This document shows, one piece after another, positions 1 to 64,000 of a stretch of 64,000 nucleotides of DNA. Source of the stretch: Desulfolutivibrio sulfoxidireducens (GTDB taxonomy: Bacteria; Desulfobacterota; Desulfovibrionia; Desulfovibrionales; Desulfovibrionaceae); NCBI RefSeq assembly GCF_013376475.1, contig NZ_CP045508.1:3198001-3262000 (forward strand). The letters are read 5' to 3'. Made by a program: the position numbers and the translations under genes. Within the stretch, counting starts at the first letter, position 1, and every line of letters begins with the position of its first letter. The notes beneath the pieces were generated by a model. It was not told the DNA's origin. It saw only the letters and a program-made list of their open reading frames with translations, and made no database searches.

Positions 1-1081
1 AGTCCATGGCCTCGGGGGCGAACCGGGGCCGGGCGATGCCGTAGGCCCGGCAATACTTGTCCACGAAATAGTCGGCCAGCCTGGGGATGTCCTGGCCGCG
101 CTCGCGCAGCGGCGGCAGCTTCAGGGGAATGACGTTCAAACGGTAGTACAGGTCCTGGCGGAACTTGCCCTCCTCCACGTACTCCTCCAGGCGGCGGTTG
201 GTGGTGGCCAGCACGCGCACATCGGCGCGCACGGTCTCCATGCCGCCCACCCGGTCGAACTCGCCCTCCTGGAGCACGCGCAGAAGCTTGGCCTGAAGGC
301 CCATGTCCATCTCGGAAATCTCGTCCAAAAGGATGCTGCCGCCCTGGGCCAACTCGAACTTGCCGAGTTTGCGGGCGATGGCCCCGGTAAAGGCCCCTTT
401 TTCGTGGCCGAACAGTTCGCTTTCCAGGAGATGTTCGGGCAGGGCCGCGCAGTTGATGGCCACGAAGGGACCATCGGCCCGATCGCTGTGGCTGTGCAGG
501 AAGCGGGCGAACATCTCCTTGCCCGTGCCGGATTCGCCGGAGATGAGCACTGTGGCCCGGGACTTGGCCACCTGTCGCGCCAGGGCCAACACGCGGCGGA
601 TGGCCGGATGGTCGCCGATGATGGCGAACCGGCCGCTTCCGGCGTCCGAAGGGATCGCGCCGCCCGGTCCCGCGCCGAGCGGCGCGCGGCGCGGGGATTC
701 GGCCGGCCCAACGGCGGACGGCGCCACGGCCTCGCGCGGCAGGACCGCCTGGATCTTTTCCCACACCAGCGGTTCGAGCCAATAATCCCTGGCCCCCTGT
801 TCGAGAAATACCTGGGCCTCGGCGGCCGACCCCCGGTCGGTGAAGACGATGACCGGCGGGAAGCCCCCGGCCTCCCGGGCCTGTGCAAGAAGCGCCTCGG
901 CCTTATAAATGCCGATCTTGGCCTGGGAAAAAACGATCAGCGGCTTCGCTTTCCGAAGAAAAGCCAGTGCGCCGGCCAGAGAATCGGCAATCGCGGCGGA
1001 TATCCCGGCCTCCTTGAGACAGGGGAAAAGCGCGGTCACCGCCTGCGCCTGGGCGACAAAAAGTATTGTCTTTTCCGGCAT
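1..1081 (-). CDS. sigma-54-dependent transcriptional activator with degenerate receiver (5' part; 3' end outside window)
   Basis: An open frame of 360 codons runs off the left edge, so the gene is partial and lacks its C-terminal HTH here. Residues 1-110 resemble a response-regulator receiver. The usual phospho-acceptor Asp position reads VFSQAKIG and the conserved Lys position reads YWLEPL, so it is probably not phosphorylated in the normal way. An AAA+ domain follows, with Walker A GESGTGKE, the sigma-54 contact loop GAFTGA, Walker [10 protein letters not shown], and [14 protein letters not shown]. The family hydrolyses ATP to open promoters bound by sigma-54 RNA polymerase. It is divergent from DUF2333. 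The target regulon cannot be read from this window. Confidence 0.9.
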
Positions 1082-1281
1082 GAAGGCCCTTGTAGCCCCA
1101 AGTCAAACGCTTTTCAATCCACAAGGCCCGGTTTTCCAACGGCCGCCCGGCAAAAAACCGGCCGGTCAAAAGCCCGGCCCGGCATGCCGTCTCTTGACCC
1201 GCTTTCGCCGATAGGACTACTCTTTTCCGCGACAGGGCACGCCCGTCACGGCCAACCAAGCCCTCGAAAAAGGATACCCGC

Positions 1282-2271
1282 ATGCCCACGACCACCACGA
1301 CCCCGCCCGAGCCCGAAAAAAAGACCATCTTCGCCCGCAAGATTCCGGCCCGGTACCTGATCATCGCCGCCGGATTCATCCTGTTCTGGCCCGTGGCCTT
1401 CTACGCCGTAGGAATCCTAAACGGCATTTACGACGCCGTCGATCCCACACGTTTTGCCGAGGTGGACGAATCCGTCAAGGCCCTGGTGCAAAACGTCAAT
1501 GAAAATACGCCGGCCCCGGAAAAAGGGGCCATCCTGGCCGAGGTCGTCATCCATCAGCTCGAACGGGAAATGCGCTCCACCTTCGGCTGGTCGGCCAACG
1601 ACATTCTGCCCACGCGGTTTTTGGACAACCGGGCCTCGCGCCAAAAAGGCGTCATCTTCGCCACCCGCATGCTGATCCGCTTTTTTTCCACGCGCTGCAG
1701 CAAATACGGGGCCATGGGCGCGGAACACGAGGCCCTCAAGGACGCCCGGGAAAAACGCCTGGTCTACGCCGAGGACGTCTGGGGATTTTTTCATTCCTCC
1801 ACGGAAAGCGAATACCAGAAGGGCATCGACCTGGTGCGGCGCTACGAAAAGGAACTGGCCGCCGGCACGGCCGTGTTCAACCTGCGCTCGGACGACATCT
1901 ACGACCTTCTGACCTACATCACCGGCCGGGAATTTCTGGACCAGCCCATGGGGCTTCTGATCCAGTCCGGCGAGGACGTGTTCTTTTCCGAGGAGGACGA
2001 CCGCATCTACTACGCCCAGGGGGCCATGCTGGTGGTGCGCGACTTCCTTTTCGCCCTGGTCAAGTGCTACCCGTCCATCGGCCAAAAGGGCGGCGAGGAG
2101 AATTTGAAGGAGGCCTTTCGGGCCATGGACAAGATCTGCTCCTTCGACCCGCCGTTCGTGGTCGAGGGGTCCCACGACTCCATGCTGGCCGACCACCGGG
2201 GCAAGATGGCCCGGTACTACATCACGGTCATCAGCAGGCTCAACGATGTGACCCAGTCGGTGAACCGGTAG
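1282..2271 (+). CDS. DUF2333 family inner-membrane protein
   Basis: A 329-residue protein with one N-terminal transmembrane segment (about residues 27-48, YLIIAAGFILFWPVAFYAVG) after a basic, Thr/Pro-rich cytoplasmic tail. The rest is soluble and probably periplasmic, with motifs such as FGWSANDILPTRFLDN and IQSGEDVFFSEEDDRIYYAQ that I associate with DUF2333. The function of the family is unknown to me. The ATG at 1282 follows an AAAGGA ribosome site. A strong hairpin lies just downstream, so it is probably transcribed alone. Confidence 0.8.
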   Translation: MPTTTTTPPEPEKKTIFARKIPARYLIIAAGFILFWPVAFYAVGILNGIYDAVDPTRFAEVDESVKALVQNVNENTPAPEKGAILAEVVIHQLEREMRSTFGWSANDILPTRFLDNRASRQKGVIFATRMLIRFFSTRCSKYGAMGAEHEALKDAREKRLVYAEDVWGFFHSSTESEYQKGIDLVRRYEKELAAGTAVFNLRSDDIYDLLTYITGREFLDQPMGLLIQSGEDVFFSEEDDRIYYAQGAMLVVRDFLFALVKCYPSIGQKGGEENLKEAFRAMDKICSFDPPFVVEGSHDSMLADHRGKMARYYITVISRLNDVTQSVNR

Positions 2272-2294
2272 GGAAGAAACCGGGGAAAAGAGAC

Positions 2295-2324
2295 GGGGGA
2301 AACTTTTTGAAAAAAGTTTCCCCC
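2295..2324. terminator. perfect 14-bp hairpin downstream of DUF2333 gene
   Basis: GGGGGAAACTTTTT (2295-2308) and AAAAAGTTTCCCCC (2311-2324) are exact reverse complements separated by two bases. The symmetric A/T content would let it work in either direction. It sits 23 bp after the DUF2333 stop, and a C-rich tail (CCCCGAACCCCTTTCC) follows. From memory, similar elements recur between genes in Desulfovibrio-type genomes; that is not checked here. Confidence 0.6.
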
Positions 2325-2466
2325 GAACCCCTTTCCAAAACTTTCGACGGGGCGGAGGCGTCCCGCGCCGCCTCATGTCCGCCAGCCGAATCTTCGACGA
2401 AAGCCCGGGATTCGGCCTCGACGTATGGGTGAATATGGGTGTATTTCTGGGTGGGGAGGAGGTCTC

Positions 2467-3516
2467 GTGCCGCGAACCGACACCATCCGCATCACCCCCG
2501 AGTTGTTGGCCCTCGTGGCGGAATGCGATGAATTCAAGGGCGCATGGCGCGCCCTGGGCGCCCTGGCCCCGGACCGGTTGCGCGCCCTGCGCCGCGTCGC
2601 CACCATCGAAAGCGTCGGGTCCTCGACCCGCATCGAGGGGGCCAGTCTCTCCGACCGCGAGGTGCAGCGCCTGCTCTCGCGCCTGAGCGTCACCCCCTTC
2701 GCCACCCGGGACGAACAGGAGGTGGCCGGATATGCGCAGACCATGGAGATGGTCTTCGACTCCTGGGCGGACATCCCCCTGACCGAAAACCACATCAAGC
2801 AACTGCACCGCGATTTGCTACGCCACAGTGAAAAAGACGCCCGACATCGCGGGGAATACAAAAAATTCCCCAACACCGTGGCGGCGTTCGATCCGGACGG
2901 ACGACAGCTCGGGGTCATCTTCGAAACGGCCTCGCCTTTCGCCACGCCGGGACGCATGGCCGAACTCGTCTCCTGGCTCGATGAGCACAACGACCGCAAA
3001 CTGCTGCATCCGTTGCTGCGCATCGCCGTATTCGTGGTGGCATTTCTGGAGATACATCCCTTTCAGGACGGCAACGGACGCCTAAGCCGCATCCTGACCA
3101 CCCTGCTTCTGTTGCGGGACGGCTATGCCTATGTCCCGTACAGTTCGCTGGAAAGCGTCATCGAGAGCGGCAAGGAGGCGTATTATCTCGCCCTGCGCCA
3201 GACGCAGGGCACGCTACGCACAGCCTCGCCGGATTGGCAGCCCTGGCTTGCGTACTTTCTAAAGGCATTGGCGCGGCAGACACGGCGTCTGAAGGTGAAG
3301 GTGGAGCGGGAAAAGATCGTCCTGGCCGCCCTGCCGGAACTTGCCGTGCGCATCGTCGAGCAGGCCCGGATGCACGGGCGCGTCACCATGGGTGGGATGA
3401 TCGCCATGACCGGAGCCAGCCGCAATACGCTCAAGGAGCATTTCCGCCGGCTCGTCGGGCAGGGGCTGCTTTCGCGGCATGGTTCCGGGAAAGGGACGTG
3501 GTACGCGTTGCCCTGA
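2467..3516 (+). CDS. Fic family protein (AMPylator-type) with N-terminal inhibitory motif and C-terminal winged-helix
   Basis: The Fic core motif HPFQDGNGRLSR is intact (about residues 196-207), which in this family transfers AMP or another nucleotide monophosphate to a target hydroxyl. An N-terminal (S/T)xxxEG-type inhibitory helix, SSTRIEG, is present, so it is probably a self-inhibited class II Fic. The C-terminal part (MGGMIAMTGASRNTLKEHFRRL) looks like a DNA-binding helix-turn-helix. I chose GTG 2467 because GGGGAGGAGG lies directly upstream; an ATG at 2425 would add an implausible Gly/Cys-rich leader. No antitoxin gene adjoins it. The target is unknown. Confidence 0.88.
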   Translation: MPRTDTIRITPELLALVAECDEFKGAWRALGALAPDRLRALRRVATIESVGSSTRIEGASLSDREVQRLLSRLSVTPFATRDEQEVAGYAQTMEMVFDSWADIPLTENHIKQLHRDLLRHSEKDARHRGEYKKFPNTVAAFDPDGRQLGVIFETASPFATPGRMAELVSWLDEHNDRKLLHPLLRIAVFVVAFLEIHPFQDGNGRLSRILTTLLLLRDGYAYVPYSSLESVIESGKEAYYLALRQTQGTLRTASPDWQPWLAYFLKALARQTRRLKVKVEREKIVLAALPELAVRIVEQARMHGRVTMGGMIAMTGASRNTLKEHFRRLVGQGLLSRHGSGKGTWYALP

Positions 3517-3762
3517 AAGGCGGCGTCCCCGGGACGGTGGGGAAAGGGGCGCCGGCCCCATGCCGGGGAGAATTACGGACTCCAGGCGGCCCGAATATCT
3601 CGCGCCGTATGGGCCTTGGGGTTTCGGGACGGAAGGGATGGTGAATCTGACGCTTCTTCTGGAACGTCCGACGTAGACCTCTACAAAAATACTTGGGGGG
3701 CGACTGGAGGGGGTGGAGGCGGCAGAGGACGAGGTTCTGGAGGAAGTCCGGCGGCGCGGACG

Positions 3763-4932
3763 TCAGCCCAGCCCCACAGCAGTCAACAGCCCGGACAAGA
3801 CCTTGGCCGCGTCGAAATGCTCCTCGGCGATCTTCCGGGCGGCCCGGCCGTGCCGGGCGGGGTCGGCCTCCACGGCCCGGATGGCGGCCATGGCCGCCTC
3901 CATCCCCTCGAAGGCGAAAAGCCCCTCGCCCGTGGGCAGGACGGTCTTAAATCCCGTGTCCTCGTCGATGACCGGCCGGCCGGCGGCCAGATACGCGGCG
4001 CTTCGGTCCGAGAACCAGCCGCTTTTTAAGATCACGTTCTGGTCCTTGGCCAGGGAGAAATGGGCGCGCGAGGAAAGGATGTAGTCGCGGTAGACCTCCG
4101 GGTCGGCGGACACGGCCAGGGCGTCGCGCACGATCCATCCGGCCTGCGCGAAACGCGGGCCGGCCTCCTTCATGCCGCTCATGGTCAGTTCCAGGTCCAC
4201 TCCGGGCAGACGCGACGGCAGGTCGATCATGGCCTCGTACTTGACGCTCTTGCGCCAGGAAAGCCGGCGTCCCCCGATCTCCATATCCCGGTCCCTGGCG
4301 TCCCAGGTGCCGATGGTGGTGTAGCCCCGGCCGGTCCCCGGGGCCCCGGCCCACAGGTCCAGGACCACGGGAGGCGTCAGGGGTTTCCAGTCGAGCCCCG
4401 ACAGGGGCACGTCCGGCACGGTCCCGGAGGGGATGTTCAGGCCGTAGGTGAAATGGAACTGGTGGGCCAGGACATAGTCGCGCATGCCCGGGTCCCGGGC
4501 GATCTTGACCTGGGTGAAGATCGGGTCCGTGTCGATGAAGGCCCGGACCCGGGGGGCCAGGTACTCGTCGCGAAGCGGGATCACCCCGGAGACGTTCAGG
4601 AAAAGGTCGGACGCGGCGCAAAACCGGTGGGCCTCGTCCGGGGACACGCCCCAGGTGGCCCCCTCGATGTCGCTGCGGTAGAAATACCGGCCGGAAAGCC
4701 CGTGCCGGGCCAGCATGGCCTCAAGCACGCCCCGGCCATGCCTGGAATCGTCCACGCCATGCCCCACGGCCGGATCGAAGGGATAGGCCCAGTCCGAGGC
4801 ATCCTCCAGAAAAAGGACCTCATGGCCCAGCCGGCTCAGGCCCAGAAGGTAATGCAGGATCATCCAGGCCTGGCCGCCCAGGGGAAAGCCCACGAAAAAA
4901 CCGGCCACCACGATGCGCAGGGGACGTTTCAT
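3763..4932 (-). CDS. glycosyltransferase, GT-B-like (family 1/4-like)
   Basis: 389 residues. The N-terminus IVVAGFFVGFPLGGQAWMILHYLLGL resembles the first Rossmann strand and Gly-rich loop of GT-B enzymes. The C-terminal half has FSLAKDQNVILKSGWFSDRSAAYLAAGRPVI(18 residues later)EGLFAFEG, matching the nucleotide-sugar-binding end of such proteins. It follows the polysaccharide deacetylase by 7 bp in the same direction, so the pair likely acts on one glycan or surface polymer. Donor and acceptor cannot be told. The start ATG is unambiguous. Confidence 0.65.
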   Translation of the reverse strand: MKRPLRIVVAGFFVGFPLGGQAWMILHYLLGLSRLGHEVLFLEDASDWAYPFDPAVGHGVDDSRHGRGVLEAMLARHGLSGRYFYRSDIEGATWGVSPDEAHRFCAASDLFLNVSGVIPLRDEYLAPRVRAFIDTDPIFTQVKIARDPGMRDYVLAHQFHFTYGLNIPSGTVPDVPLSGLDWKPLTPPVVLDLWAGAPGTGRGYTTIGTWDARDRDMEIGGRRLSWRKSVKYEAMIDLPSRLPGVDLELTMSGMKEAGPRFAQAGWIVRDALAVSADPEVYRDYILSSRAHFSLAKDQNVILKSGWFSDRSAAYLAAGRPVIDEDTGFKTVLPTGEGLFAFEGMEAAMAAIRAVEADPARHGRAARKIAEEHFDAAKVLSGLLTAVGLG

Positions 4933-4939
4933 GGCTCGC

Positions 4940-5929
4940 TTACGAGGCGGCCTTGCCGCCGCCGAAAAAGCGTTTGGCGCCCTCGGCGATGGTCACCACG
5001 GTCACGCCGCTTTGCCTGAGCCAGGCCGCGAAGGCCGAAAGATTGGCCGAGGACCACGGCTCCCAGCCCACGTCCTCGCCGACCCCGTGCAGGCACAGGA
5101 CCAGCCAGCCGTCCTGCTCCACAACGACCTTGCGGGTCAGGGCGATGATGGTCTCGGCGGAATCGGCCGTGTGCACCACGTGTCGCTTGATCCACCAGCG
5201 GTCCGTGCGGCCGGGGAAATTGCCGTCGTCGCCCCCGGTGACCACCTGGTCGTACAGGGAGCGGCTCTTGTCCCGCATGCGCGTGGTCCAGTAGTTGTGG
5301 GGAGTGATGTAGGTGTGGGCCGCAAATCCCAGTTCGGCCAGGACCTCACGCGACTCCTCCATCTCCCGCTCGTAGGACACGGCCCGGATGGTGCCGTCCT
5401 CCACGTCGTCCGGCTCCAGGGGCCGAAACACCACCTCGCCGATCAGATCGTCGAAATAATAGCTGCCCGGCGTGGACTTCACGTCATCCTCGTTGTCGAG
5501 TTCCTTGAGGTGCCTGCCGTTTTCGGTGAGCCCGGCCAGGTCCTCGTAGCCGTACCTGGCCTCGAAGACCTTGGCGCCGCCCTCGACGCGCCGGCAGTTC
5601 TTGAGCCCCTCCTGGGCGTATCCCTCGGGGATATCCACGGGCCGCCGGTGGGTCAGGCCGTGGGAGGCCACCTCCCACCCGGCCTGGACCAGCTCCCGGA
5701 CCTGGGGCACGCTCATGAAATCGTCGTCGCCCCGTTTCAGGCGGGCGGCGATGATCCCGGTGGTGGCCGGGATGCCGTATTGTTGCAGGATGGGAAAGGC
5801 GTGGCTGTGCACGCTGCGCAGTCCGTCGTCAAAGGTCAGGGTAAGCATTCCGGCCCCGGCGGCTTCCGCCTTGGCCGTGGCCAGAAGCAAAGCCGCCAGG
5901 AGACAGATGGCGAGGGTGGCGCGTTTCAT
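4940..5929 (-). CDS. secreted polysaccharide deacetylase (NodB-like)
   Basis: 329 residues starting at an ATG with GGAGG just upstream. Residues 1-24 are a Sec signal peptide (MKRATLAICLLAALLLATAKAEA), so the enzyme acts in the periplasm or outside. NodB motif 1 is TFDDG, and motif 2 is SHGLTHR with the metal-binding histidines. About 100 residues without NodB motifs separate these from later conserved-looking segments (HTYITPHNY, LCLHGVG). The family removes N- or O-acetyl groups from sugars. It is the first gene of a two-gene unit with a glycosyltransferase. A longer in-frame extension upstream lacks a signal sequence and is rejected. Confidence 0.85.
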   Translation of the reverse strand: MKRATLAICLLAALLLATAKAEAAGAGMLTLTFDDGLRSVHSHAFPILQQYGIPATTGIIAARLKRGDDDFMSVPQVRELVQAGWEVASHGLTHRRPVDIPEGYAQEGLKNCRRVEGGAKVFEARYGYEDLAGLTENGRHLKELDNEDDVKSTPGSYYFDDLIGEVVFRPLEPDDVEDGTIRAVSYEREMEESREVLAELGFAAHTYITPHNYWTTRMRDKSRSLYDQVVTGGDDGNFPGRTDRWWIKRHVVHTADSAETIIALTRKVVVEQDGWLVLCLHGVGEDVGWEPWSSANLSAFAAWLRQSGVTVVTIAEGAKRFFGGGKAAS

Positions 5930-6242
5930 AGGCCTCCATGGGGATGTGTTTTCGGACGACTCTGGCGCGGATGTAGGGAAAACGGCCAAAAAGTCAATGC
6001 CCCGGAAAAGCGGGCCGCCCGCCTCATGATACGCGGCCTGGGCCAGGGCCCCCTCCGGGAGGGCCCGGCCGCTCCGAACGGCCGGCCTCGGCGGGGTGGT
6101 CCTCGATGTGCATCCGGATAGAAAGTCCGACGGCGGTCCTTGCGCTTTGCCAAGGCGATGAAAACTGGTATGACCCGGCGTGGCGTCGGGGCGACATGTC
6201 GCGCGCGCCGAGCGGCTTCGCCCGTCAACCGCAGGAGTGCCC

Positions 6243-6692
6243 ATGAAAAAAAACCTGGCCGTCGTCATCCTCGCCTGCATGGCCCTGTCTCAGGCCTTCG
6301 CGGTCCAGGCCTCGACCAAGCACTTCCGCTCCACCCACGAGCATTTCACCGAATACGCCGCCATGGCCTCGGACCTTTTCCTCTCCACCGAGGATTCGGC
6401 CCAGCGCAACACCCTGGGGCTTTTGGCGGCGGCCGCGAACTTCCAGGCGGAGCGGGCCTTTTTGATCATGCAGATGACCGACGTCCTGGACCACATGACG
6501 GCCAAAAAAGACCGGACCTTTGTGGAGACGCGCATCCAGGAACTCAAGGAGTTCATCCTGGGCACCATCCGGGCCGAGATCAAACGCATCGGGGATCTGG
6601 CCATGAACCAGGAGGACAAGGACATCAAGGCCCTGGGTAACCTCATCGTCAATGAACTGCGCGTGTTCGAGCGCAACACGGAAAATCTCTAG
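6243..6692 (+). CDS. small exported alpha-helical protein, unrecognised
   Basis: 149 residues with a clear signal peptide (MKKNLAVVILACMALSQAFAVQA) and an AGGAG ribosome site before ATG 6243. The mature part is predicted helical and rich in charged heptad-like stretches (KTDVLDHM-type, ELKEFILGTIRAEIKRIGDLA), with no cysteines. I recognise no family. It is monocistronic: the deacetylase diverges upstream, and a hairpin follows 65 bp after the stop. Confidence 0.75.
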   Translation: MKKNLAVVILACMALSQAFAVQASTKHFRSTHEHFTEYAAMASDLFLSTEDSAQRNTLGLLAAAANFQAERAFLIMQMTDVLDHMTAKKDRTFVETRIQELKEFILGTIRAEIKRIGDLAMNQEDKDIKALGNLIVNELRVFERNTENL

Positions 6693-6756
6693 GGTCGCGC
6701 CCTCGAAACTCGAGTCTCCGAATCTTGAGGACAATACTTTAAAAGGATTCTTTTTT

Positions 6757-6784
6757 CTTAAAAAATACAGTCGTATTTTTTAAG
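6757..6784. terminator. AT-rich 12-bp inverted repeat between convergent genes
   Basis: CTTAAAAAATAC (6757-6768) and GTATTTTTTAAG (6773-6784) are perfect reverse complements around AGTC. It lies between two convergent genes and carries A/T runs on both flanks, as expected for a bidirectional intrinsic terminator. It stands out against the GC-rich surroundings. Confidence 0.6.
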
Positions 6785-6800
6785 GGACGCCGCCCGAGCC

Positions 6801-7598
6801 CTATTCCCCGGCCACGCGCCCGCCCGTGCTCTTCGCGGCCTCGGGCGCGGCGTCGAAATCCCCGCCCGCCGGCAAAACCAGTTCCACCCGGCGCAGGTCC
6901 GCCACCCGGGCCGCGACCTCCCCGACCCGCGCGGCCAGGACATGCCCGCCCGAACGCCGGCCCGAGGCGTCTTTTTCCGACATGAAATGGAAGTGCCAGC
7001 CTGGCACGTTCAGCCCCCCCACGTTGGCCGGGCAGCGAAATCCCGCCACGGTCCCGACCACGCCCTGAAGCTCAAACACGCTCTGCTCGGCCACGGCCTT
7101 GGCCAGGGGCGGATAGGGACGCCTCTGGGCCGGGACGCTGCGGACTGTGAGATGGTCGAAGGTCCCGGTCAGGCGCACGGCGTAGAACAGGTTTTTGGTG
7201 GGCAGGGCCGCGTCCAGGGCCTCGACCACCCGGGCCAGATCGGCCCCGGCGGGAATCGCCACCTCGCGGTCGGGGCGAAAAAAGACCACCATGGCGAAGG
7301 GCGAGCGGGTGGCCGGATCGATGACCGAGACCGCGCCGTCGTAGCCGACCCGGTAAAACACCCCGTCCACCACCACCATCTCCCCGTCCAGGCCGTCCAC
7401 GGTGCCAAGTCCGGTATCCCCGTGCCGGGCCAGTTCCCGGATGTCCACCCCGCCGTCCATGGCCCCGGCGGCCAGGGAGTCGATGGTGGCGACCTGGAAA
7501 AGAACGTTTTTTTGGGTCGCGCACCCGGCCAAAAAACAGAGGGTCAGGGCCAGGAATGCGGCCGGGACGGCGTGGCGCATGCTTTTTTCGATGTTCAC
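6801..7598 (-). CDS. budA: alpha-acetolactate decarboxylase, predicted lipoprotein
   Basis: The family converts alpha-acetolactate to acetoin using zinc. The three zinc histidines are visible in GWHFHFMSE (HxH) and SGGHVL, and the active-site region GTFDHLTVRSVPAQ is intact. The N-terminus is unusual: ALTLCFLAGCAT is a lipobox with the lipid-modified Cys at about residue 27, which would place the enzyme on the outer face of a membrane. Start GTG 7598 overlaps the TGA of the upstream ATPase gene (GTGA) and has GGAGGAGG before it. An internal ATG at 7580 would still give a signal peptide. Acetolactate is normally cytoplasmic, so the exported location is odd. Confidence 0.85.
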   Translation of the reverse strand: MNIEKSMRHAVPAAFLALTLCFLAGCATQKNVLFQVATIDSLAAGAMDGGVDIRELARHGDTGLGTVDGLDGEMVVVDGVFYRVGYDGAVSVIDPATRSPFAMVVFFRPDREVAIPAGADLARVVEALDAALPTKNLFYAVRLTGTFDHLTVRSVPAQRRPYPPLAKAVAEQSVFELQGVVGTVAGFRCPANVGGLNVPGWHFHFMSEKDASGRRSGGHVLAARVGEVAARVADLRRVELVLPAGGDFDAAPEAAKSTGGRVAGE

Positions 7599-8362
7599 GA
7601 GGCCTCCTCCATATCCGCGGGCGGGTCTTCCTCTCCGGCCAGGAAGCGGGCCACGACCGGCATTTCCGAGGCCAGGGTCTCCTCGGGGGTGCCGGTGAAG
7701 ACGATGCGGCCGGCGTCGAGCATGGCCACCTTGGCCGCGATGCGAAACACGTCCGGGATGTCGTGGCTGACCATCAGCGCCGTAAATCCGAAGGTCTTCC
7801 TGGACTGGGCGATAAGCGAGAGCACGGCGTTTTTGCGGATGGGATCGAGTCCGGTGGTCGGCTCGTCGAAGAGCACGACCTTGGGCTCGTTGACCAGGGC
7901 CCTGGCCAGGGCCACCCGTTTTTGCATGCCGCCCGAGATCTGCGAGGGATATTTGTCCCGGACCGGCCCAAGCTCCAGGTGGTCGACTATTTCCATGACC
8001 CGGGCCGCGATGTCCCTTTCCGGCAATCTGGTCTTTTCGCGAAGCGGCAGGGCGATGTTCTCGAACACGGTCAGGGAATCGAACAGGGCCATGTTCTGGA
8101 ACATGAAGCTCATGGACCGGGCCAGAACGCCCCGTTCCGAGCGGCGCATGCGCGTGAGCGGGCGCCCCTGGAACAGGACCTCCCCGGAGTCGGGCTGCAA
8201 AAGCCCCACGATGTGCTTGAGCAGGACGCTTTTGCCCTCGCCGCTCTTGCCGATGATCAGGGTGATGCCCCCCTCGGGAACGGTCAGATCGACGCCGCGA
8301 AGCACCTCGTGGCCCTGGAAGGACTTGCGCAGGGCCTTTATCTCTATGAGCGAGTGGTTCAT
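7595..8362 (-). CDS. ABC transporter ATP-binding protein, MlaF/Ttg2A-like
   Basis: A 255-residue ATPase with Walker A GKSGEGKS, signature ISGGMQKRVALARAL, Walker B VVLFDEPTTGLD and switch His MVSHD. The GMQKR variant of the signature is typical of phospholipid-trafficking (Mla) ATPases. The chosen start, ATG 8362, gives MNHSLIEIKALRKSF, a normal ABC N-terminus; in-frame codons up to 8446 look non-coding. No permease (MlaE), MCE protein or other Mla gene is next to it; instead it is coupled by a GTGA overlap to the acetolactate decarboxylase. The missing permease may lie elsewhere. Confidence 0.85.
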   Translation of the reverse strand: MNHSLIEIKALRKSFQGHEVLRGVDLTVPEGGITLIIGKSGEGKSVLLKHIVGLLQPDSGEVLFQGRPLTRMRRSERGVLARSMSFMFQNMALFDSLTVFENIALPLREKTRLPERDIAARVMEIVDHLELGPVRDKYPSQISGGMQKRVALARALVNEPKVVLFDEPTTGLDPIRKNAVLSLIAQSRKTFGFTALMVSHDIPDVFRIAAKVAMLDAGRIVFTGTPEETLASEMPVVARFLAGEEDPPADMEEAS

Positions 8363-8745
8363 GCCTGCCTTTGGGACTGGTGGCGTGTCCTGGAAACGCG
8401 GCTGTCCGACATTCGGGAGATCCCTTTCCACGGCACCTGTTTTCATGACCCGGCCCGAGCGCCTCGTTTATGGGGCAAAGGCCGTTCCGGCGCGCCACAG
8501 GGGGGGGCGACGCCACCCTCTCCGAAAACAGGATGCGGCGTTCATGCCCCGGATGCGGAGCCGGCGCAGTGTGACCGCTTTTCGGACCGAAGGCAAGGCG
8601 GCAGGGGGAAAGCGGCAGGCGAAAACGTCACCACGACGCGCCGCCGGACGACGAGGCGTCGGGAAGGGGAGGGCCTGGCGGCCGGGGTGGCGCACTCGCG
8701 CGGAAACCGCCGGGCCGGACGTCGCCATCCGGCCCGGACAGGGGC
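8363..8745. other. 383-bp intergenic region without a recognised gene
   Basis: No convincing coding frame is seen. The upstream extension of the ABC ATPase frame and several overlapping frames have poor protein character. No strong promoter or inverted repeat was found, although the ATPase promoter should lie near 8370-8460. Confidence 0.4.
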
Positions 8746-9054
8746 CTAGAGTTCCACCACGGAGTTGTCGCAGTCGCCAAAGGGGCTGAAGGCGGATTTG
8801 TCGGCCGCCGGATCGCTGAGCCACTGTCCGTCGCCCAGGAAATAACGATACTGGTATTCCCGGCCCGTCTCCAGGTCCAGGGTGACGGAGAAGTTGCCGT
8901 TTTTCTGTTTTTTCATGGGCGTGGCCTCGGTCGCCCAGCCGTTGAACTCACCGGCCAGAAACACCTTTCCGGCTTCCTTGGCCAGGTCCTTGTCCACAGT
9001 GAAGGTCACCTTGCACACCGGCTTGCTCTTGAGGTATTTCTTATGAAGCGACAT
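8746..9054 (-). CDS. small stand-alone carbohydrate-binding module (CBM48 / isoamylase N-terminal-like)
   Basis: 102 residues. KVTFTVDKD...KVFLAGEFNGW, then YQYRYFLGDGQWLSDPAAD is the core of the CBM48/AMPK-beta glycogen-binding fold (the W of FNGW and the Y-R-Y-F strand). There is no catalytic domain. Start ATG 9054 has GGAGGAA upstream. In other bacteria such modules bind alpha-glucans, but a free-standing copy has no assigned role that I know. It is transcribed alone. Confidence 0.8.
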   Translation of the reverse strand: MSLHKKYLKSKPVCKVTFTVDKDLAKEAGKVFLAGEFNGWATEATPMKKQKNGNFSVTLDLETGREYQYRYFLGDGQWLSDPAADKSAFSPFGDCDNSVVEL

Positions 9055-9246
9055 ACTGTTTCTTCCTCCCGGCGGGACGGGCATGACGTTCTACGGCCCC
9101 GCCTTGTGCGCCGCCCGAGGCGCGTTCATGACGCCAACGCGAAACAGCGCGACACGCCATTCGTCGCACGACATTACGGTAACGGGTATCCAAGAACTTC
9201 ACGGATGTAAATCGTTTTGGCGACGATTCGCCGCGCGCGAGGAGTA

Positions 9247-10473
9247 TCATGCGGCGACTCCCCCAGTCCGGGCCGATCCGGCCAGGACCTTTTCCAGACA
9301 GCGCGCCAGACGCCGCATGCCCGTGTCGATGCGCTCCTCGTCGGAATTGGAGAAATTCAGACGCATGGTGTTTTGCCCGCCGCCGTCCGTGAAAAACGGC
9401 CCGCCGGGCACGAAGGCCACCTTTTCCCCTATGGCCGCGTCAAAGACGTCAAAGGCCGAGACCCCTTCCGGCAGGGTGATCCACAGGAACATGCCGCCTT
9501 CAGGCCTGGTGCAGCGCACCTCCGGCGGGAAAAGTTCCTGGATGCGGGCCACCATGAGGTCGCGCTGGCGTCCGTAGGCCGCCCGGATCACGGCGATGTG
9601 GGCGTCGAGGTCGTTGTCGGCCAGGAAACGGACCAGGATGCGCTGGGTCAGGGTGGAGGTGTGCAGGTCCGAGGCCTGTTTGGCCGTGACCAGTTTGGGC
9701 CTGACCTCGGGGTCGGCCACCATCCAGCCCACCCGCATCCCCGGGGACGCGATCTTGGAGAATGAGCCCAGAAGCAGGGTCCCCTCGGGCCGCAGGGCGT
9801 ACACCGGCGGCTGGGGTTCGCCCAAAAAGCGCAACTCGCCGTAGGGATCGTCCTCGATAAACACGGTCCGGGAATCGGCCAGAAGACGCGCGGCCAAGAG
9901 ACGCCGCTCCCCGGACCAGGTGACGCCCGAGGGGTTCTGGAAATTGGGCACGGCGTAGAAGAGCCTGGGACCGCCGTGTGCCAGGGCCGCCTCCAGGCCG
10001 GCCGGGTCCGGCCCCGCATCATCCAGGGCCACGCTTGAAAACGCGGCCTGATACAGGGAAAAGGCCTGGATGGCCCCGATATAGCCCGGCCGCTCCACCA
10101 GCACCGGGTCCCCGGGGTCGAGAAGGACCTTGGACGCCAGGTCCAGGGCCTGCTGGGAACCGGTGGTGACGAGGATTGCGTCCGGATCCACCTCGAGCCC
10201 GAAACGGGTCGCGTAGCGCCCGGCGATCCACTCCCGCAGGGCCGGGTCGCCCTCGGTGGTGGAATATTGCAGGCTTGCCGAGCCCGAATCGGCGATGACC
10301 GCCCGGGCGGCCTCGGCCAGGGCTCGCGTCGGGAAAAGGCCCGGATGGGGCAGCCCGCCGGCGAAGGAGATGATCGACGGGTCGCCCGTGACCTTGAGGA
10401 TTTCCCGGATGAACGAACGGCGCACGTTGGCCATGCGCTTTGCAAAAGTCCATGTGGTTGGCGTTTTTTCCAT
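9247..10473 (-). CDS. PLP-dependent aminotransferase, class I/II (2-aminoadipate aminotransferase-like)
   Basis: 408 residues with the fold type I landmarks: TTGSQQALDLASKVLLDPGD, PNFQNPSG, EDDPYGELRF, and the PLP-binding lysine in GSFSKIASPGMRVGW. The short N-terminus without a GntR HTH and the IISFAGGLPHP motif match the LysN/2-aminoadipate or MocR-related aminotransferase subgroup. Substrate could be aromatic, branched-chain or aminoadipate. The protein is full length. Divergent from the small gene at 10584. Confidence 0.88.
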   Translation of the reverse strand: MEKTPTTWTFAKRMANVRRSFIREILKVTGDPSIISFAGGLPHPGLFPTRALAEAARAVIADSGSASLQYSTTEGDPALREWIAGRYATRFGLEVDPDAILVTTGSQQALDLASKVLLDPGDPVLVERPGYIGAIQAFSLYQAAFSSVALDDAGPDPAGLEAALAHGGPRLFYAVPNFQNPSGVTWSGERRLLAARLLADSRTVFIEDDPYGELRFLGEPQPPVYALRPEGTLLLGSFSKIASPGMRVGWMVADPEVRPKLVTAKQASDLHTSTLTQRILVRFLADNDLDAHIAVIRAAYGRQRDLMVARIQELFPPEVRCTRPEGGMFLWITLPEGVSAFDVFDAAIGEKVAFVPGGPFFTDGGGQNTMRLNFSNSDEERIDTGMRRLARCLEKVLAGSARTGGVAA

Positions 10474-10583
10474 CTTCGGCGTCCCTTGGGCGGCTGGATT
10501 TTTTCCCCGCCCGGGTCTACAAGCACAAATGAAGGCGCGGGCAAGGCACCGGCCGCGTCACTAACCGAGAAAGGGGTTTTTTA

Positions 10584-10790
10584 GTGGAAAACCTGTCCGA
10601 TCCTCAAGAACTATTGTTGGACAACGCCCTCAAGCTCGCGGCCCGGGCCGGAGACCTCCTGGACAATCCCTCGCGTCTAAGCGCGGCCGACCTCAATCAC
10701 CTGTCGAGCGCGCTGCTCAACGTCATGGAGCTTCTGGCCGCCCTGGAACCCCAGGAGGACATGGGGGAGATGCAAGGCGACTACTATTGA
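10584..10790 (+). CDS. small acidic protein, possibly exonuclease VII small-subunit-like; unassigned
   Basis: 68 residues from GTG 10584 (AAGGGG upstream), predicted helical and acidic, with the tail MGEMQGDYY. Its stop overlaps the start of plsC by one base (TGATG), indicating translational coupling. I do not recognise the family firmly; size and helicity alone are not enough to call it XseB. Its place at the head of a plsC-RNase J unit suggests co-expression with them. Confidence 0.6.
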   Translation: MENLSDPQELLLDNALKLAARAGDLLDNPSRLSAADLNHLSSALLNVMELLAALEPQEDMGEMQGDYY

Positions 10791-11500
10791 TGGCAAACCT
10801 GATCTTTCGCCTCTGCCTTTTTCCCCTGACCCTGGTTTTCAGCACCCTGTGCTGGCTGTGCGTGGGGCTTGGGAAAAACAACGCCGTCTCCCACCGTCTG
10901 GAGTGTCTGTGGGGACGGCTTGTGCTTTTGTGTGGCGGCATCCGGGTCACGGCCGACCTGTCCGCCCTGGCCCCGGGCGCGACCTACGTGTTTTTCGCCA
11001 ACCACCAGAGCAACCTGGACATCCCGGCCCTTTTCTCGGTCCTTTCAGGCTATAACTTCCGGTTCCTGGCCAAGGACAGCCTGTTCCGCATCCCGGTCTT
11101 CGGCCCGGCCATGGCCCGGGTCGGGCATGTGTCCATCGAGCGGGAAAACCGCCGCAAGGCCATGGAGAGCATCGCCCGGGCCGTGGAGATGGTCTCCTCG
11201 GGCGTGGGGCTGCTCATCTTTCCCGAGGGCACCCGGAGCACGGACTTTTCCACCCTGGGCCAGTTCAAGACCGGCGGCATGATCGTGGCCCTGAAATGCC
11301 GCTGTCCGGTGGCCCCGCTCATCGTCACCGGCAGCGGGCGGATCCTGCCGAAAGGGGCCAGGCGCCTTCGGTCCGGGACCATCCGGATCACGGCCCTGCC
11401 GCCCGTGGACGTCTCGCGCTACACCCTGAAGGATCGCGACGCCTTCAAACAAGATATGGAAACCCTGATGCGAAACGCCTACCTGGAGCATATCCGATGA
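10790..11500 (+). CDS. plsC: 1-acyl-sn-glycerol-3-phosphate acyltransferase
   Basis: Converts lysophosphatidate plus acyl-ACP (or acyl-CoA) to phosphatidate at the inner membrane. The catalytic HX4D motif is NHQSNLD (about residues 72-78) and the glycerophosphate-binding motif is FPEGTRS (about 145-151). A hydrophobic N-terminal segment anchors it. 236 residues, the normal family size. The stop shares ATGA with the RNase J start, so the two are translationally coupled. Confidence 0.93.
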   Translation: MANLIFRLCLFPLTLVFSTLCWLCVGLGKNNAVSHRLECLWGRLVLLCGGIRVTADLSALAPGATYVFFANHQSNLDIPALFSVLSGYNFRFLAKDSLFRIPVFGPAMARVGHVSIERENRRKAMESIARAVEMVSSGVGLLIFPEGTRSTDFSTLGQFKTGGMIVALKCRCPVAPLIVTGSGRILPKGARRLRSGTIRITALPPVDVSRYTLKDRDAFKQDMETLMRNAYLEHIR

Positions 11501-13158
11501 ACCAACCGCCATCCTCCGTGACCCTGTATCCCCTGGGAGGACTGGGGGAGATCGGGCTCAACTGCATGGTCCTGGTCAGCGGCGAGGACATGGTCATCGT
11601 GGACTGCGGACTGATGTTTCCGGACGATTCCCTGTTCGGCATCGACGTGGTCATCCCCCGCTTCGACTTCATCCTGGCCAACAAGCACAAGCTGCGGGGC
11701 ATCGTGGTCACCCACGGCCACGAGGACCACATAGGCGCCCTGCCCTGGCTTTTGCCCTACGTGGACGCGCCGATCTTCGGCTCCCCCCTGACCCTGGCCC
11801 TGGTCTCGAAAAAGCTCGAGGAGCACAACCTCAAGGACTTCGTGACCCTGACCGCGGTCGAAAAAAACCAGCGCATCGAACTTGGGGCCTTCGCCTTCAC
11901 CTTCATCGAGGTCTGCCATTCCATCGTGCACGGCTACGGCCTGGGCATCGAGACCCCGGCCGGAAAGATCGTGCACACCGGGGATTTCAAGATCGACAGG
12001 AACCCCATGGACGGCCACGCCACGGACCTCGAGGCCTTTGCCCGGTTCAGCGCCAGCGGGGTCACGCTTATGCTCTCGGACTCCACCAACGTGGAGCGCG
12101 AGGGATTTTCCCTGACCGAACGGGAGATCAAGGGCGCGCTCTCGGACATCTTCCACGTCGCCAAGGGCCGCATCCTGGTCACGCTTTTCTCCAGCCACAT
12201 CCAGCGCATGCAGGAGATCTTCGAACTGGCCCACGAGACCGGCCGCCAGGTGGCCGTCAGCGGCAGAAGCCTTTTTTCCAACATCGAGATCGCCAAGAAC
12301 CTGGGCTACCTGCGCATCCCGCCGGGCACCGAGTGCACCATGGACGACCTGCCCGGCATGCCCGACGACAAGGTGGTCCTTCTGGTCACCGGCTCCCAGG
12401 GCGAGCCCCTGTCGGCCCTGAACCGCCTGTCCACGGGCGAACACCGCCAACTGCGCGTGCATCCCGGCGACACCGTGCTTTTGTCCTCGCGATTCATCCC
12501 GGGCAACGTCCGGGCCATCACCCGGGTCATCAACCGGCTCTACAAGCTCGGGGCCGAGGTGCTCTACGAGAAGGTCCAGGCCATCCACGCCTCGGGCCAC
12601 GCCTACCGCGAGGAACTGGGCATCATGCTGGACACGGTCAAGCCCAAATTCTTCATCCCGGTGCACGGCGAATACCGGCATCTGGTCAAGCACTGCCGTC
12701 TGGCCGTGACCCGGGGCGTGGCCAGGGAGCGGGCCATCCTTTTGGAGGACGGCAACCCCGTGACCTTTTTCGCCGGGGGCGGCATCCGCCTGGAGGAGGC
12801 CATCCCGGTGGAGCACATCTACGTGGACGGCAAGGGCGTGGGCGACGTGGGCCAGAGCGTGCTCAAGGAGCGGGCGCTTCTGGCCGGCGAGGGCCTGGTC
12901 ATCGTGGTCTTGGTGGTGGACGAGAAGACCGGCGAGGTCACGCTGGGGCCGAACATCATGTCCAAGGGCTTCGTGTTCGAGCAGCAGTACAGCCACGTCC
13001 TGGAAGACGCCAAGTGTATCGTATGGGACATCTTCGAGAACATCCCGCCGGGCAATCCGGAGCTGCTCAAGGAGCGCATCCGCTCGTCGCTGCGGCGTTT
13101 TTTCCGCAAGATCCTGGAGCGCGACCCGGTGGTCGTGCCCCTGGTCATCACCCTTTGA
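11497..13158 (+). CDS. rnj: ribonuclease J
   Basis: 553 residues. The metallo-beta-lactamase zinc motif HGHEDHIGA, the later HSIVHG and HTGDFK segments, the beta-CASP region (LSDSTNVEREG, VTGSQGEP, HASGHAYREEL), and the C-terminal domain are all present. RNase J has 5'-3' exoribonuclease and endonuclease activity in mRNA decay and rRNA maturation. It overlaps plsC by ATGA. No RNase Y is visible nearby. Confidence 0.93.
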   Translation: MNQPPSSVTLYPLGGLGEIGLNCMVLVSGEDMVIVDCGLMFPDDSLFGIDVVIPRFDFILANKHKLRGIVVTHGHEDHIGALPWLLPYVDAPIFGSPLTLALVSKKLEEHNLKDFVTLTAVEKNQRIELGAFAFTFIEVCHSIVHGYGLGIETPAGKIVHTGDFKIDRNPMDGHATDLEAFARFSASGVTLMLSDSTNVEREGFSLTEREIKGALSDIFHVAKGRILVTLFSSHIQRMQEIFELAHETGRQVAVSGRSLFSNIEIAKNLGYLRIPPGTECTMDDLPGMPDDKVVLLVTGSQGEPLSALNRLSTGEHRQLRVHPGDTVLLSSRFIPGNVRAITRVINRLYKLGAEVLYEKVQAIHASGHAYREELGIMLDTVKPKFFIPVHGEYRHLVKHCRLAVTRGVARERAILLEDGNPVTFFAGGGIRLEEAIPVEHIYVDGKGVGDVGQSVLKERALLAGEGLVIVVLVVDEKTGEVTLGPNIMSKGFVFEQQYSHVLEDAKCIVWDIFENIPPGNPELLKERIRSSLRRFFRKILERDPVVVPLVITL

Positions 13159-13297
13159 CCCATGCCGAGGGCCACGCGCCTCGCGTCCGACACCCGCATG
13201 AACCGCCTCAGCCCTCATCGCGCAGCGACCTGGGTTGATGCCGGTCGACGCCACGGTGAACGGACGCACGCCGCGCCCCCCCTGGCCGGAGAGCCCC

Positions 13298-14074
13298 ATG
13301 CGCGTGCTTCGCGTGCGTCACCAGGGAAAAAGCTTCTATGCCTCGCTTTTCGACGACCATGTGGTCTGTCTGGACCGCGGCCTGGGCCTTGATGCGCCCA
13401 TCCCGCTGTCCGAATTGAGCCTGCTGCCGCCCGTGGCCCCGAGCAAGGTGGTGTGCGCGGCGGTGAACTACCGCTCCCACGCCGCCGAGGTCGGCCGGGA
13501 GGTGCCGGACGAGCCCGTGCTTTTTTTCAAGCCGCCCTCGGCGGTGATCCCGGCCGGACAGCCCATCGTGCTGCCGCGCGCCTCGTCGCGCGTGGATTAC
13601 GAGGCCGAGCTGGCCGTGGTCATCGGCCGGGCCTGCCGGAACGTGTCCGAGGACAAGGTGGCGGGGCACATCTTCGGCTACGCCTGCGCCAACGACGTGA
13701 CCGCCCGGGACCTGCAGCAAAAGGACGGGCTGTACGGCCGGGCCAAGGGGTTCGACACCTTCGCGCCCATCGGGCCGTGGATCGAGACCGAGGTCCCGGA
13801 CACGGGGAATCTGGCCATCCGGACCCTGGTAAACGGCGAGGCGCGCCAGGAGGGCAACACCTCGGACATGATCTTTCCGGTGCCGGCGCTTTTGAGCTTT
13901 ATTTCGCGGGTGATGACGCTTCTGCCCGGCGACGTGGTGCTGACCGGGACGCCGCCGGGCATCGGCCCCATCGCGCCCGGCGACGAGGTGCGCATCGAGA
14001 TCGCCGGGGTGGGGGTGCTGATCAACCCCGTGGTGGCCGAGGGGGAGACGCTGGAGGGTGCGCCGATACAGTGA
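13298..14074 (+). CDS. fumarylacetoacetate hydrolase family protein
   Basis: 258 residues. Conserved FAH-fold motifs: VNYRSHAAEVG, the metal-binding DYEAELAVVIG, GYACANDVTARDLQ, KGFDTFAPIGPW, and TGTPPGIGPI. Members act as 2-hydroxyhepta-2,4-diene-1,7-dioate isomerases, acylpyruvate hydrolases or oxaloacetate decarboxylases; the exact substrate is open. ATG 13298 has GGAGAG upstream; an in-frame start at 13235 gives a poor leader. A GC-rich hairpin-like sequence follows at about 14100-14122. Confidence 0.88.
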   Translation: MRVLRVRHQGKSFYASLFDDHVVCLDRGLGLDAPIPLSELSLLPPVAPSKVVCAAVNYRSHAAEVGREVPDEPVLFFKPPSAVIPAGQPIVLPRASSRVDYEAELAVVIGRACRNVSEDKVAGHIFGYACANDVTARDLQQKDGLYGRAKGFDTFAPIGPWIETEVPDTGNLAIRTLVNGEARQEGNTSDMIFPVPALLSFISRVMTLLPGDVVLTGTPPGIGPIAPGDEVRIEIAGVGVLINPVVAEGETLEGAPIQ

Positions 14075-14158
14075 CATCACGCGGGGAGCAGCCTGATCGC
14101 CACCCCGCCAGGGCGGCGGTGTCAGGTGAATACTATCACTGTACAGTACATGTATACA

Positions 14159-15346
14159 TTAAATACCAGCAATAACAGCCCAAGTCACAATCGAACTCAT
14201 TACGCTTGTCCAATAACCATATGTTTCATAATACCATACAGCCCAATGTACTTGCATATCCAACTTGCTTGGTGAATCAGTAATCTCTCCATTGATCTGT
14301 GGGTCAGAAAGATTTCTTATTACCAACCAGCTTGGTGCATTTACTACATCTTGTTCGCATACAAGGCCAAGCACAGCATCTCCCATTTCCACGCCGCAGC
14401 CATCATCCCACAACTCTTCAGCGTTCTGCGAATTCCCAAATTCAAAATAATCCGTGGTCAAGATTGGGTGTTTTTCTGGAAGCCGATACGGCCCCTGGCC
14501 CCCTTCATGGATAATAGTTGGGACATATGCCTTATCGAGTGTCCACACGGATCCGATATGTTTTTTAGTTGGCGGCCCAAATATTGGTTCATTAAGTTTT
14601 GCTGCAAAACTTCTCATTATTTTTTCAGCATCTGCAAAATATGTTGTTGGAATACACCACTTGCTATAATATGTATTGTGATTAAACTGAGCTGTTTTGA
14701 ATTCTTGTGCAAGTCGAAATCTTGCCGCTCTTGTTACAAGCACATCACCGAGGCCATGTTCAATAGAAATTCCTCCAGCTGTTCCCGTAGAAATAATATA
14801 CTTACATTTTGTTTCTTCGATTATTTGTCGAAGCATTTGCCGTACTGGCAAAGAAGTCTGCCCAGACATTTGATAGTCTTGTATTCCATCTTGGTTTAAA
14901 TGCAGTTCAGATTTAAAGCAAAGAACCTTCAATTTCCCAATAGTTGTTAAAAAATAGCTTCCGAGACGACGACTATTATATGCTGGAGCTTTTTTTCTTA
15001 TTTGAGGGGCGTAAATTGTATTAAAATAACGGTCATACCGATACCAAGTATTATGCGAATAACCTGGAGTAAGGATATCAGACAGGGCATCAACTTCAGC
15101 TATAGTCCATGTAATGACTACTACATCAACACTTGGCAAGCTAGCGCTGGCTTCCGGTTTCGGATCAATAGATGTCGGGGTAGGAGTCAGGTTACCAGGA
15201 AACTGTATATCGAACTTCGACGTTGCCTTTAATTCAAGCCCAAGTAAATCAAAATCTACATACTTTACATCATCTAAAGCCGTTCGGCCTAGAGACAGAA
15301 GCTCACGGGCAACCGACTTGCGATAATTGTAGTCCGTAACGTCCAT
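14159..15346 (-). CDS. nucleoside phosphorylase/nucleosidase-fold protein, horizontally acquired
   Basis: 395 residues in DNA that is clearly AT-richer than both neighbours, with AT-ending codons. The C-terminal two thirds carry MTAN/PNP-type landmarks: IISTGTAGGISIEHGLGDVL (glycine-rich phosphate/ribose loop), GVEMGDAVLGLV (the ExED-like region) and VIRNLSDP, whose Asp is the catalytic acid of the fold. The N-terminal part (DVVVITWTIAEVDAL) starts the fold after an about 75-residue extension that I do not recognise. It stands alone between a FAH gene and the rpsB operon. Possible roles are nucleotide salvage or, by analogy with PNP-fold effectors of phage defence, nucleotide depletion; the latter is inference. 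Confidence 0.7.
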   Translation of the reverse strand: MDVTDYNYRKSVARELLSLGRTALDDVKYVDFDLLGLELKATSKFDIQFPGNLTPTPTSIDPKPEASASLPSVDVVVITWTIAEVDALSDILTPGYSHNTWYRYDRYFNTIYAPQIRKKAPAYNSRRLGSYFLTTIGKLKVLCFKSELHLNQDGIQDYQMSGQTSLPVRQMLRQIIEETKCKYIISTGTAGGISIEHGLGDVLVTRAARFRLAQEFKTAQFNHNTYYSKWCIPTTYFADAEKIMRSFAAKLNEPIFGPPTKKHIGSVWTLDKAYVPTIIHEGGQGPYRLPEKHPILTTDYFEFGNSQNAEELWDDGCGVEMGDAVLGLVCEQDVVNAPSWLVIRNLSDPQINGEITDSPSKLDMQVHWAVWYYETYGYWTSVMSSIVTWAVIAGI

Positions 15347-15455
15347 CTCGATTTCCTTTCGCTTATAGTCGCACCCCTCATCAAGCCGGGGCTTCTAGAA
15401 AAAGATAACCAATATTCTGTTTTTTTTGTCAACACATTTTCGCGAAAAAAGATCG

Positions 15456-15484
15456 TTGCCAACCGCCCCCTTTTCGACTAAGCA
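15456..15484 (+). promoter_or_regulatory. candidate sigma-70 promoter for rpsB operon
   Basis: TTGCCA (15456-15461), a 17-bp spacer, and TAAGCA (15479-15484) lie about 115 bp before the rpsB start. This leaves a leader of about 110 nt that contains a GC-rich hairpin-like stretch (GCCCCGGGTGCCCGGGC). The match is moderate. Confidence 0.4.
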
Positions 15485-15599
15485 TCCCTGTTCCCCATCA
15501 CACACATCCCGGAGCGGCCCCGGGTGCCCGGGCGCACACGCGCCAGGGTTTGACGGGCCTGGACCGGGATGGAGGAAAAAACCCAAGGAGATCACCACT

Positions 15600-16397
15600 A
15601 TGGCGTACGTCAGCATGAAGCAGCTCCTGGAGACCGGCGTCCACTTCGGTCACCAGACCCGCCGCTGGAACCCCAAAATGCGCCCCTTCATCTTCGGCGC
15701 CCGCAACGGCATCCACATCATCGACCTGCAGCAGACCGTCAAACTCTACCAGAAGGCCCACGACTTCATCGTGGACATCATCTCGCAGGGCGGCAAGCTC
15801 ATCTTCGTGGGCACCAAGCGCCAGGCCCAGGAATCGGTCAAGAAAGAGGCCGAACGTTCCGGCCAGTTCTTCGTCACCAACCGGTGGATGGGCGGCATGC
15901 TCACCAACTTCCAGACCATCAAGAAGAGCATCGAGCGCCTAAAGACCCTGGAACGCATGTTCGAGGACGGATCCATCAGCCGTTTCCCCAAAAAGGAAAT
16001 CGTGATGATGAACCGCGAGGTGACCAAGCTCAATCTCGCCCTGGGCGGCATCAAGGACATGGACGGCCTGCCCCAGGCCGCCTTCATCATCGATCCCAAG
16101 CGCGAGGAGATCGCGGTCCAGGAATGCCGCAAGCTCGGCATCCCGGTGGTCGCCGTGGTGGATAGCAACTGCGATCCGGACCTGATCGACTACATCATCC
16201 CGGGCAACGACGACGCCATCCGGGCCATCAAGCTTTTCGCCGCCTCCATCGCCGAGGCCTGCCTGGAAGGCGAGGCCATGCACAAGGAGCGCGACCCCAG
16301 GGAGGCCGAGAAGGCCGCCAAGGCCGCCGAGAAGGCCCCCGAAAAACCCGTTGAGGAAACACCGGTCGAGGTGGAAACAAGCAAGGAGGACGCGTAA
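15600..16397 (+). CDS. rpsB: 30S ribosomal protein S2
   Basis: 265 residues. [44 protein letters not shown] and [13 protein letters not shown] are diagnostic of S2. AAGGAG precedes ATG 15600. The last 35 residues are an Ala/Glu/Lys-rich tail beyond the usual domain. First gene of the rpsB-tsf pair; tsf starts 1 bp after its stop codon. Confidence 0.97.
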
Positions 16398-16398
16398 C

Positions 16399-17004
16399 AT
16401 GGCTGAGATATCCGCCCAGGCGGTCAAAACCCTGCGCGACAAGACCGGCGCGGGCATGATGGATTGCAAAAAGGCCCTGCAGGAATGCGGCGGCGACGAG
16501 GAAAAGGCCATTGGCTGGCTGCGCGAAAAGGGCCTGTCCAAGGCCCAGAAGCGCGCCGGACGGGCCACCTCCGAAGGCGTCGTGGGCTCCTATATCCACT
16601 CCACCGGCAAGATCGGGGTCATGGTCGAGGTCAAATGCGAGACCGACTTCGTGGCCCGCTCGGACCGCTTCCTGGAATTCGCCAAGAACGTGGCCATGCA
16701 GATCGCCGCGGCCAACCCGGTGTGTCTGTCCGCCGCCGAGGTCCCGGCCGACCTTCTGGCCAAGGAACGCGAGATTTACAAGCACCAGGCCATGGCCGAG
16801 GGCAAGCCCGAGCAGATCGCCGAAAAGATCGTCGATGGCCGGGTGAAAAAGTTCTACAAGGAAATCTGCCTGCTGGAACAGCCCTTCATCAAGGACGACA
16901 AGGTCTCCATCCAGGACCTGCTAAACGAACTGGTGGGCGTTATCGGCGAAAATGTCCAAATCGGGCGCTTCGTGCGCTTCGCCCTGGGCGAAGACGCCAA
17001 ATAG
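16399..17004 (+). CDS. tsf: elongation factor Ts (short form)
   Basis: 201 residues, matching the short EF-Ts type with one core subdomain rather than the about 280-residue E. coli type. VKTLRDKTGAGMMDCKKAL is the signature, and KCETDFVARSDRF and GVIGENVQIGRF are conserved. It exchanges GDP for GTP on EF-Tu. It ends just before an intrinsic terminator. Confidence 0.97.
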   Translation: MAEISAQAVKTLRDKTGAGMMDCKKALQECGGDEEKAIGWLREKGLSKAQKRAGRATSEGVVGSYIHSTGKIGVMVEVKCETDFVARSDRFLEFAKNVAMQIAAANPVCLSAAEVPADLLAKEREIYKHQAMAEGKPEQIAEKIVDGRVKKFYKEICLLEQPFIKDDKVSIQDLLNELVGVIGENVQIGRFVRFALGEDAK

Positions 17005-17022
17005 GCGAGAGAACGATACCAT

Positions 17023-17050
17023 AAAACGGGCCGAAAGGCCCGTTTTTTTT
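17023..17050 (+). terminator. intrinsic terminator after tsf
   Basis: AAAACGGGCC-GAAA-GGCCCGTTTTTTTT: a 10-bp stem with a GNRA tetraloop and a T-run, 18 bp after the tsf stop. It separates rpsB-tsf from pyrH-frr-uppS. Confidence 0.9.
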
Positions 17051-17213
17051 GGGAAACGCCCGGAGGCCGCGCGGCGTTGCGGCCCCTGGCCCACCGAAAA
17101 GTCCCTCCCCGGCCTGCGGGACAGTTGCCGGAACCGGAAACCGGGTTTACACACCCGGATGGCTCCGGGACGCGCAACCAGGGAACACCCCAACCATTTC
17201 CCTTGGAGGAACC

Positions 17214-17933
17214 ATGGCCAGTTTGCGATTCTCTCGGATTTTGCTTAAGATAAGCGGTGAAGCTTTGGCCGGCGGGCGCCCGTTCGGCCTGGACACGGCC
17301 ACCATCGGCGCGTTTTGCCGGGACATCGCCCAGGCCGTCGCGGCCGGGGCCCAGGTGTCCCTGGTCATCGGCGGGGGCAACATCTTTCGCGGCGTGTCCG
17401 AACAGGCCGCGGGCATGGAACGGTCCTCGGCCGATTACATGGGCATGCTGGCCACGGTCCTAAACGCCCTGGCCGTGCAGGACGCCCTGGAGAAACTCGG
17501 ACTGTCCACCCGGGTCATGTCCGCCATCGCCATGCGGGAGGTTTGCGAGCCGTACATCCGCCGCCGGGCCATGCGCCACCTGGAAAAGGGCCGGGTGGTC
17601 ATCTGCGCCGCCGGAACCGGGAATCCCTATTTCACCACGGACACCGCCGCCGCCCTGCGGGCCATGGAACTGCACGCCCAGGCCATCCTCAAGGGCACCA
17701 AGGTGGACGGCGTCTACGACAAGGACCCGGTCAAACATGCCGACGCGGTCAAATTCGAACGGCTTTCGTACATGGATGTCCTGAAAAAACAACTGCGGGT
17801 CATGGACGCCACGGCCATTTCCCTGGCCATGGACAACAACCTGCCCATCGTGGTGTTTAATATGTTCGCGACCGGAAACCTCACCCGGGTGCTCTCCGGG
17901 GAACAGGTGGGAACACTCGTCGAAGGAGAATGA
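17214..17933 (+). CDS. pyrH: UMP kinase
   Basis: 239 residues. [12 protein letters not shown] (ATP loop), [28 protein letters not shown] and the C-terminal [13 protein letters not shown] identify PyrH, which phosphorylates UMP to UDP. TTGGAGGAACC precedes ATG 17214. It is followed by frr after 4 bp. Confidence 0.96.
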
Positions 17934-17937
17934 TGAG

Positions 17938-18492
17938 ATGCGCGAAGCCATTAAAGACGCCGAAGACAAAATGAAAAAGGCCCTGGCCAGCCTGGACAAG
18001 GAATTTTCGCGCCTGCGTACCGGACGGGCCTCCACCAGCCTCCTGGACGGCATCCGCGTGGACTACTACGGGACCCCCACCCCGCTCGACCAGATCGCCT
18101 CCGTGTCCACCCCCGACTCCCGGACCATCACCATCCAGCCCTGGGACCGCAAGGCCTTCTCCGACGTGGAAAAGGCCATCCTCAAGTCCGATCTGGGGCT
18201 GACCCCGGTCAACGACGGCAAGATCATCCGCATCGGCATCCCCCCCCTGACCGAGGAACGCCGCAAGGACCTGGTCAAGGTGGCCAAGAAGTACACCGAG
18301 GAGGCCAAGGTGGCCGTGCGCAACGTCCGCCGCGACGTCAACGAGGTCCTCAAGAAATTGAAAAGCGACAAGTCCATCTCCGAGGACGAACAGCACAAGG
18401 GCCAGGAGGAGGTCCAGAAACTCACCGACGCCTACGTGGCCAAGACCGATGCCGCCCTCGCTAAAAAAGAAAAAGAAATCATGGAGATATAG
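17938..18492 (+). CDS. frr: ribosome recycling factor
   Basis: 184 residues, normal length. [20 protein letters not shown], and [19 protein letters not shown] followed by RNVRRD, are the RRF signatures. It works with EF-G to split post-termination ribosomes. The GGAG that serves uppS is inside its last codons. Confidence 0.97.
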
Positions 18493-18494
18493 CC

Positions 18495-19211
18495 CTGTCC
18501 GAAGAAGACCTGCCCCGCCACGTGGCCGTGATCATGGACGGCAACGGCCGGTGGGCCACAAAGCGCGGGCTGCCGCGCAGCGACGGCCACAAGGCCGGGA
18601 CCGAGGCGGCCAGGGCCGTGGTCACCCGCTGCCGGGAACGCGGAATCGGGCATCTCACCTTGTACACCTTCTCCAAGGAAAACTGGGGAAGGCCCAAGGA
18701 CGAGATCTCGTTTCTGTTCGACCTCTTGACCCGCTTCGTCAGCCGCGAGGCCGACACCCTGCTCGAGCGCGGCATCAGGCTGACGGTTTTCGGGGAGTTG
18801 GCCGGCCTGCCCCTGACCCCGCGCCAGGCCCTTGCCCATGTCATCAAAAAGACCGCCGGCTGCCGGGACATGCGCCTGAACCTGGCCCTCAACTATTCCG
18901 GCCGGGAAGAGATCCTGCGCGCCTGCCGGGCGCTCGCGGCCAAGGGCGTCCCCCCGGCGGACATCACCGACGAACGCTTCGCGGCCGAGCTGTACACCGC
19001 CGGGCAACCCGATCCGGACCTGGTCATCCGCACCAGCGGCGAACTGCGCATCAGCAACTATCTGTTGTGGCAGTCGGCCTACAGCGAATTTTATTTCCCG
19101 GAGACGCTGTGGCCGGATTTCACGGCCGCCGAATTCGACAAGGCCATCGAGGAGTACCGCTCTCGTCGCAGGCGGTTCGGACTGACCGGGGATCAGACGG
19201 AAAAAATCTGA
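18495..19211 (+). CDS. uppS: undecaprenyl diphosphate synthase (isoprenyl transferase), probable CTG start
   Basis: Condenses isopentenyl diphosphate with farnesyl diphosphate to make the C55 lipid carrier for cell-wall synthesis. VAVIMDGNGRWA carries the catalytic Asp, and RTSGELRISNYLLWQSAYSE the IPP-binding region. No ATG, GTG or TTG lies in frame between the frr stop and GTG 18522, yet the family-conserved LPRHVA lies upstream of that GTG. CTG 18495 has GGAG at 18483-18486, eight bases away, and gives MSEEDLPRHVAVIMDG, a normal N-terminus. A GTG start would remove LPRH. The usual cdsA and dxr neighbours are absent. Confidence 0.9.
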   Translation: MSEEDLPRHVAVIMDGNGRWATKRGLPRSDGHKAGTEAARAVVTRCRERGIGHLTLYTFSKENWGRPKDEISFLFDLLTRFVSREADTLLERGIRLTVFGELAGLPLTPRQALAHVIKKTAGCRDMRLNLALNYSGREEILRACRALAAKGVPPADITDERFAAELYTAGQPDPDLVIRTSGELRISNYLLWQSAYSEFYFPETLWPDFTAAEFDKAIEEYRSRRRRFGLTGDQTEKI

Positions 19212-19404
19212 ACATGATGCGGGGCGTTAGGCCGGAAAAGCGCGACCACGGCCCCGTGCCCGGCAAAGGCGTTGCGTCCGGGCGGGACGTTCCCGACGCC
19301 CTGCGGGGCCTCCGGCAATGTCCCGCATGTTTTCCCTCAACGCAACATCCTGGGTTTGCCGTTTCACTTTGCAAAAACAGGAATGTTTTTTCGCGAACGT
19401 GACG

Positions 19405-19695
19405 CTAGTGGTCCATGAAATTGGCCATGACCTGGATGAATTTTTCCAGGACCCGGCGGCTGTCCCCGCCCTCGGCCAGAAGGGCCTCCTCCTGGCAACG
19501 CGACAGGTATCGCCGCAGGATGAGCCCGCTGGCGGCGTTGAGGGCGGAACGCACGGCCCGGACCTGCACCAGGATATCCTCGCATTCCTTGCCGCTCTCG
19601 ATCATCTTCTGGACGCCACGGACCTGGCCCTCGATGCGCTTGAGCCGGGAAAGGATGGTTTTTCGCAGGGCTTCCTGCTCCTCAAGATTGTGCAT
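19405..19695 (-). CDS. CsoR/FrmR/CstR-family repressor with a CstR-like two-cysteine site
   Basis: 96 residues, all-helical DUF156 fold (RLKRIEGQVRGVQKMI; VRAVRSALNAASGLIL). The sensing residues are Cys in KECED and Cys in LSRC, 29 residues apart, which is the spacing of the paired Cys in copper CsoR and persulfide-sensing CstR. The His that copper CsoR uses four residues before the second Cys is Tyr here. That favours a reactive-sulfur (CstR-type) rather than a Cu(I) sensor. ATG 19695 is chosen because it begins the conserved domain; an upstream extension looks spurious. It is divergent from the gene at 19850, a possible target. Confidence 0.85.
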   Translation of the reverse strand: MHNLEEQEALRKTILSRLKRIEGQVRGVQKMIESGKECEDILVQVRAVRSALNAASGLILRRYLSRCQEEALLAEGGDSRRVLEKFIQVMANFMDH

Positions 19696-19849
19696 CGCGC
19701 TTTCCGCCTTTTTGACCGGATGGCTGGTTTCTCGGTTGCGCCGTGATGTACCCCCGAGCCCGGCCCGCATGCAACAACAGATGTGCCCCGCACCCCGGGC
19801 AGGACCGCCAGGACCTCCCCCGGACCTGCCATACGAAAGGAGTTAGGCC

Positions 19850-20434
19850 ATGATTCCCTTGGAACCGCTTTCGCTTGAGACCAAGATTTTTTTCTTGAGC
19901 GCTGTGGAATTCGGCGCCCGCCTTTTTCAAGGGCCGGGCGGCCCCGACGGCGAAAACTGGCTGGAGCTTGTCCTGCACGGCCCGGCCGAACTGGCGAACC
20001 TGCTCCCCGACCATCGCCCAGCCGCCCCGGACGACGATCCCGACTTCGCCATCCCGGCGCTTCTGGCCCGGCTGACGGAAAGGGACGAGGCGAGCGGGGA
20101 ACAGATCCTTGAACGCGAATTCACGCGCCTTTTCGCGGCGAACGGGGAGTCCGCGGCCGCGCCCCAAACCGCCTCCGACAGCGCCATGCCCCCCGGCGGC
20201 CTTGCCGGCCGGCTGGCCCGTGATCTCGAAACCCTGACCGCCCTTCTGGCCAAGGGCTGGCTGGCCAAAGAACCGGACAGGATCGCCCAGGCCGGGACCA
20301 TGTGCCGGGACGCGCTGACCCCCTGCCTTGCCGCGCTGCACGGCCGGCTGGCGACGACCGACCGCACCGGGGTCCACGCGGCGGCCGTGGCCATGCTGCT
20401 TTCCGTGGTCCGGGGCATCGGCCGCGCCGTCTGA
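19850..20434 (+). CDS. hypothetical helical protein, possibly TorD/NarJ-type chaperone
   Basis: 194 residues, Ala/Leu-rich and helical, with no membrane segment. LEREFTRLF (about residues 85-93) resembles the ExxRLF-type motif of TorD/DmsD chaperones that fold molybdoenzyme subunits, but the following Pro-rich YES motif is not clear. GAAAGGAGTT precedes ATG 19850. No molybdoenzyme is adjacent. It is divergent from the CstR-like regulator. The assignment is weak. Confidence 0.5.
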   Translation: MIPLEPLSLETKIFFLSAVEFGARLFQGPGGPDGENWLELVLHGPAELANLLPDHRPAAPDDDPDFAIPALLARLTERDEASGEQILEREFTRLFAANGESAAAPQTASDSAMPPGGLAGRLARDLETLTALLAKGWLAKEPDRIAQAGTMCRDALTPCLAALHGRLATTDRTGVHAAAVAMLLSVVRGIGRAV

Positions 20435-20493
20435 TCCCGACCGTCTCCCTTGGGAAGAGGTCCGCGCCCTCTTCTGCGCAATCCTTCATCATT

Positions 20494-20538
20494 CGATAAA
20501 AAATTATTGTTGCACGATGATTTTTTATCGTTTATATC
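20494..20538 (+). promoter_or_regulatory. sigma-70 promoter with embedded 11-bp inverted-repeat operator
   Basis: TTGCAC (20510-20515), a 17-bp spacer, and TATATC (20533-20538) form a good promoter for the DUF2975/HTH genes. CGATAAAAAAT (20494-20504) and ATTTTTTATCG (20520-20530) are perfect inverted repeats that bracket the -35 box, with the right arm filling the spacer. This is the expected position for a repressor site, most simply for the HTH protein encoded at 21237. The hairpin could also terminate the upstream gene. Confidence 0.6.
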
Positions 20539-20618
20539 CTGTGGCCAGCACGGTTCGGCCGCCTGCGGCGGCCGGCCGGACCCGGCGCGATCCCGCGCCC
20601 CAACCCACTGGAGGCCCC

Positions 20619-21152
20619 ATGGACAATCTCGGTCGCATCCGCTCCGTCAGCCGGAATTTCAAGGTCCTGTGCACGGCCCTTATGGCCCTTCTCCCCCTGT
20701 TTCTGGCGGCCTACTGGGCCTTGCTCAACGAACTGCCCCGGTCCATGCTGGAGCCTCTGCCCGTGGCCCCGTCCGGAGCCCTTGGTCCCGGCCTGCGCCT
20801 GCTCGGGTTTCTGGCCACCATGATCCCGTGCGGCGTGCTCCTGTACGCCCTGTGGCGGCTGCGGCGGCTTTTTTCCCTGTACATGGCGGGGCGCATCTTC
20901 GGCCCGGAAAACGTGGCCTGCTACCGCGCCCTGGGCAAGACCCTCATGTGCTGGGCCGGAGCGGCCTTCGTGCAGACGCCCCTTTTGTCCATCATCGCCA
21001 CCCTGCCCAACCCCCCGGGAACCAGGCTGTTGATGCTCGGGGTCGGTTCCGGCGAACTGGGCTTCCTGTTTTTGGGGGGCCTGGTCCTTCTGGTGTCCTG
21101 GGTCATGGACGAGGGCCGCCGGCTCGACGAGGAACAGGCCCTGACCGTCTGA
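20619..21152 (+). CDS. DUF2975 membrane protein
   Basis: 177 residues with about four transmembrane helices (VLCTALMALLPLFLAAYW; LLGFLATMIPCGVLLYALW; MCWAGAAFVQTPLLSIIA; LGFLFLGGLVLLVSWVMDEG). The MDEGRRLDEEQALTV end and the adjacent small HTH gene are typical of DUF2975 loci. Function is unknown; such pairs are thought to be a membrane protein with its cognate regulator. TGGAGG precedes ATG 20619. Confidence 0.8.
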   Translation: MDNLGRIRSVSRNFKVLCTALMALLPLFLAAYWALLNELPRSMLEPLPVAPSGALGPGLRLLGFLATMIPCGVLLYALWRLRRLFSLYMAGRIFGPENVACYRALGKTLMCWAGAAFVQTPLLSIIATLPNPPGTRLLMLGVGSGELGFLFLGGLVLLVSWVMDEGRRLDEEQALTV

Positions 21153-21236
21153 CGGACGTCGCCGCACGCCCCCGCAACGCCTACCCGCGTCCCCCCGGAC
21201 AGCCCCGCATCCGGGGGGACGCCATGAGCCGCAACC

Positions 21237-21458
21237 ATGCCCATCATCGTGAATCTGGACGTCATGCTGGCCAAACGCAAGGTCTCCTCCAAGGAACTGG
21301 CCGAGACCGTGGGCATCACCGCCCAGAATCTGTCCATCCTCAAGACCGGCAAGGCCAAGGCCATCCGCTTCTCCACGCTTTCGGCCATCTGCCGCAAGCT
21401 CGACTGCGCCCCCGGGGATATCCTGGAATACCAACCCGACGACGCCCCGCCGGCCTGA
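21237..21458 (+). CDS. small HTH (XRE/YozG-like) transcriptional regulator
   Basis: 73 residues: one Cro/C1-type helix-turn-helix (KELAETVGITAQNLSILKTG, then CRKLDCAPGDILEY), the form that regularly accompanies DUF2975. Probably binds the inverted repeat at 20494-20530 and controls its own two-gene unit; that is inference. Confidence 0.85.
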   Translation: MPIIVNLDVMLAKRKVSSKELAETVGITAQNLSILKTGKAKAIRFSTLSAICRKLDCAPGDILEYQPDDAPPA

Positions 21459-21511
21459 CGAGCCCACGCCGCCCGCTTCCCTTCCTTACGGGAAGAGCAT
21501 ATAGCTCGACC

Positions 21512-22501
21512 ATGTCCCGCGCCGCGCCCCGCCTGTGCGCCCTTTTCCTCGCCCTCGTCGGGCTTCTGGCCGTCCCCAGCCCCGAAACCCGCGCCCAGGA
21601 CCTGAAAAAGGCCTCGCTCATCCCCCAGTGGGAGCCCCAGGCCCAGTTCGCCGGCTATTACGTGGCCCTGGCCAAGGGATTCTACCGCGCCCGCGGCGTG
21701 GACATGACCATCCTGCGCGGCGGCCCCAAAAGCCCGCCCTCGCGCCTGCTCTTCGACGGCCGGGCCACCTTCGGGACCTTCTTTCTGCCCACGGCCATCA
21801 AACTGCGCTCCGACGGCCTGCCCCTGGTCAACATCTGCCAGATCGTGCGCCGCTCCTCCCTTGTGCTCATCGCCCGAAAAGACTCCGGCATCCGCGAACC
21901 AAAGGACTTACACGGCCGCCGGGTAAGCATGTGGGGCCCGGAATTTCGGCTCCAGCCCGAGACCTTCTTCCGCAAGCACGGCGTGACCGTCATCCCCAAA
22001 CCCCAGGGGTTCACCGTGGACCTGTTTTTGCGCGGCGGCGTGAACGTGGTCTCGGGCATGCTCTACAACGAATACCACACCCTCATAAATGCCGGCCTGG
22101 ACCCTGACGAACTGACTGTCTTCGCCATGGACGACCACGGCCTGAGCTTCCCCGAGGACGGCATCTACTGCACGGATAAAATCCTGCAAACCGATCCGGA
22201 GTTGTGCCGGGCCGTGGCCCAGGCCTCCCTTGAAGGCTGGAAATGGGCCTTCGAACACCCCGAACAGGCCCTGGACGTGGTCATGAGCCACGTCAACGCC
22301 GCCAACCTGCCCACCAACCGCATGCACCAAAAATGGATGCTGGCCCGCATGCAAGACATCATCGCCCCCCAGGGCGTGACCGCCCCCCTAGGCTCCCTGT
22401 CCCGGGACGAATACCAGGCCGTGGGCACGGCCATGCTCCAGGCCGGACTCATCACCACCATCCCCCCCTACGAGGCGTTTTATGCCGACCTCGCCAAGTA
22501 A
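21512..22501 (+). CDS. periplasmic ABC-type substrate-binding protein (NMT1/THI5-like)
   Basis: 329 residues with a signal peptide (LCALFLALVGLLAVPSPETRA). WEPQAQFAGYYVALAKGFYR and DLHGRRVSMWGPEF are typical of the NMT1/THI5-like binding proteins that bind pyrimidine or other small ligands. No permease or ATPase is nearby. Its last 20 bases overlap the start of a membrane receptor phosphatase, so it may deliver ligand to that receptor instead of to a transporter. Confidence 0.85.
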   Translation: MSRAAPRLCALFLALVGLLAVPSPETRAQDLKKASLIPQWEPQAQFAGYYVALAKGFYRARGVDMTILRGGPKSPPSRLLFDGRATFGTFFLPTAIKLRSDGLPLVNICQIVRRSSLVLIARKDSGIREPKDLHGRRVSMWGPEFRLQPETFFRKHGVTVIPKPQGFTVDLFLRGGVNVVSGMLYNEYHTLINAGLDPDELTVFAMDDHGLSFPEDGIYCTDKILQTDPELCRAVAQASLEGWKWAFEHPEQALDVVMSHVNAANLPTNRMHQKWMLARMQDIIAPQGVTAPLGSLSRDEYQAVGTAMLQAGLITTIPPYEAFYADLAK

Positions 22502-24419
22502 CCGCAGGCGGCTGGGCCTGGGGTTCAAGCTGGCCCTGTTCATCCTGACCAGCACCACGCTCATCTTCGCGGCCGCCTTCGCCTACAACTACCAGTGCTC
22601 GCGCGCGCTCATCCTCAAAAACGTGGAGGACAGCGCCAGAAACCTGGCCCACGACTCGGTCCAGCGCATGGAGACGGTCTTTGCCGGGGTCGGCCGCATC
22701 CCCACCTTTCTGGCCTTCACCCTAAGCGAATCCTTCCCGGATATCTCCGAACTCAAGGATTTTCTGCGCGATTTCCTGCACGCCGTTCCCGAGGTCTTCG
22801 GCACCACCGTGGCCTTCGAGCCCTACGCCTTCGACCGCCGCACCCGATTCTTCGCCCCCTATTTTTTCAAGGACAAGGACGGCCTGGGTTTCACCATGCT
22901 CGGCGGCGACGACTACGACTATTTCCTTTTGGACTGGTACCTGATCCCCAGGGAACTCAACCGGCCCATGTGGAGCGAGCCCTACTTCGACGAGGGCGGC
23001 GGCAACGTGCTCATGACCACCTTAAGCGTCCCCTTCCACCGCGGCGACTCCAAAACCTTCGCCGGCGTGGTCACGGCCGACATCTCCCTGGACTGGCTCA
23101 AGGCCATGGTGGCCAAGATCTCGGTCTACAACTCCGGATACGCCTTCCTTGTGAGCAAAAACGGCGTGTTCGTGGCCCACCCGGAAAAACGCTACCTCAT
23201 GCGCGAAAGCATCTTCAGCCTGGCCGAGTCCCTAAACAGCCCCACCCTGCGCGAGATCGGCAGGGCTATGGTCCAGGGCAAGGAGGGATTCGCCCGCCTG
23301 CCCGAGGCCTTCACCGGCAAACCGGCCTGGGTCTACTACGCCCCGGTGCCCTCCACAGGCTGGTCCATGGGCATCATCGTGCCCGAGGCCGAACTCTTCG
23401 CCGACCTGCATGCCCTAAGCCGGGACATCGTGACCATCGGCATCGCCGGATTCGCCATCCTCTTCGCGGTCATCGCCGCCATCTCCATCCGCATCACCCG
23501 GCCCCTGCGCGCCCTGGCCCAAAAGACCACCGAGATCGCCAAGGGCAACCTGGACGTGGACCTGCCCGCCCTGCGCGGCACGGACGAGGTCTGCGAACTC
23601 TCCCAATCCTTCCAGGACATGCGCAACGCCCTTAAGGACTACATCGCCAACCTGACCGAGACCACCAAGGCCAAGGAACGCATGGAGTCCGAATTAAAAA
23701 TCGCCAAAAACATCCAGATGAGCTTTCTGCCCAAACGCTTCCCGCCCTTCCCGGACATCAGCCACTTCGACCTGCACGCGGCCCTGGCGCCGGCCAGGGA
23801 GGTCGGCGGCGACCTCTACGACTTCTTCCTTCTGGACGAGACGCACCTGTTTTTCTCCGTGGGCGACGTCTCGGGCAAGGGCGTCCCGGCCGCCCTGTTC
23901 ATGGCCGTGACCAAGACCCTCATCAAGGGCAACGCCGAATCCGACACGGACCCGGCGGACATCCTGACCAAGGTCAACGCCGAACTGTGCGTGGACAACG
24001 AACAACTGCTCTTCGTGACCATGTTCTGCGCCATCCTGGACTTCACCACCGGCGAGCTCGTCTTCTCCAACGCCGGACACAACCCGCCCGTGCTTCTGCG
24101 GGCCGACGGCGCCACGGAATTCCTCGCCCTGCCGCGCGGCGTCTTCCTCGGCGTCATGGACGAGGCCGTCTACCGCACCGGCCGCATCACCCTGGCCCCG
24201 GGCGATGCCCTGCTGGTCTACACCGACGGCGTCACCGAGGCCATGAACGAGGCCGAACAGCTCTATTCCAGCGCCCGGCTCCTCGATCTTCTGCGCGCGG
24301 CAAACCGCACCGACGCCACGGGCCTGACCAACACGGTCATGGAATCGGTCCTGGCCTACGAGGGCGACGCGCCCCAGGCCGACGACATCACCGTCCTTGG
24401 CCTGGTCTACAAGGGATAA
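22482..24419 (+). CDS. membrane receptor PP2C-type phosphatase: dCache-HAMP-SpoIIE/RsbU
   Basis: 645 residues: TM1 (about 14-35), a periplasmic Cache-like sensor domain (about 40-308; DISLDWLKAMVAKISVYNSG followed by AFLVSKNGVFVAHPE), TM2 (about 313-335), HAMP (about 336-390), then a PP2C/SpoIIE domain (about 410-645) with metal residues in AREVGGDLYDFF and VGDVSGKGVPAALFMA. The family dephosphorylates STAS-domain anti-sigma-factor antagonists in partner-switching pathways. No STAS or kinase partner is in the window. The gene overlaps the binding-protein gene by 20 bp, and yraN starts immediately after its stop. Confidence 0.92.
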   Translation: MPTSPSNRRRLGLGFKLALFILTSTTLIFAAAFAYNYQCSRALILKNVEDSARNLAHDSVQRMETVFAGVGRIPTFLAFTLSESFPDISELKDFLRDFLHAVPEVFGTTVAFEPYAFDRRTRFFAPYFFKDKDGLGFTMLGGDDYDYFLLDWYLIPRELNRPMWSEPYFDEGGGNVLMTTLSVPFHRGDSKTFAGVVTADISLDWLKAMVAKISVYNSGYAFLVSKNGVFVAHPEKRYLMRESIFSLAESLNSPTLREIGRAMVQGKEGFARLPEAFTGKPAWVYYAPVPSTGWSMGIIVPEAELFADLHALSRDIVTIGIAGFAILFAVIAAISIRITRPLRALAQKTTEIAKGNLDVDLPALRGTDEVCELSQSFQDMRNALKDYIANLTETTKAKERMESELKIAKNIQMSFLPKRFPPFPDISHFDLHAALAPAREVGGDLYDFFLLDETHLFFSVGDVSGKGVPAALFMAVTKTLIKGNAESDTDPADILTKVNAELCVDNEQLLFVTMFCAILDFTTGELVFSNAGHNPPVLLRADGATEFLALPRGVFLGVMDEAVYRTGRITLAPGDALLVYTDGVTEAMNEAEQLYSSARLLDLLRAANRTDATGLTNTVMESVLAYEGDAPQADDITVLGLVYKG

Positions 24420-24818
24420 ATGCCCACCGCGCCGCATCTGGCCACCGGCCAACGCGGCGAGAACGCCGCCCTGGACCACCTTCTGGCCAGGGGCTGGCGC
24501 ATCGTGGCCCGCAACTGGCGCTGCCCAAAGGGCGAAATCGATTTCGTCTGCCAGACGGATGACACCCTGGTCTTCGTCGAGGTCAAAACCCGCGCCGCCT
24601 CGCCCCAGGCCGATCCGGCCGGGGCCGTCACCGCCTCCAAACGCTCCCGCCTGGTCAAGGCCGCCATGGCCTACCTGTCGCGCCACGAGGCCTGGGACCA
24701 GCCCTGCCGCTTCGATGTCGTGACCATCCTGGAGACACCGGCCGGGCCGCGCGTCGGGCATATCGAAAACGCCTTCGACGCCTCGGCATACATGGGAAGG
24801 GGCTATCAGCCGTTTTGA
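24420..24818 (+). CDS. yraN: YraN/UPF0102 family endonuclease-like protein
   Basis: 132 residues. GQRGENAALDHLLARGWRIV...KGEIDFVCQ...LVFVEVKTR is the UPF0102 signature, with a PD-(D/E)xK-type E/D-ExK core. The family is thought to be nuclease-like, with an unproven role. It starts on the base after the preceding stop, so it is translated from the same mRNA. Confidence 0.9.
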   Translation: MPTAPHLATGQRGENAALDHLLARGWRIVARNWRCPKGEIDFVCQTDDTLVFVEVKTRAASPQADPAGAVTASKRSRLVKAAMAYLSRHEAWDQPCRFDVVTILETPAGPRVGHIENAFDASAYMGRGYQPF

Positions 24819-24835
24819 GCAGCGCGGAGAAGAAA

Positions 24836-24855
24836 GCGGGGGCTTAGGCCCCCGC
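24836..24855. terminator. GC-rich hairpin after yraN
   Basis: GCGGGGGC-TTAG-GCCCCCGC, a perfect 8-bp stem 18 bp after the yraN stop, with no T-run. A second CAGGG/CCCTG hairpin follows. It probably ends the 21512-24818 unit. Confidence 0.45.
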
Positions 24856-24983
24856 CCCCCCGGCAGGGTCCTAAGCCCCCTGCCCCCCGTCACGTGCGGC
24901 CCCGCGCCCGCCGCTTCGCGGCGATCACCGGGCCGCAAACTTGGACGGGGAACAAGAAGGGGTGAGGATGGATTGGGGATGGA

Positions 24984-25012
24984 TTGACGATAGGGCAAAT
25001 GTGCCCTATGGA
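24984..25012 (+). promoter_or_regulatory. hicAB promoter with operator in the spacer
   Basis: TTGACG (24984-24989), 17 bp, TATGGA (25007-25012). The spacer is almost exactly an inverted repeat, ATAGGGCA-AATG-TGCCCTAT (24990-25009). This is a natural binding site for the HTH of HicB, which represses its own operon in known systems. The -10 overlaps the GGAGGGGAG ribosome site of hicA, so a transcript from it would have almost no leader. Confidence 0.6.
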
Positions 25013-25020
25013 GGGGAGAC

Positions 25021-25218
25021 ATGAAGTGCCGGGAGTTGTTGAGGCGACTGGCCGCCCTCGGGGCGGAAATCGAACCCGCCCGGGGCAAGGGCGGCCACGT
25101 GATGGCACGCCTTGCCGGCAGGAAAGCCCCGGTCCCCATGCACGGAGACACGGACATCGGACCGGTCTTCATCAAAATGCTGTGCAAGCACCTGGGCATC
25201 AACCCGAAGGACCTGTAA
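25021..25218 (+). CDS. hicA: HicA-type toxin (mRNA interferase)
   Basis: 65 residues, typical of the dsRBD-like HicA fold. The active-site His lies in GKGGHVMARLAGRKAPVPMH, and the C-terminus FIKMLCKHLGI matches the family. HicA cleaves mRNA when not bound by HicB. Its stop is 2 bp from the hicB start. Confidence 0.88.
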   Translation: MKCRELLRRLAALGAEIEPARGKGGHVMARLAGRKAPVPMHGDTDIGPVFIKMLCKHLGINPKDL

Positions 25219-25220
25219 TC

Positions 25221-25694
25221 ATGCGCTATGCGGTCAACCTGACCCCGGACGAGAACGGTACGGTCATCGCCGAAATCCCCGATCTGCCGGGTACGTTCAC
25301 CTTTGGAACAGATGAATCCGACGCCCTGGATATGGCCCTCGATGCGGCGCTGACCATGTTAAGCGCCATGATGGACGATAACGAGGATATTCCCCTGCCC
25401 TCTGACATCGGGCCGGACGCGCCGTTCATCGAACTGCCGCCCATGGCCGTGGTGAAGCTGGCCATCTACCAGGGCATGCGGGACCAGGGGGTGAGCCAGC
25501 TCAAGATGGCGGCGCGCCTGCATACCGACCCGAAGTCCGTTCGCCGGCTCCTCGACCTGTACCACCGCTCCAAGTGGGACCACCTGGAAATGGCGCTGGA
25601 GGCGCTGGGGTACCGCGCCGTGGTGCGGGTGGAGCCGTCGCCGATCTACCCGGGGTTTTTCGGGGGGAAGGTGAAGGAGAGGGTGGTGGGGTGA
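25221..25694 (+). CDS. hicB: HicB-type antitoxin with C-terminal HTH
   Basis: 157 residues. The N-terminal partial RNase-H-like fold is seen in YAVNLTPDENGTVIAEIPDL and ALDMALDAALTMLS. The C-terminal part (GVSQLKMAARLHTDPKSVRRL) is a helix-turn-helix that should bind the palindrome in front of hicA. Neutralises HicA. The C-terminal extension is longer than in minimal HicB proteins. Confidence 0.88.
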   Translation: MRYAVNLTPDENGTVIAEIPDLPGTFTFGTDESDALDMALDAALTMLSAMMDDNEDIPLPSDIGPDAPFIELPPMAVVKLAIYQGMRDQGVSQLKMAARLHTDPKSVRRLLDLYHRSKWDHLEMALEALGYRAVVRVEPSPIYPGFFGGKVKERVVG

Positions 25695-25745
25695 AATTAT
25701 TTCTGTACACTAATATCTATTCGTGCATACCGCCTAATCAACTCC

Positions 25746-26744
25746 TCAAAATGGCAAATCGTCCGTATCTTCAGGGAAAATTTGTTCTGGTAATGCCCCC
25801 GCAGGCAAGGGAAGGTTTGTGACGACGAATAGGTTCAAAATGTCGTCTCGGTCCATGAAAATGATCTGTCGCCGTTGGGAAGCATCGAGCATATTACCAA
25901 GCCAGTTGCGCGCAGCTTTGGTGATTTCACCACCTGACACGATGAAAGCGTGGTCTACAAGAACTCGTCTGCCGATCTCGGGATCAAAGATTTCATGTCC
26001 GAGCATCATTAGAGCCTGATTAAGAATCTCGGCAATGTTTGCATTTGTCGCTTTGCTCTGTCCTGCGGCGTCAAGTTTTCCTTTCTTTACCTGAAGGCCG
26101 AAGTAAAGTACATGTTGAGTTGGGAGCGTGTAGCGCATCCAAATATCTTTCCCGTACTCAAGAGCCTTATCCTTATGCCCTGCGATAGAAACACGATGAA
26201 ACCCGAGTTGACGAAAGAGCGGCAATAAAATCTCTTGAATCAGTTCATCTTCGGATGCTCCATCCAGATACGTAGACAACATCCCTCTTTTCTCAAGCTC
26301 TGCGGCAGAAAACGGTCGGTGCGGATTAGGGGATGATTGTGCAATCTGGTTCGTTGCAACGTGCCGCAAATAACACTGCCCATCCGCAGCATAGAAAGCT
26401 TCAAACCCTTCACGGACAAGTGCCGCATTTAGAGTGGCTAAAGCACACCTCCGTTCTTGGTCCTCGTTGGTTGCATCGCCCTTATCCATGAGCATCTTAA
26501 TCACAAGCAAAAAAGACTCTGGCGGTGTGTTTGCCGCCGGCCATGGCTCGGCCAAAATCGTTTGAAGCTTATCGGCAACCCAAGCACTTCTCGTTGATCC
26601 ATCATGCCGAAAGTCCGTTTCACAATCCTGAAAAAATTCCGTCAGAAAACTACTACTCCGATACCGAAAATAACACTCTGTTTCCCCCGAATTTCCGCAA
26701 ATCATTTCTGCTATCTGAGAAAGTGTACGTCGTTTAAATGGCAT
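25746..26744 (-). CDS. putative phage-defence protein: AbiJ-N-terminal-like domain plus Mrr/PD-(D/E)xK-like nuclease domain
   Basis: 332 residues in DNA AT-richer than its neighbours. Residues 1-110 (RTLSQIAEMI, FRYRSSSFLTEFFQDC, HDGSTRSAWVADKL) resemble the N-terminal domain of AbiJ-like abortive-infection proteins as I remember them. Residues about 175-270 contain ELIQEILLPLFRQLGFHRV, then EYGKDIWMRY and YFGLQVKKGKLD, an arrangement of helix, D and QxK like Mrr-family restriction endonucleases. The ATG has GGGAG upstream. It lies next to HicAB in an accessory island. No methyltransferase partner is present. Both domain calls need profile searches. Confidence 0.6.
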   Translation of the reverse strand: MPFKRRTLSQIAEMICGNSGETECYFRYRSSSFLTEFFQDCETDFRHDGSTRSAWVADKLQTILAEPWPAANTPPESFLLVIKMLMDKGDATNEDQERRCALATLNAALVREGFEAFYAADGQCYLRHVATNQIAQSSPNPHRPFSAAELEKRGMLSTYLDGASEDELIQEILLPLFRQLGFHRVSIAGHKDKALEYGKDIWMRYTLPTQHVLYFGLQVKKGKLDAAGQSKATNANIAEILNQALMMLGHEIFDPEIGRRVLVDHAFIVSGGEITKAARNWLGNMLDASQRRQIIFMDRDDILNLFVVTNLPLPAGALPEQIFPEDTDDLPF

Positions 26745-26832
26745 CGTGAACTCCCTTATGGCATGAGCTCTCGAGGTAGCCGGTCATTGAAAGGCCCGTT
26801 GTGTGTACAGCATGTACTCAGTCATAAAATCC

Positions 26833-27450
26833 TCACCCCGCCCTTCTCATCGCCGCCGTCAGCAGCCCGGCTCCGACCAGCACGCCGCCGCCGGCCTTGC
26901 GGATGACGCCCACAAAGCGCGGGTCGGACAGCCTGCCGCCGGCCCGGGCCGCAAGCGCCGCGTACATATAGGCATTGACCGCCGCAAGCACGGTGAAGGT
27001 GGCCCCGAGAAGCACCAGTTGCGGCGCGACCGGATGCGAATGGGACACGAACTGCGGCAGAAACGCGATGAAGAACATGATGCTTTTGGGATTGAGCACG
27101 GTGACGCAAAAGGCCTGCGCGAAGCGCGCCTTTTTGGCGGCCAGCGGATCAACGGCAAGCGCGCCCCCCTTTTCCCGGAGCATCTTCACGCCGAGCCACA
27201 CCAGATAGACCGCGCCGATCCATTTCACCACAGTGAAAAGCGCCGCCGATGCGGCCAGAAGCGCGCCGAGTCCCAGCATGGACAGGGTGATTGCGGTCAG
27301 GTCGCCGAGGGTGACGCCCGCGACCAGCGGAAGCACGTTTTTCTTGCCGTCGGCGAGGCCCCTGCTGATCAGGAGCATGACGGTGGGACCGGGAATGACC
27401 AGAACAACGGCGGATGCGGCCACGAAGGCCAGATAAAGTTCCAGGGGCAC
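26833..27450 (-). CDS. LysE/RhtB family amino-acid exporter
   Basis: 205 residues with six hydrophobic helices. PGPTVMLLISRGLADG near the N-terminus and FAQAFCVTVLNPKSIMFFIAFLPQF are the LysE-family signatures. The family exports amino acids such as homoserine, threonine or lysine; the substrate here is unknown. Start GTG 27450 has GGAGGAAAA upstream. Confidence 0.9.
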   Translation of the reverse strand: MPLELYLAFVAASAVVLVIPGPTVMLLISRGLADGKKNVLPLVAGVTLGDLTAITLSMLGLGALLAASAALFTVVKWIGAVYLVWLGVKMLREKGGALAVDPLAAKKARFAQAFCVTVLNPKSIMFFIAFLPQFVSHSHPVAPQLVLLGATFTVLAAVNAYMYAALAARAGGRLSDPRFVGVIRKAGGGVLVGAGLLTAAMRRAG

Positions 27451-27562
27451 GGCGGTTTTCCTCCCGCCCCCTCAATACGCCCTTTCCTATCCTCCTTCAA
27501 CCATCCTCTTCATCTTCTTCCCCTCATCCTCACGCTCACCTCTCCTCCTCCCCCGTCTTTCG

Positions 27563-27682
27563 CCTCTTCCCCGCGCCATCCTTCCCAATCTTATCCCTCT
27601 TCCCGCGCCATCCTCCCCCGCCTTTCACCTCTTCCCCGCGCCATTCTCCCCAATCTATTGCCTCTTCCAGCACGTTTTCCCC
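27563..27682. repeat. imperfect 32-33-bp tandem repeat in a polypyrimidine tract
   Basis: Copies begin at 27563, 27596, 27628 and 27661, each starting CCTCTTCC and continuing (C)CGCGCCATYCT in the better copies; a short partial copy starts at 27683. The top strand from about 27473 to 27710 is almost entirely pyrimidine. The 380-bp gap between the LysE gene and ftsZ contains no credible gene. Copies diverge too much and lack spacers, so it is not a CRISPR. Confidence 0.75.
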
Positions 27683-27718
27683 CCTCTTCCCGCACCATCT
27701 CCGGTCCATCCTGGATTC

Positions 27719-27795
27719 CCGGGCGTCGATCCGGCCGCGAAGCGGCGGATGGACGCCCGGAACCGGGGGGGTCCGGGGGGAATCATTCCCCCCGG
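27719..27795 (-). terminator. two strong hairpins downstream of ftsZ
   Basis: Hairpin 1 (27719-27760) pairs CCGGGCGTC with GACGCCCGG and continues inward (ATCCG/CGGAT, CCGC/GCGG) with small bulges. Hairpin 2 (27773-27795), CCGGGGGGAAT-C-ATTCCCCCCGG, is perfect. Both lie within 115 bp of the ftsZ stop and probably end the dcw transcript. Confidence 0.6.
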
Positions 27796-27830
27796 GCGGG
27801 GGCAAGGGGCGGCAGCCCCGATTTCGGGAA

Positions 27831-29138
27831 CTAATCCGCCTGCATGCGGATGAACGAGGGAATCTCGAATTCCTCCTCGTCGAAGATGAATTCCTCTTCG
27901 CCCGGGGCGTGGGCCTTTATCGGGGCTTGCGGGGCCGAGCCCTCGGGACCCTTTTTGACGCCTTTTCGGATGTAGGCCGGGATATTGTAGTCGTTGGCCG
28001 TGGCCGAGGTCAGGACCTTGGCGGCCCGTGGGCTTTGCAGGACCCCGCCGCCCTGTGCGGGCTGGCCGCCGCCGCCGCTTGGGCCGGGGCCTCCGGGTTG
28101 CCGCGAGCGCATGATGGGGGTGACGTTTTCGGATTGGCGTTCCTCGGCCCGTCGGGATGCCGCCTGGGACTGGGCCAGGCGTTCGCTGTCGATGCCCGTG
28201 GCGATGACGGTGATGCGCATTTCGTCCGTGGCGTCCTGGTCGAAGACGGTGCCGAAGAAGACCTTGGCGTCCTCGTGGACGGCCTCGGTGATGGTGGAGG
28301 CGGCCTCGTCGACCTCCTCGATGGTCAGGTCCGGGCCGCAGGTGATGTTCATGAGCACGCCGCGGGCGCCGTCGATGGTCACGTCCTCGAGAAGCGGGCT
28401 GGTGATGGCCTTGAGCGCGGCCTCGCGGGCGCGGGATTCGCCCCGGGCCACGCCGAAGCCCATCATGGCCAGTCCCATTTCGGACATGACGGCCTTGACG
28501 TCGGCGAAGTCCAGGTTGATCAGGCCCGGGACCATGATCAGGTCGGAGATGCCCTTGACCGCGAAGTACAGGACCTCGTCGGCCTTTTTGAGCATTTCGA
28601 GAAAGGTGGCCTTTTTGGAGGCCAGGGACAGCAGGCGGTCGTTGGGGATGGTGACGATGGAGTCCACCACCTCGCGCAGGGCCTGCACGCCCTTTTCGGC
28701 CTGGATCAGGCGTTTTTTCCCTTCGAAATAAAACGGTTTGGTGACCACGGCCACGGTCAGGGCCCCGACCTCCTTGGCCGCCTGGGCGATGACCGGCGCG
28801 GCCCCGGTGCCGGTGCCGCCGCCCATGCCGGCGGTGATGAAGACCATGTCCGCGTCGCCGATGGTTTCGCGGATGAGGTCGATGCTTTCCAGCGCGGCGT
28901 CCCGTCCGACCTCGGGATTTGCCCCCGCGCCGAGTCCCTTGGTCAGCTTCTCGCCGATCTGCAGGCGAAATTCGGCCTTGGACTTGCTTAGGGCCTGCAT
29001 GTCGGTGTTGGCGGTGATGAAGGTGACGCCTTTTAGGGCCGAGCAGATCATGTTGTCCACGGCGTTGCTGCCGCCGCCGCCCGCGCCCACGACCTTTATG
29101 CGCGCGCTCGATCCGGTATCGAGTTCAAGATATTCCAT
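27831..29138 (-). CDS. ftsZ: cell division protein FtsZ
   Basis: 435 residues. The GTP-binding tubulin signature [10 protein letters not shown], the N-terminal [14 protein letters not shown] and T7-loop residues NLDFADV are intact. It forms the Z ring. The C-terminal linker holds two IPxYIR/IPxFIR elements: NIPAYIRKG (about residue 377) and the terminal [11 protein letters not shown], which is the usual FtsA-binding peptide. Last gene of the dcw cluster; GAGGAAAGGG precedes its ATG, 60 bp after ftsA. Confidence 0.97.
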
Positions 29139-29198
29139 GTCCCTTTCCTCCCCCTGGGTGATCTCCTTGATTGCTCCCTGTGAACAGCCTCAGCCTGA

Positions 29199-30425
29199 TC
29201 ATTTCACATCGACGAACCACTTGCGCATCCTCCCCAGGATGCGGTTGAAGACGTTTTCGTCCCGGATGCGGAAGCGCTGTTCCGCGCCTTCCTTTTCCGC
29301 GCCGTACATGAGAAGCCCCACGGCCGTGGCGTACTTGGGGCTGTGGACCACGTCCTTTAAGCCGCCCACCTTGTCGGGATAGGCCACGCGGGTGGGCAGG
29401 TTGAAAATCTGTTCGCCCAGTTCCTGGATGCCCTCGATAAGGGCCGTGCCGCCGGTCAGGACCACGCCCGCGCCGATTAGGCCCTTCATGCCCGAACGGA
29501 TGAGTTCCTGGTCCACCAGGGCCAGCATCTCCTCCACCCGGGGCTCGCAGATCTCGGCCAGCACCTGGCGCGAGAGGCGTCTGGGTTCCCGGCCGCCGAC
29601 GCTGGTGACCTCGATGATCTCGTCTTTTTGGACCATGTCGGCCAGGGCGCAGCCGTACTTGACCTTGATGGCCTCGGCGCTGGCCATGGGCGTGCGCAGT
29701 CCGAAGGCGATGTCGTTGGTCAGGTTGGTGCCGCCCAGGGCCAAAACGGCCGTGTGCTTGATGGAGTCGTTGGCGAAAAGGGCCACGTCCGTGGTGCCGC
29801 CGCCCAGGTCCACCAGGGCCACGCCGATCTCGCGTTCCTCGTCGGTCAGGACGGCCTTGGCCGAGGCCAGGGATTCGAGCACGATGTCCGAAACGTCCAG
29901 TCCGGCCCGGTGGCAGGAGCGGATGATGTTCTGGGCGCTGGTGACCGCGCCGGTGACGATGTGCACCTTGACCTCCAGGCGCACCCCGGCCATGCCCAAG
30001 GGGTCGGCGATGCCCCGCTGGTCGTCCACGATGAATTCCTGGGGCAGGATGTGGATGACCTCGCGGTCCAGCGGGATGGCCACGGCCTTGGCCGCGTCGA
30101 TGACCCGCTCCACGTCGCGCTGTCCCACCTCACCGCCCTTGACGGCGATGACCCCGTGGCTGTTGAAGCCCTTGATGTGGCTGCCGGCGATGCCCGCGTA
30201 GACCGAGCGGATCTCGCAGCCGGCCATGAGTTCGGCCTCTTCCAGGGCCTTTTTGATGGACTGCACGGTCTGTTCGATGTTGACCACCACGCCCTTGCGC
30301 AGCCCGTTGGACTGGGCGGTGCCGATGCCCACCACGTCCACGCCCTCGGGCGACAGATCCCCCACCACCACGCAGATCTTGGTGGTCCCGATATCAAGTC
30401 CGACGATAAGTTCCGATTTGGCCAT
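29199..30425 (-). CDS. ftsA: cell division protein FtsA
   Basis: 408 residues, actin fold: LIVGLDIGTTKICVVVG (phosphate 1), VDLGGGTTDVALF (phosphate 2), GVVLTGGTALIEGI (adenosine). The C-terminal NRILGRMRKWFVDVK is the amphipathic membrane-targeting helix. It tethers FtsZ to the membrane. ATG 30425 has GGAGGAGG; an upstream extension to 30464 is unlikely. Confidence 0.96.
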   Translation of the reverse strand: MAKSELIVGLDIGTTKICVVVGDLSPEGVDVVGIGTAQSNGLRKGVVVNIEQTVQSIKKALEEAELMAGCEIRSVYAGIAGSHIKGFNSHGVIAVKGGEVGQRDVERVIDAAKAVAIPLDREVIHILPQEFIVDDQRGIADPLGMAGVRLEVKVHIVTGAVTSAQNIIRSCHRAGLDVSDIVLESLASAKAVLTDEEREIGVALVDLGGGTTDVALFANDSIKHTAVLALGGTNLTNDIAFGLRTPMASAEAIKVKYGCALADMVQKDEIIEVTSVGGREPRRLSRQVLAEICEPRVEEMLALVDQELIRSGMKGLIGAGVVLTGGTALIEGIQELGEQIFNLPTRVAYPDKVGGLKDVVHSPKYATAVGLLMYGAEKEGAEQRFRIRDENVFNRILGRMRKWFVDVK

Positions 30426-30506
30426 GGCCTCCTCCCCTTCCTGTCTCCGTGGTGTCCGCCGCACCGTCTCCCCGCGCCCCCACGCCGGGAAACGGACCGT
30501 CCGCGG

Positions 30507-31421
30507 CTATGTGCGTTTTTCCACCCAGACCTTGTCGTCCTGGGCGGTGATGATCCCCACCCTGTCCAGTTCGCCGCGCCGTTTGAGGTCGGCCCAGACG
30601 AGGTTCAAGCGGTAAAGGTTCTGCTGCCAGTTTTCCGAACCGATGCATAAAAGGATGCCCGTGTCCATGAGCTGCACCTCCAGACCCCGGCCCCAACTCA
30701 GGCGTATCCAGCCTACCTGGCCCAGATTGAAGGGCGCCCGGTTCTCGGCCACGGTCTTTTTGAGGTCGGCCAGGAGGGCCAGGCGCTTTTCCATGCCGGC
30801 CTCGACCTCGATCTGGGGCAGGGACACGAAGTCGCCGGCCGCCACCTTGTCGATGATCCGCCCGGACTCGTCGCAGTAGTACAGCGCCCCCTCGTAGTGC
30901 ACCAGATAGGCCGGCACGCGTTCCACGACCTGGATGGACACGGTGCCCGGCAGCACCCGCTTGACCGAGGCCGTCTCGATCCAGGGGTCGCGGCCAAGCG
31001 CGGTCCTGATCTTTTCCATGTCCAGGGCCAGCAGGTTGTCGCCCGGGGTGATTTCCGCCAACGCCCGCACGTGGTCCGTGGGCAGGCGGCCGACGCCCTG
31101 TATCTCGACGTTGGTCAGGCAGAAGTAGTTCACGGTGGTCAGCCAGCGGTATCCGGCCAAAAGCCCCACGCTCACGGCCGCGATGAGCACGGCGGCGAAC
31201 CCCATGGTCATAAGCCTGGCGACGAACCCGCCCACGGACTTCAGGCTCACCCTGGAAGGGCGGGGCGTGGCGAAACGGGGAGCGCCCACAGTGCGGTTGC
31301 GCTTGTTGCCCACACGCCATTTGCGCGCTTCCGCCGTCTTGACCGGAGCGATCGCGGTATAGGCGTTTTTGCGCTTCTTGGAGATGGACACCCCTGAGAG
31401 GCTCCCGACCCGCACGCTCAT
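30507..31421 (-). CDS. ftsQ: cell division protein FtsQ
   Basis: 304 residues: a basic cytoplasmic tail, one TM (about residues 73-92), then a POTRA domain (VNYFCLTNVEIQGVGRLPTD) and a beta domain. Bridges cytoplasmic and periplasmic divisome parts. The ATG overlaps the murB stop (ATGA). Confidence 0.9.
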   Translation of the reverse strand: MSVRVGSLSGVSISKKRKNAYTAIAPVKTAEARKWRVGNKRNRTVGAPRFATPRPSRVSLKSVGGFVARLMTMGFAAVLIAAVSVGLLAGYRWLTTVNYFCLTNVEIQGVGRLPTDHVRALAEITPGDNLLALDMEKIRTALGRDPWIETASVKRVLPGTVSIQVVERVPAYLVHYEGALYYCDESGRIIDKVAAGDFVSLPQIEVEAGMEKRLALLADLKKTVAENRAPFNLGQVGWIRLSWGRGLEVQLMDTGILLCIGSENWQQNLYRLNLVWADLKRRGELDRVGIITAQDDKVWVEKRT

Positions 31422-32305
31422 GTCGCCACCCTCACCTCAAGCTCCAGTTTCGTTCCGAACATGGAGAAAACCGCCTGTCGCGCCGCCTCGATCAACGCAA
31501 AGGCCTGTTCGCTGGTTCCCCCGCCACGATTGACCAGGAAATTGGCGTGCATCGCGGAAAATTCCATGCCTCCCAGCCGCCGGCCGCGAAACCCGGCCAG
31601 ATCGAGAAGCCGCCCGGCGCTTTGTCCCTCGGGATTCTTGAACACGCACCCGGCCGTGGCCGCCGTGATGGGCTGGGTGGCCCTTTTTCTCTCCAGGGCG
31701 TTTTTTCCCTCGGCCAGGACGGATTCGGGGGTCGCGGCTTCGAGGTCGAGAAGGACCTGGGAGATCATGAAAAATCCCTCCACATTGGCCAGGGCGAAAT
31801 GGCGGTAGCCCGTGGAAAACTCTCCCGGCCCGAAAAACCCGATCCCTTTTTGCGGGGTGAAGGCCCAGACCCCGGCCGTAACCCCGGCCATGTCCCGGCC
31901 AAAGGAGCCGGCATTGCCGGCCACGGCCCCGCCCACGGTCCCCGGGATGCCGACCAGCCCGCCAAGCCCGGCCAGCCCGCGTTTCGCGCACCAGGCCACA
32001 AGCCGTTGCAGCCCGCAGCCGCCAAAGACCCGGACCCGGACCAGTCCGTGGGCCGCGCCGGCGACGATCTCCGGCTCGTCCCCCCGGGCAAGCGTGACCA
32101 CGGCCACATCCAGTTCCCCGTCGGCGGCCAGGAGGTTGCTGCCGCCGCCAAGGGCCAGGGGCCGGCCGCCGACGCGGTCCAGGGCCTCGGCAAGGCCCTC
32201 GAGGTCATCGTGGCGGCCGGCCCGGATCTCGGCCAGGGCCGTGCCGCCCAGGCCCAGGGTGGTCCGTTTCGCCAGGACCGGTCCGTCAAGGATTTCAAGC
32301 GCCAC
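31418..32305 (-). CDS. murB: UDP-N-acetylenolpyruvoylglucosamine reductase
   Basis: 295 residues from GTG 32305. FAD-binding residues [13 protein letters not shown] and [18 protein letters not shown], and [19 protein letters not shown] (with the Ser-free N-P-x-G substrate loop of type IIb-like MurB). Reduces enolpyruvyl-UDP-GlcNAc to UDP-MurNAc. The start overlaps the end of murC by 11 bp. Confidence 0.94.
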
Positions 32306-33701
32306 CCGCCCGCTCCAGATGGTGTTGGCCCACCTGCCACACGTTGCCCGCGCCCAGGGTCAAAAGCAGGTCCCCCGGCTTCAGGACCCCGGGCAAGGCC
32401 GCCTCCACGGCGGCGAAATCCGGAAAGTAGGACACCCTGGTCTTGCTCACCTGGGTAATGCCCCGGGCCAGGCTTTCGCCGGACACCCCGGGGATGGGCG
32501 ATTCCGAGGCCGGATAGATCTCGGTCAGAAGCAGTTCGTCCACGCCCTCGAAGCAGCGGCAGAAATCCCCGAAAAGGGCCTTGGTCCGGGTGAAGCGGTG
32601 GGGCTGGAAGACCACCACCAGCCTTTTGTCCGGAAAGCAGGTCCTGGCCGTGGCCAGGGTGGCCTTGATCTCCACGGGATGGTGGCCGTAGTCGTCCACC
32701 ACCGTGACCCCCCCGGCCTCGCCCTTGAGTTCGAAACGCCGGCCCACGCCGCTGAATTTGGCAAAGGCCTCGGCCACGGTGTCCGGGGAGATGCCGGCCT
32801 CCAGGGCCACGCCCAGGGCGCCCAGGGCGTTTTGCACGTTGTGGCGGCCGGGGTGGTTCAGGCGCATCTCGGCCAGGAATTCGCCGTCCAAAAAGACCTC
32901 GAAGCGGCTGGAGACCCCTGTGCGCAGGATATTGCCGCGCAGCCGGGCCTTGTCGCAAAAGCCGTAGGTCAGAACCGGCCGGTTGATCCGGGGCAGGAGC
33001 CTGGCCACGCCCGGGTCGTCCAGGCAGACCACGTTGACCCCGTAAAAGGGGATGGAATTGAGGAAGCGCGTGAAGGCGTCGTCGATGGCCTGCTGGCCGG
33101 AGTAGAAATCCAGGTGGTCGGCGTCCACGTTGGTGACCACGGTGATGATCGGCGACAGGCACAAAAAGGAGCCGTCGGACTCGTCGGCCTCGGCGATGAG
33201 GTATTCGCCCTCGCCCAGGCGCGCCCCGGCCCCGTAGGCGTTCAATCGCCCGCCGATGATGACCGTGGGGTCCTTGCCGGCCACGGTGAAGATGGTGGCC
33301 AGAAGGGAGGTGGTGGTGGTCTTGCCGTGGGTCCCGGCCACGGCGATGCCGGTGCGCAAGCGCATGAGCTCGGCCAGCATCTCGGCCCGGGGGATGATGG
33401 GGACGCCCCGGGAGCGGGCCTCGACAAGTTCGGGGTTGTCGGCGGCCACGGCCGAGGAGCGCACCACCACGTCGGCGGGGCCCACGTTCTCGCGGCCGTG
33501 GCCGATGGCGATGTCCGCGCCGAGTTGCTTCAGGCGCTTGACCACCGGGCCGAAGGCCAGATCCGAGCCGCCCACGTCGTAGCCGAGGTTCAAGAGCACC
33601 TCGGCGATGCCGCTCATGCCCGAGCCGCCGATGCCCACCATGTGGATGCGCCGCACCTTGGTGCCCATGCCGCTTCCGCCCGCCGCGCGCGTCTGGCTCA
33701 T
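32295..33701 (-). CDS. murC: UDP-N-acetylmuramate--L-alanine ligase
   Basis: 468 residues. N-terminal [19 protein letters not shown] loop [11 protein letters not shown], and [11 protein letters not shown] are MurC features. Adds the first residue, L-Ala, to UDP-MurNAc. ATG 33701 overlaps the murG stop and has GGGAGG upstream. Confidence 0.96.
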
Positions 33702-34828
33702 GCCCGACCTCCCTTGTGTCCCCGCGAGGCGGCAAGGGCCCCAAGCTCGCGGACGATGGTCTCGGCCGCATGCGGGGCGGCCAGTTTCCCGGCGGCCTCG
33801 GACATGGCCTCCAGGCGCTCTGGGGAGTGAAAAAGCTGTGTCGCCAGGGCGGCCAGTCCGGCCGGACCGAGGTCCTTTTGGGCTACGACCACGGCCGCCC
33901 CGGCCCGGGCCATGAACGAGGCGTTGACCGTCTGGTGGTCGTGTGTGGCGTAGGGAAAGGGCACCAGGACGGCCGGTTTTTTCGCGGCGGTGATCTCGGC
34001 CAGGGTGGTGGCCCCGGACCGGGCAATGACCAGATCGGCCCAGGCGTAGGCCGTGGCCATGTCCTCGATGAAATTCTCGATGACCAGTTCCCCGGGCACG
34101 GCCGTGCCGGCCTCCCGACGCCTTTCGGCCACGCCGGCGGCGGCCTCGGCCACCCGTTCGAAATCGGCCCGGCCGGTCTGGATGGTCACCCGGGCTCCCA
34201 GATCGAGCAGGGCCGGCAGGGCCTCGATGACCACGGAATTGACGGCCCGGGCGCCCTGGCTGCCGCCCAGGACCAGGATGTTGCGGGTGATCCCGGCGGG
34301 CTTGGCCGGAGCGCTCCACATGGCCGCGATGTCGTGGCGCACGGGATTTCCTGTGGCCAGGGTCTTTTTTGCGGCAAACACCCCGGCCTCGTCGGGGTAG
34401 GTGACGAAGACGCGGTCCACGAAGCGGCCGAGAACCCTGTTGGCCACCCCGGGGACGCTGTTTTGCTCGTGCACGGCGGTTTTGACGCCCATGAGCCTGG
34501 CGGCCAGGACCGGGAAAAACCCGGCGTAGCCCCCGAACCCGGCCACCACCTGGGGTTTGAAGGAGCGCAGGAAGGACATGGCCAGAAAAAGCGCCCGGGT
34601 GGACAAGACCCCTTCGACGGCCCCGCGCAGGCCCCGGCCGAAGATCCCCTTGGCCGGGAGCGCGATGAAGCGCAGGCCGAGCTTGCGGGCCAGAAGTCCC
34701 TCGGGTCCCTTGCCGCCCATGAACACGATCTCCGCGTCCGGATATCGCGCCTTGAGGCACTGGGCCACGGCCAGGGCGGGGAAGATGTGCCCGCCGGTGC
34801 CGCCGGTGGTGATCACCGCCCGCTTCAT
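33698..34828 (-). CDS. murG: UDP-GlcNAc:lipid I N-acetylglucosaminyltransferase
   Basis: 376 residues. [14 protein letters not shown] (G-loop 1), [12 protein letters not shown] (G-loop 2), [12 protein letters not shown] (G-loop 3) and [10 protein letters not shown] are diagnostic. Makes lipid II on the inner leaflet. ATG 34828 overlaps the ftsW stop. Confidence 0.96.
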
Positions 34829-35949
34829 GACGCCCGCCTCCGGGAGAGGTTGAGCAGAACGCCCACGCACAGAAAGCAGGCCACGAGCGACGAGCCGCCG
34901 TAGCTTAGAAAGGGCATGGCCACGCCCTTTGGCGGCACGCAGCCAAGGACCACGGCCAGGTTGAGCAAAAATCCGAGTCCCAGGACCAGGGCCATGCCGT
35001 AGGCCGTGAACCTGTCGCGCAGGTCGTCCTGGGACAGCGCGATGCGAAAGGCCCGCCACAACAGGATTCCAATGCACAAAAAGACAATGGACACGCCGAT
35101 AAAGCCCATCTCCTCGCCCAAAACGGCCATGACGAAGTCGGTGTGGGCCTCGGGCAGGTAAAAGAGCTTCTGCTTGCCCGAGCCGAATCCGGCCCCGGTG
35201 ATCCCGCCGGAACCGAAGGCGTAGAAGGACTGCACCAACTGGTAGCCCACGTTTAAGGGGTCCTTGAAGGGGTCGAGGAAGGCGAACCAGCGCTTGAAGC
35301 GGTAGGGGGACTGCACGATGAGCAGGGCCACGGCCCCGGCCCCGAAAAGGACGGACACGAACAGGTAGGTGATCCGGGTCCCCCCGACCAGGCTCATGAG
35401 GAAAAAGAGCATGCCCAGAAACACCGCGCCGCCGAAATCGGGTTGCAACAGCAGGACCAGCCCCAGGCCGCCGGTGACCATGATCGGCGGGATGAAGCCG
35501 ACGCTGAACGAGCGCACCAGCTTCTGCTTCTGGCTGAAAAAGTAGGCCAGGTAGAAGACCAGGGCCACCTTGGCCAGTTCCATGGGCTGGATGGACACCC
35601 CCCCGAGGGACAGCCAGCGCCGCGCCCCCCCGGCCTTGACCGAAAAGGGCGGAATCAGGGTCAGAAACAAAAGCCCGATGACCGCGAAGAGCCACAGGTA
35701 CACCGGGGCGTACATGACCTGTTTGGGCATTTTGGCGAAGACGACCATGACCGCCAGGCCCACCAGGGCGTAGACGGCCTGCTTGCGGAAGTAGAAGTAT
35801 TTGCTCTCCATGGCCCGCTCGGCCATGACCCCGCTGGCGGAGAGGACCATGATCAGGCCAAGGCCGGCCAGGACCAGGGCCGCGCCGAGAAGCCAGTAGT
35901 CCATGCCGGCCTGGCTGTCGGGTATGTCCGTGTTGGCCTGGATGCTCAT
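34825..35949 (-). CDS. ftsW: septal peptidoglycan glycosyltransferase FtsW
   Basis: 374 residues, about ten TM helices, SEDS family. [13 protein letters not shown] carries the catalytic-loop Asp, and [18 protein letters not shown] and [11 protein letters not shown] are conserved. Polymerises lipid II together with FtsI. Both ends overlap neighbours by ATGA. Confidence 0.96.
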
Positions 35950-37274
35950 TGCCCCTCCCGGTCCCGGGATTCGGGTTCTCCCGCAAGCGTAGCGAAAATG
36001 GCCTGGAAATCGCCTCCCCGGGCCTTGTAATCGGAGTAGAGGTCGAAGCTGGACGTGGCCGGGGACAACAGGACGACCTCGCCCGGGGCGGCCTTCGCGT
36101 AGAGTTTTTCCACGGCCTGGCGCAGGGTGGGCGACCAGGAAAGGGGCACGGCCCCGGCCCAGGCCTGTTCAAAGATCTCCCGGCTTTGGCCGAAAAGCCC
36201 CACGCCCTTGACCCGCTGCCGCAAAAGCGGAACCAGTCCGGCCAGGTCGCCGCCCTTGAACACCCCGCCGGCCAGAAGCCACACGGGTCGGTCGAAGGAC
36301 TCGATGGCCGCGCGCATGGCCGTGACCGTGGTGCCCTTGGAATCGTCCACAAAGACCACGCCGCGTTTTTCGCCCACCACCTGAAGCCGGTGCGGGGCCG
36401 GGGCGAAGTCGAAAAAGGCCTTTTTGGCCGCCTCCTCGGTGACCCCGAAGGTCCGGCAGGCGGCGTAGGCGGCCTCCATATCGGCCTGGTTGTGGCGGCC
36501 GAGCAGGCGTGGGCAGCGGAAGCGGTCCGAGGGGGCGAAGGTTTCGATGCGGGCCTTGGTGAACTCACGGCCGGCAAGCAGGTACGACAGTTCCTCCGGG
36601 ACCAGGGCCAGGTCGGAGGTTCCCTGCATGGCGAAGATCTTGAGCTTGGCCGCCAGGTATTCGTCCATGTTCGCGTGCCAGTCCAGGTGGTTGGCCGAGA
36701 AGTTGAGCAGCACGGCCACGTGGGGACGGAAGGTGGCCACGCCCTGGAGCTGGAAGCTGCTGGTCTCAAGGACGCACACGTCGGCGGCCTCCCCGGCCAG
36801 GACGTATTCGGACAGGGGCGTGCCGATGTTGCCGCCGGTGAAGACCGAAAGGCCCGAGGCCTTGAGCAGGTGGCTGATGAGCATGACCGTGGTGGTCTTG
36901 CCGTTGGTGCCGGTGACGGCCACCATGGGCGCGCTGACGAACCAGGAGGCCAGTTCCAGTTCGGCCAGGATCTGGACGCCCGGGCAGGCGGAGAGGTACG
37001 GGGCCAGGGAGGCCCTGGAGACGCCGGGGCTTACGACCACCAGATCGGCCCCGGCGAAATGTCCCGGGGCATGCCCGCCGGTCACGATCTCGATACCCCG
37101 GCTTGCGGCGGCCTCGCGAAAATCGGCCGGGACCGCGGCCGGGTTTTTCTCCACCAGGCGCACCCAGGCCCCGAGCCTGGCCAGAAGCCGCGCGGCGGCC
37201 CGGCCCGAGGCCCCGGCCCCGACCACCACAGCCGTATGTCCGGCCAGTTGCGACGCGTGCACCATGTCCCGCAT
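35946..37274 (-). CDS. murD: UDP-N-acetylmuramoylalanine--D-glutamate ligase
   Basis: 442 residues. VAVTGTNGKTTT (ATP), ETSSFQL, NFSANHLDWH and VDDSKGTTVTA are typical of MurD. Adds D-Glu. ATG 37274 is chosen over MVHASQ five codons... downstream because GGTAGGGGAAG lies at the right distance. Eight bp from mraY. Confidence 0.95.
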   Translation of the reverse strand: MRDMVHASQLAGHTAVVVGAGASGRAAARLLARLGAWVRLVEKNPAAVPADFREAAASRGIEIVTGGHAPGHFAGADLVVVSPGVSRASLAPYLSACPGVQILAELELASWFVSAPMVAVTGTNGKTTTVMLISHLLKASGLSVFTGGNIGTPLSEYVLAGEAADVCVLETSSFQLQGVATFRPHVAVLLNFSANHLDWHANMDEYLAAKLKIFAMQGTSDLALVPEELSYLLAGREFTKARIETFAPSDRFRCPRLLGRHNQADMEAAYAACRTFGVTEEAAKKAFFDFAPAPHRLQVVGEKRGVVFVDDSKGTTVTAMRAAIESFDRPVWLLAGGVFKGGDLAGLVPLLRQRVKGVGLFGQSREIFEQAWAGAVPLSWSPTLRQAVEKLYAKAAPGEVVLLSPATSSFDLYSDYKARGGDFQAIFATLAGEPESRDREGQ

Positions 37275-37282
37275 GTCTTCCC

Positions 37283-38359
37283 CTACCTCAGCTTGAGCGT
37301 GCTTAGGGCCAAAAGGGCCAGGAGGATGGAAAGGATCCACGACCGGATGATGATCTTCGATTCCGGCACGCCCATGAGCTCGAAATGGTGGTGCAGCGGG
37401 GCCATGCGGAAGATGCGCTTGCCCCCGCTCATCTTGAAGTACCCGACCTGGATGATGACCGAGACGGTCTCGGCCACGAAAAGCCCGCCGACCAGGATGA
37501 GCAAAAGTTCCTGCTTGCACAAAATGGCCAAAAATCCGAGCACCCCGCCCAGGGACAGGGAGCCCACGTCGCCCATGAACACCTGGGCCGGATAGGCGTT
37601 GAACCACAAAAAACCCAGGCCCGCGCCCATCAGCGCCCCGCAAAAGACCGTGACCTCGCCCACCCCGGGCACGCTCATCACCTGGAGGTAGCGGGCGATC
37701 TGGGCATGCCCGGCCACGTAGATGAACAGGGCGAACATGCCCCCGGCCACGATCATGGGGCCGATGGCCAGTCCGTCCAGGCCGTCGGTGATGTTCACCC
37801 CGTTGCTCGATCCGACCATGACCAGCATGGCGAAGGCCACGTACCACAGCCCCAGGTCGGGATTGACGGACTTGAAAAAGGGCACGGCCAAACGTGTGGA
37901 ATATTCCGGATCGGCCACCAAAAGGGCGGCGGCCACGCCGGCCACGACCAGTTGCCCCAGGATCTTGGCCTTGGCGGACAGGCCCTTGTTCCGCTTTTTG
38001 ACCACCTTGAGGTAATCGTCCACGAACCCGACGGCCCCGAATCCGGTGAAGACGAAGAGCGTCAGCCACACGAAGGCGTTGGACAAATCCCCCCACGCAA
38101 GCACCGGCACGATCACCGAAAGGCCGATGATCAGCCCGCCCATGGTCGGGGTTCCGGCCTTGCACTGGTGGGCCGGGACATCCTCGTGGATGTACTGGCC
38201 GCACTTGAGCCGGGTCAGCCAGCGGATCATCCGGGGTCCGAGCAGGATGGACAGGACAAGGGCGGTCATAAACGCCGCGGCGGTCCGGAAGGTGATGTAG
38301 CGAAAGACGTTGAGGGCCGCGAACTGGCCGGCCAGGGGCGCCAGAAGATGGTAGATCAT
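37283..38359 (-). CDS. mraY: phospho-N-acetylmuramoyl-pentapeptide-transferase
   Basis: 358 residues, about ten TM helices. [16 protein letters not shown] (DDD-type active site region), [14 protein letters not shown] and MAPLHHHFE identify MraY. Transfers phospho-MurNAc-pentapeptide to undecaprenyl phosphate, making lipid I. ATG 38359 overlaps the murF stop. Confidence 0.97.
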
Positions 38360-39762
38360 GCCCCGGCCTCCCGGCATGACGCCTGATTGTCCGCGCACCC
38401 GCAAAGCGCCTGGGCGAAGGCCTCCATACGCATGGTCCGTGATCCTTTGAACAAGACGACGCCTCCGGCAAGTCCAAGGCCGGCGAAGGCCTTGAGGAAT
38501 TCGGGGGGGGAGGCCACGGCGAAAAACGGCCCGGCGTATCCGGCCCCGGCCAGCCCGGCGGCCACGTCCGGGGCGCTTTCACCGTGAAAAAACACCGCGG
38601 CCGGGGCATGGGCGGCCAAGAACTCCCCCAGTTGGACATGCTCGTCCCGGGCCGCGGACCCAAGCTCGCGCATCTCGCCCAGAACCGGAACGAACGCGGT
38701 CCCCAGGGCCATCTCCGCCGCGGCCTCCACAGCCCGGCGCATGGACAGGGGGTTGGCGTTGTAGGAGTCGTCCACGATCTGGAAGCAGCCGTGGCGGCGG
38801 CAGCAAAACCGCTGTTCGGGGATCGCGGCCTTGGCCAGCCCGGCGCGGATCTCGCCCTCGCCCGCCCCCAGAAGGTGGGCGGCGGCGGCGGCGGCCAGGA
38901 TGTCTTCGGCGAAGTGTCCGCCCCTGTAGGGCAACTCCAGTTCGAATGCCAGTTCCCGCAGGCGAAGAACGAAGCGGCCTCCCTCTTCCCGGCCGCCCAG
39001 ATACGCCGCCGTGAACGGGGCATCAAGCCCCCGCGAGGACATGCCGTAAACCCCCGGAAAGACACGCCTGGCCTCGATCCACAACTCGGGGTGGTCCATC
39101 CCGGCCAGGGCGCCGCCGCCCCGACGCACATGCCGCAAAAGCTCGCATTTCTCCCTGGCCACCCCGGCCACGTCGCCCAGGCCCTCGAGGTGGGCCTTGC
39201 CCACGTTGACCACCACGGCCATATCCGGGGCGATCATGGTCGCCAGGTCCCGCATTTCCCCGGGCAGGCTGACGCCCAGTTCCATGACCCAAAAGGCGTC
39301 GGTTTCCCGGGCCTCCAGGATGGACAGGGGAAGTCCGATCAGATTGTTGAAATTCTTGTAGTTCTTTGACGTCGGCCCCATCTCGGACAGGATGGCGGCC
39401 AGAAGTTCCTTGATCGTGGTCTTGCCCGCCGACCCGGTCACCGCGACCACCCTGGCGGCTGTCTTGCGCCGCCAGAATCCGGCCAGACGTCCCAGGGCGG
39501 TCACCGTGTCCTTGACCAGAAGCACCGGCACCCGCACGGCCAGTTCGGGCATGGGCCGATCGGCCAGGACCGCGCCCGCGCCCTTGGCAACGGCCTCGGC
39601 CGCGAAGTGGTGGCCGTCGAAGCGCGCCCCGGGAATGCACACGAAGACCCGGCCGGCGGTCGCGGCCCGGCTGTCCGTGGCCACGCCCGAAAATTCCGGG
39701 TTGCCCACGTCCCCGAGGTCGCCCACCGCGCCCGTGGCGGAAAGTATCTCGGACAGCGTCAT
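38356..39762 (-). CDS. murF: UDP-MurNAc-tripeptide--D-alanyl-D-alanine ligase
   Basis: 468 residues. [39 protein letters not shown], and [11 protein letters not shown] are MurF motifs. Adds D-Ala-D-Ala. The ATG at 39762 overlaps the murE stop; a TTG four codons upstream is rejected. The tail after SRTMRME is Cys-rich ([10 protein letters not shown]), which is unusual. Confidence 0.95.
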
Positions 39763-41243
39763 GCGCACGCGCAAAGCTCCCTTATGACCGTGGCGTCGTG
39801 GAACGGCAGTTTCTCGTCCCCGATCTGCTGATAGGCCTCATGCCCCTTCCCGGCCACGACCAGCGCGTCCTCGGGCGTCATTGCGTCAAGGGCCTTGGCG
39901 ATGGCCCGACGGCGGTCGGAATCCTCCAGGACCCGTGCCTGGTCGGCAAGTCCGGGCCGGGCGTCGGCCATGATGGCCAGGGGGTCCTCGTGGCGGGGGT
40001 TGTCCGAGGTCAAAACGGCCACGTCGGCGTAGGCGGCCACGGCCTGGGCCATGAGCGGCCGTTTGGTCCGGTCGCGGTCGCCGCCGCAGCCGAAGACCAC
40101 GAACAGCCGGCCCGAGACCACCTCGCGCACGGCCCGCAGCACGTTTTCCAGGGCGTCGGGGGTGTGGGCGTAGTCCACGAAGACATTCAGGCCCCGGTCA
40201 TTGACCACGCGCTCCAGCCGTCCCGGAACGCCGCCAAACCCCGACAAGGCCCGCATGTCCGCCGGGGCCAGCCCGAGGACCAGCCCCACGCCCATGGCCG
40301 CCAGGAGATTCTGGGCGTTGTGGCGGCCGATCAGCGGGGAGGCTATCTCCCAGCTTTGCCCCTCGAAGGACGCCCCAAGGACCAGCCCGGCCCCGTCGTG
40401 GCGCCGGATATCCCCGGCCAGGACCCGCCAGCCGGCCGGCCGGGCCTGTCCCAGGCCGTAACCCACGGCGCCCGGGAGTCCGGCCAGAAGGCGCGCCCCG
40501 TACGGATCGTCGAAATTGACCACAGCGTGGTCCGGCGAGGCGAGGTAGTCGGTGAACAGCCTGGATTTCACCGCGAAATAGGACTCCATGTCGTGATGGT
40601 AGTCCAGGTGGTCCTGGGTCAGGTTGGTGTAGGCGGCGACGGCGAAGGACAGTCCGGCCACCCGGTCCTGATCCAGGGCGTGGGAGGAGACCTCCATGAC
40701 CGCCGTGTCCACGCCCGCCCCGGCCATCTCGGCGAAAAGCCCGTGCAGGTCCAGGCAGCCCGGGGTGGTCAGGGTGGCCGGCCGGGAGCCGCCGGGCCAG
40801 CGGTAGGCCACGGTGCCCAAAAGCCCCACCGTACGGCCCGAGGCGGCCAGAAGATGCTCCAGGAGAAAGCAGGTGGTGGTCTTGCCGTTGGTTCCGGTCA
40901 CGCCCACCAGGGAGATTCCGGCCCGGTCCGTGCCGTGGGCCGTTCTGGCCAACTCGCCCAGGGCCAGACGGGGATGCTCGGCCACGATCAGCCGGGCCCG
41001 GGAGCCCTCGGGGAGCGCCACCCCGGGGGCGGCCACCACGAAGGCCGCGCCCCGGGAGGCGGCCTCGGCGGCGTGGGCCGCGGCCAGGGCCGGGTCCGGG
41101 GTCAGGGCCACGAACACCGCGCCCGGCGCGACCTTGCCGGAGTGGGCGACCAGGGGCGCGCCGGAAGACACGGCGGCCAGGGCCATGTCCAACCCGGCGT
41201 CGCAACGCGGTTCCAAATTTTTGTTCGCGGGTTTCACGCTCAC
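39759..41243 (-). CDS. murE: UDP-MurNAc-L-Ala-D-Glu--meso-diaminopimelate ligase
   Basis: 494 residues. VGVTGTNGKTTT (ATP), TTPGCLDL, and SDNPRHEDP, whose DNPR motif selects meso-diaminopimelate over lysine; the wall is therefore predicted to be DAP type. No in-frame ATG exists near the start; GTG 41243 (or 41237) after AAAGGC is the best start. 35 bp after ftsI. Confidence 0.94.
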   Translation of the reverse strand: MSVKPANKNLEPRCDAGLDMALAAVSSGAPLVAHSGKVAPGAVFVALTPDPALAAAHAAEAASRGAAFVVAAPGVALPEGSRARLIVAEHPRLALGELARTAHGTDRAGISLVGVTGTNGKTTTCFLLEHLLAASGRTVGLLGTVAYRWPGGSRPATLTTPGCLDLHGLFAEMAGAGVDTAVMEVSSHALDQDRVAGLSFAVAAYTNLTQDHLDYHHDMESYFAVKSRLFTDYLASPDHAVVNFDDPYGARLLAGLPGAVGYGLGQARPAGWRVLAGDIRRHDGAGLVLGASFEGQSWEIASPLIGRHNAQNLLAAMGVGLVLGLAPADMRALSGFGGVPGRLERVVNDRGLNVFVDYAHTPDALENVLRAVREVVSGRLFVVFGCGGDRDRTKRPLMAQAVAAYADVAVLTSDNPRHEDPLAIMADARPGLADQARVLEDSDRRRAIAKALDAMTPEDALVVAGKGHEAYQQIGDEKLPFHDATVIRELCACA

Positions 41244-41277
41244 GCCTTTCGCCTTTTTCCGTTCATGCCCGGGTTTT

Positions 41278-43350
41278 TCAGGATGGCCGGGACAGCCACA
41301 AGACGAAATCCTGTTTGTTTTCGCTCCCCGGCCAGGGAGAACCCGGCGCGGGACTTTGTTTGGAGACCACCAGCCCCTGCCCCTCGAGCCTGGGCACGAT
41401 GCCCTTGGCGATAAGTATCTCCACCGCCCGACGCAGCGGCATGCCTGAAAAGTTGGGCACGTCCGGGGAATCGGCCGCACGGCCGGTGACGACGGGCACG
41501 ATCTCGGCCTGGCCCAGGTCGATGAGCTTTCCCGGGGTGGGATCGCCTTTTTGCGGGGGGGCCTGGGCCGCCGGGGCCATGGCCACGGCCGTGGAGGCCG
41601 GCGCCGCATGGAGCTGTTCGTGTCCCTTGGCCAATTGCACGGTCTCGGGCATGCGGCCGAGGTAGGACAGGGTCTTCTGGGTGACCTCGCGCACGGCCGG
41701 GGCCGAGACCACGCCGCCATAGTGGCTGGGTTCTGGCTCGTCAACCATGACCAGGACCAGGTACTGGGGCCCCTCGGCCGGAACGAAGGCCACGAAGGAC
41801 GCCAGGTACTTGTCGCCGTATCCGCCCGTGGGGCTGGCCTTCTGGGCCGTGCCGGTCTTGCCGCCCATGTCCACGCCCGCGATCATGGCTATGCGTCCGG
41901 TGCCCTTTTCCTCGTGGACGACCTCGCGCATCATGCGTTGCACGGTCCTGGCCACCTCGGCGTCGAAGACCTTGAGCGGGGGCTGGGCCGAGGTTTCCCG
42001 CGGCGGGTCAAGGATAAGGCGAAGGGGTTTTCGGACCCCGTCGTTGGCCAGGGTCAAAAAGGCCTGGGCCAGTTGGATGGGGGTGACGGCCACGCCCTGA
42101 CCGAAGGAGGCCGTGGCCGTATCCAGCGGGCTCCAGGCGTTTTTCGGCCGCAAAAGTCCCTTGCCCTCGCCCGACAGGGGCAGGCCGGTGGGGCTGCCGA
42201 AACCGAGCTTCTCGAAATAGGCGTGCAGCTTTTTGGGGCCGAGTTGGAGGCCGATCTTGGCCGCGCCGATGTTGCTCGACCAGCGCACGATCTTGTTCAC
42301 GGTGAGGTCGCCGTAGGAATGGGTGTCCTTGATGATCCGGTTGGAGATCTTGAACTTGCCGTTTTCGCAGAAAAAGGAGGTGTCGGGCTTGACCACGCCC
42401 TCCTGCAGGGCCGCGGCGACCACCAGGGGCTTCATGGTCGATCCGGGCTCCACGACATCCAGGGCGGAGCGGTTGCGGCCCTCCTTGGGACTGACGCTGC
42501 GGGCCGCGTTGGGATTGAAAAAGGGGTAGTTGGCCCAGGCCAGGATATCGCCCGTGGGCACGTGGATCACCAGGCAGGTGCCGGCCTTGCCGTGGTTCGT
42601 GGTCACGGCCTTGGCCAGTTCCTCCTCGGCGAAGAACTGGATCTGGGCGTCGATGGTCAAGGTCAGGTCGCGGCCGCGCAGGTCCTGGAGTTCCTGGCCC
42701 TGGGCGTCGAAGTAGAGTTTGCGGCCCGAGGCGTCGCGCTGTACGGCGTACTTGGCCCGGCGTCCGGCCAGATGGTTGTCGAAGGACAGTTCCAGTCCCT
42801 CCAGGCCCTGGTCGTCCATGCCCACGAATCCCAGGACCTGTCCGGCCAGATGGCGGTTGGGATAGGAGCGGCCGTGCTCGACCTCCAGGGTGACGCCCGG
42901 GATGGCCGCCTGCCGGATCTGGGCCGAGGCCTTGTCGTCGACGCGGCGGGAGATGTAGACGTAGGGCTTGCTGGACACGAGCTTTTTTTTGATCCAGACC
43001 GGCTTGAGGCGCAAGATGCCTCCCAGTTGGGCGGCGGCCGCGTCCGGGTCCACGATGTCTTTCGGGCGCACGCTCACGGCCGAAAATTCCACGGTCTTGG
43101 CCAGAAGCCGGCCGTTGCGGTCCAGGATCTGGCCGCGTTCGCCCCGGTCCGACTCCGAGGCCATGTGCTGGCGCAGGGCCAGCCGGGCCAGGTCCGGCCC
43201 CTGCACGATCTGGAGATAGCCGGCCCGAAGCCACAGCCCGACGAGAACCAGGGCGAAGACCACGCCCACGAAGGTGAGCTTGGCTCGGCTCCAGTCCCGG
43301 ACCCGTTTCCGGTCCCGTTCGGCTGTCGTCTTGGTCGTGCCGCCTTTCAT
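41278..43350 (-). CDS. ftsI: septal transpeptidase FtsI/PBP3 with C-terminal PASTA domain
   Basis: About 690 residues: TM (about 26-46), a dimerisation/pedestal domain, and a transpeptidase domain with the catalytic Ser in PGSTMKP, SSN in RWSSNIGAA, and KTGTAQ. A C-terminal PASTA domain (VPNFSGMPLRRAVEILIAKG) follows an Ala/Pro linker; PASTA is common in Spo/Fts PBPs outside gammaproteobacteria. Cross-links septal peptidoglycan. ATG 43350 is preferred; GTG 43359 three codons upstream is possible. Confidence 0.94.
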   Translation of the reverse strand: MKGGTTKTTAERDRKRVRDWSRAKLTFVGVVFALVLVGLWLRAGYLQIVQGPDLARLALRQHMASESDRGERGQILDRNGRLLAKTVEFSAVSVRPKDIVDPDAAAAQLGGILRLKPVWIKKKLVSSKPYVYISRRVDDKASAQIRQAAIPGVTLEVEHGRSYPNRHLAGQVLGFVGMDDQGLEGLELSFDNHLAGRRAKYAVQRDASGRKLYFDAQGQELQDLRGRDLTLTIDAQIQFFAEEELAKAVTTNHGKAGTCLVIHVPTGDILAWANYPFFNPNAARSVSPKEGRNRSALDVVEPGSTMKPLVVAAALQEGVVKPDTSFFCENGKFKISNRIIKDTHSYGDLTVNKIVRWSSNIGAAKIGLQLGPKKLHAYFEKLGFGSPTGLPLSGEGKGLLRPKNAWSPLDTATASFGQGVAVTPIQLAQAFLTLANDGVRKPLRLILDPPRETSAQPPLKVFDAEVARTVQRMMREVVHEEKGTGRIAMIAGVDMGGKTGTAQKASPTGGYGDKYLASFVAFVPAEGPQYLVLVMVDEPEPSHYGGVVSAPAVREVTQKTLSYLGRMPETVQLAKGHEQLHAAPASTAVAMAPAAQAPPQKGDPTPGKLIDLGQAEIVPVVTGRAADSPDVPNFSGMPLRRAVEILIAKGIVPRLEGQGLVVSKQSPAPGSPWPGSENKQDFVLWLSRPS

Positions 43351-43405
43351 GCCGTCCACCGTCTTTCCCGTGTTCCCCGCGCTGCCGTGTCCCCGGAGGT
43401 TTTTT

Positions 43406-43855
43406 TCAATTCTCGTAGGGCGCCTCGGGGAGCTCCCCGATTTTTTGGGCCTTGGCCGGGGCCTTGGCGGCCTTGTCGGCCTTGCGGGGCTTTCCGGCCG
43501 CCGGGGCCGCCGACTCCTGGCCGCCGGGACCGGCCGTGGCCAGCGTGGCGGCCTTGGTCTCCCCGGCCGTCTCGCCGGATTCGGTCATCCACCGGACCTG
43601 CCCGGATCTGGCCGGCCCCAGGCCGAACTGCACGGCCAGTTCCCGAAGCCGGCCCGGGGTGATAAGCGTGTCGCGCTCCACCTCGAGCTTGGCGGTGAGC
43701 GCGGCGGCCTGGTCGATCTCGCCCTGCAGCCGGGTGATCTCGTAGGCCATGTCCACGCGCTCGATATTGAGCCACACCAGCCCCATGCCGAACACCAGCA
43801 TGAGAAAGAGGCTGAAGGCCATGGAGAAGGCCCATTCCCTGGACATGGCGTTCAT
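43406..43855 (-). CDS. ftsL: cell division protein FtsL-like
   Basis: 149 residues: one TM (about 8-30, AFSMAFSLFLMLVFGMGLVW), then a periplasmic coiled coil (ITRLQGEIDQAAALTAKLEVERDTL) and an Ala/Lys/Pro-rich tail longer than in most FtsL proteins. Position between rsmH and ftsI and topology support the call more than sequence. The ATG overlaps the rsmH stop. Confidence 0.82.
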   Translation of the reverse strand: MNAMSREWAFSMAFSLFLMLVFGMGLVWLNIERVDMAYEITRLQGEIDQAAALTAKLEVERDTLITPGRLRELAVQFGLGPARSGQVRWMTESGETAGETKAATLATAGPGGQESAAPAAGKPRKADKAAKAPAKAQKIGELPEAPYEN

Positions 43856-44826
43856 GGCTGTTCCCCCCACGCCTGGTCGGGACCAAGGCGCATGGCGGCC
43901 CGCAGCTTGGCGCTCCGGGAACGCGGATTTTCGGCCACCTCGGCGGGTCCCGGGGTGACCGGTTTTTTGGTCAGGATGCGAAACCGGGGAACATGGCCGC
44001 ACACGCACACCATCTGGTCCCTGGGGCACACGCACCCGGCGGCCTCGCGCCGGAAGGCCCATTTGACCAAGCGGTCCTCCAACGAGTGGAAGGCGATCAC
44101 CCCCACGCGCCCCCCGGGGCGCAGATAGTCCGGAATGCGTTCAAGAAACGCCTCCAACTCCGCAAGCTCGGCGTTGACGGCCATGCGCAGGGCCTGAAAG
44201 GTGCGCGTGGCCGGGTGCTGCCTGGCCGTGGCCCGCCATTTTGCCGGATAGGCGGCCGCGACGATGGCCGCCAGTTCCAGGGTCCTGGTTATGGGCCGAT
44301 CCTCGCGCGCAGCCACGATGGCCCGGGCGATGCGCCCGGCCTGCGGGTCCTCCCCGTATTCGCGGATGATGTCCCGCAGGCGCTCAAACGGGGCCTTGTT
44401 CACCAACGTCGCGGCCGGGGCCTCCCCCGCGGCCACGCCGCCCATGCGCATGTCCAAATCCCCGTCGGCCAGAAAACTGAAACCCCTCTCCGGGTCGTCG
44501 ACCTGAAGCGACGATATCCCGGCATCCAAAATCACCGCGTCCACACCCTCCCAGCCGACCTCGGCCAGGACCTCGGGAAAGCGGCTGAAGCGACTTTGGG
44601 CCAACCTGACCCGCTCTCCCCACTGGGCAAGCCCCTGTGCGGCGATCTCCAGGGCCCGCGGATCGCGGTCCAGCCCCAAAAGTTCGATATCGCCGCCCGT
44701 GGCCTCCAGGATGGCCCCGCTGTGCCCGCCAAGGCCCACCGTGGCGTCCAGGACCCGTTCACCCGGGGCCACGGCCAAAAGTTTAAGGACCTCCGCCAGC
44801 AGAACGGGAACGTGCCGGGCATCCAT
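43852..44826 (-). CDS. rsmH: 16S rRNA (cytosine-1402-N4)-methyltransferase
   Basis: 324 residues. HVPVLLAEVL, the SAM loop DATVGLGGHS, DAGISSLQVDDPERGFSF and FHSLEDRLVKWAFR are RsmH motifs. Second gene of the dcw cluster, 9 bp after mraZ. Confidence 0.96.
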   Translation of the reverse strand: MDARHVPVLLAEVLKLLAVAPGERVLDATVGLGGHSGAILEATGGDIELLGLDRDPRALEIAAQGLAQWGERVRLAQSRFSRFPEVLAEVGWEGVDAVILDAGISSLQVDDPERGFSFLADGDLDMRMGGVAAGEAPAATLVNKAPFERLRDIIREYGEDPQAGRIARAIVAAREDRPITRTLELAAIVAAAYPAKWRATARQHPATRTFQALRMAVNAELAELEAFLERIPDYLRPGGRVGVIAFHSLEDRLVKWAFRREAAGCVCPRDQMVCVCGHVPRFRILTKKPVTPGPAEVAENPRSRSAKLRAAMRLGPDQAWGEQP

Positions 44827-44835
44827 CCGCGCGCC

Positions 44836-45291
44836 CTACAGGTGCAACTGAAAACCGGCTGCGGCCAGTTCGGCCATGTCCTTGTCGAAATTCTCCTCGG
44901 TGGCCTGAAGCCGCTGTTCGAACCGGGACTGATCCCAGATCTCGAACTTGGTCACCATGCCGGCCAGCACCACGTCCTTGTCCAGCCCCCCATAGGCCCG
45001 CAGGTGCGGCGGCACCAGGACGCGCCCCTGTTTGTCCAGGACGACCTCCATGGCCCCGGCGATGAGCAGCCGCTGCAGGTTGCGCTGCTTGACCTCGAGC
45101 ACGTTGATCCCGGCGAAACTGCGCTCCACCTCCTCCCAGGCCGGGATGGGGTAGCCGCACACGCACTGGTCGAAGCGGGTGAGCACGAGCCGGCCCTCGG
45201 GGCTGTGGCGCAAGACCTCCTCCCGAAATTCCGGGGGGAGCATGAGCCGGCCCTTGGGGTCCAGGTTTCTATAGGAGTGCCCGCGAAACAT
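44836..45291 (-). CDS. mraZ: transcriptional regulator MraZ
   Basis: 151 residues with two SpoVT/AbrB-like half-repeats (DPKGRLMLPPEFRE and DKQGRVLVPPHLRAYG). MraZ is a ring-shaped DNA-binding protein that represses the dcw promoter by binding GTGG-type repeats; five such repeats at 10-bp intervals lie just upstream here. First gene of the cluster. Confidence 0.95.
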   Translation of the reverse strand: MFRGHSYRNLDPKGRLMLPPEFREEVLRHSPEGRLVLTRFDQCVCGYPIPAWEEVERSFAGINVLEVKQRNLQRLLIAGAMEVVLDKQGRVLVPPHLRAYGGLDKDVVLAGMVTKFEIWDQSRFEQRLQATEENFDKDMAELAAAGFQLHL

Positions 45292-45324
45292 CCGGCGTCC
45301 TCACCACCTTACGGGTCCACCGCG

Positions 45325-45399
45325 CCACTGGAAGCCACAGTTCACCACTTCTTACCACTCTTTCCCACATTTTCTTTCCCAATTCCCCTTCCCTGTCAA
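45325..45399 (-). promoter_or_regulatory. MraZ-box array and dcw promoter
   Basis: On the minus strand GTGG occurs exactly every 10 bp (top-strand CCAC at 45325, 45335, 45345, 45355, 45365), with further copies at 45317 and 45304. This is the known MraZ operator pattern (repeated GTGGG-like boxes with about 5-bp gaps) but longer than the usual three or four boxes. Upstream is a consensus -35 TTGACA (45394-45399); a weak -10 (GAAAAT, 45369-45374, 19-bp spacing) abuts the array. Confidence 0.8.
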
Positions 45400-45716
45400 G
45401 TGAAATCCAGTCTCAAGGACAGGGGAACGCGAGATGCGCGGGTGGTTTTCGATCTGGCCCGGGACGTGGGGAAAAACCCGCCGACGCCGCGCCCCCGCCA
45501 CGAAAAAGGAGGTGGATCGGGCCGGTGGGACGAAAGCGCGGGGAGGGGGGAGTGGGCGGTCAAGGCCGGGCATTTTGCGGCGGGGTTGCCATCCCCCGGC
45601 AAAAATCGTTACAAGTCGGGAAAATCGTTCACCATCGAACGGACCGGCCCGGGCATGTCGAACCAGGCTTTGTGCCGTGGACGGGGGCCGGACGCCAAAG
45701 GACGGACGAAAGCACC

Positions 45717-46721
45717 ATGAGCGAAGAGTTGCCGCAGGATCTCGAGGAAGAATATTATCAGATAAACCGGGATATTCTGCAAAGCTTCAACAAATTCCGG
45801 CCCCCGCTGAACATCTATCGGTTCCGAGAGGACGTGTCCCGGGTCCTCTCCTATTATAGGATGGGGGATCGGCTCTCCAAGGAACAGACCGAGGAACTGG
45901 CCGAAATGGTGGACCAGGGAGTCATCTTCGTCTCCCGGGAGGACCATTCGGTGTACGTCAAGCACATAAGCCACCAGTTGGATCTGGTGCTTCTGGACAA
46001 GCACCTGCTCGAGCACGAGATCGCCGACATCTTCCAGATCGCCCTGACCCGGCGGATGCAGGCCTTTTTCGAACAGCCGGTGAAGGTGGTCTACGACAAG
46101 GTCCAGGAGGACATCTTCACCCTGACCGAATACCTGTGGCAGGATTTCTCGCGCATCAAGGCCCTGGCCAGGCGGCGGCACCATGCCCACAGCCTTGCCA
46201 ACCACTCGGTCAACAGCGGGTTTATGGGCCTTCTGCTCTTCATGCAACGCCTGCCCGGGGACTTCAACCAGGAGCCCAAAAACCGCCAGACCTTTGACCG
46301 CACAGCCCTGGGCATGTTTCTGCACGACATGGGCATGAGCAAGGTACCGGCCTTCATCAGGGACAAGACCAAACCCCTGACCCCGGACGAGCGCCAGAAA
46401 ATCCAGACCCACACCCTGAGCGGCTACGAGATGATCGCCCGGCTGGACATCAAATACCCGGAGGTGGAGAACTGTGTGAACCACCACCACGAGCGCGTGG
46501 ACGGCAGCGGGTATCCCCAGAGGCTTTCCGGACCGGGCATCTCGGACGTGGGGCTTGTCTGCGGCGTGGCCGACTCGTTTTGCGCCATGACCTCGGATCG
46601 CCCCTACGCCAAGGCCATGGACCCCATGGCCGCGGCCAAGGCCCTGTGCGACGACGCCCGGCGCTATCCCTCGGAGACGACCAAACACCTGCTCAGCCAT
46701 CTGGTCAACGAAAAGCGGTAG
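45717..46721 (+). CDS. HD-GYP domain protein with altered HD motif
   Basis: 334 residues. The N-terminal about 150 residues are helical and unrecognised. The C-terminal HD-GYP domain has NHSVNSG, LHDMGMSK, THTLSGYEM, HHHERVDGSGYP and ADSFCAMTSDRPY. GYP is intact, but the canonical HDIGK reads HDMGM, losing the Lys that is strongly conserved in c-di-GMP phosphodiesterases. It may still hydrolyse c-di-GMP or have become a sensor. The ATG has only a weak ribosome site. It is divergent from mraZ and is followed by a convergent CBS gene. Confidence 0.85.
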   Translation: MSEELPQDLEEEYYQINRDILQSFNKFRPPLNIYRFREDVSRVLSYYRMGDRLSKEQTEELAEMVDQGVIFVSREDHSVYVKHISHQLDLVLLDKHLLEHEIADIFQIALTRRMQAFFEQPVKVVYDKVQEDIFTLTEYLWQDFSRIKALARRRHHAHSLANHSVNSGFMGLLLFMQRLPGDFNQEPKNRQTFDRTALGMFLHDMGMSKVPAFIRDKTKPLTPDERQKIQTHTLSGYEMIARLDIKYPEVENCVNHHHERVDGSGYPQRLSGPGISDVGLVCGVADSFCAMTSDRPYAKAMDPMAAAKALCDDARRYPSETTKHLLSHLVNEKR

Positions 46722-46751
46722 TCCTCGGGCCTTTCCACCAGCCCGCCGGCC

Positions 46752-47246
46752 CTACTCCTCCCGGGCCGAGGCGGCCAGCCGGGCCAGTTCGGCCAGCACG
46801 TCCCGGGCGCACACCACCCCCAGGAACCGACCGCCGTCCACCACCGCCGCGATCCGGGAGCCGGCCTCGCGCATGGCGTCCACGACCAGGGCCAGGGCGT
46901 CCCGGGGCTCCACCGAGGGGACCTCGGCGGCGGCGGCCCGCAGCATGTCCACAGCCGGTCGCTCCAGGCAGGCCCGGCATTCCCGGGCGAACACGGCCTC
47001 GAAGTCCGAGGCCCCGAGACTTAGGCGCAGCCCGTCGTCCACGGCGCACCCGGCCAGGGCCGCAAGGATGTCGAAGGCGTCGGCGACGCCCACGAATCCG
47101 TCATCGTCGGTGACCACCACCGCGTCCATATCCGGCGTTGCGGCCAGACCGGCGAAAAGCTTGGCCGTGGCCTGGGCCAGGGTGTCCCCGGGGCCGATGG
47201 CCACGACATCCGCCCGCAACACGTCAAACGCCCGTTTCCTGAGCAT
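46752..47246 (-). CDS. CBS-domain pair protein
   Basis: 164 residues made only of two CBS motifs: FDVLRADVVAIGPGDTLAQA...AVVVTDDDGFVGVADAFDIL and EVPSVEPRDALALVVDAM...IAAVVDGGRFLGVVCARDVL. CBS pairs bind adenosine nucleotides and regulate partners. GGGAGG precedes ATG 47246. The effector is unknown. It follows the HD-domain gene in the same direction after the repeat region. Confidence 0.85.
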   Translation of the reverse strand: MLRKRAFDVLRADVVAIGPGDTLAQATAKLFAGLAATPDMDAVVVTDDDGFVGVADAFDILAALAGCAVDDGLRLSLGASDFEAVFARECRACLERPAVDMLRAAAAEVPSVEPRDALALVVDAMREAGSRIAAVVDGGRFLGVVCARDVLAELARLAASAREE

Positions 47247-47448
47247 ATCCGCCTCCCGGCATGTCCGGCGCGGCGCCCGCCGCGTCCGGGCCCTGCCCGT
47301 TTCCCCCGCGCGGGGGGGTATTCCGATACCATCCGAGGCCAGTTCCACAGTGGGAACCCGTTTCTCCCGCGCGAGGGGGTCCTCCCCGGCATGGCGATGC
47401 GACGCCCCCACACCGGCCGCGCCGAAAATGCCCCCAGTCCAGGCCGGG

Positions 47449-47740
47449 GATCAGTCGAAATGGCCAAAAGCGCGCCCTTGCGCACCTTCCCGGCCACCAC
47501 GGCCCCGGCGTCGTCGGCCCGGATGCCGGGAAAACCCCCGAGGCCTGCCCCACGATCAGTCGAAATCGTCCAGAAGCGCGCCCACGCGCACCTTCCCGGC
47601 CACCATGGCCCCGGCATCGTCGGCCCGGATGCCGGGAAAACCCCCGAGGCCTGCCCCACGATCAGTCGAAATCGGCCAGAAGCGCGCCCACGTGCACCTT
47701 CCCGGCCACCACGGCCCCGGCGTAGTCGGCCCGGATGCGA
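47449..47740. repeat. 105-106-bp tandem duplication of the 3' end of the HD-domain gene
   Basis: The segment containing the last about 26 codons of the HD gene plus its downstream spacer occurs three times, with GATCAGTCGAAAT starting each copy at 47449, 47554 and 47660. The first two (downstream) copies each contain the stop codon and the shared GCCGGGAAAACCCCCGAGG spacer. Copies differ at scattered bases, and the one at 47449 has a small deletion. The 415-bp gap between the CBS and HD genes is otherwise empty. Confidence 0.9.
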
Positions 47741-48918
47741 TAGATGGCCCGCTGCAGATGGTCGGCGGTGATGCCGTTGCGCATGGCCGTATAGGCCTCG
47801 ATGAACGCGGCCAGGCTGTCGCAGACCTTGAGCAGGTAGCCGTCCTTGGGATCGTGGTCGTCGCGGTTGTGCTCGGCGTCCAGGCTTCGCGGATCGAGGC
47901 GGATCACCTTGCCGTCCACCACCGCCGATTCCCGAAACTCCGAGCCCACCTCCATACCCAGAAAATAGGCCAGCCTGTCGGCCAGTTCCGGGAAGCCGCC
48001 CTGGCGCAGAGGACCGAACACCCGCTGCTGGAGTTCGCTGTCCTCGTATTCCTTGATCATGTCCCCGATGTGGCGCACGGACTGCTTGACCGGGGAGATG
48101 ATGTCCCGGGTCAGGAGTTCGGGCAGGTCGTGGAAGAGCCCGGCGAAGAAGTTGTTGTGGGCCCGGGCCGGGCAGGCGTCCACGGCCAGGCTGAAAAAAT
48201 AGGCGTAGCAGGCCACGATGAACATGTGCCCCAGAACCGAGGTCTCGGGGATGCGCGGGGTCTGGGACCATCTGGTCTGGAAGCGCAACTGCCCGAGCAG
48301 CCGGGCGAAGCGGCCGATGGCCGAGCGTTTGCCGGCGAACATGCCGTCGGCCAGGTCGGCCACGCCGGCCAGGTCGCGGAAGGCCGACAGGCCCTCGCGA
48401 AACGACGACTCGATGTCCAGAAGTTCCTCGTCCCAGGGATTTTCGGCCTTGATGAGGTTGTATTCCCAACTGCTGGCATAGAGGTGGGCGGCGCTTAAGA
48501 TGCGCCGGGCCGGGGTGTCGGCCTCGGGCACGGATAGGTAGCCGCGCAGCCGGTCCCAGAAGGGTTCGCCCAGGGAGCGCACCCGGGGTTCGAGTTGTTC
48601 CAGGACCCAGGCCGTGAGTTTTTCGTAGTGGGCCGGGTTGGCCTTGATGCGGTAGAACACCGGGGGCTTGATGTCGGTGATGACCAGCCGGTAGAAGTAT
48701 TCGAAGATGCCGCCCTCGATGATCTCCCCGGCCAGGGCGTGGCGCGCCTTTGGGGGCAGGTCCCCGGAATTGAGGACAAAAAGCATCCAGGCCACCATCA
48801 TCTTGTGGCCCTGCTTGTCCACTTCCACCAGATCCATGGACCGGTGCTTGTCGTTCCAGCGCTTCATGAACGATCCGGCGAAGACGAGTTGCAAAAGGCT
48901 CTTGCGCACGCTGACCAT
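47662..48918 (-). CDS. HD-domain phosphohydrolase-like protein
   Basis: 418 residues. The metal-binding HD pattern is seen in SVLGHMFIVACYAYFFS (first His) and FFAGLFHDLPELLTRDI (HD), followed by D in KVCDSLAAFIEAY. This resembles the YfbR/deoxynucleotidase group with a long N-terminal helical region. Likely a nucleotide or phosphomonoester hydrolase; the substrate is unknown. ATG 48918 has GGGAG. Its 3' end is tandemly duplicated downstream. Confidence 0.8.
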   Translation of the reverse strand: MVSVRKSLLQLVFAGSFMKRWNDKHRSMDLVEVDKQGHKMMVAWMLFVLNSGDLPPKARHALAGEIIEGGIFEYFYRLVITDIKPPVFYRIKANPAHYEKLTAWVLEQLEPRVRSLGEPFWDRLRGYLSVPEADTPARRILSAAHLYASSWEYNLIKAENPWDEELLDIESSFREGLSAFRDLAGVADLADGMFAGKRSAIGRFARLLGQLRFQTRWSQTPRIPETSVLGHMFIVACYAYFFSLAVDACPARAHNNFFAGLFHDLPELLTRDIISPVKQSVRHIGDMIKEYEDSELQQRVFGPLRQGGFPELADRLAYFLGMEVGSEFRESAVVDGKVIRLDPRSLDAEHNRDDHDPKDGYLLKVCDSLAAFIEAYTAMRNGITADHLQRAIYRIRADYAGAVVAGKVHVGALLADFD

Positions 48919-49166
48919 CGGGACTCCCGGCACTGCCTCAAGGATGCGGCCATCCTAGCCCTGGCCCGGGCAAACCGCAACGGCCGGAGCCCCGCGCCCG
49001 CCCCATCGCGATTGGCCGGTCACTCCGCGTACAGCCCCGACCGCTCGACCTCAGGCCCCATTGCCGCGACCGCGCGGCCCGGGTCCCACGAGGATGGCGG
49101 TTTTCTTCCCCGGATAAAATCGATAGGGATCAGCCGACGCACCCGTTTTTCAGGAGCAAAAGCCGC

Positions 49167-50633
49167 ATGCCGCGCCACGATTCGCCCCCCGACTCCCCGC
49201 CCGATCGCGACGTCTCCGGGAAAACCGGCCGGCCCGGGCCGGCCGGGACCGGTTCGCCCCTGGCGGTCCTTTTGACCGTGTGCATCGTCCAGTTCATGGC
49301 CCCGTTCATGCTTACGGCCGTGGGCGTGTCCCTGCCGTCGCTTGGCCGGGAGCTTTCGGCCTCGGCCATGCAGCTTGGCCTGATGGAGCAACTCTACGTG
49401 GTGTCCCTGGCCATGACCATGCTCACCTTCGGCCGCCTGGGGGACATCCGGGGGCAGCGTGGGGTGCTTCTGGCCGGACTTGCCGTGTTCACCGCCCTGA
49501 CCCTGTCTTTGGGCTTCACCCAAAGCGTGGAGATGGTCATGATCCAGCGCTTTGTTCAGGGGCTGGGCGCGGCCATGATGCTTTCGGGCAGCCTGGCCCT
49601 GGTGGCCGCGGCCTATCCCCCGGACAGGCGCGCCCGGGCCATCGGCATCGTGTCGGCCTGCACCTACGCCGGGCTTTCCGTGGGTCCGGTGGCCGGGGGC
49701 TATGTCACCGGGCATTTCGGCTGGCGCGGGGTGTTTCTCATGTCCGCCCCCTTGGGGCTTGCGGCCACGGCCATGTGCCTGTTTTTCATGCGCCAGGGGC
49801 AAAAAAACGCCTCGGGCGAAGGCCTGGACTGGCGGGGAAGCCTAGTCTACGCCGCAAGCGTGGGGCTTTTCATGACCGGGGCGGCCCATGCCGGCACGCA
49901 CCCGGCCGGGTATGGAATGATCCTGGCCGGCCTGCTCGGGCTGGTCTTTTTCCTGCGTTTCGAGGCCCGGATCAAAAGCCCCCTCCTGGACACGACCCTT
50001 CTGTCCCGCAACCGGTTTTTCACCCTCAGCTGCCTGGCCGCCCTGGGGAACTACGCGGCCACCTTCGGCATCACCTTTCTCATGAGCCTGTACCTGCAAT
50101 ACGCCAAGGGCCTGCCGCCGCGCACCGCCGGATTGGTGCTGCTTCTGCAGCCGTTAAGCCAGGTGCTGGCCTCGCTGGCCTCCGGGAGGCTGGCGGACCG
50201 CTTCGAACCGGCCAGGCTGGCCACGGCGGGCATGCTGGCCAGTTCCGCCGGGCTTTTCGCGGCGGCCGCGACCATCGGAATTGATACCCCGGTATGGTTT
50301 CTGGCCTGCCTGCTGGCGCTTATCGGCACGGGATTCGGCATCTTCATCACCCCCAATTCCACGGCCATCATGGGCAGCGTGTCCCGACGCCAGTTCGGGG
50401 TGGCCTCAGGCATGGTGGGCACCATGCGCACCCTGGGCATGGCCGTGAGCATGACCTCGGTGACGCTCATCTTCTCGATCCTCATGGGCGACAGCGCGGT
50501 GTCGGCGGCCACCCTGCCCTGGTTTTTGACCAGCATGCGGGTGGGACTTTCGGTCTTCGCCGTTTTTTCCTGCCTGGGAGTTGTGCTGTCCTTTGGGCGG
50601 GGCCGCAAGGCCGACGCCTCGCCGGTTCGATAG
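49167..50633 (+). CDS. MFS drug-exporter-type transporter (DHA2, 14-TM class)
   Basis: 488 residues, about 14 TM helices. Motif A is GRLGDIRGQRGVLLAG, and the antiporter motif C-like AGLSVGPVAGGYV follows. These are features of EmrB/QacA-type proton-coupled exporters. Substrate unknown. AGGAG precedes ATG 49167. It has no EmrA partner and diverges from the HD gene. Confidence 0.9.
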   Translation: MPRHDSPPDSPPDRDVSGKTGRPGPAGTGSPLAVLLTVCIVQFMAPFMLTAVGVSLPSLGRELSASAMQLGLMEQLYVVSLAMTMLTFGRLGDIRGQRGVLLAGLAVFTALTLSLGFTQSVEMVMIQRFVQGLGAAMMLSGSLALVAAAYPPDRRARAIGIVSACTYAGLSVGPVAGGYVTGHFGWRGVFLMSAPLGLAATAMCLFFMRQGQKNASGEGLDWRGSLVYAASVGLFMTGAAHAGTHPAGYGMILAGLLGLVFFLRFEARIKSPLLDTTLLSRNRFFTLSCLAALGNYAATFGITFLMSLYLQYAKGLPPRTAGLVLLLQPLSQVLASLASGRLADRFEPARLATAGMLASSAGLFAAAATIGIDTPVWFLACLLALIGTGFGIFITPNSTAIMGSVSRRQFGVASGMVGTMRTLGMAVSMTSVTLIFSILMGDSAVSAATLPWFLTSMRVGLSVFAVFSCLGVVLSFGRGRKADASPVR

Positions 50634-51044
50634 ACGTCGGGGCGGTGTTGCGACGGCGTCGTCTCCATCGATCCATATATCCTTAAAAAGACCGTTCCCA
50701 TGATCTGGATGATGCCTTTGGCCGGGACCGCACGGCCATCCTGACCCGGCCATCCCCCTCCCCCCGGGTCTTGCCTCCGACATGCAAATAAACCCCCCAG
50801 GGGTATTGCCACGGATGCCAAAATGTGGATATCCTGCCTCCGACATGGGCCGGATGCCGCCTGACGTGACGCAACCGAGAAGAATCGGGCGCGTTCTTGC
50901 CGCGTCCGTTTGCGGATGCTACATGGCTGACAAGGACTCCCGGGTCCGGATCGCGGCTTGGCCCACAAGGCGTCCAGGGGACGTTCCTCCCCCGGTTCGA
51001 TATCGCGGCGCATGGTTTTTTCACGAAAAAACAAAGGAGGGCGT
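50634..51044. other. 411-bp non-coding region upstream of the octaheme cytochrome gene
   Basis: No credible gene. It contains a near-exact direct repeat, TGCCTCCGACATG, at about 50775 and 50840, each followed or preceded by GGATGCC-like words, which could be regulator sites for the respiratory operon. I found no clear -35/-10 or -24/-12 promoter. Confidence 0.4.
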
Positions 51045-52703
51045 ATGCGACGGACAAGACGGTCGTGGTTCCTCGTGACGGCGTTCGTGGCCGCCGCTGT
51101 GCTGGCCTTCGGACCGGCCGGGGCCAGGACCGAGGCCAAGGAGGACCAGGCCCCGGGGCGCAAACTGGCCCAGAATGCGGTCATGGCCCCGGGCGGACGC
51201 TGGACCACGGTGGACCACTCCAAACTCGAGGCCCTGCAAAAGGACTTCGCCGGGCCCGAGGAGGTCACGGCGGCCTGCCTGTCCTGCCATACCCAGGCCG
51301 CGGACCAGATCCACCACACCATCCACTGGACCTGGATCTGCGACAACTGCGGCGATGGGGCCAACATGGGCAAGTACGGCAAGACCATCAACAACTTCTG
51401 TATCGCCGTGCCCTCGAACGAACCGCGCTGCACCTCCTGCCACATCGGCTACGGCTGGAAGGACAAGAACTTCGACTTCAAGGCCAACACCAGAATCGAC
51501 TGTCTGGTGTGCCACGACACCACCCACACCTATGAAAAATACCCGGCCGGGGCGGGCAACCCGGTCAAGGAGCCCACGGTCTTCCCCGAGTCGGGCAAGA
51601 CCTACCTGCCCCCGGACTACAAGAAGATCGTCGGCAAGGTGGGCAAGCCCGACCGGATCAACTGCGGCACCTGCCATTTCTACGGCGGCGGCGGGGACGC
51701 GGTGAAGCACGGCGACCTGGACAGCTCCATGGCCATGCCCAAGAAATCCCTGGACGTGCACATGGACGCCGAGGGCCAGAATTTCACCTGCCAGCGCTGC
51801 CACACCACGAAAAACCACCAGATCGCGGGCCGGCTGTACACCACCCCGGCCGCTCCCGAGCGCATCAGCCTGACCGAGGCCGACCTGGCCTCCAAGATCG
51901 CCTGCGAGTCCTGCCACAGCGCCACACCCCACAAAACCGACGTCAAATCCAACGACCACACGGACAAGGTGGCCTGCCAGGCCTGCCACATTCCGCGGTT
52001 CGCCCGGATCATCCCCACCAAGATGGTCTGGGACTGGTCCACGGCCGGGCAAAAAAACGCCGAGGGCAAGCCCTTCAAGAAGGACGGTCCCCTGGGCAAG
52101 CCGATCTACGATTCCAAGAAGGGCGACTTCGTGTGGGAGAAAAACGTGGTTCCGGAATACCGCTGGTTCAACGGGGCCATGAGCCACGGTCTGGTCACGG
52201 ACGTCATCGATCCCTCGGGCGTGGTGTCCCTGAACCAGCCCGTGGGCTCGCCCGACGACCCCAAATCCCGGATCATGCCCTTTAAGGTGCACCGGGGCAA
52301 ACAGCCCTACGACACGGTCCAAAAGACGCTGGTCATCCCCAACCTCTTCGGGGGCAAGGATTCCGACGCCTACTGGGCGAAATACGACTGGAAAAAGGCT
52401 ATCGCGGCCGGCATGGCCTACGTGGACCTGCCGTTCTCCGGCGAGTTCGGCTTCGTGTCCACGCAGTTCTACTACCCGACCACGCACATGGTGGCCCCGC
52501 GCGAGCAGGTCGTGCGTTGCGAGGAGTGCCATTCCACCTCGGGCCGTCTGAAGGATCTGCCGGGCGTGTACATCCCGGGCCGGGACGTGTCCGCATCCGT
52601 GACCGGGGTGGGGTTCGCCGCCTCGGCCCTCGCCCTGGCGGGCGTTCTGGGCCACGGGGCGTTGCGCTTCGTTTCCAGAAAGAAAAGGGAGAAGAGGTCA
52701 TGA
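51045..52703 (+). CDS. octaheme c-type cytochrome, tetrathionate-reductase (OTR) family, membrane-anchored
   Basis: 552 residues: signal peptide (FLVTAFVAAAVLAFGPAGARTEA), eight CXXCH heme sites (CLSCH, CTSCH, CLVCH, CGTCH, CQRCH, CESCH, CQACH, CEECH), and a C-terminal TM helix (about 518-540) with a basic tail. In the family the active-site heme is ligated by lysine; the matching region here is MGKYGKTINNFC. Just before it is an extra CDNCG pair (about 99-103), which is not a normal heme site. OTR enzymes reduce tetrathionate, nitrite or hydroxylamine in vitro; the physiological role is uncertain. AAAGGAGG precedes the ATG. It overlaps the cytochrome b gene (ATGA), which would feed it electrons from quinol. 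Confidence 0.92.
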   Translation: MRRTRRSWFLVTAFVAAAVLAFGPAGARTEAKEDQAPGRKLAQNAVMAPGGRWTTVDHSKLEALQKDFAGPEEVTAACLSCHTQAADQIHHTIHWTWICDNCGDGANMGKYGKTINNFCIAVPSNEPRCTSCHIGYGWKDKNFDFKANTRIDCLVCHDTTHTYEKYPAGAGNPVKEPTVFPESGKTYLPPDYKKIVGKVGKPDRINCGTCHFYGGGGDAVKHGDLDSSMAMPKKSLDVHMDAEGQNFTCQRCHTTKNHQIAGRLYTTPAAPERISLTEADLASKIACESCHSATPHKTDVKSNDHTDKVACQACHIPRFARIIPTKMVWDWSTAGQKNAEGKPFKKDGPLGKPIYDSKKGDFVWEKNVVPEYRWFNGAMSHGLVTDVIDPSGVVSLNQPVGSPDDPKSRIMPFKVHRGKQPYDTVQKTLVIPNLFGGKDSDAYWAKYDWKKAIAAGMAYVDLPFSGEFGFVSTQFYYPTTHMVAPREQVVRCEECHSTSGRLKDLPGVYIPGRDVSASVTGVGFAASALALAGVLGHGALRFVSRKKREKRS

Positions 52704-53362
52704 GCACGCCGAACACCCATCGCGAACTGCGCCGGATCTACCTGTACACCCGCTACGAGCGGTTCTGGCACTGGCTGCAGGCCCTGCTCATCATCCTTTT
52801 GCTCCTGACCGGCCTCGAGGTCCACGGCAGCTATGCCTTCCTCGGGTTCGAACAAGCCGTCAGGGTCCACAACTTCGTCGGTCTGACCTGGCTTATCTCC
52901 TTTGCCTTCTTCGTCTTCTGGGTGTTCACCACCGGGGAGTGGAAGCAGTACGTGCCGACCACGAAGATGATGTTCGAGGTCATGAGGTACTACGGGTACG
53001 GCATCTTCGCCGGCCAGCCCCATCCCTGCCCCAAGCGGGCCGACGCCAAGCACAATCCCCTGCAACGCATGACCTACCTGTCCCTGGCCGCGGTGCTTCT
53101 GCCCTTCCAGATGGTCACCGGGCTTTTGTACTACCTCTACAACTCCTGGGCCGATATGGGCATCACCGGGCTGTCGCTTCAGGTCGTGGCCGTGGCCCAT
53201 CTGATCGGGGCCTTCGCCATCCTGATCTTCCTGATCGTCCATGTGTACATGACCACCACCGGGCACACCGTGTTCGCGCACATCAAGGCCATGTTCACGG
53301 GCGTGGAGGAGGTGGAGCACGCCTCCGAGGTCGCGGACTGGGAAAAAAAGACCCCGGCCTGA
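52700..53362 (+). CDS. membrane cytochrome b (b561 / thiosulfate-reductase gamma-like)
   Basis: 220 residues, four TM helices with heme-ligand histidines in YERFWHWLQALLII, VRVHNFVGLTW, VAVAHLIGAFAIL and FLIVHVYMTTTGHT. Such di-heme subunits oxidise menaquinol and pass electrons to a periplasmic partner, here the octaheme cytochrome encoded immediately upstream. Confidence 0.92.
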   Translation: MSTPNTHRELRRIYLYTRYERFWHWLQALLIILLLLTGLEVHGSYAFLGFEQAVRVHNFVGLTWLISFAFFVFWVFTTGEWKQYVPTTKMMFEVMRYYGYGIFAGQPHPCPKRADAKHNPLQRMTYLSLAAVLLPFQMVTGLLYYLYNSWADMGITGLSLQVVAVAHLIGAFAILIFLIVHVYMTTTGHTVFAHIKAMFTGVEEVEHASEVADWEKKTPA

Positions 53363-53367
53363 GAAAT

Positions 53368-53449
53368 CCAGCCCGCGCGTTATCGCGGCTGGACTGTGAA
53401 AATCGAATATGCCTGGATGCGGCGGGGGCCGGAGACGCTTCCGGCCCCC
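53368..53449 (+). terminator. two hairpins after the cytochrome operon
   Basis: 53368-53392 pairs CCAGCC with GGCTGG (inner GCG/CGC, loop CGTTAT). 53424-53449, GGGGGCCGGA-GACGCT-TCCGGCCCCC, is a perfect 10-bp stem. Neither has a T-run, but both lie within 90 bp of the cytochrome b stop. Confidence 0.5.
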
Positions 53450-53605
53450 GGACTACAGGAAAACCCGGTACGCAACGCCCGGGACATCCTCGAGTTTCCT
53501 CTGGCCAGGGCCTTGCCTATGGACCGCTTGCCGCGCTCCATGGACGAGATGTTCGGGGCGTCACCCTTTGACTCTGAAGCGACGGCGCAAAGCTCGACCA
53601 TCCCG

Positions 53606-53776
53606 TCAGTACGGGACTTTTTCGTGAGTTCCACCATACGTCGCCTCCACAAGCCGGACGATGCCGCCCCCGACTTTCCATATCGCCACGAAGGCAGGGC
53701 GTCCCTCGCTCAGGTGGCAGTGGTACCCCCCATGCCTCCCTTTCAGTCGCCCGAAGAGGGTTCCCCGATCTCCCAT
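53606..53776 (-). pseudogene. truncated RelE-like toxin remnant
   Basis: A 56-codon frame reads YHCHLSEGRPAFVAIWKV and ends TYGGTHEKVPY. I associate this C-terminal half with a RelE-like 'cytotoxic translational repressor' family of about 90 residues. The N-terminal half is missing: upstream sequence runs straight into the brnA stop, and no antitoxin with an HTH can be recognised downstream (53380-53605). Most likely decayed; recognition is from memory. Confidence 0.4.
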
Positions 53777-53810
53777 CTCGCCGCGCGGGCCGGGCGCCCC
53801 GCGCCGTCGG

Positions 53811-54167
53811 CTACCGTTCCCGCCCGGCGGACTGACTGGCGATGAAGGCCCGTAGCGCCGCGTTTATGGCCGTCTGATAGCCCTTCTTCTTGCGAGCCCG
53901 AAACCAGGCCACCACGTCCCGATCCAGGCGCAGGCAGACCTTCTCCTTTGTCGCCGGCATGAAGTCCTCAAGACGGACACGCTTGGCCCGCTCGAAAAAC
54001 GCGTCGTCCAACGGCTGGTTGTCCGCGTCCGAGAGGGCGTTGGCGGTCAATTCCTCGTCGGTCATGGCGTCAACTCGCGGCCAATCCGATTGCGACGGGA
54101 GCCTTTCAACCTCTTTGGCGGCATGTCGGGCGATCTTCTTGCCGTCCTTGAGAATTTCAGTCGGCAT
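53811..54167 (-). CDS. brnA: BrnA-type antitoxin
   Basis: 118 residues. The C-terminal ribbon-helix-helix region (KEKVCLRLDRDVVAWFRARKK, then GYQTAINAALRAFI) is typical of BrnA, which binds BrnT and represses the operon. The N-terminal part contains DAMTDEELTANALSDADNQP. Its start overlaps the brnT end by 11 bp. Confidence 0.9.
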   Translation of the reverse strand: MPTEILKDGKKIARHAAKEVERLPSQSDWPRVDAMTDEELTANALSDADNQPLDDAFFERAKRVRLEDFMPATKEKVCLRLDRDVVAWFRARKKKGYQTAINAALRAFIASQSAGRER

Positions 54168-54420
54168 ATTTCCTCCTTTCGCGGGCGTTGGCCTTTCTCA
54201 CGGAGATGATGCGGAATACGTCTCCCCGCATCGTGAAGGCCACAACCAGTATTCGGCCCTTTGCCTCTCCGATGGCTATGCAGCGGCTTTCCCTGTAGTC
54301 GAAGCGGTCATCGACAAGCAGCGTGGGCATATCCTCGAGAACGGCCATGGCCTCGACAAAGTCCACGCCGTGTTTCGAGATGTTCGCCTGCCGCTTGGCC
54401 TCGTCCCATTCGTAAAGCAT
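54157..54420 (-). CDS. brnT: BrnT-type toxin
   Basis: 87 residues, RelE-fold ribonuclease family. WDEAKRQANISKHGVDFVEA, ESRCIAIGEAKGRILVVAFT and IISVRKANARERRKY are BrnT motifs. Toxin-first gene order is normal for brnTA. The ATG at 54420 has no ribosome site; see the promoter entry. Confidence 0.92.
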   Translation of the reverse strand: MLYEWDEAKRQANISKHGVDFVEAMAVLEDMPTLLVDDRFDYRESRCIAIGEAKGRILVVAFTMRGDVFRIISVRKANARERRKYAD

Positions 54421-54455
54421 GGTCAAATTGTATGTACAATATGTCCATAGGTCAA
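54421..54455 (-). promoter_or_regulatory. brnTA promoter and operator, predicted leaderless start
   Basis: On the minus strand TTGACC (54455-54450), 17 bp, TACAAT (54432-54427), then only TTGACC before the ATG. Transcription would start at or within a base or two of the brnT ATG. The -10 box is one arm of a perfect inverted repeat ATTGTA-TG-TACAAT (54427-54440), a likely BrnA site. Confidence 0.75.
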
Positions 54456-54590
54456 GGCTCTCGATCTGACAGAACACGACCCTGGACCTGCAATGCGGCA
54501 AGATCCCTTTCGGGGTGCCGCCTCCCGGCGGGCCGAGCGGGACGACGCGCCCCGGGTTTCCGTCGCCACGGGAAAAACCCGGGCCGAGGG

Positions 54591-54619
54591 TTGACAAGGT
54601 TCCCCCGAGGGGGTAGACA
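54591..54619 (+). promoter_or_regulatory. rplM-rpsI promoter
   Basis: TTGACA (54591-54596), 17-bp spacer containing CCCCCGAGGGGG, and TAGACA (54614-54619). About 33 bp to the rplM start. A CCCGGGTTT/AAACCCGGG hairpin just upstream (54551-54583) may insulate it. Confidence 0.7.
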
Positions 54620-54651
54620 ATCCGCCTTTCGAGCACATTTAAGGAGCGGTC

Positions 54652-55080
54652 ATGAAAACGTTCTCTCCGTCCAAAAAAGATATCCAGCGCGACTGGCTTG
54701 TCGTGGACGCCTCGGACAAAATTCTGGGACGTCTGGCCAGCGCCGTGGCCGGACGCCTGCGCGGCAAGCACAAGCCCGAGTTCGTCCCGCACATGGACAC
54801 CGGCGACTTCGTGGTCATCGTCAACGCCGACAAGATCCGGTTCACCGGCAACAAGCTGGACCAGAAAAAATACTACCGCCACTCCGGCTACATCGGCGGC
54901 CTGAAGGAAACCTCGCTTCGGACCATGATGCAGACCAAGCCCGAGCAGGTGATCATGAAGGCCGTGCGCGGCATGCTCCCCAAGAACAGGCTCGGCCGGG
55001 CCATGCTCAAAAAGCTCAAGGTGTACGCCGGCACGGAGCATCCCCATACGGCCCAGCAGCCCAAACCCATCGACCTCTAA
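54652..55080 (+). CDS. rplM: 50S ribosomal protein L13
   Basis: 142 residues. [35 protein letters not shown] and [11 protein letters not shown] are L13 signatures. AAGGAGCGGTC precedes the ATG. Forms the conserved pair with rpsI, 24 bp downstream. Confidence 0.97.
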
Positions 55081-55104
55081 ATCCCACGTCACCGGGAGAC
55101 ACGC

Positions 55105-55497
55105 ATGAGCGAAGAGTTTTTCTACGGCACCGGCCGGCGCAAGACCGCCGTGGCCCGCACCCGCCTCTACAAAGGCAACGGCCGCATCCTGATCAACAAC
55201 CGGCCCTACGAGGAATATTTTCCCCGGCCCACCCTGCGCGTCATCGTGCGCCAAGCCCTGGCCCTGACCCGCACCGACGGCAAGTTCGACGTCAAGGTCA
55301 ACGTCTGCGGCGGAGGCATCGCCGGACAGGCCGAGGCCGTGCGCCACGGCATCGCCCGGGCGCTCCTGCACGTCGATCCCGAGTTGCGCGGCACGCTGAA
55401 AAAGGCCGGCCTGCTCACCCGCGACGCCCGCGAGAAGGAACGCAAGAAGTACGGCCAGCGCGGCGCCCGCGCCCGGTTCCAGTACTCGAAGCGTTAG
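55105..55497 (+). CDS. rpsI: 30S ribosomal protein S9
   Basis: 130 residues. [34 protein letters not shown] and the C-terminal [11 protein letters not shown], which reaches the P-site tRNA, are diagnostic. It is the last gene of its operon. Confidence 0.97.
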
Positions 55498-55522
55498 TCC
55501 GGGTTTTCTCCTTCGCGTCCTC

Positions 55523-55555
55523 GGCGGAGCCGCCCCGTGCGGCTCCGCCTTTTTT
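55523..55555 (+). terminator. intrinsic terminator after rpsI
   Basis: GGCGGAGCC (55523-55531) pairs with GGCTCCGCC (55541-55549), followed by a T-run; 25 bp after the rpsI stop. Confidence 0.85.
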
Positions 55556-55743
55556 GCGTGGGGCACCGCCTTTTCGGCTTTGGCCCCGTGGCGTTTTGCC
55601 CGCCCCGCCACATTCCCATCTCCCGACAAAACCGGTATAACGCCGCAACCGCTTCATTCACGACACCCATCTGGCGCGCCCGCCCCCGACGCGGCCAGGA
55701 AAACGACCAGGAGCACACCCTGCCTGTCCGGCGTGGATCGCGC

Positions 55744-57993
55744 ATGAAACCCGCCGCCCCCCTGGCGACCTTGTTCGGCCGTCTGGCCCGGGGACGGGGG
55801 CCTTTCTTTCTGGCCGGGGTGGTCATCACCCTGTGCATGGCCGCGCTCTACGTCCTGCGCCCGACCTGGCTCCAGTTCCAGGAGCTCAAGCTCTACGACG
55901 TGACCCTGCGCAAAAAACGCCCCACCATCCAAAGCGGCCTGCCTGTGGTGGTGGACCTGGACGAGAAAAGCCTGACCACCTACGGCCAGTGGCCCTGGCC
56001 GCGCTTCCGGGTGGCATTGCTTTTGGCCCGCATCAAAGCCGCCGGGGCCCTGGCCGTTGGCCTGGACATCGTCTTTGCCGACCCCGACCGGACCTCCCCC
56101 GAGACCATGCGCCGCATGTTCCGCGAGGAACTCAAACTCGACGTCACCTTCGACGGACTCCCCGCGGCCCTTGGCGACTACGACTCGGTATTGGCCAACG
56201 TCCTGGCCGACGGCCCGTTCGTTCTGGGCTACTACTTCGACTTCTCCTCCCGGCCCGGCGCAAATCAAGCCGACGCGACGGCCTGCGCCCTTCCGGCCCT
56301 CAAGGCCGCAACCCTTCTTGCCCCCAAAGCCAAGCCCGCCGCCGAATACCTGGCCCAGGCCCCACGCGTGGTCTGCCCCCTGCCCCGGCTTTTGGACGCG
56401 GCGCCCGGGGCCGGTTTTTTCAACACCATCCCCGATCCGGACAACATCGTGCGCCGCTCGCCGCTGCTTCTGGCCCATGACGGCGCCGTCTATCCAAGCC
56501 TGGCCCTGACCGCCTCCATGCTGGCCCTGGGGGTCAAAAACGCGGTTCTGCGGGTCGGCGACGGCGGCGTGGAGTCCCTTGCCCTGCCGCTTCCCGACGG
56601 TCGAAGGCTGACCATCCCCCTGGACGGCCGGGGAAGCGTGCTGGTCAACTACCGGGGGCCAGGCGGGGCCTTCCCCCATATAAGCGCCGCCGACGTGCTC
56701 TCCGGCGCGGCCGGCCCCGAGACCCTGGACGGCAAGATCGTCTTTCTCGGCACCTCGGCCGCCGGCCTCATGGACCTGCGGGCCACCCCCACGGACCGGG
56801 CCATGCCCGGGGTGGAGGTGCATGCCACGCTGACGGACATGATCGTCACCGGCGACTTCCTCCTGCGCCCGGACTGGGCCCCGGGCCTCGAGTTCTGCTC
56901 CATTTTGGCCGTGGGTCTGGCCTCGGCCGCGCTTCTGGCCTGGACCCGGGCCGTGCTGCTCCTGATCCCCTTTCTGGGCCTGGGGCTCGGCATGTGGTTC
57001 GGGTCCAGCCAGGCCCTCTTGCGCCATAACTTCGTCATCTCCCCCATCACCCCGCTTTTGACCCTGGCGGCCAACTTCATGGTCCTGACCTTTCTCAAGT
57101 TCTGGCGCGAGGAGCGCCAAAAACGCTTCATCCACTCGGCCTTTTCCCACTACCTCTCCCCGGTCGTGGTCAACGAACTGGTGGCCTCCCCGGACCGGCT
57201 GACGCTCACCGGCGAGGAGCGCGAGGTCACGGTGCTTTTCTCCGACGTACGCGGGTTCACCAGCATGTCCGAGAAGCTCACCCCCACCCAGGTGGTGGAC
57301 CTTTTGCACCGCTACCTGACCCCCATGACCGGCATCATCACCAGCCACCTGGGAACCCTGGACAAGTTCATCGGCGACGCCATCATGGCCTTCTGGAACG
57401 CGCCCGTGGCCGTGCCCGGCCACCAGGCCAAGGCCCTTGCGGCGGCCATGGCCATGCTCCCGGAACTCGACCGCCTGAATCAGGGCTTCCTCGAGACCTA
57501 CGGCCTGCGCATCGACATCGGGGTGGGCCTGCACGCCGGCAAGGCCCGGGTGGGCAACTTCGGCTCCGAGGACCTCTTCGACTACACGGTCATCGGGGAT
57601 ACCGTGAACCTGTGCTCGCGCCTGGAGGGTCTCACGAAATATTACCACAAAAGGATCCTGGTCACGGACTCCATCGTGGCGGCCGCGCCCGAGGGGGTCT
57701 TTTTCCAGGAGGTGGACCGGGTGCTGGTCAAGGGCAAGGTCGAACCCGTGACCATCTTCGCCCCGCTCGGCCCCGAGGAACACGCGGCCCGGGAACGGGA
57801 ACTGCGCGAGGCCGCCGCCGCGCTGGCCCTGTACCGGGACGGTCGCTTCGCAGAGGCCCTGGCGGTCTACGAGGCCCTGGCCGCCGCCTACCCCGATCCC
57901 GTCCACGCCATCCAGGCCGGGCGCTGCCGAACCCTGGCCGCCACGCCGCCCCCGGGACAGTGGGACGGCGTCTTCGAACACACCAGCAAGTAG
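55744..57993 (+). CDS. CHASE2-domain class III adenylate cyclase
   Basis: 749 residues: TM (about 20-40), an extracytoplasmic CHASE2 sensor (about 40-365; LPVVVDLDEKSLTTYGQWPWPR, KIVFLGTSAAGLMDLRATP), three TM helices (about 378-450), then a cyclase catalytic domain (about 490-665). Metal-binding Asp residues lie in VLFSDVRGFT and DKFIGDAIMAFW; the Lys before FIGD favours ATP; VIGDTVNLCSRLEG carries the transition-state Asn and Arg. A TPR-like helical tail follows. It should make cAMP in response to a periplasmic signal. mnmE follows after 2 bp. Confidence 0.93.
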   Translation: MKPAAPLATLFGRLARGRGPFFLAGVVITLCMAALYVLRPTWLQFQELKLYDVTLRKKRPTIQSGLPVVVDLDEKSLTTYGQWPWPRFRVALLLARIKAAGALAVGLDIVFADPDRTSPETMRRMFREELKLDVTFDGLPAALGDYDSVLANVLADGPFVLGYYFDFSSRPGANQADATACALPALKAATLLAPKAKPAAEYLAQAPRVVCPLPRLLDAAPGAGFFNTIPDPDNIVRRSPLLLAHDGAVYPSLALTASMLALGVKNAVLRVGDGGVESLALPLPDGRRLTIPLDGRGSVLVNYRGPGGAFPHISAADVLSGAAGPETLDGKIVFLGTSAAGLMDLRATPTDRAMPGVEVHATLTDMIVTGDFLLRPDWAPGLEFCSILAVGLASAALLAWTRAVLLLIPFLGLGLGMWFGSSQALLRHNFVISPITPLLTLAANFMVLTFLKFWREERQKRFIHSAFSHYLSPVVVNELVASPDRLTLTGEEREVTVLFSDVRGFTSMSEKLTPTQVVDLLHRYLTPMTGIITSHLGTLDKFIGDAIMAFWNAPVAVPGHQAKALAAAMAMLPELDRLNQGFLETYGLRIDIGVGLHAGKARVGNFGSEDLFDYTVIGDTVNLCSRLEGLTKYYHKRILVTDSIVAAAPEGVFFQEVDRVLVKGKVEPVTIFAPLGPEEHAARERELREAAAALALYRDGRFAEALAVYEALAAAYPDPVHAIQAGRCRTLAATPPPGQWDGVFEHTSK

Positions 57994-57995
57994 CC

Positions 57996-59411
57996 ATGAA
58001 CACCCAAGACCGTCCCATTCCGGACCGGGACATGATCGTGGCCCGGGCCACGCCCCCGGGCGCGGGCGGCCTGGCCGTCATCCGGGTCAGCGGCCCGGGC
58101 TGCCGCGAGATCGCGCGACGTCTTTTTCGCTCGTCGCGGCCCGGCTTCACGGACCTGCGGCCCTACCGCCTGCACCACGGCCATTTCCTTTCCCCTGACG
58201 GCCGGCCCGTGGACGAGGTCCTGGCCGCGTTTTTGCCCGGCCCCGGCTCCTATACCGGCGAGGACACCGTGGAGATCTCCTGCCACGGCGGCCCGGCCGT
58301 GGTCGCCGGGGTCATCGCGGCGTTCACCGCCCTTGGGGCGCGCCCGGCGGAACCAGGCGAATTCACCAGACGGGCCTTTGTCAACGGCCGCCTGGACCTG
58401 TCCCAGGCCGAGGCCGTGGCCGAACTGATCGCGGCCAGAACCCGGACCCAGGCGGACATGGCCCTGGCCCGGCTGGACGGGGCCATGGGCGAGCGGGCCA
58501 GGGAACTGCGCACCGCCCTGGAAGCCCTGCGGGCCGGGGTGTGCCTGGCTGTGGATTTCCCGGAAGACGAGATGGAATGCCTGTCCCGGGAGGACTTCGC
58601 GGCCGGGGTGTCGGGCGTCGCCGGGAAGATACGCGCACTGATCGAGGTCCACGGCCGGGCCAGGCCCTGGCGGGAAGGCGCGTCCGTGGTCCTTTTCGGC
58701 CGGGTCAACGCCGGAAAGTCGCGGCTTTTCAACGCCCTTTTGGGCCGCGAACGGGCCATCGTCACCGACGTCCCGGGCACCACCCGGGATTACCTCGAAG
58801 AAACCCTGGATATTGGCGGCATGCCCGTGCGCCTTGTGGACACAGCCGGCCTGCGGCAGACCTCGGACGAGGCCGAGCGCGTGGGCCGCGACCGGGGGAC
58901 CGGACTGGCCGAGCGGGCCGATCTGGCGCTTTTCGTGGTGGACGGGTCCGTGCCGCTGCCAGGGGAGGCGGCCGACGACGACGCGAAGGAACTGGCCCTG
59001 GCCGAAAGGCTTGGCCCGTCGCGGGTCGTGGCCGTGGTGAACAAGGCCGATCTGCCGCCGGGAGCCCCGGATCCGGCGGACGTCCTTGGGGATGCGGGGT
59101 TTGCGACGGTCCGGATTTCGGCCAGGACCGGCCAGGGGTTGGACGAGCTTATGGCCGTGATCCGGGACCGACTGCTTGAGGGCGGTCCGCCGGAAGACGC
59201 GACGGTCCCGAGCCTGCGCGAGGCCGGGGCGCTGGCGGCGGCCCTGGCGGAGCTTGAGGCGCTATTGCCGGATATCGGGGCCGGCGTGCCGTATGATCTG
59301 TTGGGGGTTCGGCTGGAGATGGCGTGTGTGGAGTTGTCCGGGATAACGGGCGAGATCACATCCGACGAGGTCCTGCGATCCATTTTCGACGCGTTTTGCA
59401 TCGGAAAGTAG
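57996..59411 (+). CDS. mnmE: tRNA uridine-5-carboxymethylaminomethyl modification GTPase
   Basis: 471 residues. N-terminal folate-binding domain (IVARATPPGAGGLAVIRVSG, GPGSYTGEDTVEISCHGG), an inserted G domain (GRVNAGKSRLFN, DVPGTTRDYLEE, DTAGLR, NKAD) and the C-terminal FCIGK with the essential Cys. With MnmG it modifies U34 of some tRNAs. The P-loop reads GRVNAGKS where most have GxPNAGKS. It is co-transcribed with the cyclase by spacing. Confidence 0.95.
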   Translation: MNTQDRPIPDRDMIVARATPPGAGGLAVIRVSGPGCREIARRLFRSSRPGFTDLRPYRLHHGHFLSPDGRPVDEVLAAFLPGPGSYTGEDTVEISCHGGPAVVAGVIAAFTALGARPAEPGEFTRRAFVNGRLDLSQAEAVAELIAARTRTQADMALARLDGAMGERARELRTALEALRAGVCLAVDFPEDEMECLSREDFAAGVSGVAGKIRALIEVHGRARPWREGASVVLFGRVNAGKSRLFNALLGRERAIVTDVPGTTRDYLEETLDIGGMPVRLVDTAGLRQTSDEAERVGRDRGTGLAERADLALFVVDGSVPLPGEAADDDAKELALAERLGPSRVVAVVNKADLPPGAPDPADVLGDAGFATVRISARTGQGLDELMAVIRDRLLEGGPPEDATVPSLREAGALAAALAELEALLPDIGAGVPYDLLGVRLEMACVELSGITGEITSDEVLRSIFDAFCIGK

Positions 59412-59416
59412 GCGGG

Positions 59417-59536
59417 GTTGCCGGGGGCGAGGTTGCCGGGGTCGGGGTTGCCGGGGTCGGGGTTGCCGGGGTCGGGGTTGCCGGGGTCGGGGTTGCCGGG
59501 GTCGGGGTTGCCGGGGTCGGGGTTGCCGGGGTCGGG
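59417..59536. repeat. 15-bp minisatellite, eight copies
   Basis: GTTGCCGGGGTCGGG is repeated head to tail starting at 59417, 59432, 59447, 59462, 59477, 59492, 59507 and 59522. The first copy has GCGAG for TCGGG and the last runs into CCGTCG. It begins 5 bp after the mnmE stop. It has open frames (VAGVG repeats) but no start or other sign of coding. Confidence 0.95.
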
Positions 59537-59539
59537 GCC

Positions 59540-59599
59540 GTCGCAAACGCGGCGGCAGCACGGCTCAGCAAGGCTTCGCGCTCCCGCCGCGTTTGCGAC
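59540..59599. repeat. perfect 16-bp inverted repeat abutting the minisatellite
   Basis: GTCGCAAACGCGGCGG (59540-59555) and CCGCCGCGTTTGCGAC (59584-59599) flank a 28-bp loop. It could end mnmE transcription or be the end of a small mobile element. Confidence 0.8.
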
Positions 59600-59692
59600 A
59601 ACCCCTCCCCCGGCCAGGTCGTTTCGTTTCTCCGGGACAATCCGCGCATGACTTTTTGGCGTTAGGCCACCCGGATCAGCTCAGCTCGGGCA

Positions 59693-60316
59693 TCATTTCC
59701 AGAAAGTCCTGTGGGGAGCGGCCAATTCGTCTTCCAGTTCCGGAAAGGGACCTGCCACCAAGATGGGCTTTTGCCCCGCTTCAAAGACCGTACGACATGG
59801 CAGGTTCATAGTGGGGTTATCCTTGTTGGTGCCGGTCAGTTTTTTTAATGTGGTTTCCTCAACGCCATAGACAAGGTTTCCGATGTTAGCCCAATAAATG
59901 TTTCCAGCGCACATCACGCACGGTTCGAACGTTGTCACCAGGGTACATCCCCACAAGTAATCTGGATTGTACTGCGCAAAAGCCCGCCGTGATAGTTCTG
60001 TTTCTGCATGCTGCATCGAACTCAAATTACCCTGCTTCATCAGCATCCTATCGCCATTCGGTGCCACAAGCACTGCACCAAAGGGATGATGACCAAAATC
60101 TGCCGCTTCCTTAGCGACATCATTTGCCGCCCTCAGATATTTCAGTATCTGCTGATAGTCGAGAGGAAAGATTCTTGTGCCCGATGGTGGTTTCAAATTC
60201 TCGGATTCGGTATTTTCCACAGCAAGCACACGATGAGCTGGCAGGATGACCGTCGAAACAAGGAATGCTCCGATCGTTGCCGTAGTTTTTAAAAATTCGC
60301 GCTTTGACTTTTGCAT
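59693..60316 (-). CDS. exported CMP/dCMP deaminase-fold protein
   Basis: 207 residues in DNA of lower GC than the core genes. The zinc-deaminase motifs are MQHAETELS (HAE) and FEPCVMCAGNIYW (PCxxC), as in guanine, tRNA-adenosine or cytidine deaminases. The N-terminus SKREFLKTTATIGAFLVSTVIL looks like a Tat-type signal (KR variant of the RRxFLK motif), followed by an Ala-His-Arg-Val-Leu-Ala cleavage region. A periplasmic deaminase of this fold is unusual. ATG 60316 is chosen because it starts the signal peptide. No transporter or partner is adjacent. Confidence 0.8.
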   Translation of the reverse strand: MQKSKREFLKTTATIGAFLVSTVILPAHRVLAVENTESENLKPPSGTRIFPLDYQQILKYLRAANDVAKEAADFGHHPFGAVLVAPNGDRMLMKQGNLSSMQHAETELSRRAFAQYNPDYLWGCTLVTTFEPCVMCAGNIYWANIGNLVYGVEETTLKKLTGTNKDNPTMNLPCRTVFEAGQKPILVAGPFPELEDELAAPHRTFWK

Positions 60317-60780
60317 GACATAACCCCGATCAATCATACAAATCAAAATGTTTTGTTGCATATTTTACGTCAGAACACAGACCAGACTAAGCCTGTGGAG
60401 TTGCCCCCGCTAAACCGGACACCGCCGCCAACCCTTTGATCAACTCCAAAACCATTTTTGAACCCCCATCCCAGGGGCAGCAAGACCCAATGCCCACCAC
60501 CTCTTGAAAATCCCCCAAGAGGTCCTTGGCCTTTACCTCATACACCCATGAGGCAAGTTTGGGGAGAAAAATTCTTGCAGGAGCAAAAAGGGCCCTACCG
60601 AGCGAATCCAAGGGGTGTCCGGGACTGTCAATCGGCGTGGAAATCTGACCCCTCATCGGCGTCCAATTTTGACCCCCCTTTGGTGTTGGCGACAGGTTGA
60701 GGTGGTGGTGCGAAGTTCGGGGCCGGGGGCCAGGGGCCCCCTGGTCCCCGGCAGGTCATTGTGTGATACCATTTCCTATT
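60317..60780. other. 464-bp region of insertion-sequence debris
   Basis: No intact gene. It holds the IS21-like terminal repeats (60632-60677) and a hairpin CCGGGG-x-CCAGG/CCTGG-x-CCCCGG (60723-60751). An 89-codon minus-strand frame (60387-60656) has some protein character in its middle (AKDLLGDFQEVVGIG) but starts inside the terminal repeat; it may be a fragment of a lost gene. Confidence 0.5.
60632..60677. mobile_element. IS21-like element end: two terminal repeats
   Basis: TCGGCGTGGAAATCTGACCC (60632-60651) and TCGGCGTCCAATTTTGACCC (60656-60675) are related direct copies 24 bp apart. Multiple short repeats of the GGCGTxxAATxTTGACCC type mark the ends of IS21-family elements. No istA/istB gene follows, so this is a solo end. 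Confidence 0.5.
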
Positions 60781-61064
60781 TCAAGCGCAATAAATAGCTG
60801 CACCGGCACAGGCTCTGAAGAAACGCTGGTGTTGTACCCTGGAGGCAGTCTTGGACCGCATCCATGATTGCCTCCAGGCTCTCATGGATCGGTTGCGCAG
60901 GCTATGCCGCTTCAGCCACTGCCAGAGTCGCTCGACGGGGTTGAGTTCCGGTGAATAGGGCGGCTGGAAGAAAGACAATTTCCATGTTGGCTGGAATTAT
61001 CAAATCATCGCTCACCTGCCAGCCCGCTTGGTCCATGACGAGGGGAACCCCCTTTTTTTCAAAA
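60781..61064 (-). pseudogene. IS630-family transposase, C-terminal fragment with frameshift
   Basis: Two minus-strand frames together read GVPLVMDQAGW, IPANMEIVFLP and then, in another frame, PPYSPELNPVERLWQWLKRH, the end of the IS630/Tc1 DDE domain (last acidic residue in NPVE). Four extra bases around CCAG at the FLP/PPY junction shift the frame. The N-terminal two thirds are missing; the 5' break lies at the palindrome 61040-61079. Confidence 0.85.
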
Positions 61065-61079
61065 AAGGGGGTTCCCCTC
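61040..61079. repeat. perfect 19-bp fold-back palindrome at the transposase break
   Basis: Left arm from GAGGGGAACCCCC plus T6, right arm A6 plus GGGGGTTCCCCTC, 2-base loop. The left arm encodes GVPLV of the transposase, so the right arm is an inverted copy of the first bases of the surviving fragment. Confidence 0.85.
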
Positions 61080-61204
61080 TCCCGATTGCAGTATTTTTCA
61101 TCCGCCACTTTTTTCGATCATCCTGGCACTGCTTCTGCATCATGTGACGGCGAGGGCACAAATCTCCGCCGTGGGGGTGGAGGCATGACGCATGGGGAGG
61201 GGCG

Positions 61205-62197
61205 ATGGGTTCACCACAGAGGAGTTTTACCCAAAGATTCCGAATAGTTTCTTCAGATTGGCCGGACAAGTCGGCACCGGTGATCCGGCCGTCGGTATTT
61301 CGTCCCGGCCCGCTCATGGAGGATATCGAGCGGTTATCGCGTCCGGAGGTGGTCTTATCGAACGAGGCCATCATGAATGTGCTGGTGAAATATTTTCATG
61401 CGTACATTTATCCGGGATCGGAGTCCCACGCGGTGTCACTGGATGAGATATCCGAGCTTTTCTGGCGGTTTTGCGGTTTATGGTGGGAGAGGGGGGAGGT
61501 CAAGCCCGATGATTTAGGATTGAGGGGAACGGCGGGGTATGCGCTTCGGATGTTGGCGGATCTGCCCAAGACGGGACATATTTTCCGGTCCATAGCCGGT
61601 CGGCCGACGATGAAGGGTACGGTTCGGGACGGGTATGTGGGTCTGGACATGGGCACGGGCACGGGGATTTTGCTTGTGGCGGCATACGTGCAGGCCAGGA
61701 GGCACGGGGTTGTGCGGCCGGAGCTGATGGGGGTGGAGTATGACACGGTGGTGGCCGAGCGTACCGGTCTTCTGCTTGGCCGATTGGGTGTGGGTCGGGT
61801 CGTGGCGGCCGACGCCCGGGACGTGTCGGCGTATTCCGATGTTCTGGTCCAGCCGGTGAATTTCGTGGCCAACGAGACGATCCCGGCCATGACCCAGCGC
61901 ATGCAGTCGGAGCATTTTTCCGAGATCCACGCGGCGCTTTTCCAGGCGGGGGCGCAGTGGCTTCGGGAGACGGTCTTTTTCCCGGAGGTTCTGGTGGCGG
62001 TGGAGCCGCGAAGCGACGCCTCGGTGGTGCTTTCACGGCAGAACCGGTTTCAGATACCGAAGTATTACAGAAGGTTGAATGTCTATCCCCGGGCCATGAT
62101 CCTGGAGGGCCGGCTGACGGGTCTGTCCAGGCTGGGAAAGGATTTCACCGGGCTGGTTCCGGCCCAGGTACGGCGTTTTTTGCCCCGGCGCTGGTAG
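61205..62197 (+). CDS. SAM-dependent methyltransferase-like protein
   Basis: 330 residues (292 if ATG 61316 is used). GYVGLDMGTGTGILLVAAY is a Rossmann SAM-binding loop, and LMGVEYDTVVAERTGLLLGRLG the acidic second strand; VVAADARDV follows, then VNFVANETIPAM in the position of motif IV. Family and target are not recognised; the layout recalls small-molecule or protein-arginine-type methyltransferases. Start 61205 has GGGAGGGG upstream, but the first 37 codons look poor, and the true start may be 61316. Confidence 0.65.
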   Translation: MGSPQRSFTQRFRIVSSDWPDKSAPVIRPSVFRPGPLMEDIERLSRPEVVLSNEAIMNVLVKYFHAYIYPGSESHAVSLDEISELFWRFCGLWWERGEVKPDDLGLRGTAGYALRMLADLPKTGHIFRSIAGRPTMKGTVRDGYVGLDMGTGTGILLVAAYVQARRHGVVRPELMGVEYDTVVAERTGLLLGRLGVGRVVAADARDVSAYSDVLVQPVNFVANETIPAMTQRMQSEHFSEIHAALFQAGAQWLRETVFFPEVLVAVEPRSDASVVLSRQNRFQIPKYYRRLNVYPRAMILEGRLTGLSRLGKDFTGLVPAQVRRFLPRRW

Positions 62198-62216
62198 CGC
62201 GGCGGGCCGCGCTATT

Positions 62217-62729
62217 TTATCTCTTTTTCAGGTACTGTTCGATCGCCTGCCTGTGATCTGCCACGTAACGGCAGCTTGGTTCCTTGCCGCACTTCCGGCA
62301 TGTCAAATCGTAGGCGGAATTGATGGTTCCGCATTGTGGGCAGGCATAGTTTTCCCTGATCTCCTCGAGCCATTGCCCGCAGCCGACGGACCTGATCCGG
62401 CCGAGATTGGCCCAAAGCCCGATCCGATGCGGCATTGCGGCCTGAAACCGTTTCAGGTCTTCGCAGGGATATTCTTCGCACTCGCCGCAGAAGTCGATGC
62501 CCCGCTGCGCCGCGCAGGCGGACATTCCGCACGTCCCGCAGTAGGGGAGCCTTTTCTCCGACCGGCACCCATGGCACCTGCTTTCCTCCACCGGCCAATT
62601 TCGTTGGGCGGCAAGCCGTTTCAACCTTTCCGGGTCTTCATTGGCGGCAATGAACCAGGAGCACGCCGCACAGTAAAGGCCGCACACGGCCGCCAACTCA
62701 TTGGGAATCTTCTCCGTTTCCCTGTGCAT
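62217..62729 (-). CDS. DUF3795 cysteine-rich protein with C-terminal zinc ribbon
   Basis: 170 residues. CGLYCAACSWFI, CHGC, YCGTC, and CGECEEYPCEDL are the DUF3795 cysteine pattern, likely metal-binding. A second module, CPQCGTINSAYDLTCRKCG, is a zinc ribbon. Function is unknown. Convergent with the methyltransferase gene, 19 bp apart. Confidence 0.85.
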   Translation of the reverse strand: MHRETEKIPNELAAVCGLYCAACSWFIAANEDPERLKRLAAQRNWPVEESRCHGCRSEKRLPYCGTCGMSACAAQRGIDFCGECEEYPCEDLKRFQAAMPHRIGLWANLGRIRSVGCGQWLEEIRENYACPQCGTINSAYDLTCRKCGKEPSCRYVADHRQAIEQYLKKR

Positions 62730-62753
62730 GGCAGCCCTCGTCCTCCCGTCCTG

Positions 62754-63179
62754 TCAATATTTGAGCGTGATGGCGATCGCCTGATCGGGCGTATCGAGGG
62801 TGATCCCGCTTGTGTCAAACAAGGGCGAGCCTGCCGGATTGTTTGACAGCCCGTACCCTTTCTTGGGAATCCCGAAGATATTTTTTTCGAGTACCCCGGA
62901 CAGGTCGTTGTCATGGAACATGGCCACCGCGTAGGACCCGAACGGGAGCGCGGCGAATGTGACCACGGCTTTGCGGTCTTTTATCGCCACCTTCTCCCTG
63001 CGAACGGCCTTGCTCGTGTCGTATGGAAATCCGGCGGCATCGGCAAAGACGCTGACCATGGCAAGGCCAGTGTCATTCTGAAAACCTTCCATGGTAACGG
63101 TGAGGTTTCCAGTGCTGTCGCTTCCCCAGGCCGGGACACCGATCATCAGGACGATGAGGAGACATGCCGCCAATCTCAT
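62754..63179 (-). CDS. exported DUF2141 protein
   Basis: 141 residues with a signal peptide (AACLLIVLMIGVPAWG). NLTVTMEGFQNDTGLAMVSVF, and LPFGSYAVAMFHDNDLSGVLEKN with GIPKKGYGLSNN, are the DUF2141 hallmarks. It is a periplasmic or secreted beta protein of unknown role. Confidence 0.88.
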   Translation of the reverse strand: MRLAACLLIVLMIGVPAWGSDSTGNLTVTMEGFQNDTGLAMVSVFADAAGFPYDTSKAVRREKVAIKDRKAVVTFAALPFGSYAVAMFHDNDLSGVLEKNIFGIPKKGYGLSNNPAGSPLFDTSGITLDTPDQAIAITLKY

Positions 63180-63386
63180 GGTGTGCCCTCATTAAAGTAA
63201 GCGCTTCAGGACAGTTCCCGCGGCAGATGATCGATTTCCGGCCGCGGGACCTTTGACCGGCCATCCATACAAATCACGGATACCCCCCCGGCCTTGCCGG
63301 GGCATGCCCCTCTTTTCCCAAAACGGTCGTACTCCTGAAGGTCGCGGCACTCGTGTCGCGCCTCCACGGATTTCGGGAAGATGACC

Positions 63387-63770
63387 CTAGCCGCGAAAGC
63401 GGCGTTCCCAGTCGTATTCCTTGGAGGTGACCACGTCCTCCATGCGGCGGATGCGGCGGCTTATGCGTTCGAAGCGGCGCTTGAGCTCGTCGCGGCCGCC
63501 CCTTTTGTCCGAGGCGTACCGGGCGTAGAAGTCGCGTTCGTCGTCGCTGCCCGGGGGCAGGACGGGTTCGGGTTTGATCAGCAGTCCGGCCAGCAGGTAG
63601 GCCCCGATCACGGGCCAGATGCCGGAGAAGACGGCCAGGAGGATCACCCCCACCCGGACCATGGACACGGGCACATCCAGGAAGCGGCCCAGTCCCTTGC
63701 ATACCCCGAGCAGCCTGCCGTCGCGGGCGCGGTAGAGGCGCTCGTATTTGAGTTCGGAGATGTGTCTCAT
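63387..63770 (-). CDS. pspC: phage-shock PspC-domain membrane protein
   Basis: 127 residues. YRARDGRLLGVCKGLGRFLDV followed by VRVGVILLAVFSGIWPVIGAYLLAG is the PspC domain. The tail is charged (RRFERISRRIRRMEDVVTSKEYDWERRF). Works with PspB to sense inner-membrane stress. ATG overlaps the pspB stop. Confidence 0.9.
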   Translation of the reverse strand: MRHISELKYERLYRARDGRLLGVCKGLGRFLDVPVSMVRVGVILLAVFSGIWPVIGAYLLAGLLIKPEPVLPPGSDDERDFYARYASDKRGGRDELKRRFERISRRIRRMEDVVTSKEYDWERRFRG

Positions 63771-64000
63771 GCGCTTTTTCCCTCGTCCCCGCGCCTGCCG
63801 GAGATGATGATGGTTTCCAGGCTTTCCACGCGCTGTTCCAGGCGTTCCAGTTCCCGGAAGAGTTCCTGAGCGGACCCGGCCTCGTCGCGTTCGGTCTGGG
63901 CGCGGGCGCCGCCGGATTTGAACAGGCGTCCGGCCAGGCCCAGGACACCGCCCAGGATGACGATGCAGACCAGCGCGGCCCCGGCCACGATCAGCGTGAG
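63767..64000 (-). CDS. pspB: PspB-like phage-shock protein (5' end outside window)
   Basis: The frame is open to the edge (LTLIVAGAALVCIVILGGVL), so the start is probably a few codons outside; a GTG at 63988 is an alternative. One N-terminal TM, then a charged coiled coil (AQELFRELERLEQRVESLETII), as in PspB. pspA and the sigma-54 activator pspF may lie beyond the edge. Confidence 0.82.
   Translation of the reverse strand, partial: LTLIVAGAALVCIVILGGVLGLAGRLFKSGGARAQTERDEAGSAQELFRELERLEQRVESLETIIISGRRGDEGKSA

Follow-up and report, generated by a model that had tools for sequence, protein, structure and literature searches.

A horizontally acquired gene of Desulfolutivibrio sulfoxidireducens joins an AbiJ-NTD1-like domain to a predicted Mrr-type nuclease and is a likely one-protein phage defence

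The gene described here (Table 1) is likely to be a self-contained, horizontally moved sensor-effector gene, that is, a one-protein defence against phage based on a DNase which is activated by a trigger. It is located in a 64,000-nt stretch of the Desulfolutivibrio sulfoxidireducens genome (NZ_CP045508.1, 3,198,001-3,262,000), referred to as the window; all positions are given within it. In the resting cell, a helical N-terminal domain of the AbiJ-NTD1 type would keep the Mrr-type nuclease inactive. When phage infection or the entry of invading DNA provides a cue, the nuclease would be released or assembled and would presumably cut DNA by means of E165, D200, Q218, K220 and a metal ion. The outcome would be the destruction of phage DNA, or of DNA in general, the latter amounting to abortive infection. 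We infer the anti-phage activity of the protein, as well as abortive infection in preference to direct restriction.

Table 1. Features of the locus (positions within the 64,000-nt window)
Feature	Position	Strand	Description
Target CDS	25746..26744	-	332 aa; AbiJ-NTD1-like putative sensor domain and predicted Mrr-type PD-(D/E)XK nuclease domain
N-terminal domain, residues 1-128	26361..26744	-	Five helices and a beta hairpin (model)
C-terminal nuclease domain, residues 149-315	25800..26300	-	E165, D200, Q218, K220; predicted fold
Insert	25696..26832	.	1,137 bp, GC 0.471; from hicB stop to lysE end
hicA toxin	25021..25218	+	Neighbour, outside the system; PF07927, E 2.9e-8
hicB-like antitoxin	25221..25694	+	Neighbour; PF15919, E 2.1e-8; 3' end is the left insert border
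lysE-type translocator	26833..27450	-	Neighbour; Pfam LysE; 3' end is the right insert border

The reading frame is intact, with an ATG start and a TGA stop. A sequence-only reading of this DNA had quoted motifs from both halves of the product, and these are indeed present and conserved in 76 relatives: YRSSSFLTEFF...GSTRSAWV corresponds to residues 28-56, KDIWMRY to residues 199-205 (including D200) and LQVKKGK to residues 217-223 (including Q218 and K220). Since the key residues Y28, F38, R52, W55, E165, D200, Q218 and K220 are invariant across the 76 aligned relatives, the quoted motifs are conserved rather than fortuitous. The gene was also rightly called AT-rich. Its GC content is 0.474, a value equally low in just 4 of 253 one-kb window steps, and its GC3 is 0.444 versus 0.80-0.90 in nine other window genes (hicA, hicB, lysE, ftsZ, ftsA, ftsQ, a SpoIIE-like gene, a UPF0102 gene and one that we take to be murB). 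As its GC3 is far below that of the resident genes, the target is most likely a recent guest in the genome, acquired horizontally and foreign in composition. Inspection by eye showed an imperfectly palindromic stretch (coding strand: GTACATGCTGTAC) at 26805-26817, about 60-70 bp upstream of the target start, which could be an operator.

Structure prediction supports an Mrr-type PD-(D/E)XK restriction endonuclease fold for the C-terminal half, with the D...QxK residues at the expected strands. The AlphaFold2 model of the full protein, built with the 76 relatives, has a mean pLDDT of 83.4 and a pTM of 0.56; within residues 150-310 the pLDDT blocks are mostly at 85-91, with dips at 181-200 and 221-240. 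Predicted residues 149-315 contain the alpha-beta-beta-beta-alpha-beta core of PD-(D/E)XK nucleases, the elements following each other in the core order (helix 165-179, strands 182-184, 201-206 and 212-220, helix 235-248). D200 is placed just ahead of strand 201-206, the second of the core, Q218-x-K220 is on the third core strand 212-220 and E165 is on the preceding helix. The best VIA-align match of residues 149-315 was AspBHI (Z 10.2, 134 aligned residues, rmsd 3.5), followed by LlaBIII (Z 8.7), FokI (8.6), MspJI (8.5) and EcoT38I (7.7). All seven rows with Z of at least 7.7 are restriction enzymes; the defence proteins Avs4, HamA and SduA come next at Z of about 7, amid unrelated rows. Foldseek also placed MspJI on top (E 7.3e-4), as its sole match below 0.001. 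In this half, then, the structural comparison bore out the Mrr-like core proposed from the sequence.

The four putative catalytic residues are nearly invariant. In a set of 112 loci including the window's own, from which hand-listed duplicates were excluded and in which near-copies remain, E165 is kept in 109 of 109 rows having a residue at that place, D200 in 109 of 110, Q218 in 108 of 109 and K220 in 109 of 109. Departures are limited to two copies: one of the pair from Mycobacterium kyorinense, which has H218, and the one from Ketogulonicigenium, which is interrupted by a stop. An internal stop is also carried by two further copies (L004 and L131). The loop around GHKDKALEYGKD (residues 188-198) has low pLDDT and yet contains many invariant residues, so in the model it might be an active-site loop which becomes ordered upon binding.

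The accessible parts of two publications offer points of comparison for this half. The Mrr-like D-X(12)-QxK site of Pam7902I was probed by mutagenesis (PMC8281217), and an Mrr-cat (D/E)..(D/E/Q)XK domain is ascribed to the MspJI family (PMC3874153). MspJI and AspBHI share the Mrr-cat PD-(D/E)XK nuclease half predicted for the target, and the Mrr/BisI-family enzymes have the same D...QxK catalytic residues. The spacing differs, being D-X(17)-Q in the target versus D-X(12)-QxK in the Mrr/BisI enzymes (PMC8281217), as does the accessory domain, and the target has no Pfam match.

The family libraries do not contain the protein. It matched no family of PADLOC, PHROGs or Pfam at E <= 10, including all Pfam AbiJ_NTD models and among them AbiJ_NTD3 (PF18860). 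The only NCBIfam match was SulA at E 0.15, with 11.9 bits against a cut-off of 150. Among PDB sequences the target found just a chance row (E 1.6), and a profile of the 76 relatives found none. The architecture is nevertheless known, as a prediction, since 2013. Anantharaman et al. (PMC3710099) reported the fusion of AbiJ-NTD1 to Mrr-type REases and, in the accessible text, described AbiJ-NTD1 as a mostly helical domain of about 140 aa whose partners are AbiJ-type HEPN, DUF4145 and REase domains and also nucleoside deoxyribosyltransferase, HKD, kinase and Ymh domains; residues 1-140 of Bcep1808_2091 serve as its reference. The target shares with this description the domain order, an overlapping set of partners, a similar size and a mostly helical character. 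There, a single gi number stands for the REase fusion, and its residues, spread, context and structure are not described. That the target fits AbiJ-NTD1 plus Mrr-type REase is judged from its set of partners and not from a direct alignment.

According to the same 2013 classification, AbiJ, an abortive infection protein of Lactococcus, also begins with a domain of this type and continues with a toxic effector. In AbiJ the effector belongs to the HEPN domains and is predicted to be an RNase (PMC3710099), whereas the effector of the target has a DNase-type fold. The one related test that we found is negative: in the accessible part of another paper, an AbiJ of Streptococcus thermophilus, given there without its effector class, comes under 'No activity' for the phages tried (PMC12322248). 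We found no experiment on an AbiJ-NTD1 protein or on the target family in the open-licence literature; work elsewhere may exist.

The N-terminal domain was modelled with high confidence. The model of residues 1-135 alone has a pLDDT of 89.3 and a pTM of 0.86, and its comparison with solved structures gave results in the chance range, both by Foldseek (best E 0.18) and by VIA-align (Cas13a, Z 3.8, 85 residues, rmsd 4.0). The structural check of the AbiJ-like part thus returned no solved match, which is not proof of a new fold.

Relatives of this domain are attached to different C-terminal domains. Four residues (G17, R29, F37 and R52) never vary among 34 aligned N-terminal domains, 28 of them located before this nuclease and 6 before other domains. 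A profile of the domain (A4) finds a protein (L134) at E 1.6e-7 whose C-terminus is Abi_C (Pfam, E 4.3e-20), which we take to be an AbiJ-type HEPN domain. Abi_C gave no match in the target's own genome, but as the control genomes gave none either, this result carries no weight. Two other proteins end in DUF4145-like domains: L006, with DUF4145 at E 0.16, and L125, reached by tblastn from the L006 domain, with DUF4145 at E 0.0011, below the family cut-off. AbiJ_NTD3 (PF18860) touches only the distant L125, at E 0.085 and 12.7 bits versus a cut-off of 32.5. The C-termini of L005, L133 and L135 look, to us, like nucleoside deoxyribosyltransferases; L005 has no Pfam match, and for L005 and L135 there was no NCBIfam match and nothing but chance rows among PDB sequences. 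No HKD, kinase or Ymh fusions were seen among the N-terminal-domain relatives read. As judged from these homologues preceding Abi_C and DUF4145-like domains, the N-terminal domain is modular, and the AbiJ likeness proposed by the sequence-only reading is upheld by homology to the domain before Abi_C and by partners agreeing with those of AbiJ-NTD1.

The domain is rare and scattered across phyla. A 12-row N-terminal profile found it at E <= 1e-5 in 2 of 297 genomes of the target's own phylum and in 7 of 398 genomes of a second phylum, and at E <= 1e-4 in 1 of 346 genomes of a third phylum and in 3 of 247 genomes of a fourth; these counts include the centre genome, and in some genomes only part of the first-look candidates was scored. 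We tentatively suggest, giving the idea somewhat less than even chances, that AbiJ-NTD1 is a general phage-trigger receptor with an unsolved fold, plugged into interchangeable killers (a DNase, a HEPN-type RNase and perhaps a nucleoside-processing enzyme), and that bacteria widely use the version with a DNase as a one-gene immune system, for which the 2023 PADLOC has no model.

The two halves of the protein diverge to a different extent. Among 76 full-length relatives, mean pairwise identity is 55.8% for residues 1-128 versus 77.6% for residues 149-315, and the N-terminal domain is less alike than the nuclease in 2,844 of 2,850 pairs. The choice of search peptides does not account for this gap, since they were split three and three between the halves. 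A sensor pressed by changing phage products and joined to a fixed effector would look like this.

The chief rival to the triggered DNase, which we regard as rather unlikely, is a modification-dependent restriction enzyme (type IV or IIM-like). Here the N-terminal domain would read modified bases and the nuclease would make direct cuts in modified phage DNA; the cell would not die and a cognate methylase would be unnecessary. Two modification-dependent enzymes, AspBHI and MspJI, are indeed among the closest folds of the nuclease half, and a reference cited in the accessible part of PMC8281217 describes Mrr as methyl-directed in its title. The sequence-only reading had described the gene as an orphan, and no methylase family was found among the ten neighbouring window ORFs scanned (20.4-31.4 kb region), which is also in line with such an enzyme. 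However, MspJI has an SRA-like N-terminal domain (accessible text of PMC3874153), whereas that of the target is small, mostly helical and has no SRA-type or other solved match among the 50 Foldseek and 29 VIA-align rows listed; this speaks weakly against a base reader. The fusion of a related domain to Abi_C and to DUF4145-like domains is also more in keeping with a general trigger sensor than with a base reader.

Relatives of the target as a whole are found in Pseudomonadota, Actinomycetota, Bacteroidota, Thermodesulfobacteriota and other phyla. A scan with one genome per species gave 184 confirmed related stretches, 80 of which were retained with 60-74% identity over the full or nearly full length. 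Among 99 genomes comprising the window's own and its relatives, 6 (the window's own included) had a match. The five others are two full-length copies, one stop-containing fragment near a contig end and two matches to the N-terminal domain only. In a quickly made tree with 83 rows, 79 of them assigned to a phylum, the phylum labels change 14 times versus 34.1 times in shuffles, so the labels are clustered on the tree. The Actinomycetota are accounted for by 2 changes; for the three Thermodesulfobacteriota rows it takes 3, as it does in every shuffle. Rampant transfer across phyla was considered and is too strong a description given this clustering.

In E. coli, 191 of 5,426 complete genomes (about 3.5%) contain the gene, 189 of them at 80% coverage or more, with 191 chromosomal places and 2 on plasmids; this count is a lower bound, since the search found DNA close in sequence to one plasmid copy. 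One E. coli copy carries the annotation 'restriction endonuclease', its annotated start falling within the gene (H55), and is located in an island between tRNA-Thr and an integrase. The island also encodes a YeeU/CbtA pair, an ATP-dependent nuclease with a helicase (presumably Gabija-like), an AAA ATPase and a DNA cytosine methyltransferase with an HNH nuclease. Another E. coli copy is situated in a prophage-like stretch beside hokD and rem. On an IncI plasmid of E. coli the gene is surrounded by VapBC, an Abi family protein, a TIR protein and an S-4TM putative pore-forming effector. The E. coli plasmid homologue is WP_089576189.1 (L104:10001-10981). The copy on a Klebsiella IncF plasmid follows VapBC-type genes, the remaining surroundings being metabolic and insertion-sequence genes and one AAA ATPase. 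Judging by these examples and by the types of records, homologues are found in a defence island, in a prophage and on conjugative plasmids.

Such settings bring up a second alternative, improbable in our view, in which the target serves plasmids and prophages in competition or addiction: it would mainly exclude other mobile elements and be kept for the benefit of its carriers rather than for host immunity. Homologues are present in 46 of 72,556 plasmid records (36 at 80% coverage or more), 24 of the 46 being conjugative; 40 listed rows are either unannotated or called 'hypothetical protein'. IMG/VR contributes 17 loci, some of them partial, and one site in E. coli is that of a cryptic prophage. 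Against this, none of 50,697 phage records contains a homologue, and chromosomal-metabolism families are common near 44 loci (among the top 25 families listed). Moreover, this alternative differs from the triggered DNase in the beneficiary and not in the mechanism.

The history of the target locus itself can be read from a sister genome of the same genus (G002), in which hicAB and lysE are syntenic and have 81-82% nucleotide identity. The similarity ends at window position 25695, just past the hicB stop, and resumes at 26833, at the lysE end; the target is the sole gene within the resulting insert. At the same site, the final 100 bp of hicB (window 25599-25695) are present in G002 a second time, at 89% identity. 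A 182-aa ORF (GC 0.54) sits between both copies of the hicB end, and a 254-aa ORF (GC 0.30) replaces the target between the second copy and lysE (insert features L144:1792-2803 and 2819-3583). Neither ORF has a Pfam match at E <= 0.01, and no recombinase was seen among the ORFs at the G002 insert site. Since G002 carries other cargo there, at least two different insertions have occurred behind hicB, whose 3' end looks like a place of repeated insertion. No target match was found in either of the two other genomes of the genus that were searched, G002 being one of them. The target is thus not a syntenic housekeeping gene: it has no match in these two genomes of its own genus, and in one of them other genes occupy its place.

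HicA and HicB do adjoin the target, as the sequence-only reading had stated, in convergent orientation to it. This reading had likened the arrangement to defence islands, which does not hold for the window. The Pfam families near the target are HTH, NMT1, SpoIIE/HAMP, UPF0102, LysE, FtsZ, FtsA and an FtsQ-type POTRA domain, so the locus consists of ordinary genes and is no defence island. HicAB is a resident with no specific connection to the target, because G002 retains hicAB and lysE without it. In 100 other loci (L007-L106), no HicA or HicB match was found at E <= 1e-4; the window flank proteins as a whole also gave none at this threshold, the best at E <= 10 having E 0.004. The idea that the target is a functional accessory of HicAB, suggested by the adjacency in the window and by VapBC-type genes that immediately precede the homologue on one plasmid each of E. 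coli and Klebsiella, is close to refuted by G002 and by the 100-locus search and is extremely improbable, since the target is convergent with hicAB and not co-transcribed, G002 has hicAB without the target and toxin-antitoxin types vary by locus. Upstream of hicAB, the UPF0102 gene (24420-24818) has weak matches to the nuclease domains NERD and NucS_C; with a GC3 of 0.857 it is a resident gene.

Consistent with a one-gene system, no obligate partner of the target family was found. In 46 of 70 loci the homologue stands alone, without a gene of the same strand at 60 bp or less to its left or right; the other 24 have a close same-strand neighbour, and therefore a partner in some lineages is possible. 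We clustered 845 neighbour ORFs, called by a simple custom ORF caller, from 100 loci (L004-L006, L101 and L103 were excluded and L071 had no target call). No cluster was present in more than 8 loci, and the positions varied.

Opening the neighbourhoods of homologues, as the sequence-only reading had proposed, showed the island, prophage and plasmid settings described above in individual examples. A defence scan with PADLOC and Pfam covered neighbours of 44 loci (the first 150 of 176 near ORFs after exclusion of those above 900 aa, and 85 of 88 far ORFs). GajA, AriA, NsnB and mad2 are among the PADLOC models matched by the 150 near neighbours; the near matches to SspA, DndA and QatC could be housekeeping relatives. 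Among the top 25 Pfam families listed, the near set includes integrase, IS66 transposase, ParD, SRAP and an ABC-3C family, and the far set has a mostly metabolic look. PADLOC defence models were matched in the near and far sets alike. We claim no defence enrichment, since far neighbours match too and the comparison is by the top 25 families listed, without a tally per protein.

With key residues known, a modular domain and homologues in E. coli, the prediction made in 2013 becomes directly testable. The question raised is what the AbiJ-type N-terminal domain senses. If it senses one class of phage products, the HEPN and DNase versions would be explained together; otherwise the target would be an ordinary, well-behaved member of the sensor-nuclease defence genes.

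Several observations were made near individual homologues. In L011 (at 3700-4155), L012 and L088, three loci that are nearly identical, a gene for a 151-aa protein family precedes the homologue at a distance of 25 bp; by eye, the protein has a D...QLKSR stretch and is possibly a second small PD-(D/E)XK nuclease. In four loci (L013, L034, L092 and L106), an SOS-response-associated peptidase (SRAP) gene is no more than a few genes away from the homologue, and in L106 the SRAP gene adjoins other DNA-repair genes. On Streptomyces linear plasmids (L125, L126 and L127), genes that combine AbiJ-NTD-like and HEPN-like parts directly follow a large AAA-domain gene, with which they perhaps form a two-gene system.
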